From Deltaproteobacteria bacterium (GTDB taxonomy: Bacteria > Desulfobacterota > Desulfobulbia > Desulfobulbales > Desulfocapsaceae), in contig JAPLJF010000032.1 in NCBI GenBank assembly GCA_026388715.1, positions 1 to 64,000 of the forward strand: a stretch of DNA of 64,000 nt, written 5' to 3'. The first letter of the stretch is position 1. Every line of letters starts with the position of its first letter. The notes beneath the pieces are model-generated. The model made no database searches, was not told the DNA's origin, and worked only from the letters and a program-made list of their open reading frames with translations. Shown here piece by piece: positions 1 through 64,000 of the stretch. The position numbers were made by a program, and so were the translations under genes.

Positions 1-12
1 AATTCAAACGTT

Positions 13-1877
13 GAGCCTGTAGGAAAACGCAAATTATTGTAATTTTTTCCTGTAATTTCAAGAACAGTAGCAGTATAATTACTGCAATATCAAGCAAGTA
101 AAGCGGTTAACCATCCACTTCAGAGAGATATTGCAGCATGGCTCGTTATAAACCTTACTCCTACGCCCAGGGCAAATTCATTCCCATTCACTTTGCCAAG
201 CAGATCCTCCCAGGTACCTTCGAATATTCCCTGAACCATCTCATAGATCATGAGCTGGATCTCTCCCGCTTTGATGAACGTTTCAAGAATGACGTCACCG
301 GAGCTACCGCCTACGATCCCAGAATCCTTCTCAAAATCGTACTCTACGCCTACTCCCGAGGCATCGTCTCCAGCCGGAAGATCGAACGGGCCTGCCATGA
401 AAATATAATTTTTATGGCCCTCTCCGCTGATACCCGGCCCCATTTCACCACCATTGCCGAATTCATTTCCTCCATGGACAAGGAGATTATCCATCTGTTC
501 CGGGATATACTGCTGGTCTGCGATGACCTGGGCCTGATCGGCAGGGAGATGTTTGCCATCGACGGCTGCAAATTGCCTTCCAATGCCAGCAAGGAATGGA
601 GCGGCACCAAAGCAGATTTTGAGAGTAAGACCGCCAAATTGGAGCAGGCCATAGAACATATCATCACCACCCATAGGGAGCAGGATTGCAAACAGACGGA
701 CAATGACGGCAAAGCCAAAGAAGAGCAATATGTGAATACCCTGCGCCAGCGGGCTAAAAAGATCAAGGAGTGGCTGCAGAACAACGATGATAAACCGGGG
801 AAGACCGGCAAGCCGAGAAAGAGCAACATAACCGACAACGAATCGGCCAAGATGAAGACCTCGCATGGGGTGATCCAGGGTTACGACGGAGTGACCACGG
901 TTGACGGCAAGCACCAGATCATCGTCCATGCCGAGGCATTCGGCGAGGCCCAGGAACATGATCTCCTGAAACCCATGATAGATGGAGCCCGAGAAAACTT
1001 CCAGTCCATCGGCAGGGATGAGGATGTCTTTACAACAGCAAAACTCTCCGCTGACAGCGGCTTCCACACAGAAGCCAACATGAAGATGCTCTTTGGTGAA
1101 GGGATTGATGCTTATGTTGCCGACAATCTTTTCCGCAAGCGCGATCCGCGTTTTGTTGGTGCCGATCGCTACCGGGAACGCCACCGGCAGGAACGGGCAA
1201 AATTAACAGGAAGCAAACGCCTGTTTTCAACAACCGACTTTATTTTTCCCGAAGATTTAAGTCACTGCATCTGTCCGGCAGGCAAGCGCTTGAATCGCAG
1301 CGGCAAAAATGTGGAAGTAAGAGGCTTTCTGGCAACTAAATTCAAAGGACCGAAGTCAGCCTGTGTTCCTTGCAAACTCCGGTCACAATGCCTGCGTCAT
1401 CCTGACCGGACGGAAATCAGACAGGTGGCATATTTTCATGGCCGCACCGCCAAAGGGAAAGAGACTTTCACCGAAAAGATGAAGCACAAGATCGACTCCG
1501 CCGCCGGCCGCGCCCTGTACAGCCTGCGGGTAGCCATTGTTGAACCGCCATTCGCCCATATCTGCCGGATCATGGGCCTGGATAGATTCACCCTGCGCAG
1601 TAAAACCAAGGTGAATATCCAATGGAACTTGTTCTGCATCGTTCACAACCTGAAAAAAGTGGCAAGATACGGGCCGAGCTTTGCCTGATCACCACGAAAA
1701 AGGTAAAACTGATTGACAATACAGTCGATTTGCACAGAGAATAGAGCATCGAACAATAGGAACAAGACGGCCGGGAAATAAAAACGCATAAAAATAACCA
1801 ACCACAATGAAAACGGTGAAAAATTCACTCATTTTTCATTCGGATCATTATTGTAATTCGGGTTTTTCTACAGACTC
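13..1877 (+). mobile_element. IS1182-type insertion sequence, apparently complete
   Basis: One transposase gene (138-1688) lies between imperfect terminal inverted repeats. The left end starts GAGCCTGTAGGAAAACGC at 13; the right end, read inward on the other strand from 1877, starts GAGTCTGTAGAAAAACCCG. The right end sits inside a HEPN toxin gene. The 10 bases before position 13 are shared with the second, degraded copy near 59977, so the true left boundary may lie a little further out. No clear target duplication is visible because the window begins here. Confidence 0.85.
138..1688 (+). CDS. IS1182-family transposase
   Basis: DDE transposase of 516 residues, a normal length for IS1182 elements. 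The N-terminal DUF772-like helical region covers about residues 20-120. A first catalytic Asp lies in the MFAIDGCKLPSNAS stretch (about D142) and a second in LSADSGFHTEANMK (about residue 306). A Cys-rich insert (CICPAGK, then CVPCKLRSQC) resembles the zinc-binding part of DDE_Tnp_1_6 proteins. It cuts and pastes the surrounding element. The frame is open throughout, so this copy may be active; a second copy at 60 kb is wrecked. The start follows a purine-rich AGAGAGATATTG stretch. Confidence 0.93.
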   Translation: MARYKPYSYAQGKFIPIHFAKQILPGTFEYSLNHLIDHELDLSRFDERFKNDVTGATAYDPRILLKIVLYAYSRGIVSSRKIERACHENIIFMALSADTRPHFTTIAEFISSMDKEIIHLFRDILLVCDDLGLIGREMFAIDGCKLPSNASKEWSGTKADFESKTAKLEQAIEHIITTHREQDCKQTDNDGKAKEEQYVNTLRQRAKKIKEWLQNNDDKPGKTGKPRKSNITDNESAKMKTSHGVIQGYDGVTTVDGKHQIIVHAEAFGEAQEHDLLKPMIDGARENFQSIGRDEDVFTTAKLSADSGFHTEANMKMLFGEGIDAYVADNLFRKRDPRFVGADRYRERHRQERAKLTGSKRLFSTTDFIFPEDLSHCICPAGKRLNRSGKNVEVRGFLATKFKGPKSACVPCKLRSQCLRHPDRTEIRQVAYFHGRTAKGKETFTEKMKHKIDSAAGRALYSLRVAIVEPPFAHICRIMGLDRFTLRSKTKVNIQWNLFCIVHNLKKVARYGPSFA

Positions 1878-2029
1878 GTTTAGTGGCCTCACCAATTATT
1901 TCAAGATTTCTGATGATCGCATCCTGCCAATGGGATACAGTCATAAATTCCTCTTTCTGGACAGTTGCATATGATTCAATTTTTGCGAGAGTCCATTATG
2001 TGACAGAGGTAGGCAAGGTCAGTTTTCAT
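1878..2029 (-). pseudogene. hepT: HEPN-family toxin gene hepT, frameshifted and cut by the IS
   Basis: The minus strand reads M-K-T-D-L-A-Y-L-C-H-I-M-D-S and then shifts frame into A-K-I-E-S-Y followed by NLEIIGEATKR, the classic DUF86/HepT N-terminal half. Two bases appear lost from a CTCTC run around 1985-1995, which creates a TGA. The coding match then stops exactly at the inverted repeat of the IS, so the RX4-6H catalytic half is missing. Its start overlaps the stop of the upstream MNT gene (ATGA at 2026-2029), the usual toxin-antitoxin arrangement. HepT RNase toxins are normally neutralised by MntA through AMPylation. This one cannot be made whole. Confidence 0.75.
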
Positions 2030-2313
2030 AGCGGCACTGCTTCCTTGATTATTTGCTCTGCCAGGTAGGGAGATATCCCTTTTGTAGTGACTACATCAAC
2101 CTTGCGTCCAGTCAAATCTTCAATCTCGTATTTCAGCGAGATGATATCTAAAAGAGAGCGCTTTGGTTCGAGTTCGACAAGAAGATCGATATCGCTATGA
2201 ACATTCTCTTCTCCCCTTGCGAATGATCCAAAAACACGAACTGAAAGAACTCCATGGTTAGAAGCAATTTTATTGATAGTTTCTTTATATTTTTTTAACA
2301 GGTTGCTTTGCAT
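2026..2313 (-). CDS. mntA: MNT-type minimal nucleotidyltransferase antitoxin
   Basis: Small (95 residues) nucleotidyltransferase with the family signature GSFARGEENVHSDIDLLVE at about residues 30-48: the GSxxRG loop plus the DxD metal-binding pair. MntA proteins AMPylate and silence a HEPN toxin encoded immediately downstream. Here that partner overlaps by four bases but is frameshifted and cut by the insertion sequence, leaving an orphan antitoxin. The reading frame itself is undamaged. A third conserved Asp (KVDVV) follows at about residue 72. Confidence 0.85.
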   Translation of the reverse strand: MQSNLLKKYKETINKIASNHGVLSVRVFGSFARGEENVHSDIDLLVELEPKRSLLDIISLKYEIEDLTGRKVDVVTTKGISPYLAEQIIKEAVPL

Positions 2314-2609
2314 GATTTGTCCTGTTTTTCGCTGTTTCCGGTGAGTGATTGTATCGTAAATGCCCGCGAACCAGGCCGCGCTGGTATCGACACAGGTGGT
2401 CTGGATTGCTATTTGTGTCCTTCTGGGAGATATCTTATATACAGAATTATTCTATTGCGAGCAGATTCACAAGTCAATGAACAACTGTGGAACAGAACTA
2501 TCCTCCCTTTTCTTGCTATTTCCCCTTCTTCTCCTTCATTTCAACCTTATTCCGCACGGGAGAAGGATTTTTGTGAATAAATAAGAGGCGTCTCGATTCA
2601 GTTCTATTT
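2314..2609. other. Intergenic stretch without a recognised gene
   Basis: AT-rich sequence between the MNT gene and a possible small minus-strand ORF. The plus-strand open frames here have no protein-like composition or family resemblance. No hairpin, repeat or RNA gene was recognised. Confidence 0.4.
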
Positions 2610-2783
2610 TCAGGGGATGCCGGTTTCGGTTTTTTTCTTTCTGTCGGGCCGCTGGAGGCTGAGGGTGGGCGGGTCATAAACGAGGATGAAGGAGTCCTTT
2701 ATTTCCGGCAGTTGCGGCAGAAATTCAGGGACAAGTTGTTGCAGGGTTTTGGGGCGTTTAGCCGCTCTTGACTTAAAGATCAT
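2610..2783 (-). CDS. Possible small protein or gene remnant of unknown function
   Basis: A 57-codon minus-strand frame starting M-I-F-K-S-R and ending K-K-T-E-T-G-I-P has plausible protein composition, with a leucine- and proline-rich centre (LVPEFLPQLPEIKDSFILVY). I do not recognise a family. The same frame is closed by a stop a short way upstream, so it may be the tail of a decayed gene. It lies just downstream of the frameshifted vapC. Weak call. Confidence 0.25.
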   Translation of the reverse strand: MIFKSRAAKRPKTLQQLVPEFLPQLPEIKDSFILVYDPPTLSLQRPDRKKKTETGIP

Positions 2784-2810
2784 CAAAAGGTCAAGCCTTA
2801 CCCCTCTCTT

Positions 2811-3219
2811 TCAGCATTGAACCCAATTTTCCAGGTGTAGATTGTCAATTCTTTCAAATTCCTTGGTGTTATTGGTCACCAAAGTTATGTCCTGTGATCT
2901 GGCCAGTCCAGCAATAAGGAGGTCGTAGGGACCGATAGGCGTGCCTTTTTTTTTCAAGATTAGCCCGAATGGCTGCGGCATCGGCAGCAGCACGACAGTC
3001 TATGTCAAGGAGAGTAAGCGGTAGGATAAATCTGGCAAGGGCATCCCGGGTGCGTTGGATTTGTTGGTTTTTTTGTGCTCCATACTCAAGCTCGAAGAGC
3101 GTGATTGTAGAGATGGCAACATTCTGCGGTGGATGTTGCCTGAATTGTTCAAGGACTTCCGGTGGTCGTTTCTTGATAAGATAAATACAGATGTTGGTAT
3201 CGAGCAAATAGTGTATCAA
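2811..3219 (-). pseudogene. vapC: PIN-domain toxin VapC, frameshifted at an A9 run
   Basis: PIN-domain RNase. The first frame gives LLDTNICIYLI (catalytic Asp7) and the FELEYGA acidic motif. A run of nine A on the coding strand (2946-2954) then shifts the frame. The family continuation, GPYDLLIAGLARSQ and LVTNNTKEF, resumes in the neighbouring frame and ends at 2811. Eight A would restore one continuous protein of about 135 residues. Either the gene is dead or slippage on the A run still makes some toxin. Translation probably starts at TTG 3219, overlapping the vapB stop. Confidence 0.8.
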
Positions 3220-3446
3220 AGAGATTCTCTTCTTTGCATATCCGGCTGCTCTCGTCCGTTTTCCATGAAGTCCTCGGGGAAATCGGCGAGAGAGTTAAAT
3301 AAAGAATTCCAGGTTGTTTCCAGCGGTTCCAAAATGACCTGGTTGCCTTGTTGAGATATCTTCACCATATTACCAGGCATTTTGAATTTTTTGGGGAGCC
3401 TTACGGCCTGTGATTTTCCATTTTGAAAAAGTTTAGCAGTTTCCAT
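3216..3446 (-). CDS. vapB: VapB-type antitoxin (AbrB/SpoVT fold)
   Basis: 76-residue antitoxin beginning M-E-T-A-K-L-F-Q-N-G-K-S-Q-A-V-R-L-P-K, the standard swapped-hairpin AbrB DNA-binding start of VapB proteins. The C-terminal half (SLADFPEDFMENGREQPD) would wrap the toxin. The start at 3446 is preferred over an upstream in-frame ATG because GGAGAC lies just ahead of it and the family begins there. It overlaps the start of vapC. Expected to bind VapC and repress its own promoter. Confidence 0.85.
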   Translation of the reverse strand: METAKLFQNGKSQAVRLPKKFKMPGNMVKISQQGNQVILEPLETTWNSLFNSLADFPEDFMENGREQPDMQRRESL

Positions 3447-3695
3447 AATATTGTCTCCTTGAAGTATATTTTTTTTTTTCATTGCCGGGCAATTTCAGGG
3501 GCATCATACATGATGATCTCGACAAAAGTTGAATTTTAGTGTTTTTCGTCATCGCCACCGGCGGAGTGCAACCCGGAAGTCCGTTTTCCCAAAGAAAAAT
3601 GGAGGTGACACGAATTTTCTTTGCGGGTTATATTTAAAGACTTACTTCTCCCCCCTTCTTGTATTGAGAGAAGAGGGAGTGTCTCTATTATTACT

Positions 3696-4034
3696 TTATT
3701 CACCATACATTTCGGTGATTATTCTTCGTAACTGAGAGCCTTGGGAAACAGATAACTGATCAATTTTCTGCCTCAAACGTTTTTTGCTAATTGTTCGTAT
3801 TTGATCAACAGCAATTTCAGCTTGTTTGCCGGCGCACTGAATCTGTAACCGTGTTCTCCATTGTGGGTGGAGTTTTGAAGTCAAAGGACAGATAACAACG
3901 GTTTCCAAAAACTTATTCATCTCATCTTCGCTAATAATCACTACCGGACGAATTTTATTAATTTCACTGCCAATTGTTGGATTCAAATCTGCAAAATAAA
4001 TTCCGTATCGTTCAGGAGTTGTCAATGTCGTCAT
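3696..4034 (-). CDS. pemK: PemK/MazF-family endoribonuclease toxin
   Basis: 112-residue toxin with the MazF core: Y-G-I-Y-F-A-D-L-N-P-T-I-G-S-E near residue 11, then KIRPVVIIS, and VVICPLTSK in the middle (strand with conserved Pro-Leu-Thr/Ser). These proteins cut mRNA at short specific sequences until bound by their antitoxin. The reading frame opens further upstream, but ATG at 4034 gives the normal family N-terminus and overlaps the antitoxin gene by 23 bases, the usual coupling. Looks intact. Confidence 0.88.
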   Translation of the reverse strand: MTTLTTPERYGIYFADLNPTIGSEINKIRPVVIISEDEMNKFLETVVICPLTSKLHPQWRTRLQIQCAGKQAEIAVDQIRTISKKRLRQKIDQLSVSQGSQLRRIITEMYGE

Positions 4035-4287
4035 CCTCCAGGCCATCCAGAAGAGTAGGGTCGTAATCGCCCCAGTCTTCATCTTCATTAGCCATAGCTT
4101 TATAGGTGTCGACCCAGGAAAGCTTATCGTCATGTTTTTTTCGGAGAAGAAGACCTTGATCGGTCTCTTCAAGGACTAACGAGTTGATGAAACCATATTT
4201 TTGTAAAAGATTTTTTGGCAGACGGACACCTAATGAGTTACCTATAGGTACTATTTTAACATCTCTAGCGCGTATATTTTTTTCCAT
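4012..4287 (-). CDS. pemI: PemI/MazE-family antitoxin
   Basis: 91 residues. The N-terminal AbrB-like DNA-binding hairpin shows the family pattern IVPIGNSLGVRLPKNLLQKYG (positions 12-32), followed by a strongly acidic tail (EDEDWGDYDPTLLDGLEDDDID) typical of MazE tails that block the toxin. Overlaps the downstream toxin gene. Start ATG at 4287 is preceded by GAGGTAACGCT, a reasonable ribosome site. Confidence 0.87.
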   Translation of the reverse strand: MEKNIRARDVKIVPIGNSLGVRLPKNLLQKYGFINSLVLEETDQGLLLRKKHDDKLSWVDTYKAMANEDEDWGDYDPTLLDGLEDDDIDNS

Positions 4288-4436
4288 AGCGTTACCTCTG
4301 AAACTAAAATCCTATATGCAATATAATTACTGTAATTACAATATGGTCATCTTGATAAAATAATGCAAGGTTTTCTTGTAGTCAGAATAGACGAAGTGTC
4401 CCTAATTTCCTAATTTAGCATCTAAATCGCTATGTG

Positions 4437-5627
4437 TCAGATTGTATCTGAATTTCTATAAGGTTTTGGCAGCAGCATTATGGCGGCTTGCACAACTTCA
4501 TCGGGGGTGATTTCCTGTATGCATTTTGCATGATGTCGGCATTTTTGGGTGTAGCCGAACGTGGTGCAGGGTGAGCAGGGCAGGTGGTGATTGAGTACGC
4601 GATGCTGTAGTCCTTTCGGGGCCCATTTTGGGGCGATGCCGGGACCGAAAAGCGAGACTGTTGGGGTGCCAAGGCCTACCCCGATGTGGAGTATGCCGGA
4701 GTCGCCGCTGATGAGCATTGCCGATTGCCCGATGATGGCAGCGGTTTCGGCGAGATTGGTCTGGCCGGCGAGATTGAGGCCATTACTATTGGCTGTGATT
4801 GATGTGGCAGTTGCCATATTCTCTTTGCCGCCAACAATGACAATCTTGTAGCCCCGGGATGCGAGGCTGGCCGCCACCTGGCCAAATCGATCAGCACCCC
4901 AGCGTCGTTCCGGGATGCTGGCTCCGGGAAAAAGAACGATGAACGGCTGTCCTTCCAAGGGGGCGAGGATTTGTATTGCCCGCGCCTGGGCTGTTGCGGG
5001 CACTGACAGAAAAGGGGTAGCAAGCGAGACCGGTTGAGCAATGCCGAGCGGGGTCAGCAACCGCATAAAGCTGGCAGCTTCGTAATCATCATGAGAGTAG
5101 GGGATAGCATGATGAAAAAGCCGCGCTCGCTCATTAGTGCCAAAGCCAATCAATGTTCCCGCACCAGTGAGCCTTGCCACCACTGCAGAAAGCCGATGCC
5201 ATTGCTCGGTGTCGATGGTTAGATCGGGCTTGAGGCGGAAGGCAGCTATAAATTCCCTCGGTACATCGTAGCGCAGCACCTTGGTAACACCGGGGATCAG
5301 GGCAAAGACTCCAGCGTTCCGCTTTTCTGCTAATACCGTGATTGCTGCCTCTGGAAACTTCTTTTTGAGTGCTTTGATGGTCGGAGCCAGCAACACGGCA
5401 TCACCGATGCCGCCTGGACGGATGAGGAAAATCCGGCGGCCGGCCGCGCCCCTGCCGTTACCAGTGGTGCGTGGCAACAGACGGCAGAGGAGAAAACCGG
5501 CAATGGCATCCAGTCGTTTCAGCAATTCGATTTTGTTCAACCGTTCTTCTTTGCCCAGTATAACAGACGGTCGACGAACTCGATTCCTTGCATGAACAAG
5601 TGATCTATGCTGGATAAAAACATTCAT
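4437..5627 (-). CDS. Glycosyltransferase family 9 (heptosyltransferase-like)
   Basis: 396-residue GT-B enzyme of the ADP-heptose:LPS heptosyltransferase family. N-terminal domain motif IRPGGIGDAVLL (about 69-80); C-terminal nucleotide-sugar site with LFPGASIPERRWG (about 233-245) and SGDSGILHIGVGLGTPTV (about 308-325). Near the C terminus, CSPC and two further cysteines may bind zinc. It likely adds a heptose or related sugar to a lipid-linked glycan at the inner membrane. The start overlaps the upstream methyltransferase stop (TAATG), so the two are translated together. Last gene of the polysaccharide cluster. Confidence 0.87.
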   Translation of the reverse strand: MNVFIQHRSLVHARNRVRRPSVILGKEERLNKIELLKRLDAIAGFLLCRLLPRTTGNGRGAAGRRIFLIRPGGIGDAVLLAPTIKALKKKFPEAAITVLAEKRNAGVFALIPGVTKVLRYDVPREFIAAFRLKPDLTIDTEQWHRLSAVVARLTGAGTLIGFGTNERARLFHHAIPYSHDDYEAASFMRLLTPLGIAQPVSLATPFLSVPATAQARAIQILAPLEGQPFIVLFPGASIPERRWGADRFGQVAASLASRGYKIVIVGGKENMATATSITANSNGLNLAGQTNLAETAAIIGQSAMLISGDSGILHIGVGLGTPTVSLFGPGIAPKWAPKGLQHRVLNHHLPCSPCTTFGYTQKCRHHAKCIQEITPDEVVQAAIMLLPKPYRNSDTI

Positions 5628-6550
5628 TACTGGTTCGTTTCTCTTAAAGGTTCTAATATCAAGGTTATGTTATCACTTTGCCGGAACAAAAAACCAAAGC
5701 TCACTAGAGGAGCAAATAAAAACATAGCCAGAGGAATCTTATTTAGTAAAGTTCCTAACCGAGGACACCTGCGAGCAAAACTTTCAGAATAATAAAGAGG
5801 TGAAGGCGTTTGCCAGGATTTTACCACTTTAAAGCCGCAACCTTTCGCCAGTGCAGCAAGAGAATGCGGATTAAAAAAATTACAGTGCCACGGCAGCACC
5901 CAGGTCCAGTTTGTATCGAACAGCCTTCGTCCAATACAATCAATATTAGGAACAACCACCAACAACAGGCCGCCCGGATTTAAATGGCTCTTCAGATTTT
6001 TCAGGATTGCTGCCGGATCTTCAAGATGTTCTGCGACATGCCTGATAACTATCAGGTCAAAATATTCCTCTGATGTCAACTCCTCAGCAAAGCATGGGAG
6101 TACTCGAATACCTCGTTGACGCGCTAAAATAGCCCGCTCTGCTGATGGTTCGAGGCCGGTGACAGCCGAGGCGCCTGAATCTGCCCAGATTTTACTGATC
6201 CAGCCTGTGCCACAACCAACATCCAGCATGCTGAAATCATTGCAGCCCAACAGCCTTCGTACCTTCCTTATCTCTGGACGGATGATCAAGCTCTCATGCA
6301 GACGGCGTAGCAGAAGACTGTTAAACATCTCTGCATCATCAACAGAGTTCATCTGACGCTCACTTATTATAGTAAGGGGAAGTGGCCGGAGAAACTCAAG
6401 AGTGCAGGAAGGGCAACGATAAATGTAGGCTTCACCAGTCTCGTGCTGGTAACGGTAGTGTGCCACACTGGTTGGTGTACCGCATGTTGGGCAAAATAAC
6501 GATGGTGCATTTATTTTGATTTTTTCTATATTTGTTCTTGGACTGATCAT
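5627..6550 (-). CDS. Class I SAM-dependent methyltransferase with zinc ribbon
   Basis: 307 residues. An N-terminal zinc ribbon (C20-x2-C23, C46-x2-C49) precedes a Methyltransf_23-type Rossmann domain with the SAM loop MLDVGCGTGWI at 108-118 and HVAEHLEDP further on. The C terminus is hydrophobic and may touch the membrane. This architecture is common in O-antigen and surface-polysaccharide clusters, where the enzyme methylates a sugar or caps a chain; the substrate cannot be read from sequence. Translationally coupled to the GT9 gene downstream. Confidence 0.85.
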   Translation of the reverse strand: MISPRTNIEKIKINAPSLFCPTCGTPTSVAHYRYQHETGEAYIYRCPSCTLEFLRPLPLTIISERQMNSVDDAEMFNSLLLRRLHESLIIRPEIRKVRRLLGCNDFSMLDVGCGTGWISKIWADSGASAVTGLEPSAERAILARQRGIRVLPCFAEELTSEEYFDLIVIRHVAEHLEDPAAILKNLKSHLNPGGLLLVVVPNIDCIGRRLFDTNWTWVLPWHCNFFNPHSLAALAKGCGFKVVKSWQTPSPLYYSESFARRCPRLGTLLNKIPLAMFLFAPLVSFGFLFRQSDNITLILEPLRETNQ

Positions 6551-6776
6551 CAGGTAGAAATCCTTTGGGGCTAGTATGCCAATATCTTGAAATATTGATC
6601 AAATGAGTACTAATCCTGCCAGCGTTAAAATCGTGACGTCAGGTTTTGGTTAATTCGCCAAGCCTTAGCCTGGTCAACGAAAATACGTTTTACCTGCGCT
6701 CTTACCATCATGCCACAACATACCAAGCGACTACGGCCATCCGTGTTTTCTGTCGAGCGAGAGGGATTGTCTCATC

Positions 6777-7397
6777 TTATTCTCTTGCCGCCTCGCACAT
6801 CTTGCGGATCACACCATCAACATCAGTTTGAGATGACCAGCCGAGATGCCTCCTGGCCTTGTCAGGATTGGCACTACTTGTGCGGATGTCGGATGGACGA
6901 AACAGCTTTTGTTCAATTTGAACATGATCCCGCCAGTTCAAACCCCAAAAAGCAAAGGTACGGGAAACGAAGTATTCCAGGGATTCGGTACGTCCTGTGG
7001 CTATAACAAAGTCATCCGGCTGCTCCTGCTGAAGTATCCGCCACATGGCATCGACATAGTCAGGCGACCATCCCCAGTCACGTCGAATGTTGATGTTACC
7101 CAATTCAAGAGTTTCGCTGCTCCCTTGGCTAATACGTTTTGCCGCACAGACGATTTTTTTGGTCACAAAGCGTTCCGGTCGCAGTGGGGATTCGTGGTTA
7201 AACAGTATCCCCATACAAGCGAAGAGTCCGTAAGACTCTCTGTAATTGCGTAGTAACCAGTGGGCGGATGCTTTTGCAACCGCGTAGGGACTGCGCGGCT
7301 GAAAGGGGGTAAGTTCATCCGCAGCAACCTCGCCTGTGTCGCCAAAACACTCGCTCGAACCGGCGTTATAGAAGCGGATCGGTCCTTTTTCTGGCAT
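6777..7397 (-). pseudogene. gmd: GDP-mannose 4,6-dehydratase, 5'-truncated
   Basis: The frame carries the middle and C-terminal parts of a Gmd-like SDR enzyme: FYNAGSSECFG, the catalytic SPYAVAK Tyr-Lys pair, ILFNHESPLRPERFVTKKI, RRDWGWSPDYVDAMW and [13 protein letters not shown]. The first roughly 115 residues, including the GxxGxxG NAD(P) loop, are missing. Upstream sequence belongs to the GT9 gene, whose 3' end overlaps this frame by 32 bases. A recombination joint therefore fused the two. Without the nucleotide-binding domain it should be inactive. It is divergent from the other gmd remnant at 13.7-14.7 kb. Confidence 0.8.
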
Positions 7398-8625
7398 ACC
7401 CGCTCCCCGTTAAGTTTTTTGAGGCACCCGTTGTAGGGAGCACATCCAAGATAGCCTTCTGCACTTTAATTATAGAGACATTTTTCACACACGGAAATGG
7501 CGTGTGTGACTTTGCTCCATAAATGCAGCACCAATTGCATCCGAAACAGTTCATATGAGCGCTAACTGTAGATAAAACAAGAGATGCATCTGGTGAATCG
7601 TAGGGTAGAAAACGGCCGAAGTGCCCACCACCAAGAATACACACTGTTGGTGAGCCAACCGCCGGTCCTATATGAGCGGCACTCGTGTCATTGGTCAGCA
7701 CCAAGCGCGCATGTGCCAAGACCTCCACTAGCTGCATAAGCGATGTTTTTCCCACGAGATTCAGCAATGGAACTGCTGCCATGCGACACAAATGTTCTCC
7801 GAGCAATTGCTCGGAACTACCTCCACATATGACACCCTGCCAACCGTATTGGCTTGAAACATATTGTGCTACTTGCGCGAATCGTTCTAGGGGCCAGCGC
7901 TTACCTTGTGTACTTGCTCCCGGAAAGAGAACAAAAAACTGAGCCCCATATAATATGGTCGGCAAGGATTCGTGGTCTACCTGGAGCTTCGCAAGTCCGA
8001 CATCGCACTGGCACCCCATCCCCTTAACAAATTCCGCGTTACGGCGAAGCTCTGTCATTGGCTGTGTATCCGCATGAATAAGTTGCGTATACCAACGATC
8101 GGTAATTCGCTTCAACCAACAAGAAATATTGGAACAGTCCCCCTGCGACCCTATGCGTTTCTGCGCGGCGCTTACCCGTATCACCGCATCACCGCGAAGC
8201 ATCTCTCGCGAGTAAGTTGGTTGTATCGCCACGTCGAAGCATGCAGCACGCACACGCTGAAATATTCGTAGTCTGTAGGCTGGGCTTTGGCCGAGACGCA
8301 GTACGTCAACGGGCCAAACTTCATCGAAGTTAACCTGCCTTACCGCCAAATCAGCCCAGGATGTATTTGCAACAAGCGTGACATGCCAGTGATCGGAGGG
8401 GAAAAGGTTACGTAATGCTCGCGCGGCAGGCAACCACAGGACAAAATCACCGATCAAGTCCAAACGAACGATCAGAACATGCCGCTTGCTGTGTGTCTTA
8501 CGTCGAACGCCAATGACAGAAATCCAGTCGAAAAGTAAAAAGCATGCAATAGCAACGTATTGAATACCTGTCAGTATTATTGGGTAAAGATTTTGCCGTG
8601 TATTGAGAAAAGAAAAAAATCTCAT
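7366..8625 (-). CDS. Glycosyltransferase family 9 with N-terminal membrane segment
   Basis: 419 residues. A hydrophobic segment at about 13-38 precedes the GT9 motif IVRLDLIGDFVLWLPAARAL (52-71). The donor site shows FPGASTQGKRWPLERF and LTNDTSAAHIGPAVGSPTV. A Cys cluster (CFGCNWCC) near residue 370 resembles that in other GT9 proteins. It probably transfers a heptose-like or other sugar to the surface glycan. The last 20 or so residues are encoded across the joint with the truncated gmd, so the natural C terminus may have been replaced. The start overlaps the upstream methyltransferase stop by four bases. Confidence 0.83.
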   Translation of the reverse strand: MRFFSFLNTRQNLYPIILTGIQYVAIACFLLFDWISVIGVRRKTHSKRHVLIVRLDLIGDFVLWLPAARALRNLFPSDHWHVTLVANTSWADLAVRQVNFDEVWPVDVLRLGQSPAYRLRIFQRVRAACFDVAIQPTYSREMLRGDAVIRVSAAQKRIGSQGDCSNISCWLKRITDRWYTQLIHADTQPMTELRRNAEFVKGMGCQCDVGLAKLQVDHESLPTILYGAQFFVLFPGASTQGKRWPLERFAQVAQYVSSQYGWQGVICGGSSEQLLGEHLCRMAAVPLLNLVGKTSLMQLVEVLAHARLVLTNDTSAAHIGPAVGSPTVCILGGGHFGRFLPYDSPDASLVLSTVSAHMNCFGCNWCCIYGAKSHTPFPCVKNVSIIKVQKAILDVLPTTGASKNLTGSGYARKRTDPLL

Positions 8626-9398
8626 CTTAACATGAAATGATCAGAGAGTGTTAATGTCCCTAATCTTCTTCTGATGAATAGGGCCATGAAAAGAGAAAGC
8701 CTTCCTGTCATTATCCGTAACAGCGGTGTTATCCGGATCGCTTTATCGGTTAATATGTGCAAACCATGCAACGAGTAGAAATTCAACCCTAATCGTTTTG
8801 CCAGCCTCTCAAGAGTTTTCTGTTGGTAAAAGGAAATATGCTGCCCTGTGTTGAAGGAGTAATACCACCAATCTTTGGCAGGCGGCTGTACGCCCTCATA
8901 CAACTCAGTCGTGAATATTAGAGTGCGGCATTTATATTGATCCAGTTTTTCCCGAATGAAAACCAATGGATCATGAAGGTGCTCAAGCACTTCAAAGGCT
9001 GTCAATGCAGCGAAAGTTTTTGTCGATTTATCAGCTTCAAATCCGCGGGCCAAAAGATTCTGGCAATATTTATCGTCCCAGAAGTAGTCAAACCCGTAAT
9101 CGCGCATGAGGCGGGCAAGCATTCCGTAGCCCCCAGCGATATCTAGATATGTACCTCTCTGATCGAAACATTGGTAGAGCAACACAGCGAGCTTCGAAGC
9201 GAGGGAGAAATTACGCATAACCAAGCCTGTGTCGGCAACCGCGATGGCCTCGCCATAGGCCTCCTCCAGCCAGTAGGGTTCCTCAGTCTGTAATAATCCG
9301 CAATCGAGACATTGGCGATAGCTAACCTCATATTTTTTTAGCAGCTTGGCGGAAAAAACATTGTGCATCGCGCTGTCACAGATCGGGCAAGTGTTCAT
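8622..9398 (-). CDS. Class I SAM-dependent methyltransferase with zinc ribbon
   Basis: 258 residues with an N-terminal C4-x2-C7/C30-x2-C33 zinc ribbon and a methyltransferase core: SAM loop YLDIAGGYGML at 84-94 and FEVLEHLHDPL. Similar in plan to the methyltransferase at 5627-6550 but only distantly alike in sequence, so they probably modify different sugars. The ATG lies 14 bases downstream of the GT2 gene stop and the 3' end overlaps the GT9 gene by four bases, in keeping with one long operon. Confidence 0.82.
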   Translation of the reverse strand: MNTCPICDSAMHNVFSAKLLKKYEVSYRQCLDCGLLQTEEPYWLEEAYGEAIAVADTGLVMRNFSLASKLAVLLYQCFDQRGTYLDIAGGYGMLARLMRDYGFDYFWDDKYCQNLLARGFEADKSTKTFAALTAFEVLEHLHDPLVFIREKLDQYKCRTLIFTTELYEGVQPPAKDWWYYSFNTGQHISFYQQKTLERLAKRLGLNFYSLHGLHILTDKAIRITPLLRIMTGRLSLFMALFIRRRLGTLTLSDHFMLR

Positions 9399-9412
9399 AT
9401 TGACCAGCGACC

Positions 9413-10327
9413 TTATCGAAGGAGTGTGCGCATCTTTTGCAGGATCCGACGCGACAATGTGGTATTAAACATGCCCTGCGAAGTATAAGTATCCGCCTCA
9501 CGGTGGGGCAAAATAATTTCTGGATGACAGAGTGGGAAGTCTATTTGTGCGACCTTCATATCTGCGTAGATGCTGGAACCATGGGTATGTGTCGCACCAA
9601 GGCCAAAACCAATATTGGAGATAAGATTGACATTAGGTATGATAGTCAGCATGCCTTGTATCCATGAAGTCAAGTTCCATTGGTAATCCCAGGTATCAAT
9701 GCGGCCTTCGTGCACAGCCTGAAAGACCTTGGCCCAGTATTTCTGTTCGCTTGGTTTGCTTACCAACACCTCCAGCCAGCCACCATCCCGAAGCGCTGGC
9801 CAGGCAGTTGCCTCGCGGTCGTAATGCTTCCATGCCCTTCTCCATGTGGCCCAGCCCCAGATATGGTTGTAGCGAGAGAAGTAATAACTGGCTTTGGTTC
9901 GTTTATTACCGGATTGGAAGTTGTCTCCGCTGATCATCCCAATCCTCTCGTCGTTGCGATAATACTCAAGCAGTTCCTCGCAAAAGCGGAAGAAGGTTGG
10001 ATGCGGCAGACAATCATCTTCGAGAATGATGGCCTCGGGAACCTGCTCGAAAACCCAGTCGATCCCGCATGCAACCCGGTTTTTGCAGCCCAGGTTTACA
10101 TCGGAGAAGTTGGTGAGCACCTCGCAGTCCCAATCGACCTGATTGATAATGGCCCGTGTTGCGGCGCATTTCTCTGCCTCACCCGACCGATTGGCCCTAG
10201 GGCCATCGGCAATCACCAACAACTTTGGCGGCTTGGCCTTTGCGATCTCGGCAAAGACGCGCTTAGTAGTATCCGGCCTGTTGAAGATAATAAACGCAAC
10301 CGGTGTTTTTAGTTGCCAATCAGACAT
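9413..10327 (-). CDS. Glycosyltransferase family 2-like protein
   Basis: 304-residue nucleotide-diphospho-sugar transferase fold. It starts [18 protein letters not shown], has the metal-binding acidic motif [16 protein letters not shown] (about 99-114) and the acceptor-side stretch [15 protein letters not shown]. Proteins of this kind, sometimes annotated HlpA-like, occur in polysaccharide clusters of many phyla. Sugar donor unknown. The start overlaps the stop of the upstream UDP-glucuronate decarboxylase gene by eight bases. Confidence 0.8.
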
Positions 10328-11267
10328 TCAGTGTCTTCTTGAAATAGGCGATTGTTTCTTTTAGTCCGTCTTCCAAGGAGACCTTAGGCTCCCAGTCCAG
10401 TTTGGACTTGGCCAGGGAAATGTCTGGTTGGCGCTGTTTGGGGTCGTCCATTGGTAGGGGGTGAAACGATAGCTTCGACTTGCTGCCAACAAGGCGCAGC
10501 ACATTTTCGGCCAGTTCCAACATGGTGAACTCGACCGGGTTACCCATGTTCACCGGGCCGGTGAAACCCTGTTCGCTGTTCATCATGCGGACAAACCCTT
10601 CGATCATGTCGTCCACATAACAGAAAGACCGGCTCTGTTGGCCGTCGCCGTAAATGGTGATTATATCGTTTTTCAGTGCCTGGACGATGAAGTTGCTTAC
10701 CACTCGACCGTCATTGGGGTGCATCCTTGGCCCATAGGTGTTGAAGATGCGGACTACCTTGATATCCAGGTTATGCTGGCGGTGGTAGTCGAAGAACAAC
10801 GTCTCGGCGCACCGCTTGCCCTCGTCGTAGCAGGCACGCGGGCCAATCGGGTTGACGCGCCCCCAGTATCCCTCCTGCTGGGGGTGCACCTCGGGATCGC
10901 CATAGACTTCACTCGTTGAGGCCTGGAAAATACGTGCCTTCACCCGTTTGGCTAGGCCGAGCATGTTGATGGCGCCATGCACACTCGTCTTAGTCGTCTG
11001 CACAGGGTCAAACTGGTAGTGGATAGGGCTCGCCGGGCAGGCCAGGTTGTAGATCTGATCCACCTCAACATAGAGCGGAAAGGTAACATCGTGACGTATC
11101 AGTTCGAAATAGGGGCTGCCGATCAGATGCGCAATACTCTGCTTCGAACCGGTAAAGAAATTATCGACACAGAGGACATCGGCGCTATCCTTGAGAAGAC
11201 GGTCACAGAGGTGAGAACCGAGGAAGCCGGCGCCGCCAGTAATTAATATTCTTTTATTCATTTTCAA
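10320..11267 (-). CDS. UDP-glucuronate decarboxylase (UDP-xylose synthase)
   Basis: 315-residue extended SDR enzyme that converts UDP-glucuronate to UDP-xylose. NAD loop GGAGFLGS at 11-18, the UXS-typical [16 protein letters not shown] (73-88), substrate loop [10 protein letters not shown] (116-125), catalytic Tyr147/Lys151 in RACYDEGKR, and ARPD-equivalent [13 protein letters not shown]. Length and motifs match bacterial and plant UXS, not RmlB. It would supply xylose for the glycan. A second in-frame ATG (M3) is an equally good start. Confidence 0.92.
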
Positions 11268-11380
11268 TTTTCCGTTTAGTTAGGATCTATCTGATGTCGG
11301 TCGGAAGTAGTGAAAACCAAATTATTCATGCCGTAAGTTGATTTCGTACTATCTATGTTTAAAAGATGATGGGGGCGTTA

Positions 11381-12751
11381 TCACAACGAACCGAGGCGAT
11401 TATGTTTGAACAACAGGAACGCCTTGGTTTTCATCCAAAACAAATTTCTTGTTTTGATGTTAAGTGCATCAGAAGCATAGGTGACTGTTATTTGTGATGC
11501 CAAAGTCGCCCAAGCCGCTCCAGTCACACCAAATTTCGGGATAAGTATAAGATTTGCTCCAATATTCATGAGGGCACCCAAAAGTGTTCTGTAACAGGCC
11601 AGTTTTTGTAGATTTTCAGTTAGAAACCACTTGCTGCTGGCAACACCTAAAAAAACAAACACACCTGTCCATACATGTATTGCCAGCACTCGACCAGCTT
11701 CTGAATAGGAGCTTCCAAAGATCAGTGTAATTAACCAATCTGATAAAAAGGTTATCGGTATCGCCACTGCCAAGGCCAGAAAAACCATGAGGTCATAGAG
11801 CTGTTGCAGCCTCTGGTAGTAAAGTATTTCGCTTTGTTTTTTGGCCTCGATAATCGAAGGGAACACCGACGCAACGATGGCCATTGGGATGAAGTACCAC
11901 ACCTCACTGATCCGCGCGGCGGCGGAATAGATTCCTACCGCTTCATCTCCCAGCATCTGCCCCAACATGATTTGGTCTATACGCATGTATACCATTATGG
12001 CTAAGCCCGAAAGAATTAGTGGCCAGCTATCCTTGAGCAGGTTTTTCGCGCGGCTGTAGCATATACGCCAAGCACTCATGGTACCGTCGCGCCAAAAATA
12101 CACAATCAGCAGTCCCATAGCCACCAGTAGCCCTTCGGCAAACGCAGCCCACACAAAGGCAATAAGTGATGCCTGGAAAAGGATGAGACCTACCTTGACT
12201 GCGGCAAGGATCAGAAACGATCCGTTTTCGACCCATACAATATATTTAGACTTAATCTGGGATTCAAACCAGTACTTTACAACCTCGGTGGCTTTGAACA
12301 CCATGACAAAGCCAAGTATTGCGACCATTAATTTGGCCAAGTTGTCATTAGGCCGGGCAAAGCTGATGGCGAAAACCGCCAAGCCAAAAGCTAACAGTCC
12401 GCCGAATATTTGTAACAGAAAGGCCGTTCCCAACGTGGTATTGGCGGTTTCCGGTTCCTTGACTATATCGCGCACGACAATACCGTTCAACCCCAAGCTA
12501 GCCACTGAGCCAAATAGGGCGACAAAGGCCATGGCATAGTTTAACATCCCGAATTGCTCGGGGCCGAGGTAGCGGGCCACCCATACCCCCACCAGGAGGC
12601 CCACTCCCATGCGCAGAATCTGGTCGCCAAACAGCCAGCCAATGTTGGCGAGAATTTCTTGCAGATTGTGCCGACCTTCCAGGTGGCGACGCACAAAGGC
12701 AGGACAATATCTTACCCAGATAGAATTCATATCGTTAGCTGGTTGATTCAA
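11381..12751 (-). CDS. wzx: Polysaccharide flippase (Wzx/RfbX type)
   Basis: 456 residues with about 12 hydrophobic segments and the MOP-superfamily polysaccharide synthase layout. Recognisable stretches are the early IGWLFGDQILRMGVGLLVGVW helix (about 38-58) and RIDQIMLGQMLGDEAVGIYSAAARI in the middle. It should flip the undecaprenyl-linked repeat unit across the inner membrane. No Wzy polymerase was recognised in the cluster; it could lie elsewhere or the 17.4-kb membrane protein could serve a related role. The start overlaps the 3' end of the GDP-fucose synthase gene. Confidence 0.87.
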   Translation of the reverse strand: MNQPANDMNSIWVRYCPAFVRRHLEGRHNLQEILANIGWLFGDQILRMGVGLLVGVWVARYLGPEQFGMLNYAMAFVALFGSVASLGLNGIVVRDIVKEPETANTTLGTAFLLQIFGGLLAFGLAVFAISFARPNDNLAKLMVAILGFVMVFKATEVVKYWFESQIKSKYIVWVENGSFLILAAVKVGLILFQASLIAFVWAAFAEGLLVAMGLLIVYFWRDGTMSAWRICYSRAKNLLKDSWPLILSGLAIMVYMRIDQIMLGQMLGDEAVGIYSAAARISEVWYFIPMAIVASVFPSIIEAKKQSEILYYQRLQQLYDLMVFLALAVAIPITFLSDWLITLIFGSSYSEAGRVLAIHVWTGVFVFLGVASSKWFLTENLQKLACYRTLLGALMNIGANLILIPKFGVTGAAWATLASQITVTYASDALNIKTRNLFWMKTKAFLLFKHNRLGSL

Positions 12752-13701
12752 CGGGATGATGTTTTTGCCGCAACCCTAATATAGGAAATGTTGCAATAAC
12801 ATCGCGGTACGCTAACTCTATCCCTTGTTTTAAGCTGGTTTGTGGATTCCAGCCAAACTGCTTCAGCTTCGACACATCCAGCACCTTCCGCATCGTCCCA
12901 TCCGGTTTACTGCTGTCAAATACAACCTCACCCTTAAATCCGACCACTTCCATGATGGTTTCTGCCAGTTCGTGGATCGTGACATCCTGCCCCGTACCAA
13001 TATTCAGGAACGACCCGGTATAATCCTGTTCCATCAGGAACACACAGGCATCCGCCAGATCATCAACATATAGAAATTCCCGCCGTGGCTTACCTGTCCC
13101 CCATACCACCAAAGCATTCTCCCCCAGTGATTTTGCCTCATGCGCCTTGCGCAGCAGGGCAGGTAGGACATGGCTGGTCTCCAGATCGTAGTTGTCATTC
13201 GGCCCGTACAAATTGGTCGGCATCACGCTCACGTACTCTCGACCGTACTGCTGCTTATACGCCTCACACAGTTTGATGCCCGCAATCTTGGCAACGGCAT
13301 AGGGCTCATTTGTTCTTTCCAGCGGCCCGGTCAACAAATATTCTTCCTTGATCGGTTGTGGACAATCACGGGGATAAATACAACTACTACCAAAAAACAT
13401 CAAGCGGTGCACTCCTGCCAGATGCGCCCCGTGGATCAGATTTGTCTCAATCATCAGGTTCTGATAGATGAAATCCGCCCGGTAGGTGTTATTGGCATGT
13501 ATCCCACCCACCCTTGCCGACGCAATAAAAATGTAATCAGGTTTTGCCTCCGCCAAAAACTGCCGAACTGCTGCCTGGTCAAGCAAATCGAGCTCATGGC
13601 GGGTACGGGTGAGGATATCGGTATAACCACCCGTCTCAAGCCGCCGCACCAAGGCACTGCCCACCATGCCGCGATGGCCGGTGATAAAAATTTTCGCATC
13701 C

Positions 13702-13709
<8 letters not shown>
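12735..13709 (-). CDS. fcl: GDP-L-fucose synthase
   Basis: SDR epimerase-reductase (324 residues from the ATG at 13709) that makes GDP-L-fucose from GDP-4-keto-6-deoxymannose. Motifs: GHRGMVGSALVRRL, the GSSCIYPRDCPQPIKEEYLL substrate loop with active-site Ser and Cys, and catalytic EPYAVAKIAG Tyr-Lys. All catalytic residues are present. It overlaps the end of the upstream gmd pseudogene by eight bases. Because both gmd copies in this cluster are broken, its substrate must come from a gmd elsewhere, or the enzyme is idle. Confidence 0.93.
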
Positions 13710-14661
<952 letters not shown>

Positions 14662-14699
14662 TATCTTATCGCTAAATAATCAACCAATATTTGAAGATG

Positions 14700-15482
14700 T
14701 TATTTGGCCAACTTCCGTCGCAGCCATGACACCACCTCAAGCATCACCCACAGCGTCACCTTGCCCCAATACTGTAGATGGGCGAGAGGTAAAGAAAAGC
14801 CATGGTGTAACAGAGCCTCCCGTTGTTGGCGACATGTCTCAATGCCTCGGCGGCCACTCACCCCTCCTGCCTGCATATGTGCCAATATCTCTGGAATATA
14901 GCTAGTCTTGACACCGCATTTTACCCACCGTAAGAAGATTTCGGCATCCATGGCTATGCTATAGGAGCTGTCAAACAGCCCGTGCTTTCTATATACAGTT
15001 TGTCTCACAAATGTAGCAGGGTGGTTAAAAATGAGGGAAAGCCGCCAAGGATACCACCATCGTGATGCTGGTTTGATCCGCTTGATGATATGTGTGCCGT
15101 TTAACAACAATATATCACCATGGAGAACATCCGTATCTGGGTGATCTTTACAAAACCTCCTGACTGTGTCAAGTGCGCCAGGCGCTAGGGTATCATCGGA
15201 ATTTATCAGGCCGATGATGTCGCCTGTTGCCAAGGCAATCCCTTTGTTGAATGCGTCAGCAATTCCCTCATCCGGTTCACTGAGATAGGTATCTAACTTT
15301 CTGCCATAGGATTTGATTATATCCTGGGTGGTGTCAGTGGATGCCCCATCAATGATGACATATTCAACGCCTGCATCCTTTTGGGCAAGGATGCTTTCAA
15401 TGGTTTTTTCTATGGTCGCTGCACTGTTGCGACATATGGTCACTATGGAGATGGTCGGGGAGCAGCTTTTGTTATTTATCAT
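14700..15482 (-). CDS. Glycosyltransferase family 2 (WcaA-like)
   Basis: 260-residue GT-A enzyme: N-terminal ISIVTICRNSAATIEKTIES, DGASTDTTQDII, and the metal-binding NSDDTL. Similar proteins transfer fucose, rhamnose or galactose to lipid-linked oligosaccharides in the cytoplasm. The start overlaps the upstream GT4 gene by 11 bases, and the 3' end lies 38 bases upstream of the broken gmd. The C terminus has a basic hydrophobic helix. Confidence 0.87.
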   Translation of the reverse strand: MINNKSCSPTISIVTICRNSAATIEKTIESILAQKDAGVEYVIIDGASTDTTQDIIKSYGRKLDTYLSEPDEGIADAFNKGIALATGDIIGLINSDDTLAPGALDTVRRFCKDHPDTDVLHGDILLLNGTHIIKRIKPASRWWYPWRLSLIFNHPATFVRQTVYRKHGLFDSSYSIAMDAEIFLRWVKCGVKTSYIPEILAHMQAGGVSGRRGIETCRQQREALLHHGFSLPLAHLQYWGKVTLWVMLEVVSWLRRKLAK

Positions 15483-16521
15483 TTTTTATTTCTTCAATAC
15501 ATGTCGACTCAAACTGCTGAGTTGACTCTGATAGGGCATATTTTTGTTGGGCAAATTGTTTTCCATTTTGACTCAAATGGTTATAAATTGAGGGGTTTTG
15601 TAATAATTCGAGTACATGTTTTGCCAAGGTATCACAATCCTCCACCTGCGCGACAAGGGCATTCTCCCCATGATTTGCATAGGGCACGGCGGAGGTGGTC
15701 ACCACGGGGCAGCCGCAGGCCATGGCTTCTAAGGGGAAGAGTCCGAACCCTTCATGGCGGGATGGGTAAAGAAAAATATTGGCGCTGCTCATGATCTGTC
15801 GTAGTTGTTGTTCATCTACATACCCGAAATCGCGGTGCTCAACACCTTTGAATATGTCTGCTGTCATTTGTTCACCCACCGTCCAGATGACAAGGTCAGC
15901 CAAGGTTTGGTTGTTCAAGACTCGCACCACCTGGCAGGCGAGGTTAAATCCCTTGCGGTGATCGGTGCGAGCATGGATTAATATGGCTTTTTTGCCCATT
16001 TTGCTCGCGATGAGCTCTGCATTCGGCTGCCGGTAAAATACCGCTTGGTCAATGCCGTTGCAGATTACTCTCACGGCTTTTCCGGTTAACTGCCGGAGTT
16101 CTTCGGCCAAGGCATGGGATACCGCAATTGTTGGGATTTTTTTCTTCCCTATACCCCAGCGGAGCAGAAAGCGCATCAAGCCGATCAGCAAGGGCGACGT
16201 GTAGTAGCTGGTGTCGAGGTCTTGGGCTAAATAAAGACACTGGGAATTCCGTAATGAAAGTGTTACGGCAAGAGGAATGATATCTGCCACGATGACGTCA
16301 GCGCCAAAGTTGTGGAGCAGCGCGAAAAGGATTGTTCCCATCTTTCCTGGCCAAGTAACCTGTTTGAGATGTACTGCGGGACTGATGGTGAAAACAGAGG
16401 CTGTTGTATTACAGTAGAGGGTAACGTCATGGCCCTTTTCTGCCAGGTTATTGGCATAGAAAAGGAACATCTTGTCCCCACCGCGGCTAAGGAGTGCATG
16501 TCGATAGAAGATGATCTTCAT
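15472..16521 (-). CDS. Glycosyltransferase family 4
   Basis: 349-residue GT-B retaining glycosyltransferase. The N terminus IIFYRHALLSRGGDKMFL resembles the GGxE acceptor side. The donor domain has CNGIDQAVFYR, HARTDHRKGFN and the EX7E signature region PSRHEGFGLFPLEAMACGCPVV. It would act in the cytoplasm on the lipid-linked glycan. It is the first glycosyltransferase of the cluster in transcription order, 67 bases after the UbiA-type gene. Confidence 0.9.
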   Translation of the reverse strand: MKIIFYRHALLSRGGDKMFLFYANNLAEKGHDVTLYCNTTASVFTISPAVHLKQVTWPGKMGTILFALLHNFGADVIVADIIPLAVTLSLRNSQCLYLAQDLDTSYYTSPLLIGLMRFLLRWGIGKKKIPTIAVSHALAEELRQLTGKAVRVICNGIDQAVFYRQPNAELIASKMGKKAILIHARTDHRKGFNLACQVVRVLNNQTLADLVIWTVGEQMTADIFKGVEHRDFGYVDEQQLRQIMSSANIFLYPSRHEGFGLFPLEAMACGCPVVTTSAVPYANHGENALVAQVEDCDTLAKHVLELLQNPSIYNHLSQNGKQFAQQKYALSESTQQFESTCIEEIKNDK

Positions 16522-16588
16522 GTGAGAGGTATCGGTCTTGTTTTCTTAGTGTGTTTTCAAATAACGTGAAAAGTTTCAGCTGAGGGAA

Positions 16589-17428
16589 TTACCGATATAT
16601 TCCCCACGCAACAAGGATAAACCATGTCAGGCCGATGACCAGTAGCACCTTGTCCTGAAACAATGCCTCGGTTGGGTCGCCGCTTGCATTTTTTATAACC
16701 CGATACATATAGCGAAACAGTCCAAAACAGCAAAGAGGAATCGTGTAAAGCAGACCAGGATGGGTTACGACATACATGGCATACGTGACCAGAACGGTGG
16801 CGCCGGTCATGTACATGGTTCCATGGAGAAACTCCATGGGATAAGCCTCTAATACCGGGCGATGGCAGGCGCATTTCTCCCCAAGAAGCTGTTTTTCTGC
16901 GATGCGTTTGCCGAGGCTGAGGAAGAGGGAGAGCAGGAACACGGTCAAGAAGAGCCAGTTGGAAATTGGGACGCCATAGGCCAGGCCTCCGGCGTGCAGA
17001 CGCAGCAGAAACCCGGCGGAAACGCAAAAGATGTCGACCACTGGAATGTCTTTAAGCTTGAAGCTGTATGCGGAAGAAAGAATGAGGTATGCCAACAGGG
17101 TGAGCAGAAAAGGAAGAGAAACAAAGAGGCCCATTACTATCGCCAGAATGAAAAGGATACAACCAAAGATCACGGCGGTTTGTGGCGTGATGGCCCCAGA
17201 AGGGATCGGTCGTTTACTTTTCACCGGATGGCAGGCATCTTGCTTCTCATCCAGCACATCGTTGATCACGTAATTGGCGCTCGAGGCCAGGCAGAAGGCC
17301 AGAAGCGGGAGGGCAAGATTATGAATGACATCAGGCGTAAACAGGATCCCGCCAAAAAGTGGCGGAAAAAGCAGCATCAGGTTTTTGAGCCACTGCCTGG
17401 GACGGAGAATCTGGATATAGGCGTTCAA
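16589..17428 (-). CDS. UbiA-family prenyltransferase (decaprenyl-phosphate phosphoribosyltransferase-like)
   Basis: 279 residues with about eight membrane helices. The first Asp-rich motif is NDVLDEKQD (56-64), followed by HPVKSKRPIPSGAI; the family start LRPRQWLKNLMLLFPPLFGG is typical of DPPR-synthase-like members (5-phosphoribose transfer to polyprenyl phosphate) rather than ubiquinone enzymes. That would provide a lipid-linked pentose for glycan or pilin modification. The start lies one base after the upstream TPR membrane protein stop, implying coupling. Confidence 0.82.
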   Translation of the reverse strand: MNAYIQILRPRQWLKNLMLLFPPLFGGILFTPDVIHNLALPLLAFCLASSANYVINDVLDEKQDACHPVKSKRPIPSGAITPQTAVIFGCILFILAIVMGLFVSLPFLLTLLAYLILSSAYSFKLKDIPVVDIFCVSAGFLLRLHAGGLAYGVPISNWLFLTVFLLSLFLSLGKRIAEKQLLGEKCACHRPVLEAYPMEFLHGTMYMTGATVLVTYAMYVVTHPGLLYTIPLCCFGLFRYMYRVIKNASGDPTEALFQDKVLLVIGLTWFILVAWGIYR

Positions 17429-17429
17429 G

Positions 17430-19169
17430 TTAGTCTTCCGTCAATTTTTGTGCCATAATTCCGGCTGCTTTTTTATAGTAGGCATCGTTTGGCGCTTCTT
17501 TGTATGCACTCGCAAAGGCAGCTCTTGCTTCAGCCTTGAGGCCAATGGACAGGGCTAGTTGGCCAAATCTATATCTGGCATGAGGGTTCTTGGTCTTGTT
17601 GTAGATAAGGGTGTACGTGTCAAGCAAGTCCATTATCAAGATTCGTTTTGCTGATTCATCCTTGTAGTCACCTGTCATTATCCTTTTTTCATCAATATTT
17701 GAGAGCATTTTGAGGACCTCAGGGTGTGCCTCTTCTTTAGTTGTAAAAGAGCGAAAGAGCACCTGGCGGGCCTCTCCAAGATTGTTCTGTTCTATTTTAA
17801 TGCGGGCCAGATTGATGTACAGGAGTGGGCTTTTGTTGCCAGGATTGTTGATTCCGGCTGTAAGTTGTTCTTCCGCTGCTGCAAGTTGTCCGGCATCTAT
17901 TAAAGCAATTGCATATTCATTGTTTATGGCACTGAAATCAGGATTTTTGAGAATTGTATCTGCGTATAATGTCACATTATCTTGCCATTGTATATTACGA
18001 TTGGATGTGATGAAGGCGGAGCTGAACAACAAACAGATAATACAGAGGGCGGTTATAATTTTTTGTTTCTGTCCCCGATTGATAAATTGAAAAAGCAGGG
18101 TGGCTAAGCCGATAGACCAGAATGCTGATGCGAGATAGAGGTATCTTTCCGCGATGGGGGTCCATGTGACGCCGGTTATACCAATGATGATTGCTGGAGT
18201 AATTAAATAAAAGGCAATGAAAAAGAAGATTGAGGTGATGGATCTTTTTATTATTAAGAATACAGTAAGGAAGAATGATCCAAGCCCAATCCAGATATAA
18301 TAACTGCTGATCTTGGTAATGGCAAAATTAAGAGGAAGGGGGAAAAAGAGCTTCTTGACATAGAAGCCGAAAATTTTAAATGTACTGGTAACCATCTTCC
18401 AGGAGAAGTATTGAGGGAATTCAGAAAGATGTCGCGCTCCCTGATCATTTTGGGAGAAAAGGAGAATCCGAAAAAACAGGTAGAGGATCCCACCCGTAAG
18501 GAAAGGAAGGGAGAAGAACAAAAGAAACTTGAGTCGTTGATTCCGTTCCGGTTTTAGCGGGGCGCTCAGTGACGGCCAGAAAAACAAGAGGCCACACCCC
18601 ACGGGATAGAAAAAAAGCATGATCTCTTTGCTCATGATGCCGAGTACCAGGCAGAATGAGGATAAAACAACAAACAGAGAGCTGTGCTTGACAGTACCTT
18701 TTAAAAGCAAAACAACAGAAAGAAGGGTAAAGGCGGTTCCGAGCAAATCGGTGCGTCCGGAAATCCAGTTGACGGATTCCGTGTTTACCGGATGCAAGGC
18801 AAAGAATAGTGCGGCTAATAAAGGGAGTTCAAAGTTATTCTTTGCCGGTTCGGAACAAACCTGTTTCGCAATAAAAAATACCAGAATCGTGTTACAGGCA
18901 TGCAGCATGATGTTTTCAAGGTGCATGAAGCTTGGTTCAAGTCCCCACAGGAACTTATCTATTATGAAGGAAATCATCAGCAGAGGGCGATAATAAAATC
19001 CGGTGGAAGGGCTGAACAATTGCCGGAAATCAATGGATTCAGTATCGGCAAGATCAATAAACATTCTCCAGTCATCTACGGAATTTATGCCGGCAAAGAG
19101 TGTCGGATAATAAACCCCGAGCACAATAAAAAGAAGGAACAGGATCTTGTATGATTCTTTAATGTTCAT
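17430..19169 (-). CDS. GT-C-like multispan membrane protein with TPR tail
   Basis: 579 residues. An early lumen-facing acidic motif (SVDDWRMF), YYRPLLMISF, and ALHPVNTESVNWISGRTDLL are the pattern of the TMTC/DUF1736 family. About ten hydrophobic helices fill residues 8-385, followed by TPR-like helices to the end. Eukaryotic TMTC proteins are O-mannosyltransferases; bacterial members near pilin genes may glycosylate exported proteins, but that is inference. It overlaps the ABC ATPase gene by four bases and leads into the UbiA-type gene. Confidence 0.7.
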   Translation of the reverse strand: MNIKESYKILFLLFIVLGVYYPTLFAGINSVDDWRMFIDLADTESIDFRQLFSPSTGFYYRPLLMISFIIDKFLWGLEPSFMHLENIMLHACNTILVFFIAKQVCSEPAKNNFELPLLAALFFALHPVNTESVNWISGRTDLLGTAFTLLSVVLLLKGTVKHSSLFVVLSSFCLVLGIMSKEIMLFFYPVGCGLLFFWPSLSAPLKPERNQRLKFLLFFSLPFLTGGILYLFFRILLFSQNDQGARHLSEFPQYFSWKMVTSTFKIFGFYVKKLFFPLPLNFAITKISSYYIWIGLGSFFLTVFLIIKRSITSIFFFIAFYLITPAIIIGITGVTWTPIAERYLYLASAFWSIGLATLLFQFINRGQKQKIITALCIICLLFSSAFITSNRNIQWQDNVTLYADTILKNPDFSAINNEYAIALIDAGQLAAAEEQLTAGINNPGNKSPLLYINLARIKIEQNNLGEARQVLFRSFTTKEEAHPEVLKMLSNIDEKRIMTGDYKDESAKRILIMDLLDTYTLIYNKTKNPHARYRFGQLALSIGLKAEARAAFASAYKEAPNDAYYKKAAGIMAQKLTED

Positions 19170-20047
19170 AAAGTATTACCGGTTGTGACTGTGCTCAGGA
19201 ATATCTTTTCAAGATTTTTGAGTTGTGGTTCTATCCGCTCAATGGTGGCGCCCCGCGCGACGGCTTGGAGGATGGTATCATTCAGTTGTTTTTTCCCCAC
19301 AACATGGCTTTCCAGGTCGCCATGGCTTGTTTTAAACTGGAGGATATAACTTTCATCTTCAGGGATGATACCATTTTTAATATCTTCCAGGGCGGTTAAT
19401 CGTCCCTTAACGATAATTCCGGCCCTGTCACAGACTGCTTCTACGTCAGAAATGATGTGGGTACTGAAGAAAATGGTTTTTCCCTGCTGTTTCAAAGAAA
19501 TAATAATATCTTTTACCAACGCCCGGCCAACTGGGTCAAGGCCGCTCATCGGTTCGTCCAGTATGTACAGGGCTGGATCATGAAGCAGTGTCTGGGCAAG
19601 GCCAAGTCGTTGGGTCATTCCTTTGCTGAAACCTTTCACGGGGCGATCTGCCGCCTGGGAGAGATCAAGGAGCTCCAGGACGCGATTGGTCTGGAAACGA
19701 ATTTCATGCGCGGGCATCTTGAAAATTTGTCCCACGAAATGCAGGTATTCCCGAGCTGTCATAAAAGGGTAAAAAGATGGATTTTCAGGCAAGTAACCAA
19801 TGTTTTTACGCGCCTGCGGATTGGTTACCGGAATTCCTGAGATTTGTGCCACACCTGAAGAGGCTTTGATCTGTCCGGTCAAGATCTTGATGCTCGTGCT
19901 TTTCCCCGCGCCATTTGGTCCTATAAAACCGAATACTTCTCCTGCAGGGATGGTGAGATTTAGATCTTGCAAGGCATGAACCAGGGCCTTTTTTTTCCCT
20001 TTGAATGTCTTGCAGAGCTGCGTAATTTCTATTGCTGGCATTGGCAT
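19166..20047 (-). CDS. ABC transporter ATP-binding protein (ABC-2 type)
   Basis: 293 residues with Walker A GPNGAGKS (43-50), signature FSKGMTQRLGLAQ, and Walker B LYILDEPMSGLDP followed by the H-loop FSTHII. The subfamily matches Nat/Yhi-like exporters paired with ABC-2 permeases. The partner is the permease at 20936-21739, with a TPR protein gene in between. Substrate unknown; proximity to the pilins suggests a role in pilus or envelope biogenesis. Confidence 0.9.
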   Translation of the reverse strand: MPMPAIEITQLCKTFKGKKKALVHALQDLNLTIPAGEVFGFIGPNGAGKSTSIKILTGQIKASSGVAQISGIPVTNPQARKNIGYLPENPSFYPFMTAREYLHFVGQIFKMPAHEIRFQTNRVLELLDLSQAADRPVKGFSKGMTQRLGLAQTLLHDPALYILDEPMSGLDPVGRALVKDIIISLKQQGKTIFFSTHIISDVEAVCDRAGIIVKGRLTALEDIKNGIIPEDESYILQFKTSHGDLESHVVGKKQLNDTILQAVARGATIERIEPQLKNLEKIFLSTVTTGNTL

Positions 20048-20060
20048 GATCTTCGTTCGT

Positions 20061-20966
20061 TTACGGGTTGGTCAGGGGGATGCTATCCTGAGCGGCTTTT
20101 ATCGGTGCAAACTTGCTGGTGGTTTGCACTTTTCCCTTGTCGTCAAGATAGAATGTGCCACCGTAGGGATCAGCAGGGATTTTTGGAAGCAGATTGGCGG
20201 TGACAAGCTCTTGCAGTGTCATGGGTTTACGGTCATATTTTTTTTCAAATTGCTCAATTCCGTCCACGATGTGTTGTGCCGCCATCAAGGCCTCAAGACG
20301 TGTTGTGTAGAGTGCTTTTTCGTTTTTGTCTGTCGCTTTTTCGATCATCATGATCAGAAAAGAAATGGCGATTTTGGTTTGATCAGTTTCCTGCAAATAT
20401 CTGGCCGCCAGATTGGCAAAAAGGGGATTCCCGGAGAGCTCTGCCGCTTTTTTGAAGTATGTCGCTGCTTCTTTTGGTTTTTTGAGAAAATAGGCAGCAT
20501 TAAAACCGGCAAAGTAAGGCAGATAGTAATCCCAAGTACGAAAGCGCATGCCATAGTCGAGCAGACGATTGACATCCTCGGCGTGTCCTGCCTCCCAGCT
20601 AAAAGCTGCCTGCGCAAAATAATAGGTGTCCATGTTGTAGGGATCGAGCTCAATGGCGGTCTGGATGGTTTTGAACATATTATAGTATTCCGGAGGAATG
20701 GTAATATTGTTTTGCCTTTTCTCAATCAATGACCCAAAGTAAAAAATGACCCTCAGCACATTCCATTCGGCTATGGCGTAGCGTTGATCGCCACAGACAA
20801 GTTTGAGGGCCCCGGCGCTGGGGGTATAACCTAATTTGATGGCGACAGGCCGCTGCTCAAGGTATCTGGCAAGGTATGAAACGTTTGCTGCATAGGCAAG
20901 CAATAAGAGAAGAACCAAGGAAAGCGCCTTGACCTTCACGGCAGTTCTCTGCGGGCAAAAGACCAT
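20061..20966 (-). CDS. Membrane-anchored TPR-like protein
   Basis: 301 residues. A hydrophobic segment at about 13-28 (signal anchor) is followed by helix-turn-helix repeats of TPR type (AIELDPYNMDTYYFAQAAFSWE and AATYFKKAAELSGNPLFANLAARYL). The end, DPYGGTFYLDDKGKVQTTS, resembles the C-terminal strand region of type II pseudopilins. Probably a periplasmic scaffold for the ABC exporter encoded on both sides; the start overlaps the permease 3' end by 31 bases. No catalytic motif seen. Confidence 0.6.
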   Translation of the reverse strand: MVFCPQRTAVKVKALSLVLLLLLAYAANVSYLARYLEQRPVAIKLGYTPSAGALKLVCGDQRYAIAEWNVLRVIFYFGSLIEKRQNNITIPPEYYNMFKTIQTAIELDPYNMDTYYFAQAAFSWEAGHAEDVNRLLDYGMRFRTWDYYLPYFAGFNAAYFLKKPKEAATYFKKAAELSGNPLFANLAARYLQETDQTKIAISFLIMMIEKATDKNEKALYTTRLEALMAAQHIVDGIEQFEKKYDRKPMTLQELVTANLLPKIPADPYGGTFYLDDKGKVQTTSKFAPIKAAQDSIPLTNP

Positions 20967-21739
20967 GCTGCGAGACAGAGGATGATGGCGGTATAGGTCA
21001 GAAAGTACAAAAAGGTGGAGGCCAGGCCCGGCAGTGGCAGGGGAAGGGAATAAATCGCGTACACCTTCAGGTCAAACGCCGTAAAATTGGGGAGGAGGTA
21101 ATACAGGGTTTTGATTACAGCTTTGCTCGTCGCCGAAACTTGCAGTGCAGTATCACCACCAAGGTATTCCATGACTTCCTGGGAGGCTGAGCCGGCCAGG
21201 AAAATGGCTATGGTGCCGAAAATCGGGAGGAAGAAAGAGGTGCTGATTGCAGACAACATGAGGGCAATAGCGGATAAAAGAATATATTTGCAGCCATTAA
21301 AGAAAACAGCAGAGGCAAGATTCCCCCATACGATTGGTTGTTGGGCGGGGTATTGTGATGCGGAAAAAAATATTACCACCCCTGAAATGATTCCCAGAAC
21401 AAGACTGCAAAGAGATAAAAATACTGCTATGCCGAGAAACTTACCCAACACATACGAGCTGCGTGAAATCGGCAGGCCGAGAACGGCGGCGGTATAGTGT
21501 CCTTCAATATCCCGCCAGATGGAAGAGGCGCCTAATAAAATCGCGGAAACCAGCAAGATAAAAGAGAGGGTGGATAAAGAAAGGGTGATGGAGAGTTCCT
21601 GCACCTGGCGCATGGAAAAAAGGCTGAAGGCCGGCACTAAGAGCAGAATAAGCAAACTGGCGCCAAACAGCATATGCAGCACCCGGTCGCGTAATATGGC
21701 TCGCAGGGTGACCCTGGCAAGGAGACTGAAAGCAGACAT
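20936..21739 (-). CDS. ABC-2 type transporter permease
   Basis: 267 residues with six hydrophobic segments, starting FSLLARVTLRAILRDRVLHMLFGASLLILLLVP as in ABC-2 permeases (positions 4-36). It should form the membrane channel for the ATPase at 19166-20047. It begins 38 bases after a strong terminator that closes the pilin transcript, so it probably has its own promoter or relies on read-through. Confidence 0.83.
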   Translation of the reverse strand: MSAFSLLARVTLRAILRDRVLHMLFGASLLILLLVPAFSLFSMRQVQELSITLSLSTLSFILLVSAILLGASSIWRDIEGHYTAAVLGLPISRSSYVLGKFLGIAVFLSLCSLVLGIISGVVIFFSASQYPAQQPIVWGNLASAVFFNGCKYILLSAIALMLSAISTSFFLPIFGTIAIFLAGSASQEVMEYLGGDTALQVSATSKAVIKTLYYLLPNFTAFDLKVYAIYSLPLPLPGLASTFLYFLTYTAIILCLAAWSFARRELP

Positions 21740-21776
21740 GAAAAGATCGTTGTGAAGGGAAGAAAGAAAAAATAAT

Positions 21777-21808
21777 AAAAAACGGTATATTAAATATACC
21801 GTTTTTTA
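21777..21808 (-). terminator. Rho-independent terminator after the pilin operon
   Basis: Near-perfect hairpin AACGGTATATT / AATATACCGTT flanked by A and T runs on both sides, so it could work in either direction. It lies 28 bases beyond the PilA-C-like gene stop. Confidence 0.8.
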
Positions 21809-21835
21809 TTGGATTGCAGAAAAAAGTTGCAAAAA

Positions 21836-22207
21836 TTAAAGGGTCAACCAAACGCCTGGGTCAGAAGTTGCTGAAGTTATAGGACAAGCAAAAGTTCCTG
21901 CAGCGGTTGTATCTTGATAAAAAATCTTGGAATCGTTGGAAGTGGAAGTGAAGGTTCGACTTCCTTTATTATGGTATGCAGCAACAGCGTAATACATACC
22001 TGCTGTTTCCGGTGTATAAGTCATAACAACATTAGCGGAAAGCTGAATGAGAAGTTGGGGGTTGGTTGTTGGATTGGTAACACCACCTAACGTTAAAGTG
22101 CTAACAGGAGGAGCATTGACAATAGCAGTCCCCGCGCTAACAGCAAGCGCTGAATTAGCGTAGGACATTGCAAATAAACAGATTGCACAGGCAAGTATTT
22201 TTTTCAT
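21836..22207 (-). CDS. PilA-C-like secreted protein next to short pilin
   Basis: 123 residues from the ATG at 22207, chosen because AGGAGAACCTCTC precedes it and a clean signal peptide follows (MKKILACAICLFAMSYANSA, then LAVSAG). The mature part is rich in Thr, Ser and Val, with LSANVVMTYTPETAGMYY and SKIFYQDTTAAG. In Geobacter a short pilin is paired with a second gene (PilA-C/Spc) supplying the missing globular part of the pilin; size, position directly downstream and the YQD-containing segment fit that role. Sequence similarity to Spc should be tested. Confidence 0.6.
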   Translation of the reverse strand: MKKILACAICLFAMSYANSALAVSAGTAIVNAPPVSTLTLGGVTNPTTNPQLLIQLSANVVMTYTPETAGMYYAVAAYHNKGSRTFTSTSNDSKIFYQDTTAAGTFACPITSATSDPGVWLTL

Positions 22208-22269
22208 GAGAGGTTCTCCTGGATGATTTTGTTGACGGTTAGGATATTCAAATAAGGGATAAATTGATA

Positions 22270-22494
22270 TCAATAGGGATAATGCTGATAGTCCGCATAG
22301 TATGCTTCTGCCGCTGTCTTGGCATTTTTCAAATCACTCTGGGCTGAAGAGTTGTAGGCCTTCTGCCGATAGGCGGCAAACTGGGGAATGGCAATAGCTG
22401 CCAGGATACCGATAATGGCAACAACGATCATCAACTCAACCAAGGTGAAACCTTTCTGGTTGTTCTTACGGGCCTTCATAAGCTGTTTCATCAT
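22270..22494 (-). CDS. pilA: Short type IV pilin (Geobacter PilA type), copy 1
   Basis: 74 residues with a prepilin leader ending KNNQKG, then [20 protein letters not shown] with the invariant Glu5. The mature pilin is only 59 residues and lacks the usual globular head. Aromatics sit at F1, F24, Y27, Y32, Y50, Y51, Y54, Y57 and Y59, nine of 59, with no large gap. This matches the pattern claimed for conductive e-pilins, though the conduction role of PilA is disputed. A GAAGGAGG ribosome site precedes the start and a sigma-54-like box lies at 22584-22598. Confidence 0.92.
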   Translation of the reverse strand: MMKQLMKARKNNQKGFTLVELMIVVAIIGILAAIAIPQFAAYRQKAYNSSAQSDLKNAKTAAEAYYADYQHYPY

Positions 22495-22583
22495 AATTTC
22501 CCCTCCTTCAGGGTATGGTTAAAAGGGTACTTCATAGGTGGACAGGGTGTCCATGTATTGCTGTATAACCTAGCACTACTCTC

Positions 22584-22598
22584 TCATAAACCATGCCA
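22584..22598 (-). promoter_or_regulatory. Degenerate sigma-54-like box upstream of pilA copy 1
   Basis: The minus strand reads TGGCATGGTTTATGA: the -24 GG is present but the -12 GC is GA. It is at the same place relative to the gene as the better site of copy 2. Confidence 0.45.
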
Positions 22599-22607
22599 TT
22601 TGTCAAA

Positions 22608-23183
22608 AGTCTTGTGTGAAAAAAACAAGGTGTGGGAATGTCGAGCTATTCTCGGCGCTGAGCGCTTTTCTGCCTGTGTCCCTTTTGATTTCACCAGCAG
22701 AAAATTAGCCGGATTGGACATTATTTGGCAGCAAGTGACAAAAATTGCCAATCTTGGTGGCCAGCGCATGGGGAAAGCTTGTATGTCCAAGCGGGTCAGC
22801 GGCACAGGGCGTCGGATAGCTTCAGCGTACCTGTGAAGACAGGTTCGCTGTTGGAGAGAAGGAGGTTACACATATGGTAGCATGGTGTGATGAAACATAG
22901 TCCGTTCACGGAAGCGGGGAACCGGTGGAAAGGAAACTGCACAGTATAGCCAGAGAAGTATTTTTTGTGAGTTGACTCTGTGAGGAGCCGTATGCGGCGA
23001 GGTGTCAACCAAAAGTCCTGGTCGGTGATCGGCACCTCAGTTCCTTGTTCTACCCGGAATTTCCTGGGATGGCATCAGCGGAGAAGAGAAAATATGTTGA
23101 GCAGGCCAATAGTTTTTTTATGAGAGTATATTCTGGGTGGCGTCTTTTGACAGGAACTGCTCCAGGTAAATAATGGAGTCATC
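22608..23183. other. Spacer between the pilin copies; possible group II intron fragment
   Basis: No convincing gene. 22610-22770 resembles the sequence upstream of pilin copy 2 (CAGAAAAGCGCT- and GTGACAAAAATT-like blocks), as expected of a tandem duplication. 22800-23030 holds structured RNA-like sequence, including TGTGAGGAGCCGTATGCGG, which recalls the domain IV entry of group II introns just before their reverse-transcriptase ORF. The matching downstream strand and any RT are absent, so at most a fragment. Confidence 0.3.
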
Positions 23184-23405
23184 TTAATATGGATAATGTC
23201 GGTAGCCCGTATAGTATACCTCCAGTGACGTCATGGTGTTTTTTACATCGCTTTTTGCCGCGGTATTGAATGCCTGCAGCCGGTATGCGGCGAACTGCGG
23301 AATGGCGATGGCCGCCAGGATACCGATGATCGCGACAACGATCATCAGCTCCACCAGGGTGAAGCCTTGGCTGTTTTTATGTACTTTTACAAGGCGATTC
23401 ATCAT
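23184..23405 (-). CDS. pilA: Short type IV pilin (Geobacter PilA type), copy 2
   Basis: 73 residues: leader ending HKNSQG, then [20 protein letters not shown] and a 59-residue mature chain. Aromatics at F1, F24, Y27, F32, Y50, Y51, Y54, Y57 and Y59 repeat the copy 1 pattern, with Y32 replaced by F. The last ten residues ([10 protein letters not shown]) are almost the same as copy 1 (YYADYQHYPY), while the middle differs, pointing to an old tandem duplication under selection. It has a well-matched sigma-54 promoter at 23494-23509. No PilA-C-like gene directly follows this copy. Confidence 0.92.
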
Positions 23406-23493
23406 GTCTCTTCCGCTCCTCAGAGTTTGGCTAAAAGGTGCTTCGTGGTTAATAGGCAGTTCTTTTATTGCTGAACAGTATTATTCCTACTTT

Positions 23494-23509
23494 TGCACAA
23501 ATCATGCCA
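23494..23509 (-). promoter_or_regulatory. Sigma-54 promoter of pilA copy 2
   Basis: The minus strand reads TGGCATGATTTGTGCA: GG and GC separated by ten bases, close to the TGGCAC-N5-TTGCA consensus. In Geobacter, pilA is driven by RpoN with the PilS/PilR system; the same is inferred here. Confidence 0.7.
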
Positions 23510-23670
23510 TTTGTTAGAATCTTTACAGGATTCAACATCTGGGAATGAGGATCAATTGTCGTTGGTTAGCGCTTTCCTGCCTGCATCCTTACCTCCTTGC
23601 TTTTTCTGGCCAAAAAGCAGCCAGGTAAGGGTACAGGTTGGCAATAAATAGCAGAGAGTGACAAAAATTG

Positions 23671-24186
23671 TCAATCTGGATGGTTGGCTGACTCCCATGC
23701 CATAAGATTGAGCATAAGGGTCATTTGATTGAAGGGAGATTCCTGGAAGCCATAATGGAGATAGAAGTTTTTTGCTTTATCGGAAAGGGCATGGACAATG
23801 AGGGCTCGGATTCCAGCCTGTTTGGCAACGGTGCGGGTTCGCAAAACTGCATCTTTTAACAGAGCAGACCCCACGCCTTTTTTCTGCCAATGGAGATCAA
23901 CGGCAAGTCGGCCCAGGACCATGACCGGTATTGGATCCGGCATCTGGCGTTTAATGCTTCCGGGTGCATCCCCAGGCCTTACGCTTCCTGTAGCCAAAGC
24001 ATAAAAACCGATAACATGCTGCTTAATAAAGCGATTTTCACAGACAACAAAGGTTCGGGACGCGCCCGAACTCTCATTAGCAAGGGCCTGACGTTTCATC
24101 CATTGGTTCAGTACTTGGATGCCACAATCGAAATTATCCAGGCAGTGCGTAATGTTGATTGGTTCTGGGACGGTTATTTTTCCCAT
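23671..24186 (-). CDS. tacT: GNAT toxin of the TacT family
   Basis: 171-residue acetyltransferase. It has the TacT start INITHCLDNFDCGIQVLNQW, the acetyl-CoA loop VLGRLAVDLHWQKKGVGSALL (Q/RxxGxG/A), and NFYLHYGF with the conserved Tyr near the end. TacT toxins acetylate aminoacyl-tRNA and stop translation. It overlaps its antitoxin gene by 13 bases. All visible motifs are intact. Confidence 0.9.
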   Translation of the reverse strand: MGKITVPEPINITHCLDNFDCGIQVLNQWMKRQALANESSGASRTFVVCENRFIKQHVIGFYALATGSVRPGDAPGSIKRQMPDPIPVMVLGRLAVDLHWQKKGVGSALLKDAVLRTRTVAKQAGIRALIVHALSDKAKNFYLHYGFQESPFNQMTLMLNLMAWESANHPD

Positions 24187-24446
24187 GGCGCTTTGGTTGT
24201 CAAAAGCTTCTTCATTGCCTCGGATACAGGAGCCTTGAGTGCAGTCTCAAAAGCGTCAAATTCCTCATCTTGCAAGAAGAAAAGGCGCTGATCCAGCAAG
24301 ACATTTTCAGCCTCCCGGCAAGCAGCCTCCAGCATGAAATCAGACCGGCTTTTATTTAATACCGCTGCCGCCATATCGATCAGGCTTCTTTGTGCGGCCA
24401 AGGCCCTGATATTGATTGGTGTCTTTCGTGTTTCAATATTTGCCAT
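24174..24446 (-). CDS. tacA: DUF1778 antitoxin (TacA family)
   Basis: 90 residues from the ATG at 24446, which follows AAAGGAGATAAAATT; the longer frame is ignored. RKTPINIRALAAQRSLIDMAA is the ribbon-helix-helix DNA-binding part and KSRSDFMLEAACREAENVLL the standard DUF1778 continuation. The C-terminal tail should cover the toxin active site. Overlaps tacT, as usual for these pairs. Confidence 0.9.
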   Translation of the reverse strand: MANIETRKTPINIRALAAQRSLIDMAAAVLNKSRSDFMLEAACREAENVLLDQRLFFLQDEEFDAFETALKAPVSEAMKKLLTTKAPWEK

Positions 24447-24562
24447 AATTTTATCTCCTTTTTTGTATATAGGAATACTATACAAAGCGTCTGGTCATTG
24501 TCAATGATTTTGTAGGTCGAAATGGCAGACCAGGTTGAAAATCTACCATAGAATATGGCATA

Positions 24563-25450
24563 TCAGCGGCAGAGGGCAATTGCGGTGAGGAGGGTATAGA
24601 GGCCCAGCCAACAAAGGATAAAAGTGTGGATGTGGGGGTAGTATCTGTTGTGTTTTTGCAGGAAGAACAGGGCGAGGAGGAGGGTACCGGGGAAGAGGAC
24701 TCCGGCCAGCAGGGGTGGCAGGAACCTGAGCAGTTCCTGAAGGCCGAGAAAAAACCAGGGGCCATTGATGTGAAAAACCCCCAGTCTTTCAGGATCAAAA
24801 GGGGCGGTCGGCAGCAGACAGCACAGGAGGATCAGGGCGGTCAGCAGGAGATGATGGCGGAAAGAGGTGCGGTATTTGCGCAGATGTTCCCAGGCCAGAA
24901 CCCCCCACACGATCCCGAACCCTATGACATGATTGATATAGACCCGTTTCATGCCGTCGTCGGTAATGGAAAAAAGGAGATCGTTGAGGATGCCGCCAAT
25001 TCCTGGAATGGCGCTGATGATATTTTCGGCGATCAGGCCGGCGGAAGAGCCGGTGCTGTCTGCCCGCAGGATGTAACCGGTAAAGAGGATGAGCAGGGCC
25101 ACAGGCAGCGTGGCAATCAGCCTGATCCATTGCCATCGGCCATAGGTATCTGCCCGGTCCAGGATGGCCCAGAGATGGACCAGGACCAGCAGGAAGAACA
25201 GTTGGCTGGAATAGAAATGCAGCGAGCGGAAAGATGCGCCAAAAGGTACAAGCACATCGAGTGAACTCGCCGAATAGAGCGGGGTGGCCGGGTTGTACTG
25301 AAAGGCCACCAGCACGCCGGAGAGCACCGAGATAAAAAGGGCGATCAGGCTCCATTCACCCCATTTTATGGCGGTTATTTTCTCTTTGAACAGGGTGTTC
25401 AGAGGGAGTTTTGCGTGATTGTCAGATGGTGACAATGTATCCCCTCGCAT
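24563..25450 (-). CDS. Cytochrome b (b6/subunit IV fusion-like) of a bc-type complex
   Basis: 295 residues with about eight helices. Four haem-ligand histidines lie in SLHFYSSQLFFLLVLVHLW and YINHVIGFGIVWGVLAWEHL, each pair 13-14 residues apart. The Qo-side PEWY loop is changed to GPWFFLGLQELLRF. Shorter than a full cytochrome b but longer than b6. It overlaps the end of the Rieske gene by 29 bases. The ATG at 25450 has no obvious ribosome site; a TTG at 25435 follows GAGGGG and is a real alternative. Part of quinol oxidation in the membrane; no cytochrome c1 gene is nearby. Confidence 0.85.
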   Translation of the reverse strand: MRGDTLSPSDNHAKLPLNTLFKEKITAIKWGEWSLIALFISVLSGVLVAFQYNPATPLYSASSLDVLVPFGASFRSLHFYSSQLFFLLVLVHLWAILDRADTYGRWQWIRLIATLPVALLILFTGYILRADSTGSSAGLIAENIISAIPGIGGILNDLLFSITDDGMKRVYINHVIGFGIVWGVLAWEHLRKYRTSFRHHLLLTALILLCCLLPTAPFDPERLGVFHINGPWFFLGLQELLRFLPPLLAGVLFPGTLLLALFFLQKHNRYYPHIHTFILCWLGLYTLLTAIALCR

Positions 25451-25835
25451 TATCGAGTTTTTCCACCTTGAAGCGGGGAAGCGGTTTTTTGGCCGGCCCC
25501 TGAATGACAGCGCCTTCATAGGTAAAACGGGATTGGTGGCAGGGGCATTCAAGGAACCCTTCTTTTTCCCGATTATTGATCTTGCAGCCGAGATGTGTGC
25601 ATTTTCTTGATACGGCCCAGGGGCCTTGTGTCCCCTCGAAGAGGATGAAGTCCGGGCCCAGGAAAAAAGCGCCGGGGGCGAGGGTGGCCTTGACCTCAAC
25701 CATGCGCGGTTGGGTTGGCACCTTGTAGCCAAGAAAGCGCAGGATCGGATAGCAGAGGGCAAGCAGGCCGACGACCAGAAAGAAACGCCGCCTGGTTTGT
25801 GGTGGCCGGGGGTGAGGGGTTATTGCGGGCGGCAT
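25422..25835 (-). CDS. Rieske iron-sulfur protein
   Basis: 137 residues. A twin-arginine-like anchor (TRRRFFLVVGLLALCYPILRF, about 15-35) precedes the Rieske domain with CTHLGCKI and CPCHQSRF, the two Cys-His pairs that bind the [2Fe-2S] cluster, and the closing GPAKKPLPRF. It passes electrons from quinol to an acceptor outside the membrane, together with the cytochrome b encoded immediately downstream. The family GxxP stretch is intact. Confidence 0.92.
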   Translation of the reverse strand: MPPAITPHPRPPQTRRRFFLVVGLLALCYPILRFLGYKVPTQPRMVEVKATLAPGAFFLGPDFILFEGTQGPWAVSRKCTHLGCKINNREKEGFLECPCHQSRFTYEGAVIQGPAKKPLPRFKVEKLDNARGYIVTI

Positions 25836-25847
25836 GATCGCGGCGGT

Positions 25848-26375
25848 TCAGGGGCGCTTGTGAAAGGCTTCTTGCAGGCGTTTGTTCACGTGGGCCGGAA
25901 CCAGATCGCTCACGTCTCCGCCATGCCTGGCCGCGTCTTTGATGATGGACGAGCTGATAAAGATCCAGCGGAAGGCCGGCATCAGAAAAACGGTGTCCAC
26001 CTCACGTTCCAGTTTCCGGTTCATCAGCGCCAGTTGAAATTCGTAATCAAAATCTGATACCGCCCGCAGTCCACGAATAATCGCCTTGGCGCCGCGCTGC
26101 ATCGCGTAGTTGACAAGAAGGCCGGAGACGGCGGCGACTTCGATGCGCGAGTCGTCTGCAGGAAAGCATTGTTTGACCATCTCGATGCGCTCATCGAGCG
26201 TGAACAGCGGGGTCTTTCCCGGATTGATGGCGATGGCAATAATGATGTGGTCAAAGAGGTGCAGGGCCCGGTTGATGATATCCAGGTGGCCCATGGTGAT
26301 GGGATCAAATGTGCCTGGATAGACCGCAAGGGTGGGTGGTTTGGCGGATAGTTCCTGGGTCATGGCGTTGGTCAT
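25848..26375 (-). CDS. coaD: Phosphopantetheine adenylyltransferase
   Basis: 175-residue nucleotidyltransferase for the penultimate step of coenzyme A synthesis. It shows YPGTFDPITMGHLDII with the T/HxGH motif, IIRGLRAVSDFDYEFQLALMN, and FISSSIIKD near the end. The N terminus is a dozen residues longer than most, so M5 is also possible. Directly coupled to rsmD (one-base overlap), a pairing seen in many bacteria. Confidence 0.95.
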   Translation of the reverse strand: MTNAMTQELSAKPPTLAVYPGTFDPITMGHLDIINRALHLFDHIIIAIAINPGKTPLFTLDERIEMVKQCFPADDSRIEVAAVSGLLVNYAMQRGAKAIIRGLRAVSDFDYEFQLALMNRKLEREVDTVFLMPAFRWIFISSSIIKDAARHGGDVSDLVPAHVNKRLQEAFHKRP

Positions 26376-27016
26376 CAGGTTGTTTGGTCCAGCAGGGGTT
26401 GATAGAACCAGAAACCGGCTTCGCCATATTTGCGTTGGTCCACCAGGATCAGTCTGGTCAGTCGTTCCGGCAGGGTTTCTTTGGCGCGCTCTTCAACTAT
26501 GACCAGGGTATGCTGACGCAGGAGAGAACTGGTGTCAAGGGCGCGTAGAAGCTGAATGGCCAGACCTTGGGAATAGGGGGGATCGACAAAGATCAGGTCA
26601 AAGCCGGGAGGGGACTGGAGCTTTTTTGAAAAAAAAGGCAGACCCCGGCGCAGGTCGTGTTTAATCAGGGTGGCAGGTACAGGCGTATCCGGTTGGATAC
26701 GGGTTGTCTCTGCGTCGTGAGCATCCGGGTCTTGGCTGAGTGCGTTCATGCAGATCTGAATGTTGCGGCTGATGAGATCAAGGGCCTGGGGGTGAAAATC
26801 GACAAAACAGATATTCTTGGCCCCACGGCTCAGGGCCTCGATTCCCAGGGCTCCGGTTCCGGCAAAGAGATCAAGAACCGAGGCGCCGGGAACCTGATCG
26901 GCAATGATGTTGAAGAGTGCCTCCCGCGCGCGGTCAGATGTCGGACGAATGCTGTTTTCCCGGGCCGGCGGCGTGAAAAGTTTTCGGCCTTTGCCGCTCC
27001 CGCTTATAATCCGCAA
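26375..27016 (-). CDS. rsmD: 16S rRNA (guanine966-N2)-methyltransferase
   Basis: 213 residues with MRIISGSGKGRKLFTP at the start, PTSDRAREALFNIIAD, SAM loop VLDLFAGTGALGIEALSRG, and the catalytic FVDPPYSQGL. It methylates a guanine in the 30S subunit P-site region. It follows asd by one base and overlaps coaD, so the three are likely co-transcribed. A roughly 20-residue insert after the SAM loop (QDPDAHDAETTRIQPDTPVP) is longer than usual. Confidence 0.94.
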   Translation of the reverse strand: MRIISGSGKGRKLFTPPARENSIRPTSDRAREALFNIIADQVPGASVLDLFAGTGALGIEALSRGAKNICFVDFHPQALDLISRNIQICMNALSQDPDAHDAETTRIQPDTPVPATLIKHDLRRGLPFFSKKLQSPPGFDLIFVDPPYSQGLAIQLLRALDTSSLLRQHTLVIVEERAKETLPERLTRLILVDQRKYGEAGFWFYQPLLDQTT

Positions 27017-28045
27017 TTATTTATATTTGGCGACAAAATATTCAGCAATCTGGACGGCATTGAGGGCCGCGCCCTTGAGGATGTTGTCGGATACCACCCA
27101 CATGTTGATGCCATTGGCAATGGATTCATCCTCGCGGATTCTGCCCACCAGGGTCTCAAATTTTCCTTCACAGTCAATAGCCAAAGGATAGCGGGCTAGA
27201 GTCGGCTCATCGACAAGCTGGACGCCGGGGGCATGGGATAAAAGCTCCTTGACTTCGGCGGCGCTTATCTTCTGGCGGGTCTCAATGTTCACGGCCTCGG
27301 AATGTCCGTAAACGACCGGCACCCGCACCGCGGTGGCGGTGACGCCGATGGTGTCGTCTTCAAAGATTTTTCTGGTCTCGTTGACCATCTTCATTTCTTC
27401 CTTGGTGTAGCCATTATCAAGAAAACTGTCAATGTGCGGCAGGCAGTTGAAGGCGATTTGGTGGGGGTAGACCTTGTGTTCCATGGGCTTGCCTGCCGCC
27501 CAGGCGCGCACCTGGGATTGCAGTTCGTCTATGGCCTTGGCCCCGGTGCCGGAGACGGCCTGATAAGTTGAGATCACCAGGCGTTTGATGCCGACCTTGT
27601 CGTAGATCGGTTTCAGGGCAACCAGCATTTGGATGGTGGAGCAGTTGGGGTTGGCGATAATGCCGCGGTTGGTGTAGCGGGCGATGGCATGGGGGTTTAC
27701 CTCGGGAACCACGAGGGGAATCTCGGGATCCATGCGGAAGGCGCTGGAGTTGTCGATAACCACGGCGCCGGCGGCAGCGGCAGCAGGGGCAAACTCCAGG
27801 GAGCGGGAAGCGCCGGCGGAAAACAGGGCGATGTCAATCCCGGTGAAGGAATCCTTGGAGAGAAGCTGCACTGCGTATTCTTTGCCGCAAAACATAATTT
27901 TTTTGCCTACTGAACGCTCGGAAGCAAGGAGTCTCAGCTCACCTATGGGAAAATTCTTCCGGCGTAATACGTCAAGCATGGCGCCGCCAACGGCCCCGGT
28001 CGCGCCGGCGATGGCAACATTATATTTTTTTTGTTCACTACTCAT
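27017..28045 (-). CDS. asd: Aspartate-semialdehyde dehydrogenase
   Basis: 342-residue enzyme reducing aspartyl phosphate to the semialdehyde for lysine, threonine and methionine. NADP loop GATGAVGGAMLDVL, active-site Cys in IIANPNCSTIQML, and the later catalytic YPHQIAFNCLPHID and RVPVVYGHSEAVN (substrate Arg and His). The length is normal. Confidence 0.95.
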   Translation of the reverse strand: MSSEQKKYNVAIAGATGAVGGAMLDVLRRKNFPIGELRLLASERSVGKKIMFCGKEYAVQLLSKDSFTGIDIALFSAGASRSLEFAPAAAAAGAVVIDNSSAFRMDPEIPLVVPEVNPHAIARYTNRGIIANPNCSTIQMLVALKPIYDKVGIKRLVISTYQAVSGTGAKAIDELQSQVRAWAAGKPMEHKVYPHQIAFNCLPHIDSFLDNGYTKEEMKMVNETRKIFEDDTIGVTATAVRVPVVYGHSEAVNIETRQKISAAEVKELLSHAPGVQLVDEPTLARYPLAIDCEGKFETLVGRIREDESIANGINMWVVSDNILKGAALNAVQIAEYFVAKYK

Positions 28046-28113
28046 GTTTCAATTTCCTTATCAATATTCTGTTATTTTTAAACGTGCCTTGATTGCAAGG
28101 TTTTCTCTTGTGT

Positions 28114-28875
28114 TCAAGACGGATGCTGCTGGGAAGATACTGATGGCGTTTTCTTCAGTCCGCGAATTCTGTTATAGATGGCCATGCTGGGTCCAGAGGC
28201 GGTATAGAGCACAAAGATCAGAAAGAGCATGACCTCATGTTCCGACGCGATCAGGATAAAGAGGAGCAACATCCCGACCAGGATCTGAAAGGTTCGGAAG
28301 CGACCAGGCTTCGGGTTTTTGAAGCTGAGGTACTTGTGGGTGGAGACCATCAGGTAGGAGAGCAGATAGACAAGCAGCAGCAGAGAGATGTGCTTGACCT
28401 CGCCGGTGATGCCAAGATAATGGCAAAACAGGACGCTGGTGACAATCATGGCCGCAGCGGCAGGGCAAGGCAGGCCGACGAAATCCTTGGTGGCTGATTT
28501 CGTATCCTGAGAGTTGAAACGGGCCAGACGCAATGAGGTCATGGCCACATAGAGAAATGCTGCCAGCCAACCATAACGGCCATATTGATGCAGGGCCCAG
28601 AGATAGGCCAGGAGTCCGGGGGCAACGCCAAAGGAGACCATGTCGCACAGTGAATCCAGCTCCACCCCGAATTGACTGGTGGTTCTGGTCATCCGGGCGA
28701 CCCGGCCGTCAAGGGCATCAAATATGGCCGCGACTAGGATGGCGATGGCTGCGTTCATGAAATCTTTATTGACAGAGGCAATCATGGAATAAAATCCACA
28801 AAAAAGACTGGCAAGGGTGAACATGCAGGGAAGTGGGTAAAACTTTGTACTTATTTCTGGTTGATTATCTGGCAT
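28114..28875 (-). CDS. pssA: CDP-diacylglycerol-serine O-phosphatidyltransferase
   Basis: 253 residues with several membrane helices and the CDP-alcohol phosphotransferase signature DALDGRVARMTRTTSQFGVELDSLCD (D-G-x2-A-R-x8-G-x3-D-x3-D spread over 26 residues). It makes phosphatidylserine, which the psd product encoded next converts to phosphatidylethanolamine. A CAGGAGCG ribosome site lies 10 bases upstream of the ATG at 28875. Confidence 0.93.
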   Translation of the reverse strand: MPDNQPEISTKFYPLPCMFTLASLFCGFYSMIASVNKDFMNAAIAILVAAIFDALDGRVARMTRTTSQFGVELDSLCDMVSFGVAPGLLAYLWALHQYGRYGWLAAFLYVAMTSLRLARFNSQDTKSATKDFVGLPCPAAAAMIVTSVLFCHYLGITGEVKHISLLLLVYLLSYLMVSTHKYLSFKNPKPGRFRTFQILVGMLLLFILIASEHEVMLFLIFVLYTASGPSMAIYNRIRGLKKTPSVSSQQHPS

Positions 28876-29073
28876 GATAGATTCGCTCCTGTGAGGATGG
28901 TGTCAAGGAACTGCTGGAAAAAGGTGGTTGTGCATGGTGGCGCGGGTTCTCTTTTCCCGTTATGCTTTCTGTTTAGGAGCCGTACGAAATAATCTTGCAT
29001 TTTTGATCTGTTTGTTACGACTCCATCTGCCGTTTCTGCCGTCCAGATGATATTGTTCTCTTTTTACAACGGC

Positions 29074-29718
29074 TCAGGGAAGATAGCCAAGTACTGTCTC
29101 GCCCGCCCTTACTTTCTGGCCGATTGCAATTTCAAGCTGGGTCTGGGTGGGGATGTAGAGATCAACGCGGGAGCCAAAACGGATCAGGCCGAAACGCTGG
29201 CCGCGCCGAACCTGATCGTCCACTTCCAGCCAGCAGACAATTCTTCTGGCGATAAGTCCTGCCACCTGGACAAAGGCCAGCCGGTTTCCTCGCGCGCAAC
29301 TGAGAATGGTGGCGCAATGTTCATTGTACAGCGCCCCGCGGTCGCTGTCTGCTGAATAAAATTTCCCGGGAGTATAGAGAATCTTCTCAACGGTGCCGCT
29401 CACCGGGACCCGGTTGACATGGACGTTAAAGACGTTCATGAAGATGGAGATCTTATACACCTGGCCCAGGAGATATTGGTCGTCAATGATCTTTTCGATC
29501 AGGATGACCTTGCCATCAGCCGGAGAAATCAAGGCATCTTCGCTGATGGGGCCGATGCGTTCCGGGTCACGGAAAAAGCAGATGATAAAGGTGGTCAACG
29601 CCAGTGCCGGCAGAGCGAGCAAGTCGTAGCCTAAAACCGCCAGGATAAGGGTGACAAAGGCGCTGAAGGCAATAAACGGATACCCCTCCTTGGCAATCGG
29701 GATCTGTGGGGATATCAT
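29074..29718 (-). CDS. psd: Phosphatidylserine decarboxylase (short, archaeal-type)
   Basis: 214 residues, the short Psd class. Two hydrophobic helices (about 15-48), then FNVHVNRVPVSGTV and, near the C terminus, RFGSRVDLYIP, where self-cleavage before Ser creates the pyruvoyl group. Works with PssA at the membrane to make phosphatidylethanolamine. The start overlaps the ilvH stop (ATGA), coupling lipid and amino-acid genes in one transcript. Confidence 0.93.
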   Translation of the reverse strand: MISPQIPIAKEGYPFIAFSAFVTLILAVLGYDLLALPALALTTFIICFFRDPERIGPISEDALISPADGKVILIEKIIDDQYLLGQVYKISIFMNVFNVHVNRVPVSGTVEKILYTPGKFYSADSDRGALYNEHCATILSCARGNRLAFVQVAGLIARRIVCWLEVDDQVRRGQRFGLIRFGSRVDLYIPTQTQLEIAIGQKVRAGETVLGYLP

Positions 29719-30197
29719 TTTTTGCTGGCCCTGGCCATGGCAATAGTGCCGGTGCGGACGATCTCCTGAATGCCGATTGGCTTCAGGATGTCAATAATGG
29801 CCTGGACCTTTGATGCCGACCCGGTCACCTCAACCGCATAGGATTTGGGACTGACATCGACGACCTTCCCCCGGAAGATATCAATGACCCGCAGAACCTC
29901 GGCCCTGGTCTGGGCCTCGGCCTTGACCCGGATCAGGACCATCTCCCGCTCCACATACTCGCTGTCGCTGATATCGGTAACCTTGATGACATCAATGAGT
30001 TTGTGGAGCTGTTTGGTTATCTGCTCAATAATGGCCTCGTCGCCGCGGGTGACCAGGGTCAGGCAGGAGATGGTGGGTTCCAGGGTCTCGGCGACACTGA
30101 GGCTTTCGATGTTAAAGCCGCGGCCACTGAACAGACCGGTGACCCTGGAAAGCACTCCCGGCTTATTTTGAAGAAGTACGGAAATTGTATGTTTCAT
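29715..30197 (-). CDS. ilvH: Acetolactate synthase small (regulatory) subunit
   Basis: 160 residues from M-K-H-T-I-S-V-L-L-Q-N-K-P-G-V-L-S-R-V. The N-terminal ACT domain includes LFSGRGFNIESLSV, the valine-binding region; the second half is the ALS_ss_C domain ending with the GTIAMAR motif. The frame is open further upstream, but this ATG is the family start. It confers valine feedback on the large subunit encoded just before it. Confidence 0.94.
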   Translation of the reverse strand: MKHTISVLLQNKPGVLSRVTGLFSGRGFNIESLSVAETLEPTISCLTLVTRGDEAIIEQITKQLHKLIDVIKVTDISDSEYVEREMVLIRVKAEAQTRAEVLRVIDIFRGKVVDVSPKSYAVEVTGSASKVQAIIDILKPIGIQEIVRTGTIAMARASKK

Positions 30198-30276
30198 CTG
30201 TTTGTCCTGTGCAAAGGAGATCTCTAAGGGAGTGGGCTTCCCTGATTTTTTCAGTAAATAAGGCGCCGGATCGGGC

Positions 30277-31977
30277 TTAGACCAGAAGCATCTCGGTGGT
30301 GGCCTTTCCTGCCGGTACCATCGGGAAAACACATTCTTCCCGGGCAATGACAAAGTCCATGATAACCGTATTGTTGCTGGCCAGGGCCTCTTTGATCACC
30401 GCCTCCACCTCGCTTTTCTTGGTGGCCCGTAACCCGACCGCGCCGTATGCTTGAGCCAGCAGCACAAAGTCGGGGGTAACCTCCATGACGGTTCCGGCGT
30501 AGCGTTTATTGTAGAAAAGTTCCTGCCACTGCCGCACCATCCCCAGGTAATTATTATTGAGAATGGCAATCTTGACCGGACACTTATACTGTTTGGCCGT
30601 GGCCAGTTCCTGGATATTCATCTGGATGGAACCGTCACCCGCCACATCAATAACTGTTTTTTCGGGAAATGCCATCTTGGCGCCGATAGCGGCAGGCAAA
30701 CCATAACCCATGGTGCCGAGTCCGCCGGAAGTGGCCCATTGGCGTGGTTTGTTGAACTTGTAAAACTGGGCGGCCCACATCTGATTCTGGCCAACCTCGG
30801 TGGTGATAATGGCATCACCATGGGTGAGTTCGTCAAGCTTTTCGATAACATATTGGGGCTTGATGATTTCCCCTTCATCAAGGTACGACATGGGGTGTTT
30901 TTTTGTCCACTCGTCAATGGTTGCGCGCCATGGTTCATGGCTTGCCGCCACCTGATCCCGGTTGAAATCGCTGGCGGTGTTGAACCAGGTGTTCATGGCG
31001 TTGAGGGCATGTTTACAGTCGGCGACAATAGGGATGTCAACCTTGACATTTTTACTGATTGAGGTGGGATCGATATCAATATGGATGATGGTGGCATGGG
31101 GGGCAAAGGCGTCGAGCCGGCCGGTTACCCGGTCATCAAAGCGGGCGCCGACGGCAATCAGGAGGTCACTGTGGGCAACGGCCATGTTGGCGGTATAACT
31201 GCCATGCATGCCGAGCATGCCCATGGACAGCGGGTCGCTGCCGGGAAAACCGCCAAGGCCCATCAAGGTCATGGTGACCGGGATGTTGAGTTTTCTGGCC
31301 AGCTCAGTCAGTTCTTCGCTGGCATTGGATAAAATGACACCGCCGCCGACATAGAGTACCGGATTCTTGGCCTTGATGATCTGTTTACATGCCTTCTCTA
31401 TCTGGCCTGGGTGTGGCTCATAGGTGGGCTGATAGGTCTGCATCCGGATTGGCTTTTTCTCGGGAAAGTCAATCATCTTGGCGACAATATCCTTGGGCAG
31501 ATCGACCAGTACCGGACCTGGACGGCCGGTGCGGGCGATGTGGAAGGCCTCGCGCAGGGTGGGTACCAGGTCTTTGGCGTCTTTCACCAGATAATTATGT
31601 TTGGTGCAGGGGCGGGTGATGCCGACGATATCCACCTCCTGGAAGGCATCATTGCCGATCAGAGCTGTGGGCACCTGACCGGTGAGGATAACCATGGGGA
31701 TGGAGTCCATATAGGCCGTGGCAATGGCCGTTACGCCATTGGTAGCACCCGGGCCTGACGTGAGCAGGGCGACACCGACTTCGCCGGTTACCCTGGCCAG
31801 GCCGTCAGCCGCATGGACGGCGCCTTGTTCGTGGCGGACGAGTACATTCGTGATATCGGAATCCATCAGGGCGTCAAAGAGATCAATGACCGCGCCGCCG
31901 GGGAAACCAAAAATGATTTTTACGCCTTCTTCCTGAAGGCATCGTATAATAGCTTGTGAACCGCTAATTTTTTCCAT
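30277..31977 (-). CDS. ilvB: Acetolactate synthase large subunit
   Basis: 566-residue thiamine-diphosphate enzyme, first common step of valine, leucine and isoleucine synthesis. IIFGFPGGAVIDLFDAL, RHEQGAVHAADGLAR with the catalytic Glu, LTSGPGATNGVTAIATAY, FAD-region motifs, and the ThDP signature GDGSIQMNIQELATAKQY with NNNYLGMVRQWQELFY. The ATG at 31977 is chosen over one six codons upstream because GGAAGAGG precedes it. Operon with ilvH and psd. Confidence 0.95.
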   Translation of the reverse strand: MEKISGSQAIIRCLQEEGVKIIFGFPGGAVIDLFDALMDSDITNVLVRHEQGAVHAADGLARVTGEVGVALLTSGPGATNGVTAIATAYMDSIPMVILTGQVPTALIGNDAFQEVDIVGITRPCTKHNYLVKDAKDLVPTLREAFHIARTGRPGPVLVDLPKDIVAKMIDFPEKKPIRMQTYQPTYEPHPGQIEKACKQIIKAKNPVLYVGGGVILSNASEELTELARKLNIPVTMTLMGLGGFPGSDPLSMGMLGMHGSYTANMAVAHSDLLIAVGARFDDRVTGRLDAFAPHATIIHIDIDPTSISKNVKVDIPIVADCKHALNAMNTWFNTASDFNRDQVAASHEPWRATIDEWTKKHPMSYLDEGEIIKPQYVIEKLDELTHGDAIITTEVGQNQMWAAQFYKFNKPRQWATSGGLGTMGYGLPAAIGAKMAFPEKTVIDVAGDGSIQMNIQELATAKQYKCPVKIAILNNNYLGMVRQWQELFYNKRYAGTVMEVTPDFVLLAQAYGAVGLRATKKSEVEAVIKEALASNNTVIMDFVIAREECVFPMVPAGKATTEMLLV

Positions 31978-32313
31978 GAAGCCTCTTCCTTTCATTTATT
32001 GAGGTTTTTCAGAAAAGTTGACAATCTTGCAAAAAAATCTCTGAGCTTGCCTGCTTTGATTCCAGTAAAATAACTATATTCATAGTCGGCATCAGGTGTA
32101 GTCCCCAGACTCAAATCCAACCAGAATATAATAATATAATTATGCCAAAATAATATGTAAAGAACCAGTTTATATATCTATGAACAGGAATAATGTCAAG
32201 AATGAAGGTTGCTTCTGGGAATAATTCCTTGAATGCTCTCTCTGTCGATAAAACATTGAAGCGGGTGACTGGTAGAGACGTTGTCCTGGCAGGAAAAGAT
32301 ATGAAAAAGTTGC
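31978..32313. other. Intergenic region between divergent ilvB and leuA
   Basis: About 340 bases of AT-rich DNA ahead of ilvB (minus) and the leu promoter (plus). Open frames on the minus strand are short and not protein-like. It probably holds the ilvB promoter, but I cannot place it with confidence. Confidence 0.4.
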
Positions 32314-32341
32314 TTGACAAGGATCGGTGATCGAGTTTAAT
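32314..32341 (+). promoter_or_regulatory. Promoter of the leu leader and leuA
   Basis: TTGACA (32314-32319) and TTTAAT (32336-32341) with 16 bases between them. It lies about 45 bases before the leader peptide start. Confidence 0.6.
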
Positions 32342-32387
32342 TTACTGGTACTCTTGTAAACAATTCTATTTTTGTGGATTATAAATA

Positions 32388-32468
32388 ATGACTGCTTACT
32401 TTTCTCTCTCACTGCTGCTATTAGGCGCTCTTCCAGTTCGGGCTGTGGCAGGGATAATGAAATTCTGA
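32388..32468 (+). CDS. leuL: Leucine leader peptide (attenuator)
   Basis: A 26-codon ORF beginning M-T-A-Y-F and running SLSLLLLGALPVRAVAGI, with four Leu codons in a row (CTG CTG CTA TTA) and two more close by. The pattern closely resembles Escherichia coli LeuL, which has GLLLLNAFIVRGRPVGGI. It is followed after 26 bases by a terminator hairpin and then leuA. When charged leucyl-tRNA is scarce, ribosome stalling at these codons should block the terminator. Too short for most gene finders. Confidence 0.75.
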   Translation: MTAYFSLSLLLLGALPVRAVAGIMKF

Positions 32469-32494
32469 TTGTTTGCAAATAACCAGTAAATCCC

Positions 32495-32527
32495 AAGGCC
32501 GCGGTTCAAAACCCCGGCCTTTTTTTA
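32495..32527 (+). terminator. Attenuator terminator of leuA
   Basis: AAGGCCG pairs with CGGCCTT, plus GG with CC around a TTCAAAA loop, followed by TTTTTTATTT. Sits between the leader peptide and leuA, as expected for transcription attenuation. Confidence 0.75.
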
Positions 32528-32528
32528 T

Positions 32529-32582
32529 TTAGGTGCCGTTATGAAATAAGCAATGCCTTTTTGCTTATTTTATTACGGCACC
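32529..32582. repeat. Palindromic repeat, AGGTGCCGT family, copy 1
   Basis: Arms AGGTGCCGTTATGAAATAAG and CTTATTTTATTACGGCACCT, nearly perfect inverted repeats. Related hairpins with the same tips occur at 39117-39177 and 39228-39283. Confidence 0.7.
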
Positions 32583-32584
32583 TT

Positions 32585-32636
32585 ATGCCGCTTCAAAGAA
32601 ACAGCCATTTTTTTACGGCTGTTTCTTTGAGCGGTG
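32585..32636. repeat. Hairpin with 17-base arms upstream of leuA
   Basis: CGCTTCAAAGAAACAGCC and GGCTGTTTCTTTGAGCG flank a T-rich loop. Directly adjacent to the AGGTGCCGT repeat. May be a second repeat of the same class or a structure in the leuA leader. Confidence 0.6.
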
Positions 32637-32711
32637 TCTGGTAGATAATACGGACAAGCCGTTGTAATAAAATAACATCGTCGTCAGGATATTAGAGGCG
32701 GCATAAGGAGT

Positions 32712-34406
32712 TTGAAGGTCATGAATCCTGATGCAGTGAAAAAGTATCGTCCCTATCCCCGGTTGGATCTGCCAACCCGTTCCTGGCCTGCAAAAACCAT
32801 CACCAAGGCCCCTGACTGGTGCAGTGTTGATCTGCGTGACGGCAATCAGGCCCTGATTCAGCCCATGAACCTTGAGGAGAAACTGGATCTTTTTCAACTT
32901 CTTGTGGATATCGGCTTTAAAGAGATCGAGATTGGTTTTCCCTCGGCCTCCCAGGTGGAGTTTGATTTTGCCCGGACGCTCATTGAAAAGGGGCTGATAC
33001 CCGAAGATGTGACTATCCAGATCCTGACCCCGGCTCGGGAACATCTTATCAAAAGGAGCTTTGAGGCCCTGAAAGGGGCGAGGCGCGCCATTGTTCATCT
33101 CTATAATTCGACCTCCACCCTCCAGCGTCGTGTTGTCTTTCAGATGAACAGGGCGGAGATCACCGCCCTCGCGATTGAGGGGGCGCGTCTGATCAGGGAT
33201 GAGGCGGCAGTCTATCCCGAGACCTCTTTCCGGTATGAGTATTCTCCGGAAAGTTTCACCGGGACTGAACTCGATTTTGCCCTTGCGATCTGCGAGGCGG
33301 TCATGGCGGTGTGGAAGCCGACCCCGGAGAACAGGGTGATCATCAATCTCCCGGCCACCGTCGAGATGGCGACCCCCAATGTCTATGCCGATCAGATCGA
33401 GTGGTTCTGCCGGAACATGAAGCACCGGGATTGCGCCATTATCAGCCTCCATGCCCACAATGATCGCGGCTGCGCCGTTGCCGCCACTGAGCTTGCATTG
33501 ATGGCCGGTGGTGACCGGGTGGAGGGGACCCTGTTTGGCAACGGGGAGCGTACCGGCAATGTCGATATCATCACCCTGGCGTTGAATATGTTTACGCAGG
33601 GGGTCAATCCCGGGTTGAATCTCCATGATATCAACCGGGTGATCGATGTCTCCGAGCGGGTGACCCGCATTCCGGTGCATGTCCGTCATCCCTATGCCGG
33701 CGAGCTGGTCTATACCGCATTTTCCGGCTCCCACCAGGATGCCATCAACAAGGGAATGAACGCCTTTGATACCACCGCTGACGGGGTATGGGCGGTTCCC
33801 TATCTGCCCATTGATCCCAGGGATGTCGGGCGGAGCTATGAGTCCATTATCCGCATCAACAGTCAGTCAGGCAAGGGCGGGGTCGCCTATGTCATGGACC
33901 GGGAGTTTGGCTTCAAGATGCCCAAGGAGATGCATCCTGAGTTTGGAGCGGTCATCCAGAAGCTCACTGACCGCGAGGGCCGGGAGTTGCAGATGGCCGA
34001 GGTCTGGACCGCCTTTAAGGAAGAGTATCTGAGCGTTGTCCGTCCTTATGGCCTGATCAGCTTCAATGTCATGAAGCGACATGTGGATACTGAAGAAGAA
34101 AGCTCTTCCGCCGATGTTGAGGCGGTCATCAGTGTCAACGGCGAGGCCAAAGCAATATCCGCCACCGGCAATGGCCCGCTGGATGCCTTTAGCACCGCCC
34201 TGAAACAGGGACTGGGGTGTGAGTTTAATCTGTGCGGCTATCATGAACACGCCCTGACCAAGGGCTCCAGCTCCAAGGCGGTCGCCTATATCGAGACGGA
34301 ATATCCCGACGGCAGGAGGTTCTGGGGGGCAGGGGTCGATACGGATATCATTATCGCCTCGATCAAGGCCATGCTGAGCAGCTTGAACCGGGCTGCCAGG
34401 TTGTAA
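32712..34406 (+). CDS. leuA: 2-isopropylmalate synthase (LeuA2 type)
   Basis: 564 residues, the longer LeuA class. Start KKYRPYPRLDLPTRSWP is typical of this class; DLRDGNQALIQPM carries the metal-binding Asp, HAHNDRGCAVAATELALMAG the His pair, and GNGERTGNVDIITLALN the C-terminal signature of the TIM barrel. The last 140 residues form the leucine-binding regulatory domain. It condenses acetyl-CoA with 2-oxoisovalerate. Controlled by the attenuator at 32388-32527. Confidence 0.95.
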   Translation: MKVMNPDAVKKYRPYPRLDLPTRSWPAKTITKAPDWCSVDLRDGNQALIQPMNLEEKLDLFQLLVDIGFKEIEIGFPSASQVEFDFARTLIEKGLIPEDVTIQILTPAREHLIKRSFEALKGARRAIVHLYNSTSTLQRRVVFQMNRAEITALAIEGARLIRDEAAVYPETSFRYEYSPESFTGTELDFALAICEAVMAVWKPTPENRVIINLPATVEMATPNVYADQIEWFCRNMKHRDCAIISLHAHNDRGCAVAATELALMAGGDRVEGTLFGNGERTGNVDIITLALNMFTQGVNPGLNLHDINRVIDVSERVTRIPVHVRHPYAGELVYTAFSGSHQDAINKGMNAFDTTADGVWAVPYLPIDPRDVGRSYESIIRINSQSGKGGVAYVMDREFGFKMPKEMHPEFGAVIQKLTDREGRELQMAEVWTAFKEEYLSVVRPYGLISFNVMKRHVDTEEESSSADVEAVISVNGEAKAISATGNGPLDAFSTALKQGLGCEFNLCGYHEHALTKGSSSKAVAYIETEYPDGRRFWGAGVDTDIIIASIKAMLSSLNRAARL

Positions 34407-34431
34407 GAGTTCATTGATGTCAGGATGTTCG

Positions 34432-34459
34432 AAGTCGCGCCGATAAGCGCCGACTTCGA
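34432..34459. repeat. Hairpin between leuA and cupin gene
   Basis: CGAAGTCG and CGACTTCG form perfect 8-base arms around a GC-rich loop. No T run follows, so a repeat or processing site is as likely as a terminator. Confidence 0.4.
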
Positions 34460-34496
34460 GCTCGCTTGCCGGCAAAATACTCAAAAGGAGAAAAAG

Positions 34497-34814
34497 ATGA
34501 AGATTATCCATCTGGCTGAGACCAGGACCTTTGACGAAAAAGGTTTGAAGCGGTTCTTGCTCCATGATGCACCTTATTTCAGGATCTTGAATTTCAACCT
34601 GCAGGCGGGGCAGATCTTTCCGGTGCACCACCATCCCGCCGAAGGGCAGGTGAGTATCCAGGTCGTTGAGGGAAGCGGCCAGTTTCTGGGGGAAGACGGG
34701 GCAGCGATTCCTGCCGTGGCCGGTGATATCCTGGTCTGTGATATCAGCGAGCCGCATGGGGTTAAAGCCGATACGGATATGCGCATCCTGGTCACCATTG
34801 CCCCTCCTTTTTGA
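34497..34814 (+). CDS. Small cupin-domain protein
   Basis: 105 residues from the ATG at 34497, which has an AAGGAG ribosome site. Conserved cupin metal motif 1 is HHHPAEGQVSIQVVEG and motif 2 is DISEPHGVKADTD; histidines and Glu/Gln for metal binding are present. Single-domain cupins bind metal and sense or bind small ligands; the function here cannot be deduced. It sits between leuA and a converging selenoprotein gene. Confidence 0.8.
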   Translation: MKIIHLAETRTFDEKGLKRFLLHDAPYFRILNFNLQAGQIFPVHHHPAEGQVSIQVVEGSGQFLGEDGAAIPAVAGDILVCDISEPHGVKADTDMRILVTIAPPF

Positions 34815-34849
34815 AAGAAAAAAATGAGGTTGAATAGAGAACCTGGATT

Positions 34850-35107
34850 TTATGGCCGCAGGTTTACCTCTTCCAGAAACCCCTGAATTTTCTCGCGGCT
34901 GAGAAAAAAGCCGGTCAGGGTCGTGTTGCCACTTTTCAGGGTGGGGATAAAGCGAACACCATCCTTCCAGGCCCGCAGAGGGTTGGTGACAATATCTACT
35001 TCTTCAACATGGATGTCAGGCTTGCTGTCGATTAACTCATACAGAGTTTTACGGGCCATGTGGCACCGTGGTCAAAGGGCTGAACGGTAAAGAGTGATAT
35101 TGATCAT
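34850..35107 (-). CDS. Glutaredoxin/thioredoxin-fold selenoprotein with U-P-R-C motif
   Basis: Read through an in-frame TGA at 35072-35074, the minus strand encodes 85 residues starting M-I-N-I-T-L-Y-R-S-A-L-U-P-R-C-H-M-A-R-K. The Sec falls exactly where glutaredoxin-like proteins have the first Cys of CPxC. The rest (EVDIVTNPLRAW, RFIPTLKSGNTTLTGF with cis-Pro) is the thioredoxin fold. AGGAG lies 10 bases before the ATG at 35107. Just after the UGA, GG-U-GCC pairs with GGC-CC around ACAU with a bulged U, a candidate SECIS. A gene caller would wrongly start at Met17. Likely a thiol/selenol oxidoreductase. Confidence 0.75.
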
Positions 35108-35249
35108 GGGAGAGGCGCTCCTGCCTGCTGGTTTAAGCTATCCGATAGGGAGATGAATACTATTTGACGTTGCTTCCTCTGCAGGATACACTAAAAGAAA
35201 GGAATTATTCAAGGTACCTTCCTGTTAGTTTCATAATCTCTCCACTCAG

Positions 35250-36215
35250 GTGATTATGCGTCCCCCTCCTTTGTTAACCCTCATCACCGATTTGCGCTTC
35301 CTCGATCACGACACGGGTGGCGATCACCCCGAGATCCCGGCCCGGCTTCAGGCCATTTTTGCCACTCTGGAACAGAGCGATTGTTTCCCTTTCCTCGGTT
35401 TTCAGGGAACCCGTCCGGCAGAAAGGCAATGGCTGGCGGCAGCCCATGATGAGGGGTGGCTCTTTCGTTTTGAAGAGGCGGCTCTCTCCGGCAAGACCTC
35501 TATTGATCATCCTGACAACCAGATCTGTTATGATTCCTTTGAGGTGGCAACTCTGGCGGCTGGCGCCGGACTCACTGCCATTGATCTGCTGGAGCAGGGG
35601 CTGGCGGCAGCGGCTTTCTGTCTGGTGCGGCCTCCCGGTCATCATGCTGAGCGAATCAGGCCGTTTGGCTTCTGTTTTATCAATAACTGTGTGGTGGCGG
35701 CCCGCTACTGGCAACAGCACCATGGCCGGAAGCGGATTGTGGTCTTTGACTTTGATGCCCATCATGGCAATGGCATTCAATCTGCCTTTGAGCGCGAGGC
35801 GGATTCCTTGTATATCAGTATCCATGAGCATCCCAGTTTCAGCTATCCGGGAACCGGGTATGTCGATGAAAAAGGGTTTGGCGCCGGTCACGGCTCTATT
35901 CTTAACCTGCCGCTTTCTCCAGGCGCCGGTGATGAACAGTTTCTGGCGTTGCTTCATGGGCCGGTGGCAGATAAGATTGCCCAGTGGCGGCCTGATGCCA
36001 TGATTGTGGCGGCAGGATTTGATGGCCACAAGGCCGATGAGATGTCGGGTCTGCTCTATTCGACAGGGTTGTATGAAAAGATAGGGCAGAGTGTCCGCCG
36101 GTGGAGCAATATCTACTGCGACGGCAGATTGCTTTCCATTCTGGAGGGCGGGTATGAGTTGACGGTGCTGGGAGAATCGGTTGAGGCGTATGTGCAGGGA
36201 CTTCTATCGCGGTGA
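35250..36215 (+). CDS. Histone-deacetylase-family protein (AcuC-like deacetylase)
   Basis: 321-residue zinc hydrolase: GGDHPEIPARL at the start, LVRPPGHHAERIRPFGFCFIN with the paired His, VVFDFDAHHGNGIQSAF with Asp and His zinc ligands, YISIHEHPSFSYPGTG, and the later Asp ligand and Tyr region. Bacterial members remove acetyl groups from lysines or polyamines. The gene next door encodes a CBS-CBS-ACT protein like AcuB, and acyl-CoA enzymes follow, resembling acuABC. The start could be GTG 35250 or ATG 35256. Confidence 0.9.
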   Translation: MIMRPPPLLTLITDLRFLDHDTGGDHPEIPARLQAIFATLEQSDCFPFLGFQGTRPAERQWLAAAHDEGWLFRFEEAALSGKTSIDHPDNQICYDSFEVATLAAGAGLTAIDLLEQGLAAAAFCLVRPPGHHAERIRPFGFCFINNCVVAARYWQQHHGRKRIVVFDFDAHHGNGIQSAFEREADSLYISIHEHPSFSYPGTGYVDEKGFGAGHGSILNLPLSPGAGDEQFLALLHGPVADKIAQWRPDAMIVAAGFDGHKADEMSGLLYSTGLYEKIGQSVRRWSNIYCDGRLLSILEGGYELTVLGESVEAYVQGLLSR

Positions 36216-36292
36216 CTTTTTGTGGACGCCGTCAAGGGCCTCTTGGGATACGCATAAGATTATTGATTTCTAACTTTTTCTGAACAGATGCC

Positions 36293-36928
36293 ATGTATAT
36301 TTCCAGACATATGATCAAGGAACCGCTGACCGTAACGCCTGAGATGTCTCTTCCTGATGCCAGGCGTTTATTGACCGAAAATCATTTCCGGCATCTGCCG
36401 GTGGTGGATCGTGACGGGCAACTGGTCGGAATGATTACCGACCGGGATCTGCGTTCGGCCTATCCGTCTTCCATGCTCACCGAAAGTGAACGCCTTCTGG
36501 CCTATGAGCGGGTGGAGCAGGCGACGGTGGCTGATATCATGAGCACTGAGTGTGTCGGCCTGACCCCTGAATCGACCCTTGATGATGCCCTGCTTCTTTT
36601 TGATCGGGATCGGGTGGGGGCGCTGCCGGTCCTTGATAATGGCCGGGTGGTCGGCATCTTTTCCAACAGGGATCTGCTTGCGGCCTACAAGGAGCTTTTC
36701 GGGGTGGGCGAAAAGGGCTCGGTCTTGCTGGGGATTGAAGATGATGGGCAGGGCGGCCTCATGACCCGTATTGTCACCCTGCTGGAACGGCATGATATCC
36801 CCTTCACCCGTCTGTTGCGCATCCCTGATGCCGAACATGGGAACCGGATCTATCTGCGTCTGAATACCTTCAAGATTGCCTCTGTTGTCAACCTGCTGCG
36901 GGAGGCCGGGATTCGTCCGGCCTTGTGA
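36293..36928 (+). CDS. CBS-CBS-ACT domain protein (AcuB-like)
   Basis: 211 residues: two CBS domains (about 1-60 and 75-135; MITDRDLRSAYPS and GIFSNRDLLAAYKELF are the ends of each) followed by an ACT-like domain (LMTRIVTLLERHDIPFTRLL). This is the AcuB layout from the Bacillus acetoin-utilization operon, where acuC encodes a deacetylase. CBS pairs bind adenosine nucleotides, so this may report energy state to the acetyl-CoA enzymes that follow. 40 bases upstream of the synthetase gene. Confidence 0.85.
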   Translation: MYISRHMIKEPLTVTPEMSLPDARRLLTENHFRHLPVVDRDGQLVGMITDRDLRSAYPSSMLTESERLLAYERVEQATVADIMSTECVGLTPESTLDDALLLFDRDRVGALPVLDNGRVVGIFSNRDLLAAYKELFGVGEKGSVLLGIEDDGQGGLMTRIVTLLERHDIPFTRLLRIPDAEHGNRIYLRLNTFKIASVVNLLREAGIRPAL

Positions 36929-36968
36929 TTCTGTTTTTGAGACCAGCATTATTTTTTAAGGAGCTGAT

Positions 36969-39089
36969 ATGAGCCTTGATGTCCTTTTTCGCCCGGAGTC
37001 GGTGGCGGTGATTGGCGCCTCCCGGACTCCGGGCAAGGTTGGTCATGATATCCTGGCCAATCTGGTGCAGGATGGTTTTGCCGGCGTCATTGTGCCGGTG
37101 AATCCGGCGGCTGACACCCTGTTGAGTCTGCCCTGTTACCCCTCGCTTGCGGCCTGGGGCAAGGAGATCGACCTGACCGTGATCGTGGTGCCGCAAGCCA
37201 TGGTTTATGCGGCGGTGGAAGACAGTATCCAGGCCAAGACCAAGGCCGTCATTGTCATCACCGCCGGATTCCGGGAGATCGGGCCGGAAGGACTGGCGCA
37301 GGAAAAGAAAGTGGCCGAACTCTGCCAGCGTCATAATGTCCGGATGCTGGGACCAAACTGTCTGGGCCTGATCAATACTGAAAACAGGCTCAATGCCTCC
37401 TTTGCCGGCCGGATTCCGGAGCCTGGGGGAATCTCCATCTTCTCTCAATCAGGGGCCTTGTGTACCGCCATGCTGGATCTGGCCGCAGGCCGCCATCTGG
37501 GGCTGGCCAAGCTGATCAGTATCGGCAACAAGGCGGATATATCCGAGGTTGATCTGCTCTTGTATCTGGCCCGCGATGAACAGACTAAGGTGATTGTCGG
37601 TTATCTTGAAGATATCGCCACCGGCAATAATTTTGTGAAGGCAGCTGAAGAGGCCGCCACCCGGAAACCGGTGATTATCCTGAAATCGGGAACCACGATC
37701 GCCGGCCTGAAGGCGGCGGCGTCGCATACCGGAGTGCTGGCCGGGGTTGATACCGCTTATGGCGCGGCCTTCAAGCAGTCAGGCGTGGTGCGGGCCGACA
37801 CCTTTGACGCCCTGTTTGATTATGCCACGGCCCTGTCCATGCAGCCGCTGCCAAAGGGGAACAGAATTCTTATCGTCACCAACGCCGGCGGCCCGGGAAC
37901 CATGGCCGCCGACGCGGTAGAAAAGGCCGGGATGCACGTGGCGGAACTTGATCGCAACACGGCCACCGCGCTCAGGGCGCAACTGCCCCAGGCGGCAAGT
38001 GTCGGCAACCCGATTGACGTGCTTGGCGACGCTGATCCGGAGCGCTATGTGGCCGCCATTGAGGCGGCCCAAAATGACCCTGCCGTTGATGCCATCCTCG
38101 TGATCCTCACCCCCCAGGCCATGACCAGACCGGCAGAAACTGCCATTGCCATTGTCAGGGCCCTTGACGGCTCCAAACCGGTGGTGGCCTCTTTTATGGG
38201 TGGGCGGGATGTGATGCCGGGCCGCCAGGAGCTTGCCGCCGCCGGACTTCCCGATTATGACTCGCCGGAACGGGCCGTCTCCGCTTTGAAAGGCATGGTG
38301 GAATATGCGGCCTGGAAACAGCGGCCGCCGCGTCTGGTCACCAGGTTCCGGGTGAACCGGCGGCGGGTGGAGCGCATTATCAGCCGCCGTCAGCGCACCG
38401 GGATGCTCCAGCTGGGTGAGGTGAAGGGAAAAGACATCCTCGGGGCCTATGGGTTCCGGGTTCACGATGGAGCCCTGGCCGGCAGCACCGACGAGGCGGT
38501 AGAGATAGCGGAGCGTATCGGCTATCCCGTGGCCATGAAGATCGTCTCTCCCAATATTGTCCATAAAAGCGATCTGGGCGGGGTGATGCTCAATCTGGCC
38601 AATGGCGAGTCGGTTGGCGATGGCTATGACCTGATGATGTTGAAGATCCGCAAACGGGCGCCGGACGCCTTAATTGAAGGGATCTATGTCGAGCAGATGG
38701 CCAAGAAGGGTTTGGAGGTTATCATCGGCATGACTCGTGATCCCCAGTTCGGGCCCATGCTCATGTTTGGTCTGGGCGGCATTTTTGTCGAGGTGATGAA
38801 GGATGTGACCTTTCATCTGGCCCCGATCACCGAAGAAGAGGCCATCCAGATGCTGAAATCTACCCGCTCCTATGCCATGCTTGAAGGCAAACGGGGGCAG
38901 AAAGGGGTGGATATCACGGCCATTGCCTCGGGCCTGCAGCGGATCAGCCAGCTGACCACGGATTTTCCCCAGATCCTCGAGCTTGATATCAATCCGTTTA
39001 TTGTCGGAGAAGTTGGTTCCGAGCCGGTGGTGGCGGACGTGCGCATGACCCTGGCCCCATTGCCAGAGGAGGCCGTCGCCAAAAAATAA
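36969..39089 (+). CDS. Acetate-CoA ligase (ADP-forming), fused alpha and beta subunits
   Basis: 706 residues in the order CoA-binding, succinyl-CoA-synthetase-like, then ATP-grasp. FRPESVAVIGASRTPGKVG starts the CoA-binding domain; ISQSGALC-like IFSQSGALCTAML and the phospho-His segment AASHTGVLAGVDTAYGAAF (about 254) follow; the ATP-grasp half has GYPVAMKIVSPNIVHKSD and DINPFIVGE. It interconverts acetyl-CoA, ADP and phosphate with acetate, CoA and ATP, giving substrate-level ATP. AAGGAGCTG precedes the start. Central to the acu-like cluster. Confidence 0.93.
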   Translation: MSLDVLFRPESVAVIGASRTPGKVGHDILANLVQDGFAGVIVPVNPAADTLLSLPCYPSLAAWGKEIDLTVIVVPQAMVYAAVEDSIQAKTKAVIVITAGFREIGPEGLAQEKKVAELCQRHNVRMLGPNCLGLINTENRLNASFAGRIPEPGGISIFSQSGALCTAMLDLAAGRHLGLAKLISIGNKADISEVDLLLYLARDEQTKVIVGYLEDIATGNNFVKAAEEAATRKPVIILKSGTTIAGLKAAASHTGVLAGVDTAYGAAFKQSGVVRADTFDALFDYATALSMQPLPKGNRILIVTNAGGPGTMAADAVEKAGMHVAELDRNTATALRAQLPQAASVGNPIDVLGDADPERYVAAIEAAQNDPAVDAILVILTPQAMTRPAETAIAIVRALDGSKPVVASFMGGRDVMPGRQELAAAGLPDYDSPERAVSALKGMVEYAAWKQRPPRLVTRFRVNRRRVERIISRRQRTGMLQLGEVKGKDILGAYGFRVHDGALAGSTDEAVEIAERIGYPVAMKIVSPNIVHKSDLGGVMLNLANGESVGDGYDLMMLKIRKRAPDALIEGIYVEQMAKKGLEVIIGMTRDPQFGPMLMFGLGGIFVEVMKDVTFHLAPITEEEAIQMLKSTRSYAMLEGKRGQKGVDITAIASGLQRISQLTTDFPQILELDINPFIVGEVGSEPVVADVRMTLAPLPEEAVAKK

Positions 39090-39283
39090 CTATAATGATA
39101 CAGTGTCGTCAGCGGCATAAGGTGCCGTAAACCGAAAGATCAAGAAAAAGCCATTGCTCTTTCGATAACGGCACCTAAGCCGTCGTCAAAAAATAACTAT
39201 AACGATACAGTGTCGTCAGCGGCATAAGAATCCGTAAATAAAATAAGCAAGAAAGGCTTTGCTCATTTTATAACGGCTTCTAA
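39078..39283. repeat. Double palindrome and direct repeat between acyl-CoA genes
   Basis: Two hairpins: AAGGTGCCGTAAACCGAAAG / CTTTCG-ATAACGGCACCT (39117-39177) and TCCGTAAATAAAATAAGCAA / TTTGCTCATTTTATAACGG (39228-39278). Each is preceded by the direct repeat AAAAAATAACTATAA-GATACAGTGTCGTCAGCGGCATAA (39081-39120 and 39188-39227). Same family as the repeat at 32529-32582; may also stabilise or process the transcript. Confidence 0.7.
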
Positions 39284-39293
39284 GGAGAAGATC

Positions 39294-41171
39294 ATGGAAT
39301 ATGATGCCAACTGGAAAGAGACCTACAAGGATATGATCATGACCCCGAAGAAGGCCCTGGCCAATGTCCGTTCCGGCCATCGGGTATTCCTGGGGACGGG
39401 TTGCGGTGAGCCGACCGTGCTGGTGCAGGCCATGACCGAGATGGCAGGAAATCTCTGCGATGTGGAGATCGTCGAGCTTCTGACCAAGGGCGACGCCCCT
39501 TATGCCGACCGGAAATACGCCGACTGCTTCAAGGTCAATTCCTTTTTTATCGGTCATAATGTCCGGGAGCAGATTCAGGAAGGCAGGGGGAACTATACCC
39601 CCATCCTCATGTCGGACATTCCGGGCCTGTTTAATTCCGGGCAGTTGCCCCTTGATGTGGCCCTGATCCAGGTGACCCCGCCTGATGCCCGGGGCAAGAT
39701 GAGTCTCGGGGTGTCTGTTGATATCGTCAGGAGCGCGGCTGAGAACGCCTCGCTGGTGATTGCCCAGGTCAATCCGCAGATGCCCTGGACCCGTGGCGAC
39801 AGCCTGATCGATGTCTATGACCTTGATATCCTGGTGCCGGCGGACGTGCCCCTGCTGGAACGGGAGTCGCAACCGGTTCATGAGGTGAGTGCCAGGATCG
39901 CTGAACTGGTGGCGGCCTTGATCCCGAGCGGCGCCACCGTTGAGTTCGGACTGGGCCGGGTCCCCGGTGTCGGCCGGGTTCCCCAGGCGGTGATGCATGC
40001 CCTGTACGACAAGCATGATCTGGGGATCCATACGGAACTGATCACTGATGATATCATTGACCTGATTGAGTCGGGCGCGGTGAGCGGGGCCCGCAAATCA
40101 ACGGACCGGGGCAAGATCGTCACCAGTTTCTGTATGGGAACCAAAAGATTGTACGACTATGTCAATGATAATCCACTGTTTTCATTCCGACCCACCGAGT
40201 ATGTCAATGACTCCAATGTAATCGGCAAACAGAACCGGATGGTCGCCATCAACATGGCACTCGAGATTGATTTGACCGGCCAGATCTGTTCTGATTCCGA
40301 AGAAGGGAATTTCTACTCCGGGATCGGCGGCCAGGTGGATTTTAATCGCGGGGCCGCCAGATCTTCCGGCGGCAGGGCCATTATTGTCATGCCGGCCACC
40401 ACCAAGGACGGGAAATCACGCATTGTCGTATCCTTGAGCAGCGGCTCCGGGGTGGTGGTCACCCGCGGCACGGTCCACTATGTGGTCACCGAATACGGAG
40501 TGGCGTATCTGCACGGCAAATCGGTCCAGGATCGAACCCTGGCCCTGGTTTCCATTGCCCATCCTGATCATCGGGAGCAGCTCCTGAAACAGGCCATTGA
40601 AGCCAGGTATCTCCGGCGGGAATTTGCGGACGTGGAGGGGAGATTTGTGGTCGCTTCCCTGGACCTGATGAAGACCAGCTATCTCCTTGACAATGGTACC
40701 CAGATCAACTTCCGGCCCGTTCATCCCACCGATGAAGCGCTGATGCGGGATCTGCTTTATGATCTATCCAAGGAGACCCTTTATTATCGGTTCATGAGTC
40801 ATAACCAGCGTTTTGGCCAGAAACAGATCCAGAATTTTGTCTATGTTGATCACCGCAAGGATGTGGCCATTGTCGGAACCGTCCCCGAGGCCTATGGCGA
40901 TGATATCATTGCCGTTGGCCGGTATTATCTGGATGAGCACACCAACATGGCCGAGGTCGCCTTTGTGATCCGGGATGAGTGGCAGAACAAGGGGCTGGGC
41001 AGCTTTCTCTTCCGCCATTTGATGACCATTGCCAAGTCCAGTGGTATCAGCGGATTTACCGCCGAGGTTCTGCGTGATAACAAGCGGATGCAGGCGATAT
41101 TCAACCATTCCGGCTACAAGGTGCAGAGCCGGGTGGAAGAAGGGGTGTACAGTTTCAAGATTGAATTCTGA
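39294..41171 (+). CDS. Acetyl-CoA hydrolase/CoA-transferase fused to GNAT acetyltransferase
   Basis: 625 residues. Positions 1 to about 430 are an AcetylCoA_hydro-type CoA-transferase, with GLGRVPGVGRVPQAVM and the catalytic Glu in AINMALEIDLTGQIC, plus GIGGQVDFNRGAARSSGG. From about 450 on is a GNAT domain: FRPVHPTDEALMRDLLYDLS, VAFVIRDEWQNKGLGSFLF (acetyl-CoA loop). The fusion is known in deltaproteobacteria. It may move CoA between acyl groups and also acetylate proteins, which would oppose the deacetylase upstream, as AcuA does in Bacillus. AAGGAG precedes the start. Confidence 0.92.
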   Translation: MEYDANWKETYKDMIMTPKKALANVRSGHRVFLGTGCGEPTVLVQAMTEMAGNLCDVEIVELLTKGDAPYADRKYADCFKVNSFFIGHNVREQIQEGRGNYTPILMSDIPGLFNSGQLPLDVALIQVTPPDARGKMSLGVSVDIVRSAAENASLVIAQVNPQMPWTRGDSLIDVYDLDILVPADVPLLERESQPVHEVSARIAELVAALIPSGATVEFGLGRVPGVGRVPQAVMHALYDKHDLGIHTELITDDIIDLIESGAVSGARKSTDRGKIVTSFCMGTKRLYDYVNDNPLFSFRPTEYVNDSNVIGKQNRMVAINMALEIDLTGQICSDSEEGNFYSGIGGQVDFNRGAARSSGGRAIIVMPATTKDGKSRIVVSLSSGSGVVVTRGTVHYVVTEYGVAYLHGKSVQDRTLALVSIAHPDHREQLLKQAIEARYLRREFADVEGRFVVASLDLMKTSYLLDNGTQINFRPVHPTDEALMRDLLYDLSKETLYYRFMSHNQRFGQKQIQNFVYVDHRKDVAIVGTVPEAYGDDIIAVGRYYLDEHTNMAEVAFVIRDEWQNKGLGSFLFRHLMTIAKSSGISGFTAEVLRDNKRMQAIFNHSGYKVQSRVEEGVYSFKIEF

Positions 41172-41177
41172 TGGCGT

Positions 41178-41291
41178 CGCGACAAGGCCCAAATACTTCG
41201 TTGCCCTGCATCCTTCGTCACTGCGGCTTACTGATTGTACGCCTCATTCCTCAGGATTAGGGCGCCTCGTCTTTGGGCCTTTTCGCTTAGT
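41178..41291. repeat. Long imperfect palindrome after the CoA-transferase gene
   Basis: Outer arms GCGACAAGGCCCAAATACTT and, on the other strand, GCGAAAAGGCCCAAAGACGA; inner arms ATCCTTCGTCACTGCGG / CGCCTCATTCCTCAGGAT also pair imperfectly. Only one copy in the window; looks like a MITE- or REP-type element, distinct from the others. Confidence 0.5.
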
Positions 41292-41316
41292 CATCTTTTA
41301 TGAGATTACCAATAAT

Positions 41317-41988
41317 ATGAAGAGTGAACAACAAACAGAGTGCAAACGCTGCGGCATCTGCTGTCAGAAGGGCGGCCCGGCCCTGCATGGCCAGGATCTG
41401 GCCCTGGTGCGGCGTGGCCGACTGCCGTGGGAGAATCTGATCACCATCCGCCGCGGCGAGCTGGCCTATAATCCGCTCTCTGACAAGATTGAGCCGGTGC
41501 TTCAGGAGCTGGTGAAGATCCGGGGAACCGGCCAGGAGTGGTGCTGCTGTTATTATGATCCTGCCGGCAAAGGGTGCTCCATCTACGGGAGCCGGCCAGT
41601 GGCCTGCGGGGTGTTGAAGTGCTGGCAGCCTGAGGAAACCCTGGCCCTTGTAGGTCAGGATCTGCTCAGTCGTCTGGATATCCTGGAGGAAGGAGACCCG
41701 CGCCGGTCATTGGTGCAGGAGTATGAGCAATTGTGTCCCTGTCCTGATCTGCAGGAGGTGGAGAAATCGCTCGCTGATCAGGATGAAAGCGCCTTGCGCT
41801 CGCTGGAAATGCAGGTGAACACCGATATTGCCTTTCGTGACCGGGTGGTGCAGGAATTGAATCTGCCACTGGCCCGCGAGCTTTTTCTCTTTGGCCGCCC
41901 GCTTTTTCAACTGCTGCAGGCCTTTGGCGTGGGTGTTTCTGAATCATCCCAGGGGCTGAGGCTGACAATCAGAAAAGTTGGAATTTAG
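41317..41988 (+). CDS. YkgJ-family cysteine cluster protein
   Basis: 223 residues starting MKSEQQTECKRCGICCQKGG, the CxxCGxCC signature of the YkgJ/CxxCxxCC family, with further CCCYY, KGCSIYGSRPVACG cysteines, implying a zinc or Fe-S site. The function of this family is poorly known. The start at 41317 is chosen for the conserved N terminus. The stop codon TAG is formed by the target TTA plus the first base of the MITE that follows, so the original C terminus may have been longer. Confidence 0.82.
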   Translation: MKSEQQTECKRCGICCQKGGPALHGQDLALVRRGRLPWENLITIRRGELAYNPLSDKIEPVLQELVKIRGTGQEWCCCYYDPAGKGCSIYGSRPVACGVLKCWQPEETLALVGQDLLSRLDILEEGDPRRSLVQEYEQLCPCPDLQEVEKSLADQDESALRSLEMQVNTDIAFRDRVVQELNLPLARELFLFGRPLFQLLQAFGVGVSESSQGLRLTIRKVGI

Positions 41989-42168
41989 AGCTTGTCCGTA
42001 AATAAATCTTTGGTGCTCGCATCCGGCTTTTGGCCGTCTTTGACCGCTCCTCAATCGCAAAATCCTCGCCGTAGCGCTGCTACGGCTGCGGTTTTACTCA
42101 ATCGTGCTCGGCCAAATTCGTCTCAAAATCCGGCGCGCTCCCTGAAAAGCTTATTTACGGACAAGCTC
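41988..42168. mobile_element. MITE of 181 bp, copy 1
   Basis: Perfect terminal inverted repeats GAGCTTGTCCGTAAATAA / TTATTTACGGACAAGCTC, flanked on both sides by TTA (target duplication). The inside is itself an imperfect palindrome centred on CCGTAGCGCTGCTACGG. A second copy, about 97 percent identical by eye, is at 62847-63026. No coding capacity; it would need a transposase from elsewhere. Confidence 0.85.
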
Positions 42169-42194
42169 TTAATCTCTCATGGAATCGCTCATTG

Positions 42195-42244
42195 GGCTGT
42201 CTGGTTCTTAAGCGCGGATAAGAACCAGACAGCCTTATTTTTTT
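42195..42244. terminator. Bidirectional terminator
   Basis: A perfect 16-base stem, GGCTGTCTGGTTCTTA / TAAGAACCAGACAGCC, with loop AGCGCGGA, followed by TTATTTTTTT. It lies between converging genes (YkgJ-type on plus, ferredoxin on minus). Confidence 0.9.
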
Positions 42245-43007
42245 ACCACATGCTGCGGCCAATCACCTCGCCCCGGGTGGAGAGGGTGATCTGTTCCACC
42301 GGCACGGTTTTTCCGGCCTGTTCCATGGCTTGTTTGATGATGCCGACCATGGAGGAGCAGCAGGGGACTTCCATGATCAGGATGGTCAGGCTGTTGAGGT
42401 TGCAGGTGGCAATGATCTCGGCAAAACGCTGGACATAGCTCTGGGCATCGTCAAATTTGGGGCAGCCCATCATTACCACCTTGCCGACCAGAAAGTCGGT
42501 CTGAAAATTGGGGGCGGAGACGGCGCTGCAGTCGGCGGCAACCAGCAGATCAGCATTCTGGAGGAAAGGGGCGGTTGGCGGTACCAGACGGATCTGGATT
42601 GGCCAGTGGCTGAGCGCCGAGGTGCCGCCGGTGACGGCCAGGGATGGTTTGTTGGCCATCTGGCACGGGGTCTGCGGGGCAAAGGTCTGGAGCCTGGCCG
42701 ATGGGCAGCCGGATGGTCTGAGGCTGGCCTGTGCGGTCTCCTCTTTTTTCTCTTGTATTTTCTTCTGGGCCAGAAATTCTTGCACCGCCTCTTCGCTGAA
42801 ATCCTCGGCCTCACGCTCGATGACCTGCAGGGCGCCGGTGGGGCAGGACCCAAGGCAGGCGCCAAGGCCGTCGCAGAGCTTGTCGGCCACCAGCCGGGCC
42901 TTGCCGTCAATGATCTGCAGTGACCCTTCTGCGCAGTCCGGCACACAGAGGCCGCACCCGTTGCAGAGTTCTTCGTCTATCTTGATAATCTTGCGTATTA
43001 TTTTCAT
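42243..43007 (-). CDS. Ferredoxin-like 4Fe-4S protein (Hcp-associated FrdX type)
   Basis: 254 residues. Cluster 1 is C15-x2-C18-x2-C21-x3-C25 (CNGCGLCVPDC). Cluster 2, CDGLGACLGSCP, has Leu at one Cys position, as in ferredoxins that accompany hybrid cluster protein. The rest of the protein carries several more Cys (VAADCSA, MMGCPKF, MEVPCCSSM). Desulfovibrio has such a gene beside hcp under the regulator HcpR. Here a TTGAC-N4-GTCAA box lies 93 bases upstream of the start, in keeping with that. No hcp in the window. Confidence 0.8.
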   Translation of the reverse strand: MKIIRKIIKIDEELCNGCGLCVPDCAEGSLQIIDGKARLVADKLCDGLGACLGSCPTGALQVIEREAEDFSEEAVQEFLAQKKIQEKKEETAQASLRPSGCPSARLQTFAPQTPCQMANKPSLAVTGGTSALSHWPIQIRLVPPTAPFLQNADLLVAADCSAVSAPNFQTDFLVGKVVMMGCPKFDDAQSYVQRFAEIIATCNLNSLTILIMEVPCCSSMVGIIKQAMEQAGKTVPVEQITLSTRGEVIGRSMW

Positions 43008-43074
43008 TTGGATATCCTCATCGGGAAAAGGTTCTAGTTTAAGAGACCGTTGATTTGCTGCATATGGATCCCAC

Positions 43075-43143
43075 TATACCAGAAATATTCCCTGTCACTT
43101 TGACTTGGGTCAAGCCTGCAATAAAAAATAAAAAAAGCCACGA
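43075..43143. repeat. Promoter-region repeat, copy 1
   Basis: TATACCAGAAATATTCCCTG through TGCAATAAAAAATAAAAAAA is repeated with few changes at 63931-64000. It includes the TTGAC-N4-GTCAA palindrome. Confidence 0.75.
43100..43113. promoter_or_regulatory. FNR/HcpR-like operator
   Basis: TTGACTTGGGTCAA is a perfect TTGAC-N4-GTCAA palindrome, the type bound by CRP/FNR-family regulators such as HcpR in sulfate reducers. It is upstream of the ferredoxin gene, and the same site recurs at 63956-63969. Confidence 0.6.
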
Positions 43144-43271
43144 TGTTTTGGGGGCGTAAAAAATGACAGCAATAATTAGTGCCCGGTTCCAAGGCTGAGA
43201 CGATAGTCCCCAGGCTGTCTGGTCGATATGACAAATTCTGAAATCGATGTTTTTTGCAGAAGGCCAAAATA

Positions 43272-44582
43272 TTACAGGTTGTCCAGCGGGCTGCGCACCG
43301 AGAGTCCAGGCCGGTTGAGCACATGGGTGTAGATCATGGTGGTGGCGACATCTGCGTGGCCCAGTAGTTCCTGTACCGTGCGGATATCCGCACCGCCTGC
43401 CAATAGGTGGGTGGCAAAGGAGTGGCGGAGTGTGTGGGGGGTGACCCGCTGGGAAAGACCGGCCGCCCTGGCCGCCTTGCGGATGGCATTCTGGAACGAG
43501 GCATCGTTGAGGTGATGGCGCCGCCGCAGGCCGCTGCGGGGATCAATGGCCAATTGTCGCGAGGGGAAGAACCACTGCCAGGCCCAAAGTAACCCGGCCG
43601 TGGGGATCTTGTTTTCCACCGGGACCGGTAACCAGACTCCCGGCAACTCGGCCTGTTGGTCTTCCTCAAAAAGCTGCCGCAATCGTTCGCGGTGCTCCAG
43701 CAGAGGTGTACGCAGGCTTTCCGGTAACACGCTCACCCGATCCTTGCCGCCTTTGCCGCTGCGCACAATCAGGATTCCCTGCTCAAAATTCACATCCTGC
43801 ACCCGCAGCCGCAGTAACTCCATGAGCCGCAGGCCGGCGCCGTACATGAGCTGGGCCATGAGCCGGTTGGTGCCGGACAGTTGCGCAAACAGCGCCTGGC
43901 ACTCCCGCTGGCTGAGCACGGCTGGTATCCGTTTACTGAGGCGACCGGGGCGAAAGCCGGAAAAGTCTCCGGGATCGCGGCCCAAAGCTTCCCTTTGAAG
44001 AAATACCAGCGCATTCAAAGCCTGCCGTTGGGTGCTGGCTGAAATCTTTCTGTCCACAGCCAGGTGGTCGAGAAAGCCGCGGATATCATCAGCTCCCGCC
44101 TCTTCAACAGGCCGCTCTCGCAGCCAGAAGGCAAAGCGATGGGCCCAGCCCCGGTAGGTCTGCTCGGTGCGCCACTGCAGATGTCTTCTGCGAATGACCG
44201 TCACCAGAAGCTGCTCCCATGGTGGTCCTCCCTTGTCCTTTTGCTCGACCTTGATGACCTGTTCCTGTATCGGCGGTGCAGAGGAACCTGCACTCTCTTC
44301 ACCTCGCTGGATGGATGCGGCCTTAAAAAACCACCGCAGGGAAGATCGGACGGAATCCGTATTTTTGCCTTCTTCCTCCAGTGTGTGCAGATAGTCCAAC
44401 ACTGATTCCACCGAGGCCCGACGGTGTACGGCCTTGAGGAATTTCAGCCAGGCAAAGATGTCCTGTTCTCGTGTGCGGAGCTCGGTAGGATCAGGGTTTT
44501 CCGATTGCAGGACTTCCCGCCATCTGGGAAACGAGATTGGGGCGTTTGGAGTAGTACCGACTTTGTCTTTTGACTTTTGCAT
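43272..44582 (-). CDS. intI: Integron integrase with N-terminal extension
   Basis: 436-residue tyrosine recombinase. Catalytic Arg252 (GAGLRLMELL), Lys in SGKGGKDR, H383-x2-R386 (HTLRHSFATHLL), His409 and Tyr418 (TTMIYTHVLNR). The IntI-specific insert is present: WAWQWFFPSRQLAIDPRSG and RRHHLNDASFQ (about 333-363), which XerC/D lack. It recombines attC with attI. The first 110 residues are extra compared with IntI1 (337 residues) and look like a second SAM-like core-binding unit. Divergent from the cassette array, as in known integrons. Confidence 0.95.
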   Translation of the reverse strand: MQKSKDKVGTTPNAPISFPRWREVLQSENPDPTELRTREQDIFAWLKFLKAVHRRASVESVLDYLHTLEEEGKNTDSVRSSLRWFFKAASIQRGEESAGSSAPPIQEQVIKVEQKDKGGPPWEQLLVTVIRRRHLQWRTEQTYRGWAHRFAFWLRERPVEEAGADDIRGFLDHLAVDRKISASTQRQALNALVFLQREALGRDPGDFSGFRPGRLSKRIPAVLSQRECQALFAQLSGTNRLMAQLMYGAGLRLMELLRLRVQDVNFEQGILIVRSGKGGKDRVSVLPESLRTPLLEHRERLRQLFEEDQQAELPGVWLPVPVENKIPTAGLLWAWQWFFPSRQLAIDPRSGLRRRHHLNDASFQNAIRKAARAAGLSQRVTPHTLRHSFATHLLAGGADIRTVQELLGHADVATTMIYTHVLNRPGLSVRSPLDNL

Positions 44583-44709
44583 ATTATATAAATAGCAAAT
44601 TCAGTTACTGAGTTCAAGCCCCTCTGATTTATTTAAGTGGTGAGGCATCAGGCTTTGCTGAATTTGTCATAATTAGCTGTCAACATTAAAAATATACGGA
44701 GATATTTTC

Positions 44710-44739
44710 TTGACACCCGGAACCGGATCGGCCTATGAT
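44710..44739 (+). promoter_or_regulatory. Cassette promoter (Pc-like)
   Basis: TTGACA (44710-44715), 18-base spacer, TATGAT (44734-44739): a strong sigma-70 promoter pointing into the cassette array, 63 bases before the attI crossover site. Confidence 0.7.
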
Positions 44740-44801
44740 GCAATTGATTTACTGATTTTAACTGGCCTGACTTTCGACGCGAAGACAGGCTTAATAATAC
44801 T

Positions 44802-44808
44802 GTTGGGC
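44802..44808 (+). other. attI: attI core site
   Basis: GTTGGGC, the GTTRRRY crossover motif, lies between the integrase gene and the first cassette with no opposing RYYYAAC hairpin arm, as expected of attI. attI boundaries upstream are not defined here. Confidence 0.65.
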
Positions 44809-44874
44809 ATACATGGAATGTCTCTGCATGCGTGTCACAAAAAATCCTCAGAGACAAACTAAAGGAGAAAGAAA

Positions 44875-45066
44875 ATGGCTGATCAAGTATTGAAAGACAA
44901 ACGTGGTTCTACAATAGGCAGAATAATCACAGGAAGTAATGGTGTTCAAACCATTAAAGATGAGAGGGGTTCCACTAAAGGAACTTACGACCCCAAAACT
45001 AACACAACGAAAGATCATCGAGGTTCTACTGTTGGCACAGGCAACTTACTGACTACACTTCTTTAA
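44875..45066 (+). CDS. Cassette 1: small repeat protein (beta-flower-like)
   Basis: 63 residues with three copies of a KDxRGSTxG motif (KDKRGSTIGRI, KDERGSTKGTY, KDHRGSTVGTG) about 22 residues apart. This resembles short beta-repeat proteins annotated as 5-fold beta-flower, but I cannot confirm the family. A strong AAAGGAGAAAGAAA ribosome site precedes the ATG. Being first after attI, it should be the most highly expressed cassette. Confidence 0.7.
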   Translation: MADQVLKDKRGSTIGRIITGSNGVQTIKDERGSTKGTYDPKTNTTKDHRGSTVGTGNLLTTLL

Positions 45067-45077
45067 TGAGACATTGT

Positions 45078-45113
45078 CCGAAGCCCGCCAAAACTTTACC
45101 TCAACATTGGGCA
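45078..45113 (+). other. Degenerate attC, end of cassette 1
   Basis: CCTCAACATTGGGC matches the CCTCAACGTTRGGC ends of the other attC sites except for A in place of the G at the crossover. The left arm is poorly conserved. This site may no longer recombine. Confidence 0.4.
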
Positions 45114-45137
45114 TCATACTCAAAGGGGATGCTCTGA

Positions 45138-45959
45138 ATGTCCGTAATTATCCGAGCAGCGTTCAATAACCAGAACTGGAACGGTCAGTGTCAAAACGCT
45201 GACCGTGATCGTCGGCTGTTTCAATGCCACGAATCCGTTATTAGCACCGGATACAAAGTCACAAAGACGGGGAAATGCGCCGCCCAGTGTTGGGAGCAAA
45301 GCCTATGTTCCAATTATACTTGGCACTCAACAACTGGCGATTTCGGAGAAAGAGCAACCGGTGATGCTTACTTCGTGTATCGAGACATAGATCAAACCCT
45401 CGTGCTTTGGGGGAAGTCCGAAATTAAGAAGGCAGAAGGTAATTCTCTGACTTTCAAAAAATTTAAACCCTTATCTGAAAATGCACAGGTAAGAGGGTTG
45501 ACGTACCAATACCTTGAAGAGGTAGGCGTTCCAAAATGGGGTTCTGGTACATTTCGATATATTTCTGATGAAACGTCAGAGGTTCTCGGCTCGCTAATTT
45601 CAGAGGCTGATGAAACGCTCGCTGATCCATCCGAGGAGTACTGGGACATTGAAGGCCGTCCATTGTTGAAACGTCACGTCATGAAAGAACGCTCCAGAAA
45701 ACTCATTAAGGCGTTCAAGTCTCAACTCACCGACTTCTCGTGTGCTGTGTGTGGGTTTTCTTTTGAGCACACTTACGGAAATCTAGGCCTTGGCTTCGTT
45801 GAAGCACATCACACAGTACCTATCGGGGTGCTCACAGTGCAAACTAAAATTTCCGTGTCAGATCTTGTGCCGGTGTGTTCGAATTGCCATCGCATGTTGC
45901 ATCGCTCAAATCCCCCACTTACCGTGAGCGATCTTCAAATGAAGCTCAAGGGAAGCTGA
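45138..45959 (+). CDS. Cassette 2: HNH endonuclease
   Basis: 273 residues. The C-terminal HNH unit is clear: CAVCGFSFEHTYG, FVEAHHTVPIG with the catalytic His pair, and LVPVCSNCHRMLHR. Four Cys form the zinc site. The N-terminal 180 residues are not recognised; they might recognise DNA. HNH proteins of this plan can be restriction or defence nucleases. No methyltransferase partner lies nearby, so if toxic to DNA it must target foreign or modified DNA. Confidence 0.85.
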   Translation: MSVIIRAAFNNQNWNGQCQNADRDRRLFQCHESVISTGYKVTKTGKCAAQCWEQSLCSNYTWHSTTGDFGERATGDAYFVYRDIDQTLVLWGKSEIKKAEGNSLTFKKFKPLSENAQVRGLTYQYLEEVGVPKWGSGTFRYISDETSEVLGSLISEADETLADPSEEYWDIEGRPLLKRHVMKERSRKLIKAFKSQLTDFSCAVCGFSFEHTYGNLGLGFVEAHHTVPIGVLTVQTKISVSDLVPVCSNCHRMLHRSNPPLTVSDLQMKLKGS

Positions 45960-45967
45960 CGTATGAT

Positions 45968-46036
45968 GCCCAACCTTACGGTCAAGAGGGACTGCGCGAA
46001 TACACCCTCGCGCAGCCCCTTACCTCAACGTTAGCC
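45968..46036 (+). other. attC site, end of cassette 2
   Basis: GCCCAAC at the left and GTTAGCC at the right, enclosing a hairpin with GACTGCGCGAATACACCCTC / CGCGCAGCCCC arms. Almost identical to the site at 49930. Confidence 0.85.
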
Positions 46037-46059
46037 GTCAAAAAACAAAGGAAGAAACA

Positions 46060-46806
46060 ATGGCAGCGCACCAAATCATTCGCATCCCCATCCTGCCGTT
46101 TGGCTTGGTAAACGCGCACCTGATCCTGAGTGCTAGTGGATGTATTCTAATTGATGCAGGGTTGCCAGGGTCGGAGTCTAAAGTTGAAAAAGTGTTAGCC
46201 CGGCACGGCCTCACATTCAAAGACATCAAGCTCATCGTGATCACCCACGCCCACGTAGATCACGCAGGGAGCGCATATGCACTGCGTGAATTGTCTCGGG
46301 CGCCTATTGTGGCTCACGCCGACGATGCCAAGCACTATAGCCGAGAAACGCCAATGACTTTTTGTCCCACCGGGTGGTTTGGTCGTCTCTTTATCAAAAC
46401 GCCGCTGATGTACGAACCGTACCAAGGCTTTGTGCCGGATATACTCCTCTCGAAAAACGAAACTCTCGACCTAAATCGCTACGGAATTCCCGGTACTATC
46501 AAACACACTCCCGGCCACACGGCAGGCTCTATCTCGGTGGAGCTGCCCACTAAAGACGCCTTGGTCGGTGATCTCGTTGCGTCGGGAATTCTGTTAGGTG
46601 GGCTCATCAGAACAAGCCATGCCAAAAGCCCACCCTTCGAAGATGATCCACACACAGTAGGCTTGACGCTGCAACGTCTACTTGATTCCGGTATGGAGAA
46701 CTTTTATATGGGGCATGGTGGTCCTTTAGAAGCCAGTGAAGTTCAACGTCACGTACACGCTCTGATGACAAAGAAACAAGGTTACCATGCCGAAACAAAC
46801 GGCTAA
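46060..46806 (+). CDS. Cassette 3: metallo-beta-lactamase-fold hydrolase
   Basis: 248 residues with the MBL zinc motif ITHAHVDHAGSAYAL (HxHxDH), HTPGHTAGSI, DLVASG and GHGGPL ligand regions. The fold covers glyoxalase II-like and other hydrolases; there is nothing to mark it as a true beta-lactamase. The stop lies within the attC left arm. Start ATG at 46060 follows AAAGGAAGAAACA. Confidence 0.88.
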   Translation: MAAHQIIRIPILPFGLVNAHLILSASGCILIDAGLPGSESKVEKVLARHGLTFKDIKLIVITHAHVDHAGSAYALRELSRAPIVAHADDAKHYSRETPMTFCPTGWFGRLFIKTPLMYEPYQGFVPDILLSKNETLDLNRYGIPGTIKHTPGHTAGSISVELPTKDALVGDLVASGILLGGLIRTSHAKSPPFEDDPHTVGLTLQRLLDSGMENFYMGHGGPLEASEVQRHVHALMTKKQGYHAETNG

Positions 46807-46863
46807 CATGGCGTTCGAGCGGGACGCGCCAAAAGCGCGCAGCCCCTCACTTCTACGTTGGGC
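46801..46863 (+). other. attC site, end of cassette 3
   Basis: GGCTAAC ... GTTGGGC, with GCGGGACGCGCC / GCGCGCAGCCCC arms. Confidence 0.8.
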
Positions 46864-46869
46864 GTACAC

Positions 46870-47250
46870 ATGACAAATCGTCGTCTCACGTATGCTTGGT
46901 TGGCTGCGAATCTCGTGGGCATGGGAACTTACCTTGTGCTTGCATCAGTTCTTTGGGTCGCGCCCGAAGATCAGGGAACCCCAGGTGGACCGGGTGATGC
47001 GTTTGTTTGGTTTCTTACCGTGGTTCCAGTAATGCTCCTGTTCGCAATTGTCAATATGGTCGCGCTCCACAGGGTGATAAAGGCATACCGGCAAGGCAAA
47101 CAGCTAGTGCCGATATTGCTTTGGGTAATCGTGTGCTCGTTCTGGGGTAACGTGCTCCTCTTCGATCAACTGAAATCTATGCGCTTCGTCGATTCACAAT
47201 ACGCCCAACCAGGCGCTCCAGGGGACGCGCCAAAAGCGGCGCGCCCCTGA
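46870..47250 (+). CDS. Cassette 4: small membrane protein of unknown function
   Basis: 126 residues from the ATG at 46870. Three or four hydrophobic segments (YAWLAANLVGMGTYLVLASV, FVWFLTVVPVMLLFAIVNMV, and a third near LVPILLWVIVCSFWGNVLLF). The C-terminal APGDAPKAARP is encoded by the attC site itself. No family recognised. Confidence 0.65.
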   Translation: MTNRRLTYAWLAANLVGMGTYLVLASVLWVAPEDQGTPGGPGDAFVWFLTVVPVMLLFAIVNMVALHRVIKAYRQGKQLVPILLWVIVCSFWGNVLLFDQLKSMRFVDSQYAQPGAPGDAPKAARP

Positions 47251-47264
47251 GCTTTACGTTGGGC
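47203..47264 (+). other. attC site, end of cassette 4
   Basis: GCCCAAC ... GTTGGGC, arms GGGGACGCGCC / GGCGCGCCCC with AAAA loop. Confidence 0.85.
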
Positions 47265-47274
47265 ACCATAAGCA

Positions 47275-47907
47275 ATGAGCCAGTCTCTCGCACTCAATCC
47301 TCCGGTACGTGGTCAGTGGGCGATCCTGAATCCGCCAGGCCACGCCAAACTTGCTTTCGATTTCTTGGCCGTTGATGACCAGAGATCGCCCTACAACGGG
47401 GCGAGTTTGCTCCGGCACATTTTTTCCACCATATCCGTCGAGGCCACGCTCGCCTGGGGTAAGCCTGTCTTCGCAGTGATGGATGGAACCGTGATTGCCG
47501 CACGCGACGGCATGCCGGATAGGGAACGCATCTCTATGGCCAGAGACCTGTTTCGGCTTATGTTCTTCGGCCCGAAGATTGCCCCTCCATTTTCCGCACT
47601 GGGCGGTAACTATGTCATTCTCAAATGCGGCGATGTCTATCCGCTCTACGCGCATTTAAAAAAAGGCTCAGTGTGTGTGCGTCCCGGAGACATAGTGCGC
47701 AGTGGCGACCAATTGGGGCTGGTTGGAAACTCGGGGTCTTCACTTCAACCCCATCTCCACTTCCAAGTCATGAATACCCCGGAGCCGTTTCCGCTATTCA
47801 AGAATCTTGTTCCATTTGTAATTTCGTCTGCGCAGAAACGTACGGAAGGCAAATGGCAGTCAGTCGAACGCGAGGGATTGGCGAATGGTGAGCATCTACG
47901 GTTGTAG
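47275..47907 (+). CDS. Cassette 5: M23-family peptidase
   Basis: 210 residues with LytM/M23 features: FAVMDGTVIAARDG, NYVILKCGDVYPLYAHLKKG, RSGDQLGLVGNSGSSLQPHLHFQV (ending with the HxH zinc ligands). No signal peptide is seen, so the protein may stay inside the cell, or the N-terminal part is unusual. Zinc endopeptidases of this type cut peptidoglycan cross-links. The first ligand motif (LAFDFLAVD) is weakly conserved, so activity is uncertain. Confidence 0.8.
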   Translation: MSQSLALNPPVRGQWAILNPPGHAKLAFDFLAVDDQRSPYNGASLLRHIFSTISVEATLAWGKPVFAVMDGTVIAARDGMPDRERISMARDLFRLMFFGPKIAPPFSALGGNYVILKCGDVYPLYAHLKKGSVCVRPGDIVRSGDQLGLVGNSGSSLQPHLHFQVMNTPEPFPLFKNLVPFVISSAQKRTEGKWQSVEREGLANGEHLRL

Positions 47908-47922
47908 GCTGGCAATGGCAAC

Positions 47923-47989
47923 GCCCAACCCATCATTCCACCGGACCTGCGCGAAAAGCCGCGCAGGCCGGTGAATTCAAACGTTAGAG
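47923..47989 (+). other. attC site, end of cassette 5
   Basis: GCCCAAC ... GTTAGAG, arms CACCGGACCTGCGCG / CGCGCAGGCCGGTG. Confidence 0.85.
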
Positions 47990-48002
47990 CTACGAGGTAA
48001 TT

Positions 48003-48737
48003 ATGTTCAATCTTGAAAACGAAAAAGTCTTGGTGGCAGGTGGATCGTCAGGCATCGGCCTTGCGACAGCTAAGTTACTTAGTGAAGTTGGTGCCATTGT
48101 TACCATAGGTGGGCGCGACGAAAGAAAATTGGAGCAAGCTCACCAAGTACTTGGTGCAAATGCCAATACTATTTCCTTTGATGCCAGTGATCAAAGTCAA
48201 AGACTCGCTGCGCTCGCGAAAGTGGGATCAATTGATCACTTGGTCATCGCTTTGAGTGGCGGCAAGGGTGCCGGTCCCTTTGAAAAACTACCCCCGAGTG
48301 ATCTGCGTACTGGATTTGAGGCAAAGTTCTGGACCCACTTTTCGCTAGCGCAAGAGAGTCTTTCGTATCTCAACGAAAATGGGTCAATTACGTTTGTCTC
48401 TGCAATTTCAGCACGCGCTGCTAATCCAGGGACAGCAGGCTTGGCTGCAATTAATTCGGCAATTGAAGGCATGGTTAAACCGCTCGCTGTGGAGTTAAGG
48501 CCACGCAGGGTAAATGCCGTCTCGCCAGGAGTCGTTGACACTCCATGGTGGAACTGGCTCGCTTCTGAGGTGAAAGAGGAAACTTTCAATCGTTTCGCTC
48601 AAGCCAGTCCAGTCGGCAGAGTGGGACAACCCGAAGATATCGCACAAGCAATTGTGTTCGTAATTGGAAATACCTTTATGACAGGCTGTGTGATCGAATG
48701 TGACGGTGGTCTTCGTCTCGTTGGTCAACAGCTCTAA
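48003..48737 (+). CDS. Cassette 6: short-chain dehydrogenase/reductase
   Basis: 244-residue SDR with the NAD(P) loop VAGGSSGIGLATAK (GGSSGIG), FVSAISARAANPGTAGLAAI replacing the usual Ser-Tyr-Lys region, RRVNAVSPGVVDTPWW, and TGCVIECDGG. The catalytic Tyr of YxxxK appears replaced (GTAGLAAINSAIEG), so activity is doubtful or altered. Stop lies in the attC arm. Confidence 0.85.
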   Translation: MFNLENEKVLVAGGSSGIGLATAKLLSEVGAIVTIGGRDERKLEQAHQVLGANANTISFDASDQSQRLAALAKVGSIDHLVIALSGGKGAGPFEKLPPSDLRTGFEAKFWTHFSLAQESLSYLNENGSITFVSAISARAANPGTAGLAAINSAIEGMVKPLAVELRPRRVNAVSPGVVDTPWWNWLASEVKEETFNRFAQASPVGRVGQPEDIAQAIVFVIGNTFMTGCVIECDGGLRLVGQQL

Positions 48738-48797
48738 CCACCCGGCTCCACACGGACCCCGCAAACGGCGCGGGTCCGGTGAGCCGGAACGTTGGCC
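48732..48797 (+). other. attC site, end of cassette 6
   Basis: CTCTAAC ... GTTGGCC, arms CCGGCTCCACACGGACCCCG / CGGGTCCGGTGAGCCGG with long complementarity. Confidence 0.85.
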
Positions 48798-48878
48798 TTC
48801 TCTAAAGCTGAAAATTGCGCTTGAAACTCCAGCAATAATACCGACAACACAAAAAAACAAATCCATATCGAAATCAGA

Positions 48879-49364
48879 ATGGGAATCTTTTGGGATATAG
48901 TTAATCATTTCACTGCCGCCGAACGGTGGATTTATGGTCTTGGGACAACCACTATTGCTATCATTTTGGGCCAATGGGTCGCACAAAGAATTGGTCATGA
49001 GCTTTCTGTTGCTAGAGAAAAAAAGTCCATTCTCCGTTCTGCCTTCCAAAAATACAAATCCTCCTTCGCTCCTGAAATTGCCGCTGTCAGCAATAACCTT
49101 TATGCTATAGACACTTTCTCTATCGCATTTGAACGGCACGAGGCAGCCGTTGATGCTGTTCGCCCGATCTTGCCCAAAGACTATCAACGGAAACTGCAAG
49201 AGGCATGGGACAATTACTGCGGCAAGGACAATAATCTTGGGTTTGACGCTAAAGGTTTTGTTCAAGCTACCAGTGCGACACTGTACTCTACAAATACAGA
49301 ACTCTTTCAGGAGTTTAAGAAAAGATTTCATGATCTTCATAGTTGTCTCGATAAGTTGAAATAA
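48879..49364 (+). CDS. Cassette 7: hypothetical protein with N-terminal membrane helix
   Basis: 161 residues. One hydrophobic segment (IYGLGTTTIAIILGQWVAQ, about 18-36) leads into a charged helical region (AREKKSILRSAFQKYK) and a soluble domain of about 110 residues. No family recognised. A long opposing frame on the minus strand (48495-49340) is not protein-like and is ignored. Confidence 0.65.
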   Translation: MGIFWDIVNHFTAAERWIYGLGTTTIAIILGQWVAQRIGHELSVAREKKSILRSAFQKYKSSFAPEIAAVSNNLYAIDTFSIAFERHEAAVDAVRPILPKDYQRKLQEAWDNYCGKDNNLGFDAKGFVQATSATLYSTNTELFQEFKKRFHDLHSCLDKLK

Positions 49365-49368
49365 AAAC

Positions 49369-49433
49369 GGCCAACAATCGGCTACACTCTGACTGCGGAA
49401 ACTGCCCCGCAGCAGGTGAGCCTAGCGTTAGCC
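49369..49433 (+). other. attC site, end of cassette 7
   Basis: GGCCAAC ... GTTAGCC, with TCGGCTACACTCTGACTGCGG / CCGCAGCAGGTGAGCC arms. Confidence 0.75.
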
Positions 49434-49452
49434 ATCTCAAGGGAGCAGCCGA

Positions 49453-49935
49453 ATGAAATTAGAATTTATACAAGCAACACCAGACAACGCAAAAATTATA
49501 GGTTCACTGGTCGTCCAACTTACACAGGAAATCTGTGAGCGTACTAATGCACAACATTTCGATATTGATTTGGAAGGCACAGTTCAAAGGTGTGAAAAGT
49601 TGTTATCGGCAGGCCATTACGCAGCTATTATTGGCTGGTCAGATAATATCCCCGTTGCTGTTTCGACAATCACTGAGACTTACGCTCTATACGCAGGTGG
49701 AAAGATAGGAGTAATCCAAGAGTTTTATGTTATCCCTGGGTTTCGCTCTTCAGGTGTCGGAGCAATGCTGATAGAGCAGGTAAGAAATTATGGACAAAAG
49801 CATGGTTGGTCGTGCATTGAGTTATGTACACCGCCACTCCCTGAGTTTGAGCGTGCATTAAGTTTTTATCAGAATAATGGTCTCGTTCCTGTTGGTGGTC
49901 GTAAAATGAGACAAAATTTAGCTTCAAATGGCTAA
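49453..49935 (+). CDS. Cassette 8: GNAT acetyltransferase
   Basis: 160 residues. Acetyl-CoA motif FYVIPGFRSSGVGAMLIEQV (R/QxxGxG/A) in the middle, AIIGWSDNIPVAVSTI before it and FYQNNGLVPVG near the end. The substrate may be an amine, a peptide or a small molecule; similar folds include aminoglycoside acetyltransferases, but nothing here supports that. GGGAGCAGCCGA precedes the ATG. Confidence 0.87.
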   Translation: MKLEFIQATPDNAKIIGSLVVQLTQEICERTNAQHFDIDLEGTVQRCEKLLSAGHYAAIIGWSDNIPVAVSTITETYALYAGGKIGVIQEFYVIPGFRSSGVGAMLIEQVRNYGQKHGWSCIELCTPPLPEFERALSFYQNNGLVPVGGRKMRQNLASNG

Positions 49936-49998
49936 CCTTACGGTCAAGAGGGGCTGCGCGAATACACCTTCGCGCAGCCCCTTACCTCAACGTTAAGT
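49930..49998 (+). other. attC site, end of cassette 8
   Basis: GGCTAAC ... GTTAAGT. The inner hairpin is nearly identical to attC 45968-46036. Confidence 0.85.
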
Positions 49999-50002
49999 GC
50001 TT

Positions 50003-50467
50003 ATGAAGTCTGTTACCCAAGAAGAAATCTCTGGTTGCGGGATAGCAAGTGTGGCGGCACTTGCAGGACACTCATACCAAGAGGCAAAAGCTGTTGCCAA
50101 TAGCCTTGGCATCTTTGCCGAAGACAGCAGCCTTTGGTCAGATACTCGCTATGTGCGCGTCCTTCTCAAGCATTTTGGCATTTCAGCCAGTGAAGGCGAG
50201 CTCCCTTTTTCATCATGGGAAAAACTTCCAGACTTGGCGCTTCTTTCCATCAAGTGGCACTTGGAAGATGGGCATCCCTTTTGGCATTGGGTTATTTTTT
50301 GGCGTAGCCCAAACGGCCCAGTGGTTTTCGACTCTAAAAAGGCACTGAAAACAAACACTCGTACCGATTTTTGGCGTATAAAGCCAAAGTGGTTTATCTC
50401 CATTGAAGCCGCACCTAACATTGCGGTCAAGCGGGACGCGCAAAAAGCGGCGCGCCCCTTACCGTAA
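50003..50467 (+). CDS. Cassette 9: papain-like C39-type peptidase
   Basis: 154 residues. SVTQEEISGCGIASVAALAG places a Cys at about 12 in the C39 context, HPFWHWVIFWR gives the His, and VVFDSK the Asp of the catalytic triad. Stand-alone C39-like domains can process double-glycine leaders or act on other peptides. The last dozen residues (KRDAQKAARPLP) are encoded by the attC site. Some databases would start six bases upstream at GTG. Confidence 0.72.
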   Translation: MKSVTQEEISGCGIASVAALAGHSYQEAKAVANSLGIFAEDSSLWSDTRYVRVLLKHFGISASEGELPFSSWEKLPDLALLSIKWHLEDGHPFWHWVIFWRSPNGPVVFDSKKALKTNTRTDFWRIKPKWFISIEAAPNIAVKRDAQKAARPLP

Positions 50468-50475
50468 CGTTATGC
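50413..50475 (+). other. attC site, end of cassette 9
   Basis: ACCTAAC ... GTTATGC, arms GCGGGACGCGC / GGCGCGCCCC. The gene's stop lies inside this site. Confidence 0.8.
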
Positions 50476-50496
50476 TGATGATTAGGAGGGAATAAA

Positions 50497-51594
50497 ATGA
50501 AGAGATTCTCAATTATATTGCCATTGATCATCCTTATAGGGTGGGTGGCAACAGTACCAAAGAGTTATTCGTGTACGGCGATCTGCCTCAAGGATGCCGC
50601 GGGTTGGGTCGCTGGATTCAATCATGACTGGCTTATCAAAGATGCCCTCATCATGACCAATAAGCGGGGGGTCTCAAAAATAGCTGCACCCCCAAATGAG
50701 AAGATCTCCCCCAAATCGATAGCAAGATGGACGTCAAAATACGGCAGTGTCACATTCAATCAGTCCGGGCATGCTTTTCCATCGGACGGCATGAATGAGA
50801 AAGGGTTGTTTGTCGCGATTCTACTTTTGGAAAACACTAAATGGCCGGTTCCTGATTCACGACCCGCTATAAGCGCCGGCCAGTGGATTCAATACCAGCT
50901 TGACAATTCCAGTAATGTTCAGGAGGTCATCGCCAATGACAAAAACATCCAGATCATAGGGGGTTCTCCCAGCAACATGTCCGGATTCCATTTTATTGCC
51001 TGTGACAGGACAGGGGAATGCGTCATCGTAGAGGGTATCAACGGAAAGATGGTCTATCATACTCACAAAAATATGCCGTTTAGGGTCTTGACAAATACCC
51101 CCTATGCGGAATCGATCAATTCCCTGAGTCAGGGAAAGCCGATTTATGGTGATGTTTACCACTCAGAAACGCGCTTTATACAGGCCTCGAAAAGACTGAA
51201 AGAAACCGACGCTCACAGCCCAAAATCAGCGACGGCCTTTGCGTTTGAAACGCTGAAGAAAGTGGAATCGCACGATGCCTTAGGCCCAACGGTATGGAGC
51301 ATTGTTTATGATCTTGCCAATTTCCGTGTTTCTTTCAAGACTCACGACAATCAGCAAATTCGCTATTTTGACCTTGGCGCCTTTGATTTTTCCTGTGCTT
51401 CGCCGGGCAAAATTTTCGATATACTCTCTGAAGGCGCTGGAGACGTTAGCGGCAAGTTTGTCCCTTACTCTCATCAAGCCAACAGGAAGCTGATTATGAA
51501 GACGTGGTCTCAAACCCCTGGACTTTCTGATTTGCCGGGTGAGGTTTTAGATCGGGCGGCGGCATATCCTGAGAGCTTTGTCTGCACAGAATGA
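50497..51594 (+). CDS. Cassette 10: linear amide C-N hydrolase (Ntn family), exported
   Basis: 365 residues. A signal peptide (SIILPLIILIGWVATVPKSYS) is followed directly by C26-T-A-I-C, the N-terminal nucleophile of choloylglycine-hydrolase/penicillin-acylase V-type Ntn enzymes after cleavage; GFNHDWLIKDA carries the conserved Asp, and NGKMVYHTH and LTNTPYAES are the Asn/Arg region. Likely periplasmic. Substrates in this family include bile salts, penicillin V and acyl-homoserine lactones. AGGAGGG precedes the start. Confidence 0.85.
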   Translation: MKRFSIILPLIILIGWVATVPKSYSCTAICLKDAAGWVAGFNHDWLIKDALIMTNKRGVSKIAAPPNEKISPKSIARWTSKYGSVTFNQSGHAFPSDGMNEKGLFVAILLLENTKWPVPDSRPAISAGQWIQYQLDNSSNVQEVIANDKNIQIIGGSPSNMSGFHFIACDRTGECVIVEGINGKMVYHTHKNMPFRVLTNTPYAESINSLSQGKPIYGDVYHSETRFIQASKRLKETDAHSPKSATAFAFETLKKVESHDALGPTVWSIVYDLANFRVSFKTHDNQQIRYFDLGAFDFSCASPGKIFDILSEGAGDVSGKFVPYSHQANRKLIMKTWSQTPGLSDLPGEVLDRAAAYPESFVCTE

Positions 51595-51605
51595 AACAAA
51601 CTGCT

Positions 51606-51672
51606 GCATAACGACCGGGTGCACCGGATCGGCGGGAAAGGCACCCGCCTCCCGGTGACCCATACGTTATGC
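51606..51672 (+). other. attC site, end of cassette 10
   Basis: GCATAAC ... GTTATGC, perfect outer complementarity, with CCGGGTGCACCGGATCGGCGG / CCTCCCGGTGACC arms. Confidence 0.85.
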
Positions 51673-51729
51673 GGATTAAGACGAAAAGAAAGACTATATA
51701 GATGAATCCAGAAGAAGGGAGGCTGGGTC

Positions 51730-52365
51730 ATGTTCGCTATAAATCACGCAGCTACCGGACTGATTATCAAAAAGATATATCCCGATGTACCGATAACTTC
51801 GATTTTAGTATCGGTCCAACTAATAGAGATCCTCTGGGTTGTATTAAACTTTCTCCGCATAGAAAAGACAACAACTGAAAACAAAGTAAAATCAGTCAGT
51901 GACGTACATCTTGAGTATATGCCATTTTCTCACTCAGTTGTCTCCACGGCTGTTTTGGCGGCTGGCGCATGGCTACTTTTTGCCTTCGGCTTCAAAGAGG
52001 TTGATGTAGGAATAGCCGTTGCGCTTGGGATATGTTCTCACCTTGTGCTAGACCTGATTAGTCATGCTCGCGATATTGTCATAGCGCCCTTTCTGGACAG
52101 CAGAAAGTTCGGTCTGGGGCTCTATGAGAAGCCGGCTGTTGCATTCGCGGTCGAGACAATTTATGGGATTTTCTGCTGGTGGGTATACGGGGGAAGTACA
52201 GCGTTATTGTGGATAATCGTCCTTTTTAATCTCGCTAATGCCTCTTTCTTTATCAAAGCGATTCCCGGCCCGGAAAGATTCTTGGCACATAGGCCATTCT
52301 GGATTACGACCATAGTTGCACTGCAAATTATCGTGACGGCGGTACTTGTGGGGTTATTCAGCTGA
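51730..52365 (+). CDS. Cassette 11: membrane-bound metal-dependent hydrolase-like protein
   Basis: 211 residues with about five helices. FAINHAATGLII, YMPFSHSVVSTAVL and CSHLVLDLISHARD carry the His/Asp residues found in YdjM/DUF457-type inner-membrane proteins. The metal role is by family analogy. Transcription from the cassette promoter far upstream is doubtful, and this gene may have its own. Confidence 0.68.
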   Translation: MFAINHAATGLIIKKIYPDVPITSILVSVQLIEILWVVLNFLRIEKTTTENKVKSVSDVHLEYMPFSHSVVSTAVLAAGAWLLFAFGFKEVDVGIAVALGICSHLVLDLISHARDIVIAPFLDSRKFGLGLYEKPAVAFAVETIYGIFCWWVYGGSTALLWIIVLFNLANASFFIKAIPGPERFLAHRPFWITTIVALQIIVTAVLVGLFS

Positions 52366-52467
52366 TGCAATGTTCTTGGAAGGGATGCTAAGTAAAGCCC
52401 GACATGCTGAAGGCTGGGAGAAGCTCAAATATGTCTGGAAGAATTAGAGCAGAGGGCTAATAGGACG

Positions 52468-52541
52468 GCATAACCATCGCATGCACAACGGACTGGCTCC
52501 AGCTTCGCTTCCGCTAGCCGGTGATGCGGAACGCGTTGGGC
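52468..52541 (+). other. attC site, end of cassette 11
   Basis: GCATAAC ... GTTGGGC, with ACTGGCTCCAGCTTCGCTTCC / GCTAGCCGGT arms. Confidence 0.75.
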
Positions 52542-52552
52542 GGAATGTATCT

Positions 52553-53056
52553 ATGGCAATACCGATGATTCAACTCAGAAATATCGTCCTGGATGATATT
52601 GTCGCCATAAAGGATTGGCCTCCTTACCAGCCAGAATTTGAAGATTTGGATTATGCCTTGAGAGGCAATGGCTGGCTTACCGAATACCGGAACAAACCGG
52701 ACACATGGCGTTTTGCTGTAGAACAAGCGGGAGAACTCGTCGCCTTTACAATTCTGTCTAGAACAGGAGAGGCTGTTGCCGAGTTTCGCATCGCCCTGCG
52801 GGCCGACAGAACCGGCCAAGGGTTGGGCGGTGTCATCACGACTATGACACTTGCAAAGGGATTCAGCGAAATTGGATTTTCCCGAATTCATCTCATTGTG
52901 AGAAAGAATAACCCAAGGGCCATCTGCCTGTACTCGCGTCTCGGATTTGTCGAACAGGGAGAATGCGTCGAAAATATTAACGGAAAACAGGCGCACTTCC
53001 TGACAATGGAATTGACGAAAGAATCATATTCGACGTTGAAAGAGAGGGGACAATAA
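52553..53056 (+). CDS. Cassette 12a: GNAT acetyltransferase
   Basis: 167 residues from the ATG at 52553 just after attC. MIQLRNIVLDDIVAIKDWPP starts the domain; RIALRADRTGQGLGGVITTM is the acetyl-CoA loop; ICLYSRLGFVEQGECVENIN closes it, typical of RimJ/RimL-like GNATs. Overlaps the next gene by one base (ATAATG), making this a two-gene cassette. Confidence 0.83.
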   Translation: MAIPMIQLRNIVLDDIVAIKDWPPYQPEFEDLDYALRGNGWLTEYRNKPDTWRFAVEQAGELVAFTILSRTGEAVAEFRIALRADRTGQGLGGVITTMTLAKGFSEIGFSRIHLIVRKNNPRAICLYSRLGFVEQGECVENINGKQAHFLTMELTKESYSTLKERGQ

Positions 53057-53604
53057 TGCGTGCACTATTAGTTATCGATGTCCAGAATGAGTATTTCTAT
53101 GGAAAACTGCCGGTATCTCATCCACCCGGAAGCCTGAACAATATATTGAAGGCGATGGACGCAGCAACGACGAATCAAATACCTGTAGTGGTGATCCAGC
53201 ATGCGGCAAAGTCGGAAACCTCGCCCGTCTTTCGGAAAGGGAGCCCGGAATGGGAGCTTCATCCCGATGTTGAGAAACGGCACCGAGACGTGTTGATTGC
53301 AAAAAACTGGCCGGATAGTTTCACTGAAACAGGACTGGAAGAATGGCTCAAGAGCAAAGATATCGACACGCTCACGGTGTGCGGATACATGACGCATATG
53401 TGTTGCGATACCACCGCACGACGGGCCTTCCACCTCGGCTATGCCGTTGAGTTTCTCTCGGATGCCACGGGAACATTGGCCTTCAATAATGAGGCAGGGA
53501 GCGTGACGGACGAAGAACTTCATCGGGCTATACTTGTAACGCAATGCCGTTTCAGTAAGGTGGAAAAGACTGACGTTTGGATCAGCCATGTTCGGAACAA
53601 TTAA
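53056..53604 (+). CDS. Cassette 12b: isochorismatase-family cysteine hydrolase
   Basis: 182 residues: LLVIDVQNEYF (catalytic Asp), VLIAKNWPDSF (Lys), and VCGYMTHMCCDTTARRAFHLGY (Cys nucleophile with the preceding cis peptide). Hydrolases of this family act on isochorismate, nicotinamide, N-carbamoyl sarcosine or similar amides. Shares a cassette with the GNAT gene upstream and is translationally coupled to it. Confidence 0.9.
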   Translation: MRALLVIDVQNEYFYGKLPVSHPPGSLNNILKAMDAATTNQIPVVVIQHAAKSETSPVFRKGSPEWELHPDVEKRHRDVLIAKNWPDSFTETGLEEWLKSKDIDTLTVCGYMTHMCCDTTARRAFHLGYAVEFLSDATGTLAFNNEAGSVTDEELHRAILVTQCRFSKVEKTDVWISHVRNN

Positions 53605-53617
53605 ACCAAGAGAGCAT

Positions 53618-53711
53618 GCCCAACAATTGGGTCCATCAGACGGTGGGGAGCAGTGTTGCGCTATTCGCGACAAGTTCAGTTGCCGCCGCTGGTTACCCCT
53701 TGGCGTTAGGC
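53618..53711 (+). other. attC site, end of cassette 12
   Basis: GCCCAAC ... GTTAGGC; longer than the others (94 bases), like VCR-class or long plasmid attC sites. Confidence 0.8.
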
Positions 53712-53766
53712 AAAATGCATGTGCATAGCCAAATGGCAGGCGAAATAGAAAAATAGGTACTACAAA

Positions 53767-54603
53767 ATGAGTAAGGTTAACCACCGACAAGCTCTCATAG
53801 ATAAAATCGAAACACCAATACGGCAAGGTCAGATAGTTGCTGGTTCGGTTAAGACGTCTTACTTATCCGCTGGTGAGGGCCCGCCAGTAATATTGCTGCA
53901 CGGGGCTGGTGCTGGGGCTGTTACTTGGTATCCGTCAATCAGTGCCATCTCAAAAGAATTCCATGTTATCGCTCCTGACATAGTCGGTTATGGTGAGTCT
54001 GATAAACCCAGTGGGGCATATGACCGGCCATACTTTTCAGCATGGCTAAACGAGTTCTTGTCGGCATTGGAAATACCTAAGGCGCATATAGTCGGCCTAT
54101 CTCAAGGGGGAGCTATTGCTCTTCAGTTCGCATTGGACTATCCGGAGCTTGTTGATAAGCTCGTTTTGATTGACTCTGGCGCACTTGGCGCAACACCCTC
54201 ATTTCTGCCCTTTATAGGAATGCTTTGGATGAATTGCGTTCCATCTCGTCTAGCAAATCGATTCTTCTCTCGCTATCTACTATTCAATCCTGAAAACAGA
54301 GATCCAAATCTCGGATATTATTCCATTGAGATACTCAAGCGGGAAGGTGGTAAAAACGCCTTTGCTCAAGGTAGAGGCTCTGCAGTGTCAGCAATGCCTG
54401 AGGAATTCCTTCGGCGGATTAAGAATGAAACTCTAATAATTTGGGGAGAAAATGATCAGCTGTTTTCGGTCGAACAAGGTGAAGCAGCAGCCAGGATCAT
54501 GCCTAATGCGACGCTTTATCGGATTCAAGATGCCGGGCATTTGCCGTTGATGGATCAGCCTGATATTTTCAATAAAGCACTTCTTGGTTTTTTGAGCGAT
54601 TAG
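53767..54603 (+). CDS. Cassette 13: alpha/beta hydrolase
   Basis: 278 residues. Oxyanion region LLHGAGAGAVTWYPSI, nucleophile elbow VGLSQGGAIALQFA (G-L-S-Q-G), acid in WGENDQLF and His in DAGHLPLMDQPD. Typical of haloperoxidase/meta-cleavage hydrolases. No signal peptide, so cytoplasmic. Substrate unknown. Confidence 0.9.
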   Translation: MSKVNHRQALIDKIETPIRQGQIVAGSVKTSYLSAGEGPPVILLHGAGAGAVTWYPSISAISKEFHVIAPDIVGYGESDKPSGAYDRPYFSAWLNEFLSALEIPKAHIVGLSQGGAIALQFALDYPELVDKLVLIDSGALGATPSFLPFIGMLWMNCVPSRLANRFFSRYLLFNPENRDPNLGYYSIEILKREGGKNAFAQGRGSAVSAMPEEFLRRIKNETLIIWGENDQLFSVEQGEAAARIMPNATLYRIQDAGHLPLMDQPDIFNKALLGFLSD

Positions 54604-54631
54604 AGAGCGTGTATAATCAGCGAGGTGGAGT

Positions 54632-54706
54632 GTCTAACAACAGCATCAACTCGGGCTGGTAAAAGCTGCGCCGCTTCGCTATACTGCTTTTACCAGCCGG
54701 TTATGC
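54632..54706 (+). other. attC site, end of cassette 13
   Basis: GTCTAAC ... GTTATGC with GGCTGGTAAAAGCTGCG / GCTTTTACCAGCC arms, a strong hairpin. Confidence 0.85.
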
Positions 54707-54747
54707 TGAACATTCGACAGACCAAACACACGAAAAGGGGGATTAGC

Positions 54748-56100
54748 ATGCGAATCACGCGGGGAGTGTTCTGCGACCTGGCCATCTGGATGGTGGGCTT
54801 CGGCTTGTGCATTGGGATCATATTTCCGTTCTTCGCAATGGCGCTCGGGGTGCCGACAGCCGTCGCTCTCAGGCCCATCTTCATCACGGCCTGCCTGGGC
54901 GCCGGGGCATTGGTCGCTGTCGTCAACTATGGCCTCTCGCGTTGGATCGTGGGCGTCCGGTTGAGGGTTCTGGCGAACGGCATGAATGACGTAGAGCGGA
55001 ACCTGGGTGCGGTCACCTTCAGTGGCGACCTCTCCCGATGCGCGTCAGACAGCTGCATGATCCCCGTCGATTCCCAGGACGAGATTGGAGAAAGCGCTGC
55101 AGCATTCAACCGGCTCGTCGAGTCACTCTCGGCATCGATGACGACGCAGGCGGCGGTTCGTTCGTTCTCAGAGATGCTGACGAGTCAATTGGAGATAGAG
55201 AGCCTGGCAGATAACGCTCTGCAACAGTTCTTCGAGCACACAGGTGCGGCGGGCGGCGTGATCCTTTACGAATCAGAGGGTGAACTGAAGGTCGCGGCCT
55301 CACGTGGAGTGCGGAACCCGGAGTCGGTAGCTGTGAGTGACCACATCATGGCCGTAGTGCGGACAGGGCAGAGGCAGATCATTTCGATACCTGCCGACGT
55401 ACGAGTCGAGGGCGTCATCGTGGACTTCCGGCCCGGGGAGGTCATCGTGTTTCCCATCACGCACAAGAGTGTACCGCTCGGAGTAATCGTCCTTGCGGCT
55501 GGGGGGTCGTTCAACGCGGACCACCGTGCACTGATCGATCTGCTCCTGCAGGGGCTGGGATTGGCCCTGAACAACGCGATGACCCATGATCGCTTGCAGC
55601 GCCTGGCCGCTGTGGATCCGCTTACGGGTATCTACAACCGTCGCTTCGGCTTGGGTCGCCTGCACGAGGAGTTCACTCGGGCAGTGCGCACCAGCTCGTT
55701 CCTGGGTGTACTGATGCTCGACATCGACCATTTCAAGCAGGTCAACGACACGTACGGCCACCTCGTTGGAGATCGCATTTTGAAGTCCACCTGTTCCATC
55801 GTCCGGTCCCTACTTCGGGAAGGGGATATTTTCTTTCGCTACGGTGGCGAGGAGTTCGTCGCCGTATTGCCGGCGGCATCTACGGAGGACCTTCGAGACA
55901 TGGGCGAGCGACTGCGCAGGGCCGTCGCGGACAGCGCCCTCTCGGACGGCGATAGGACGGTGCGTGTTACCGTGAGCATCGGCGGGGCGGCCTATCCCAA
56001 CCAGAATGTCAAAGACGAGGATACGCTAGTCCAGTTGGCGGACGAGGCTCTTTACCGGGTCAAGGATTCGGGCAGGAACCGCGTCGAGATCTCTAAGTAG
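54748..56100 (+). CDS. Cassette 14: membrane GGDEF diguanylate cyclase with GAF domain
   Basis: 450 residues from the ATG at 54748, after GGGGGATTAGC. Two N-terminal helices (DLAIWMVGFGLCIGIIFPFF and a second near 45-65), a HAMP-like linker, a GAF-type domain (about 150-285), then a complete GGDEF domain: DPLTGIYNRRFGL, LDIDHFKQVNDTYGH, and the active site RYGGEEFVAVLP, which retains GGEEF. An upstream RxxD-type inhibitory site is not obvious. Noticeably more GC-rich than neighbouring cassettes. Confidence 0.92.
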   Translation: MRITRGVFCDLAIWMVGFGLCIGIIFPFFAMALGVPTAVALRPIFITACLGAGALVAVVNYGLSRWIVGVRLRVLANGMNDVERNLGAVTFSGDLSRCASDSCMIPVDSQDEIGESAAAFNRLVESLSASMTTQAAVRSFSEMLTSQLEIESLADNALQQFFEHTGAAGGVILYESEGELKVAASRGVRNPESVAVSDHIMAVVRTGQRQIISIPADVRVEGVIVDFRPGEVIVFPITHKSVPLGVIVLAAGGSFNADHRALIDLLLQGLGLALNNAMTHDRLQRLAAVDPLTGIYNRRFGLGRLHEEFTRAVRTSSFLGVLMLDIDHFKQVNDTYGHLVGDRILKSTCSIVRSLLREGDIFFRYGGEEFVAVLPAASTEDLRDMGERLRRAVADSALSDGDRTVRVTVSIGGAAYPNQNVKDEDTLVQLADEALYRVKDSGRNRVEISK

Positions 56101-56107
56101 CGAGGAT

Positions 56108-56200
56108 GCCGCAACGCATGGTGGGGTGCAGGCCGCCCCGCCTGCGGTCGATTCCAGCAGACGCCGCTTCGCGGTGCAGCTGAAGCCACAGACGTTATAA
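56108..56200 (+). other. attC site, end of cassette 14
   Basis: Left GCCGCAAC (a poor RYYYAAC match) and right GTTATAAGC, enclosing GGTGCAGGCCGCCCC and GACGCCGCTTCGCGGTGCAGC arms. About 93 bases, GC-rich like the gene before it. Confidence 0.6.
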
Positions 56201-56209
56201 GCAAACGAT

Positions 56210-56995
56210 ATGAAAATACCATTTTTCCAAGTTGACGCATTTTCGAACAAGGCCTTTGGCGGTAATCCTGCGGCTATCTGTATATTAAATTCCTGGCTTG
56301 ACAACGATGTGCTGCAAAAAATAGCAGCAGAGAACAATTTATCTGAAACAGCATTTCTTGTTCCAGTAACCCCCGGGAACTATGAACTGAAATGGTTTAC
56401 CCCAACAATAGAAATTGACCTTTGTGGCCATGCCACCCTTGCAAGCGCATTTGTCCTATTCGAATACTACGACCAAGACAAAACCGTCTTAAAATTTCAA
56501 ACTGCAAGTGGAGATTTATTAGTAGAAAAATCAGCGAAATTACTTTCCATGAATTTTCCAGCAAGGCCACCAACTGAAGCCAATTCACCAGAAATCCTTT
56601 CTGAGGCTCTTGGGGTTGAGGCAAGCTATGTTCTAGAATCAAGAGATTTGCTGGCAGTATTTGAGGATGAAAATACAATTCAAAACATGACACCAGATTT
56701 CGACAAACTCAAAAAAATTCAAAGCCACTTTGCGGTAATCGTTTCCGCTCCAGGGGAATGTTCTGATTTTGTTTCGAGGTTTTTTGCCCCAAATGCCGGT
56801 ATAAATGAAGATCCAGTAACAGGATCTGCCCATTGCACCTTAATTCCATATTGGGCAAAACGACTTAACAAAAACAAATTGCATGCCTTTCAACTATCAA
56901 GCCGAAAGGGGGAAATATTTTGTGAATATTCAGGTGATCGTGTCAGAATCTCAGGACATTCAACACTGTTCGCAAAAGGTGAAATTTACATATGA
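56210..56995 (+). CDS. Cassette 15: PhzF-family isomerase
   Basis: 261 residues of the PhzF/YddE fold, related to diaminopimelate epimerase. FQVDAFSNKAFGGNPAAICIL at the start (GNPAA), ENNLSETAFLVP with the catalytic Glu, IDLCGHATLASAFVLF (CGHAT), NEDPVTGSAHCTLIPYW in the second half. Likely a cytoplasmic isomerase of small amino or chorismate-derived compounds. No phenazine genes nearby, so phenazine synthesis is not implied. Confidence 0.92.
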   Translation: MKIPFFQVDAFSNKAFGGNPAAICILNSWLDNDVLQKIAAENNLSETAFLVPVTPGNYELKWFTPTIEIDLCGHATLASAFVLFEYYDQDKTVLKFQTASGDLLVEKSAKLLSMNFPARPPTEANSPEILSEALGVEASYVLESRDLLAVFEDENTIQNMTPDFDKLKKIQSHFAVIVSAPGECSDFVSRFFAPNAGINEDPVTGSAHCTLIPYWAKRLNKNKLHAFQLSSRKGEIFCEYSGDRVRISGHSTLFAKGEIYI

Positions 56996-56998
56996 AAG

Positions 56999-57074
56999 CT
57001 TATAACAAAAGCATTCACCAGACGGCAAGAAGCGCGGCGGCGCTGACGCGGCAAGTTTGGGTGGGCCGTTAGTG
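56999..57074 (+). other. attC site, end of cassette 15
   Basis: CTTATAAC ... GTTAGTG; the outer arm mirrors the preceding site. Inner arms are less regular. Confidence 0.65.
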
Positions 57075-57217
57075 ATGCAGATCGTTATGAGGAAGCGGTG
57101 CCGTGAGAGTGCAGCAGCGTTCATCCATTTTCCTCATGTCTTTTTACCCAAAGGTCGAAGTCTGAGGCAGAGTACGCGGAAACGATATAGAATATCGACA
57201 CACCAGCAGGAGGTGTA

Positions 57218-57769
57218 ATGATGAAGAATCTGAGGAGAAGATCGCTTGCATGTGCCATCGTTTTGATCTGCCTTGCCGCATGCGCAAGTGTATCCCATGC
57301 AGCAAGGCCCAACGCCCCTAAGAGTGAAGTTGCGCCGACCATTAAGAGCCAAGTTGAGGATGCGCTTAGAGTCCTTGGCAAGGAAATCACTCGGCGAGTG
57401 CCTGTGGACAATAAGTCCGCCTTTGAACTGCTTAGATTATACCTGGGCCAGAATTCTTACATATACGGCGCCGCTTTTGCCTTTGCTCCCGCAGAAAAGA
57501 GCGGTAAGCTGGTCAAATCCTCACCCTATGTTTACCGGAGCGGTGGGAAGCTCATTGAAAAGAATCTCATAGATTCCTATAATTATACGGTTCAAGACTG
57601 GTACCTTCTGCCTGTCAAGGCGAGGGAGCCAGTGTGGAGTAAGCCCTATTATGACGAAGGAGGTGGTGATGCCTGGATGATCACCTACTCGATTCCAATC
57701 TACTCCAATGGGAAGCAACCCCGGCTTATTGGGGTTCTCACATCGGACCTGCACATCCCGAATAAATGA
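57218..57769 (+). CDS. Cassette 16: secreted Cache/PDC-type ligand-binding domain
   Basis: 183 residues. A signal sequence (SLACAIVLICLAACASVSHA) contains a possible lipobox LAAC, so the protein may be a lipoprotein. The mature part contains AAFAFAPAEKSGKL, VYRSGGKLIEKNL, TVQDWYLLPVKAREPVWSKPYYDEGG and the PIYSNGKQPRLIGVL close of dCache domains, which bind small ligands outside the cell in chemoreceptors and kinases. Here the domain stands alone with no signalling module. The first in-frame codon is ATG 57218. Confidence 0.75.
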   Translation: MMKNLRRRSLACAIVLICLAACASVSHAARPNAPKSEVAPTIKSQVEDALRVLGKEITRRVPVDNKSAFELLRLYLGQNSYIYGAAFAFAPAEKSGKLVKSSPYVYRSGGKLIEKNLIDSYNYTVQDWYLLPVKAREPVWSKPYYDEGGGDAWMITYSIPIYSNGKQPRLIGVLTSDLHIPNK

Positions 57770-57883
57770 GGCTCTATCCGGTAATTTGCACATAACATCC
57801 CGGCGGCGAAGCCCGCCGTCCGGAGCGCCTGCTGGATGCAGAAGGGACATTTTTCTCAACTCCTTCCGAGGAATTGTACTCAT

Positions 57884-57944
57884 GCATAACTTTCGCTGGA
57901 GCCGACGCCCAAAAAGCCGGGCGCGGCTCAACTGGCAGTTGGGC
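57884..57944 (+). other. attC site, end of cassette 16
   Basis: GCATAAC ... GTTGGGC with GGAGCCGACGCCC / GGGCGCGGCTC arms. Last attC recognised, so the array appears to end here. The 110 bases before it include GCACATAACATCCCGGCGG, perhaps part of another, decayed attC. Confidence 0.75.
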
Positions 57945-58080
57945 TGTATGAATAATTATGGGATCAAATAATCATTGATCTCCATAAGCTTTTTATCGAT
58001 TGAGAAGGTCAGGTTGCAGATTACATTGAAGATGGCTTCAATGGTTTTTTGAATATATTACAAAATGCAAGGAGGCTGAT

Positions 58081-58917
58081 ATGAACAAGCTGGTTATGGT
58101 GATGTATTATTTGATGGTGACTGTAATTCTTATGGGGAGTACGGCTTTTGCTGCCCAGGATGAAAAAGGCTACAAGGATCATCCGGCTTTTACGAGGATG
58201 TCCGGATATTGGATTCACAGCTGCGATCAGAAACAGTTCGACACGCATGACTTTATTACCGAAAAAGGCAAGACCATATGAGTGGAAGGACAGCTTTGGA
58301 AGATAAATTACTATCCAAACGCAGATCTGAAGCCTAAACCAAGTGAAATCCAGATTATGCGCAACTTTGAAAATGCCGTCCAGAAGCAGGGCGGGACAGT
58401 AGTTTTTCAGGACAAGGGTAAGAGTACCTTTAAACTGACCAAGGACAGCAAGGAGATCTGGATTGAGTTATGGGCAGAGTTCACAGGCAAATACGGACTC
58501 CTGATTGTCCAGAAGGATGCTATGACACAGGATATTGTCGCCAATGCGGAAGTTTTATCCAGCGATATTAATAAAACGGGACATGTAGCCGTTTATGGCA
58601 TCTATTTCGATACTGGAAAGTCCACCATTAAACCAGAGTCCGCGCAAGCTATCGGGGAAATTGCCAAACTCTTGAAAACTGATGCCGCCCTCAAGGTTTA
58701 TGTGGTTGGTCACACGGACAACGTAGGCAATATGGAAAGCAATATAAAACTATCCAAAAATCGCGCCGAAGCAGTAATCCAGGAACTTGTTCAAAACCAT
58801 GGTATTGCTCCGGTACGCTTGCATGGCTATGGATGCGGTTTGTTCGCCCCCGTTGCGTCGAACGATGCTGAAGAGGGACGCGCTAAAAACCGTCGTGTCG
58901 AGCTGGTCAAGCAATAA
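58081..58917 (+). pseudogene. OmpA-family protein interrupted by an in-frame TGA
   Basis: One continuous frame of 278 codons is broken only by TGA at 58279-58281. The first part has a signal peptide (MVTVILMGSTAFA) and FTRMSGYWIHSCDQKQFD; after the stop it continues VEGQLWKINYYPN and a complete OmpA C-terminal domain: VYGIYFDTGKSTIKPESA, VVGHTDNVGNMESN, LSKNRAEAV, GRAKNRRVEL. Relatives seem to have a non-Cys residue at the stop, so selenocysteine is unlikely. The GTG right after the TGA could restart translation, but without a signal peptide. Confidence 0.75.
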
Positions 58918-59009
58918 AGAAGGGGACAAACTTGTTGGCTTCGTAGTTATTCGAATTCGATCCTCTCGTCATGTCTCACAAAAAGGTCAAGTATCCTGTA
59001 ATGAGAACA

Positions 59010-59043
59010 GGTCGAGATTCCGGCATCTGCAGGAATCTCGACC
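59010..59043 (+). terminator. Hairpin terminator after the OmpA gene
   Basis: GGTCGAGATTCC / GGAATCTCGACC, a perfect 12-base stem with a 10-base loop, followed by a T-rich stretch. Confidence 0.75.
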
Positions 59044-59080
59044 TTCTAGCTTTGTTTTAAGATTAAATGGCTCACAAGCC

Positions 59081-59216
59081 CTATAATTTACTCAAGCCGA
59101 CGCCGAGTACGGTGGTTTTATCCAGCAAGCGCAACAGCGGCACGGTATAGCTTTCCGTTAGGTTTCTCTCCACAGGACAACATTCGGGGCAAGTCTTGAA
59201 TTGTGAATGACGTGAT
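59081..59216 (-). pseudogene. 3' fragment of an unidentified gene
   Basis: A minus-strand frame of about 44 codons ending LTESYTVPLLRLLDKTTVLG and five more residues looks like genuine protein sequence, but has no start and is closed upstream by TGA. Probably the remnant end of a lost gene. Not identified. Confidence 0.25.
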
Positions 59217-59365
59217 CATTGCTTATTTTTCAAAACCTGACCCTGCTCATTTGTTATCAATTCCATTGATCTTATACTGAAAAATTTGATTAGACATTCT
59301 ACTATTTCAATGAATTATAGAGGCAATATTTTAAAATTTTTTATATAAGCAACAACTGGTTAGTA

Positions 59366-59794
59366 ATGAATAAAGATAAAACTACTATTTCAAAATCAGA
59401 AGAAGATATAGAGTCGACTTCAGTAGAATCGCTTTGGTGGAAAAATTGGAAGATTATGCTTCCAATTTGGGTGATAATTGTTGTTTTTATCTGGGTTGGA
59501 GTTTATTTCAATATAGATACTAAGGTTATCGCTGGCATTGTATTCTTAATTGGCCTGTTATCCAATGCTTTTGCCTGGTTGCTTGGCATCATCGCGATTA
59601 TACCTTTTGTGGGACCGCTGATAGTCAGAGTCCTTTCTTATAGCCTCATCTGGTTGCTCAACGCGATAGGTTATTTGGTGGCATTGGTGGCTATTCGGCG
59701 AGGCTACTCGAAAGATGTGTTGACTTATCGTGGGCTGACTGTTGCCCTCATTATTGGCATCATCATTGGGTATGTACTTGGGAAGTTGATATGA
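59366..59794 (+). CDS. Small membrane protein of unknown function
   Basis: 142 residues. A charged Ser/Glu-rich N terminus (about 25 residues) is followed by four hydrophobic segments (IMLPIWVIIVVFIWVGVYF, VIAGIVFLIGLLSNAFAW, LLGIIAIIPFVGPLIVRVLS, ALIIGIIIGYVLGKLI). No family recognised. AT-rich, with isolated context between the terminator and the IS remnant. Confidence 0.6.
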   Translation: MNKDKTTISKSEEDIESTSVESLWWKNWKIMLPIWVIIVVFIWVGVYFNIDTKVIAGIVFLIGLLSNAFAWLLGIIAIIPFVGPLIVRVLSYSLIWLLNAIGYLVALVAIRRGYSKDVLTYRGLTVALIIGIIIGYVLGKLI

Positions 59795-60109
59795 ATTTCA
59801 ACTAACACAAGCTTTTTCCATATATCTGCATTCGTATTATTCTAGCGGAATAGAAGCTATAGGTGTCAAGATTATGTATGGAAAATTTTGGTAATCCCAT
59901 TGCTAACATCAAGTAAATAAACCGGACTGGAAATAGCCGCATTTTTTCAAGGGTAGCACATCGGCCAGCCGATTATTTCAAACGTTGAGCCTGTAGGAAA
60001 ACGTAAATTATTGTAAATAATTCCTGTAGGTTCAAGCACAATAGTAGTATAGTTACTGCAATATCAGCCAAGTAAAGCGGTTAAATCCACTTCAGAGAGA
60101 TGTCGCGGC

Positions 60110-60277
60110 ATGGCCCGTTATAAACCTTACTCTTACGTTCAAGGCAAATTCATTCCCATTCACTTTGACAGGCAGATCCTTCCCGGCACATTTGAATTCA
60201 CCCTGAACCACCTCATTCATCTTGAGTTGGTTCTTTTCTGCTTTGATGCATGTTTCAAAAACGATGACCGTCTTTAA
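60110..60277 (+). pseudogene. IS1182 transposase, 5' remnant
   Basis: 55 codons, M-A-R-Y-K-P-Y-S-Y then QGKFIPIHF and QILPGTF, closely matching the start of the intact transposase at 138, then diverging to a stop. The 3' remnant of the gene lies from about 61840. Confidence 0.85.
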
Positions 60278-60321
60278 GAGCCAGGCTCACTGAGGTCTTT
60301 TCCCAAAAAAAAATCAATACA

Positions 60322-61563
60322 ATGCAAACACATCACACCGCAAACCTGCGGCAGGTATTCAGCCTGCCGGTCATTGTCGCCGCCCTGGGTTATTTTGTCG
60401 ATATCTACGACCTGGTGCTGTTCAGCATCGTGCGGGTACCAAGTCTCAAATCTTTTGGCCTGGCCGGCCCGGAACTGATCAGTTCCGGGGTCTTTCTTCT
60501 CAACATGCAGATGGCCGGGATGCTGATCGGCGGCATCATCTGGGGGGTGCTCGGCGACCGCAAGGGGCGGCTCAAGATCATGTTCGCCTCCATTTTCATC
60601 TACTCCATCGCCAACTTCGCCAACGGCATGGTCAGCTCGCTGCCGGCCTACGCGGCGCTCCGCTTTCTCGCCGGCATTGGCCTGGCCGGGGAACTGGGGG
60701 CGGGAATCACCCTGGTGTCCGAGGTCCTGCACCAGAGCGTCCGCGGCTATGGCACCATGTTGGTCGCCTCCGTGGGGGTCTCCGGCGCCATCCTCGCCAA
60801 CCTCGTGGCCACCGCCTTTGATTGGCGCAAGGCCTTTATTATCGGCGGCATTCTCGGCCTCTTGCTGCTCATTACCCGAATCAAGGTGGCGGATTCGGGC
60901 ATGTTTCGGGCCATGGAGGAGAAGGAGAGCGTCAGCCGGGGAAATTTCCTGGCCCTGTTCTTTGACCGGCAGCGCTTCATCCGCTACCTGAACTCGATTC
61001 TCATCGGGGTGCCCATCTGGTTTGTGGTCGCCATCCTGATCACCTTTGCACCGGAGTTCGCGAAATCATTGGGCATAAGCGGCCCGGTCACCGCCGGCAA
61101 CGCGGTCATGCTTTGCTATCTGGGGCTGATTTTCGGTGACTTCAGCAGCGGACTCCTGAGCCAGGTATTGAAGAGCCGGAAAAAAGTGGTCTTCATTTTT
61201 ATGCTGCTGACCATGGCAGGCATTGGCCTTTATTTCCTGCAGGGGAGCCGGAGCCCGGCCTTCTTTTATGGGGTCTGCTGTTTCCTTGGCTTTGCCGGTG
61301 GCTATTGGGCCATTTTCGTCACCGTGGCGGCCGAGCAGTTCGGCACGAACCTTCGGGCCACGGTCGCCACCACCGTTCCCAATTTCGTGCGCGGCATGGT
61401 GGTGCCCATCACCACGGTCTTTCAGCTCTGCCGCAGTTATTTCAGCCTTGAGACCAGTGCTTTACTGGTCGGAGGCGTGTGCATGGCTGTCGCCCTCCTG
61501 GCCCTGACCAGGCTGGAAGAGACCTTTCATAAGGACCTGGACTATTTCGAGGAGTTTCTGTAA
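60322..61563 (+). CDS. MFS transporter (sialate/sugar-acid:H+ symporter-like)
   Basis: 413 residues, about 12 helices. GYFVDIYDLVLFSI in helix 1 and the signature GVLGDRKGRLKIMFAS between helices 2 and 3 (GxLaDrxGRkxxl) mark the major facilitator superfamily; helix 4-5 has RFLAGIGLAGELGAGITLV. The plan resembles the metabolite:H+ symporter group (ProP, NanT). GC-rich compared with the IS sequence that surrounds it. Substrate not deduced. Confidence 0.88.
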   Translation: MQTHHTANLRQVFSLPVIVAALGYFVDIYDLVLFSIVRVPSLKSFGLAGPELISSGVFLLNMQMAGMLIGGIIWGVLGDRKGRLKIMFASIFIYSIANFANGMVSSLPAYAALRFLAGIGLAGELGAGITLVSEVLHQSVRGYGTMLVASVGVSGAILANLVATAFDWRKAFIIGGILGLLLLITRIKVADSGMFRAMEEKESVSRGNFLALFFDRQRFIRYLNSILIGVPIWFVVAILITFAPEFAKSLGISGPVTAGNAVMLCYLGLIFGDFSSGLLSQVLKSRKKVVFIFMLLTMAGIGLYFLQGSRSPAFFYGVCCFLGFAGGYWAIFVTVAAEQFGTNLRATVATTVPNFVRGMVVPITTVFQLCRSYFSLETSALLVGGVCMAVALLALTRLEETFHKDLDYFEEFL

Positions 61564-61839
61564 GCCTTTTGCCCATCGTCCAATAATTTTGCCCATGCTA
61601 TCTATCTTTTATATGCCATCTGGGTGAAAAAATGAAAAACCACAACCCAAATGAGATTGATTGTGGCGCGCGTGAATCTGCTGCTGACCTCGACGACAGC
61701 CTTTATTCTCGGGTCTATTGGATGTCGGTAGCTCCGTTCTTGCCGGTAAGCACGACCGGAAGAATGATGACAACAAGGGGCATAACAAAAAAGGGGAGAA
61801 CTTTCCGACGAAGTGCCATTTTATGATTGTCCCTTGGCG

Positions 61840-61950
61840 GGTCATGGGCCTTGATATCCTCACCCTGCACGGAAAAACCAAGGTGAACATCCAGTGGAAC
61901 CTGTTCTGCATTGTCCATAATCTGAAAAAGGTGGCAAGATATGGACCGAG
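61840..61950 (+). pseudogene. IS1182 transposase, 3' remnant
   Basis: KTKVNIQWNLFCIVHNLKK and VARYGPS, the C terminus of the transposase at 138-1688, with small changes. The stretch between 61630 and 61840 has an open frame but no match I can name. Confidence 0.8.
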
Positions 61951-62157
61951 TCTTTCCCGATCACCACAAAAAAAGGAAAACTCATTGACAATATCGTCGA
62001 TTTGAGCAGAAAATAGAGTATCGAACAATAGAAACAAGACGATCTGGAAATAAAAACGGTTAATAATATTCAACCAAACAAAATGAAAGCGGTAAAAAAA
62101 AACTCATCTTTCATTCGGATCATTATTCTAAAACCATTATTTCAAAAGGAGATTAAC

Positions 62158-62652
62158 ATGAAAAGATTGATGCTGCTTATTGCCATCAGTATAATTGCTC
62201 CGGAATTGATTTCAGCTGCTAATGTGCCAGTTGCTCCTAACGGAATTTCCTATTATCCCGAATACATGACTTGGAAATTCATAGCGCCTTCCTATCGGGA
62301 GGATAAAGGCCAAATTCGCATCATTACTGGCAACGAGATCGCTATTGTGGCATTGCAGGCTGGTAAAAATCCACTCCCGGATGGTAGCGTGCTGGCCAAA
62401 ATAGCCTGGAAAGCAGAAAAACATCCTTCCTTTCCTGTAGCCACTGTGCCGGGAGCGTTCGCACAGGTTGAGTTTATGGTGAAGGACGCAAAGAAGTATA
62501 AAGAAACAGGTGGTTGGGGCTTTGCTCGATTTGTTGGGAATGAGCTTAAACCCTATGGAAAAGACGCCGGTTTTGTCAGTGAGTGTTTTCAATGCCATAC
62601 ACCAGTGGCAAGCAACGATTATCTTTTTACCAAAATCGTCAAAACACCTTGA
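62158..62652 (+). CDS. Cytochrome P460-like c-type haem protein
   Basis: 164 residues from the ATG at 62158 after AAAAGGAGATTAAC. Signal peptide (MLLIAISIIAPELISA), PNGISYYPEYMTWKFIAPSY, then KIAWKAEKHPSFPVA and AQVEFMVKDAKKY, with the haem site C-F-Q-C-H near the C terminus. This is the cytochrome_P460 domain. Members include true P460 enzymes acting on hydroxylamine and cytochrome c'-beta that bind NO; it would be periplasmic. The cross-linking Lys of real P460 cannot be assigned by eye. Confidence 0.88.
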   Translation: MKRLMLLIAISIIAPELISAANVPVAPNGISYYPEYMTWKFIAPSYREDKGQIRIITGNEIAIVALQAGKNPLPDGSVLAKIAWKAEKHPSFPVATVPGAFAQVEFMVKDAKKYKETGGWGFARFVGNELKPYGKDAGFVSECFQCHTPVASNDYLFTKIVKTP

Positions 62653-62846
62653 ATCCTACATCCAAAATAATACTTCTCTCGTCCTGAGATCGGAAATCAC
62701 TAAAAATGTAAAACAAATCAGGAACACCCCCCAGAATCTGAGCATCTGGTTCTGGCGGCAACTTTTTGAGGCCGAAAAGGAAGATATCGGAGTGAATAAT
62801 ACCATTTTATAGGACCAGTATCCTGAAATATTGAGTGGATATCTTA

Positions 62847-63026
62847 GAGCTTGTCCATAAATAAATCTTTGGTGCTCGCATCCGGCTTTTGGCCGTCTTT
62901 GACCGCTCCTCAATCGCAAAATCCTCGCCGTAGCACTGCTACGGCTGCGGTTTTACTCAATCGTCTCGGCCAAATTCGTCTCAAAATCCGGCGCGATCCC
63001 TGAAAAGCTTATTTACGGACAAGCTC
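62847..63026. mobile_element. MITE of 180 bp, copy 2
   Basis: Same element as 41988-42168 with a handful of differences; one inverted-repeat tip has a base change (GTCCATAAATAA). TTA target duplication on both sides (62844-62846 and 63027-63029). Confidence 0.85.
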
Positions 63027-63156
63027 TTAGTCTGACCCCCCCAGTGCAGGATTGTTTGCCTTGCCTCGTTTCATGGGTGGCATCAAGAAATATGCGAGTG
63101 TCGGTGGGGATAGGCGATTATATCCCTTCAACCCATAAAAACAGGAGGATTGGATC

Positions 63157-63501
63157 ATGCAGGCAGAGAACGTTGTGCATTTTTTCTGGCCGGAGATTAG
63201 TAACACGGTGTCTATCGTTGCCCTTGTTGTGGCGTTGATGATTTTTGTCTTCGGGGCGTTCAGTGGCGTTCGGGCAAACAAAGTCCGTATTGTCTTTGCT
63301 GTGTGCCTATCCACGGTGATTGGTTGGTTCGCCATGCCCTTGGCTGTCAAGGCGGCCACGGCATTGCACATTGTGGATACGAAGTCAGGCGTTGTGATCC
63401 TCGTCACGGCAATGATGTTTTTCGTCGCTGCTGTTGCGACGAGCATCTATGAGATTATCACGGTAACATTACCGGACATCGGCATGTCACCCAGGAAGTG
63501 A
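63157..63501 (+). CDS. Small membrane protein of unknown function
   Basis: 114 residues with three hydrophobic segments (TVSIVALVVALMIFVFGAF, IVFAVCLSTVIGWFAMPLAV, VVILVTAMMFFVAAVATSIY). AACAGGAGG lies close upstream of the ATG at 63157. No family recognised. Confidence 0.62.
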   Translation: MQAENVVHFFWPEISNTVSIVALVVALMIFVFGAFSGVRANKVRIVFAVCLSTVIGWFAMPLAVKAATALHIVDTKSGVVILVTAMMFFVAAVATSIYEIITVTLPDIGMSPRK

Positions 63502-63685
63502 GGCGCGAAACACGGGGGCGTGCCAAGATCATCATGATGTTTTTATAGGAAAAATTATTTAAAAAGAGGCCGTCTCAGTCCTTGGAAGGCACTTTTTGGA
63601 GTCAAAAACAGCACTCTAACCAAAAAATACACCGGACGAACCGGTGATTCCCCCCGTTGTGCACTTGTAGCGCAGGAGGTAATCT

Positions 63686-63930
63686 ATGTTGGTCGCCTTG
63701 CTTTGAAACTTCAGATAGCTTTCCTCGCTCTCCTATTTGCGTCCAATTCAGCATTTGCAGAGCAAGCTGCATTCGTAACGGTTGATGATTCTCCAGCCAA
63801 CTATGCATGGTGGCTTCGTGCTCGGTATCACCCTTTTTCGACTACGGTGCGGGGTATCCCTGTCAAGCGACTTGACCTCAGTGCGCTCCAGGTGAGCTTT
63901 ACGTTGAGCTCTTTCTTGTCATGTCCTGAG
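63686..63930 (+). pseudogene. Secreted-protein gene fragment with damaged start
   Basis: A clear AGGAGGT ribosome site (63674) precedes ATG at 63686, but that frame stops after six codons. The neighbouring frame continues from a TTG at 63703 with a signal peptide (LQIAFLALLFASNSAFA) and EQAAFVTVDDSPANYAWW. A one-base shift near 63700 would join them. The protein-like region ends where the duplicated promoter segment begins at 63931. Confidence 0.5.
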
Positions 63931-64000
63931 TATACCAGAAATACTCCCTGTCACATTGACTTTGGTCAAACCTGCAATAAAATAAAAAAAACCCCCGATA
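63931..64000. repeat. Promoter-region repeat, copy 2, with FNR/HcpR-like box
   Basis: Matches 43075-43143 for at least 65 bases and runs off the window. Contains TTGACTTTGGTCAA at 63956-63969, the same TTGAC-N4-GTCAA palindrome. Confidence 0.75.

Follow-up and report, generated by a model that had tools for sequence, protein, structure and literature searches.

The systems closest to the locus reported here are the bacterial selenocysteine (Sec) thioredoxins and glutaredoxins, the selenoprotein families UXX-star and TIGR02187, and the small thioredoxins of the MJ0307 family. TIGR02187 is entered in a 2026 review as a homologue of the AhpF N-terminal domain, and a passage of the same review gives the rules for a bacterial SECIS element (bSECIS): a loop of 3–9 nt, an upper stem of 4–16 bp, a minimum free energy (MFE) of at most -7.5 kcal/mol, a G within the first two nucleotides of the loop (usually as G[G/U]) and a spacing of 16–37 nt from the UGA (PMC13188914). 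The string 'UPRC' is absent from this review and from a 2022 review (PMC9312934, PMC13188914); as most motifs appear in their tables as UxxC only, one of the thioredoxin or glutaredoxin families listed there may overlap with the present one. A literature search on 'UPRC' with selenocysteine returned no paper. The part of a 2006 survey that treats Desulfotalea psychrophila lists 12 selenoproteins, with no thioredoxin or glutaredoxin among them (PMC1794560), and the section of the deep-Sep paper on Desulfolithobacter dissulfuricans GF1 reports 22 known and 0 new selenoproteins (PMC12013277).

The locus lies in the window, the whole 64,000-nucleotide stretch of DNA analysed here. It indicates that an uncultured relative of sulfate reducers very probably places the rare amino acid selenocysteine at the active site of a small protein whose relatives use Sec or Cys. 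The minus strand from 35107 to 34850 holds an 85-residue open reading frame that runs from an ATG (35107–35105) to a TAA (34852–34850) and translates as MINITLYRSAL-TGA-PRCHMARKTLYELIDSKPDIHVEEVDIVTNPLRAWKDGVRFIPTLKSGNTTLTGFFLSREKIQGFLEEVNLRP-stop. Its sole in-frame stop is the TGA at 35074–35072, codon 12, in the context L-[TGA]-P-R-C. The original prediction had placed this TGA exactly at the first position of a CPxC redox motif, and it does occupy the first position of [U/C]-P-R-C; in all 73 gene copies read, the codon is TGA, TGC or TGT. The predicted continuation of the frame upstream to an ATG with a good ribosome site is likewise borne out, with an AGGAG 10 nt 5′ of the ATG (35122–35118, minus strand) that is present in relatives too. 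As was also anticipated, standard gene calling removes the active site: a plain listing of open reading frames, taking the TGA as a stop, keeps just a 69-residue frame starting at the ATG at 35059 (35059–34850, minus strand), from which the UPRC motif is missing. Across the window, 199 TGAs have an upstream start and at least 40 open downstream codons; 5 of them pass a motif-plus-stem-loop filter, and the codon-12 TGA has the longest downstream frame among these 5. The homologue evidence for a real in-frame TGA is far stronger than the result of this filter.

The fold of the protein is predicted with confidence. An AlphaFold2 model built from 17 rows with Cys in place of Sec (pLDDT 93.2, pTM 0.83) has the element order E-H-E-H-E-E-H and supports a thioredoxin fold. 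With this Cys-for-Sec model as the query, Foldseek returns Escherichia coli thioredoxin and its kin (2trx, TMq 0.82, rmsd 1.5, probability 1.00). Among PDB sequences, the family profile matches the small thioredoxin 1fo5 best (E 3.9e-12), and 1nho ranks third; 1fo5 is MJ0307 of Methanocaldococcus. Thirteen positions are invariant in 17 members (S9, L11, U/C12, P13, R14, C15, L22, E24, P43, I54, P55, G66 and F77), and the invariant I-P pair is taken for the cis-Pro loop. The residues N-terminal to the TGA are also conserved as protein, S9 and L11 being invariant and T5 and Y7 nearly so. The original prediction had called the product glutaredoxin-like. Since the predicted fold is that of thioredoxin, with E. 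coli thioredoxin as the nearest structure, and the closest sequences are those of MJ0307-type small thioredoxins, this label is only partly right. On this model, the UPRC protein would work like a small thioredoxin, filed under no named family here.

The alternative that survives best accepts a true selenoprotein and assigns the Sec to metal or metalloid binding rather than disulfide exchange. In its favour, a passage of the 2026 review suggests a possible role as metal ligand for the Sec of the UXX-star, SaoB and SaoC proteins (PMC13188914). Against it, the full [U/C]PRC motif and the I-P pair are invariant in 17 members, the predicted fold is that of thioredoxin, and none of the 10 annotated neighbour proteins is obviously a metal-resistance protein, although one has a putative zinc- or iron-chelating domain. 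Metal binding is thus unlikely, and disulfide exchange at the UPRC motif is the preferred reading.

Homologues were collected at three depths. A close-relative scan of a GTDB contig collection identified 12 relatives, 75–93% identical, from metagenome-assembled genomes labelled Desulfobulbaceae or Desulfocapsaceae/Desulfocapsa, plus one Desulfoarculaceae and one Proteobacteria. Codon 12 is TGA in 10 of these and TGC in the other two (L032 and L034). When the order's 257 genomes were searched with the family profile, 164 had a match at E<=0.001; a few of these matches, with E near 1e-4, may represent other thioredoxins. Among the 150 profile matches listed, 65 have one internal stop, in each case TGA, and 85 have none. 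One of the TGA forms is in a genome (G458) matched by its length to D. dissulfuricans GF1; in view of the 22 known and 0 new selenoproteins given in the cited section for that organism, the gene is either among those 22 or was missed. A further genome (G514) is matched, likewise by length, to a second genome screened by deep-Sep. A draw of 395 genomes from across the phylum gave 9 matches at E<=1e-6; 7 of them, each scoring at least 113 bits, fall within the order, and the remaining 2, outside it at 30–32 bits, are taken for generic thioredoxins.

For codon-level comparison, 60 regions from whole genomes were picked for spread over genera, 7 of them being, as judged by length, contigs already included among those of the 12 relatives. 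All passed the motif pattern [CU]PxC and then [CU]PRC. Codon 12 is TGA in 29 and Cys in 31, and P-R-C comes next in every one; homologues with CPRC in place of UPRC, for which the original prediction had advised a search, do exist, those read without the TGA carrying Cys at the aligned codon. Together with the window and the 12 relatives, these regions make up the 73 gene copies, 66 of which differ from one another in the segment compared (35 TGA and 31 Cys). The 35 TGA genes are not independent, since 11 come from the window's genus. None of the 35 has a further stop within the 59 codons after the TGA, and the other two frames over the same 59 codons are closed in 35/35 and 34/35. Between the window and 10 TGA relatives, dN/dS after the TGA is 0.07–0.30. 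The comparative evidence very strongly supports recoding at codon 12.

The window genome (G000; 2.97 Mb in 36 contigs, 94% complete) was searched for selA, selB, selC and selD, and all four were found. SelA is matched at E 8.8e-185, SelB at 392.5 bits, over the cut-off, and SelD at E 6e-113. The tRNA-Sec scores 70.6 bits and has the anticodon TCA according to ARAGORN. The selD gene (L018:1501-2439) carries one in-frame TGA of its own, so the selenophosphate synthetase of this genome is probably a selenoprotein too. A second tRNA-Sec candidate (L011:1501-1599) lies over the Rfam cut-off at 58.5 bits and was rejected, as ARAGORN does not call it; G376 and G357 likewise have a similar second match of 99 nt over the cut-off. 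With this machinery in place and Cys at the aligned codon of homologues, neither condition that the original prediction named as refuting it holds, and the proposal of an overlooked selenoprotein with an in-frame TGA is supported.

Across the order, SelA is matched in 214 of 257 genomes, in 211 of them over the cut-off. SelA, SelB and tRNA-Sec are all present in both Cys-form genomes from the window's genus (G357 and G376). The 150 matches listed include 65 TGA genomes, of which 58 have a SelA match and 7 (G501, G502, G557, G564, G478, G448 and G450) have none with the SelA family model. Four of these 7 were examined further: SelB is present in all four and tRNA-Sec over the cut-off in three, and the window genome's own SelA, used as a query in a search run without a positive control, matched none of the four. 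G501, a genome of 2 contigs (L138, L141), has the TGA form, SelB and tRNA-Sec, with no SelA by either the family model or the window's SelA. Because it consists of just 2 contigs, its missing SelA is not easily put down to draft gaps. G557 and G564 (95–99% complete) show the same pattern.

The machinery also bears on a second alternative, that the TGA is read through as another residue, either as Trp, if the genetic code is a variant one, or as Cys or Arg through near-cognate decoding. UGA read-through by other tRNAs is known in principle. Here, however, the genome holds a full Sec system that includes a tRNA-Sec with the anticodon TCA, the alternative residue in the 60 regions is Cys and never Trp or Arg, and a Sec-type stem-loop accompanies the TGA forms, so that decoding as a different amino acid is very improbable.

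This stem-loop is not the one first proposed. The original prediction described a hairpin with a bulged U after the TGA, and such a hairpin does exist at 35069–35051 (minus strand), covering nt 6–24 counted from the T of the TGA. It nevertheless breaks two of the published SECIS rules, its ACAU loop beginning just 10 nt after the TGA and containing no G, and it was rejected as the SECIS element. The next hairpin, AACUC-UGUAU-GAGUU at 35048–35034 (minus strand), satisfies the bSECIS geometry in loop, stem, G and spacing, with the loop 28 nt after the UGA and a G at loop position 2 followed by U, and it is conserved. The bulged-U hairpin is located between this hairpin and the UGA. Of the two, the second is most likely the SECIS.

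A scan for such elements applied the loop, stem, G[G/U] and spacing criteria, required a stem score of 4 or more, in which each G-U pair counts as half, and left out the energy rule. It finds a qualifying hairpin in 30 of the 35 TGA genes, against 3.1 expected under synonymous recoding, and in 4 of the 31 Cys genes, against 3.5 expected. The five TGA genes below the threshold are L101, L103, L105, L106 and L109. Over 51 nt from the TGA, the MFE is -14.8 in the window and at or below -7.5 in 33 of the 35 TGA genes, and it is -4.5 for the window's 33-nt hairpin segment alone; the passage that states the -7.5 rule does not specify the stretch to which it applies.

Relative to synonymous recodings, the folding energy of nt 3–48 after the UGA has a z of -1.45 in the TGA genes and -0.04 in the Cys genes (p 5.5e-5), and the excess is weaker when the 11 genes of the window's genus are left out (p 0.012). 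For two other windows near the TGA the p values are 0.0094 and 0.0061, becoming 0.021 and 0.11 without the window's genus, and the excess is absent from two control windows further downstream. The window gene on its own is not significant in a 33-nt folding test (z -0.73).

The stem-loop occurs in two registers. The 20 genes of the window's clade have their loop, in most cases UGUAU or UGGAU, 28 nt after the UGA; 100% of cells are paired and two pairs show double changes. A further 15 genes, from other families and genera, have theirs, in most cases CGGGC, CGGGU or CGUGC, 21 nt after the UGA, with 92% of cells paired and double changes in 4 of 5 pairs. Sliding the partner by 1–3 columns lowers the pairing to 13–41%, and in either register set neither the covariation score nor the percentage paired is reached by any of 500 shuffles. 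Two further measures are not exceptional throughout: the number of doubly changed pairs is reached by 9/500 and 57/500 shuffles in the two sets, and the number of pair types by 500/500 and 363/500. The SECIS-like stem covaries, with compensatory changes.

The weakest alternative, an ordinary stop that leaves a pseudogene or a 69-residue protein begun at the ATG at 35059, agrees with the standard listing of open reading frames and is extremely improbable given the low dN/dS after the TGA, the lack of any further stop in the 35 TGA genes, the conservation as protein of the residues before the TGA, the tie between stem-loop and TGA forms and, a strong point, the intact homologues that have Cys at this codon.

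The best explanation, held with high confidence, is a small thioredoxin-fold oxidoreductase with an attacking Sec12, decoded from UGA by means of a stem-loop 28 nt on, and a resolving Cys15. In this mechanism, SelB and tRNA-Sec would decode the UGA at codon 12, prompted by the short stem-loop within the coding sequence. Going by what is known of the family, Sec12 would then attack a disulfide, or a related bond, in the substrate, and the mixed intermediate would be resolved by Cys15, UPRC standing in place of CPRC. Selenium incorporation, substrate and reductase are parts that we infer. Because the neighbours change between clades, the working guess for the role is a general disulfide reductase.

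The gene is flanked in the window by a convergent cupin (34497–34814, plus strand; cluster in 12/61 regions) and a divergent set. This set comprises a histone-deacetylase-family protein (35253–36215; 23/61), a CBS-domain protein (36293–36928; 25/61), a CoA-binding/ATP-grasp protein that its domains assign to the ADP-forming acyl-CoA synthetase type (36969–39089; 23/61), all on the plus strand, and a CoA-transferase/GNAT protein; each of the four clusters is found in 23–25 of 61 regions. Between the acyl-CoA-synthetase-type and CoA-transferase/GNAT genes, a near-duplicate stretch, ataactataaYgatacagtgtcgtcagcggcataag, was noticed by eye at 39080–39260. Two contexts recur, one of deacetylase-type, CBS and acyl-CoA-synthetase-type genes and the other of ftsH-like, folP-like and class I adenylate cyclase genes. 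The cyclase is upstream on the same strand in 17/61 regions and is the next gene in 16 of these. A membrane-type protein of ~280 residues with a Na/Ca exchanger domain (L078:6242-7084; one representative scanned) is the next gene downstream on the same strand in 17/61 regions. Neighbour annotations (adenylate cyclase, PFOR, deacetylase, CBS and others) rest on one representative per cluster, and the clusters called ftsH, folP and carB are presumed to be such from our own reading of the sequences. No common substrate is obvious across the two recurrent contexts in the 61 regions and, since contexts differ between clades, the neighbourhood is not used to infer one.

A tree of the 66 proteins, which has 85 columns and many unresolved forks and does not set the direction of change, requires 11 Sec/Cys changes, at least 6 of them forced by supported branches. 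L032 and L034, two of the four SECIS-qualifying Cys genes, belong to the window's genus and are placed among TGA forms. Both retain a complete SECIS-like stem-loop with Cys at codon 12, and for this reason they are read as recent Sec-to-Cys changes. The two registers, 28 or 21 nt, imply relocation of the SECIS or independent gains of Sec. Whether all parts hold jointly, namely an unnamed selenoprotein family of UPRC mini-thioredoxins that within the phylum is essentially confined to one order, has swapped Sec and Cys repeatedly with the Sec machinery mostly kept and uses two SECIS registers, is an evenly balanced question. If they do, the family could be a natural experiment on the reasons for using selenium in a protein. 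The genus that holds both Sec and Cys forms offers closely matched natural pairs for tests of the costs and benefits of Sec over Cys.

By comparative evidence, the UPRC protein represents a probable selenoprotein family, perhaps unnamed, of a kind already known. No named family was found for it in the literature searched, and it may have been sighted elsewhere before. It adds a redox selenoprotein that is common in its order and that is truncated by gene calling without Sec recoding.

In comparison with known systems, the window protein stays below every Pfam and NCBIfam cut-off. Across 17 members, matches to NCBIfam at E<=0.001 are to models of related thioredoxins and glutaredoxins, led by TIGR00411 (17/17). 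The protein is below the gathering scores of thioredoxin PF00085 (18.0 versus 23.5), glutaredoxin PF00462 (18.4 versus 22.9), Glrx-like PF05768 (21 versus 26) and Thioredoxin_3 PF13192 (18.0 versus 24.8). It resembles UXX-star and the TIGR02187 protein disulfide oxidoreductase, selenoprotein families of glutaredoxin- or thioredoxin-like character whose motif contains Sec, but matches them only at E 0.03 to 0.2, far under their cut-offs, with single other members at E 5.7e-5 to 7.7e-4. Like the small thioredoxins of the MJ0307 family (TIGR00411; 1fo5, 1nho), it has about 85 residues and a CPxC-type motif near the N terminus; unlike them, it stays at 29.7 bits where the cut-off is 92.75, has Sec for the first Cys and reads PRC where 1fo5 has PHC. 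With the bacterial Sec thioredoxins and glutaredoxins (UxxC; PF00085 and PF00462 in Table 1 of the 2026 review, PMC13188914), it shares a Sec at the N-terminal position of UxxC and a thioredoxin-type fold.
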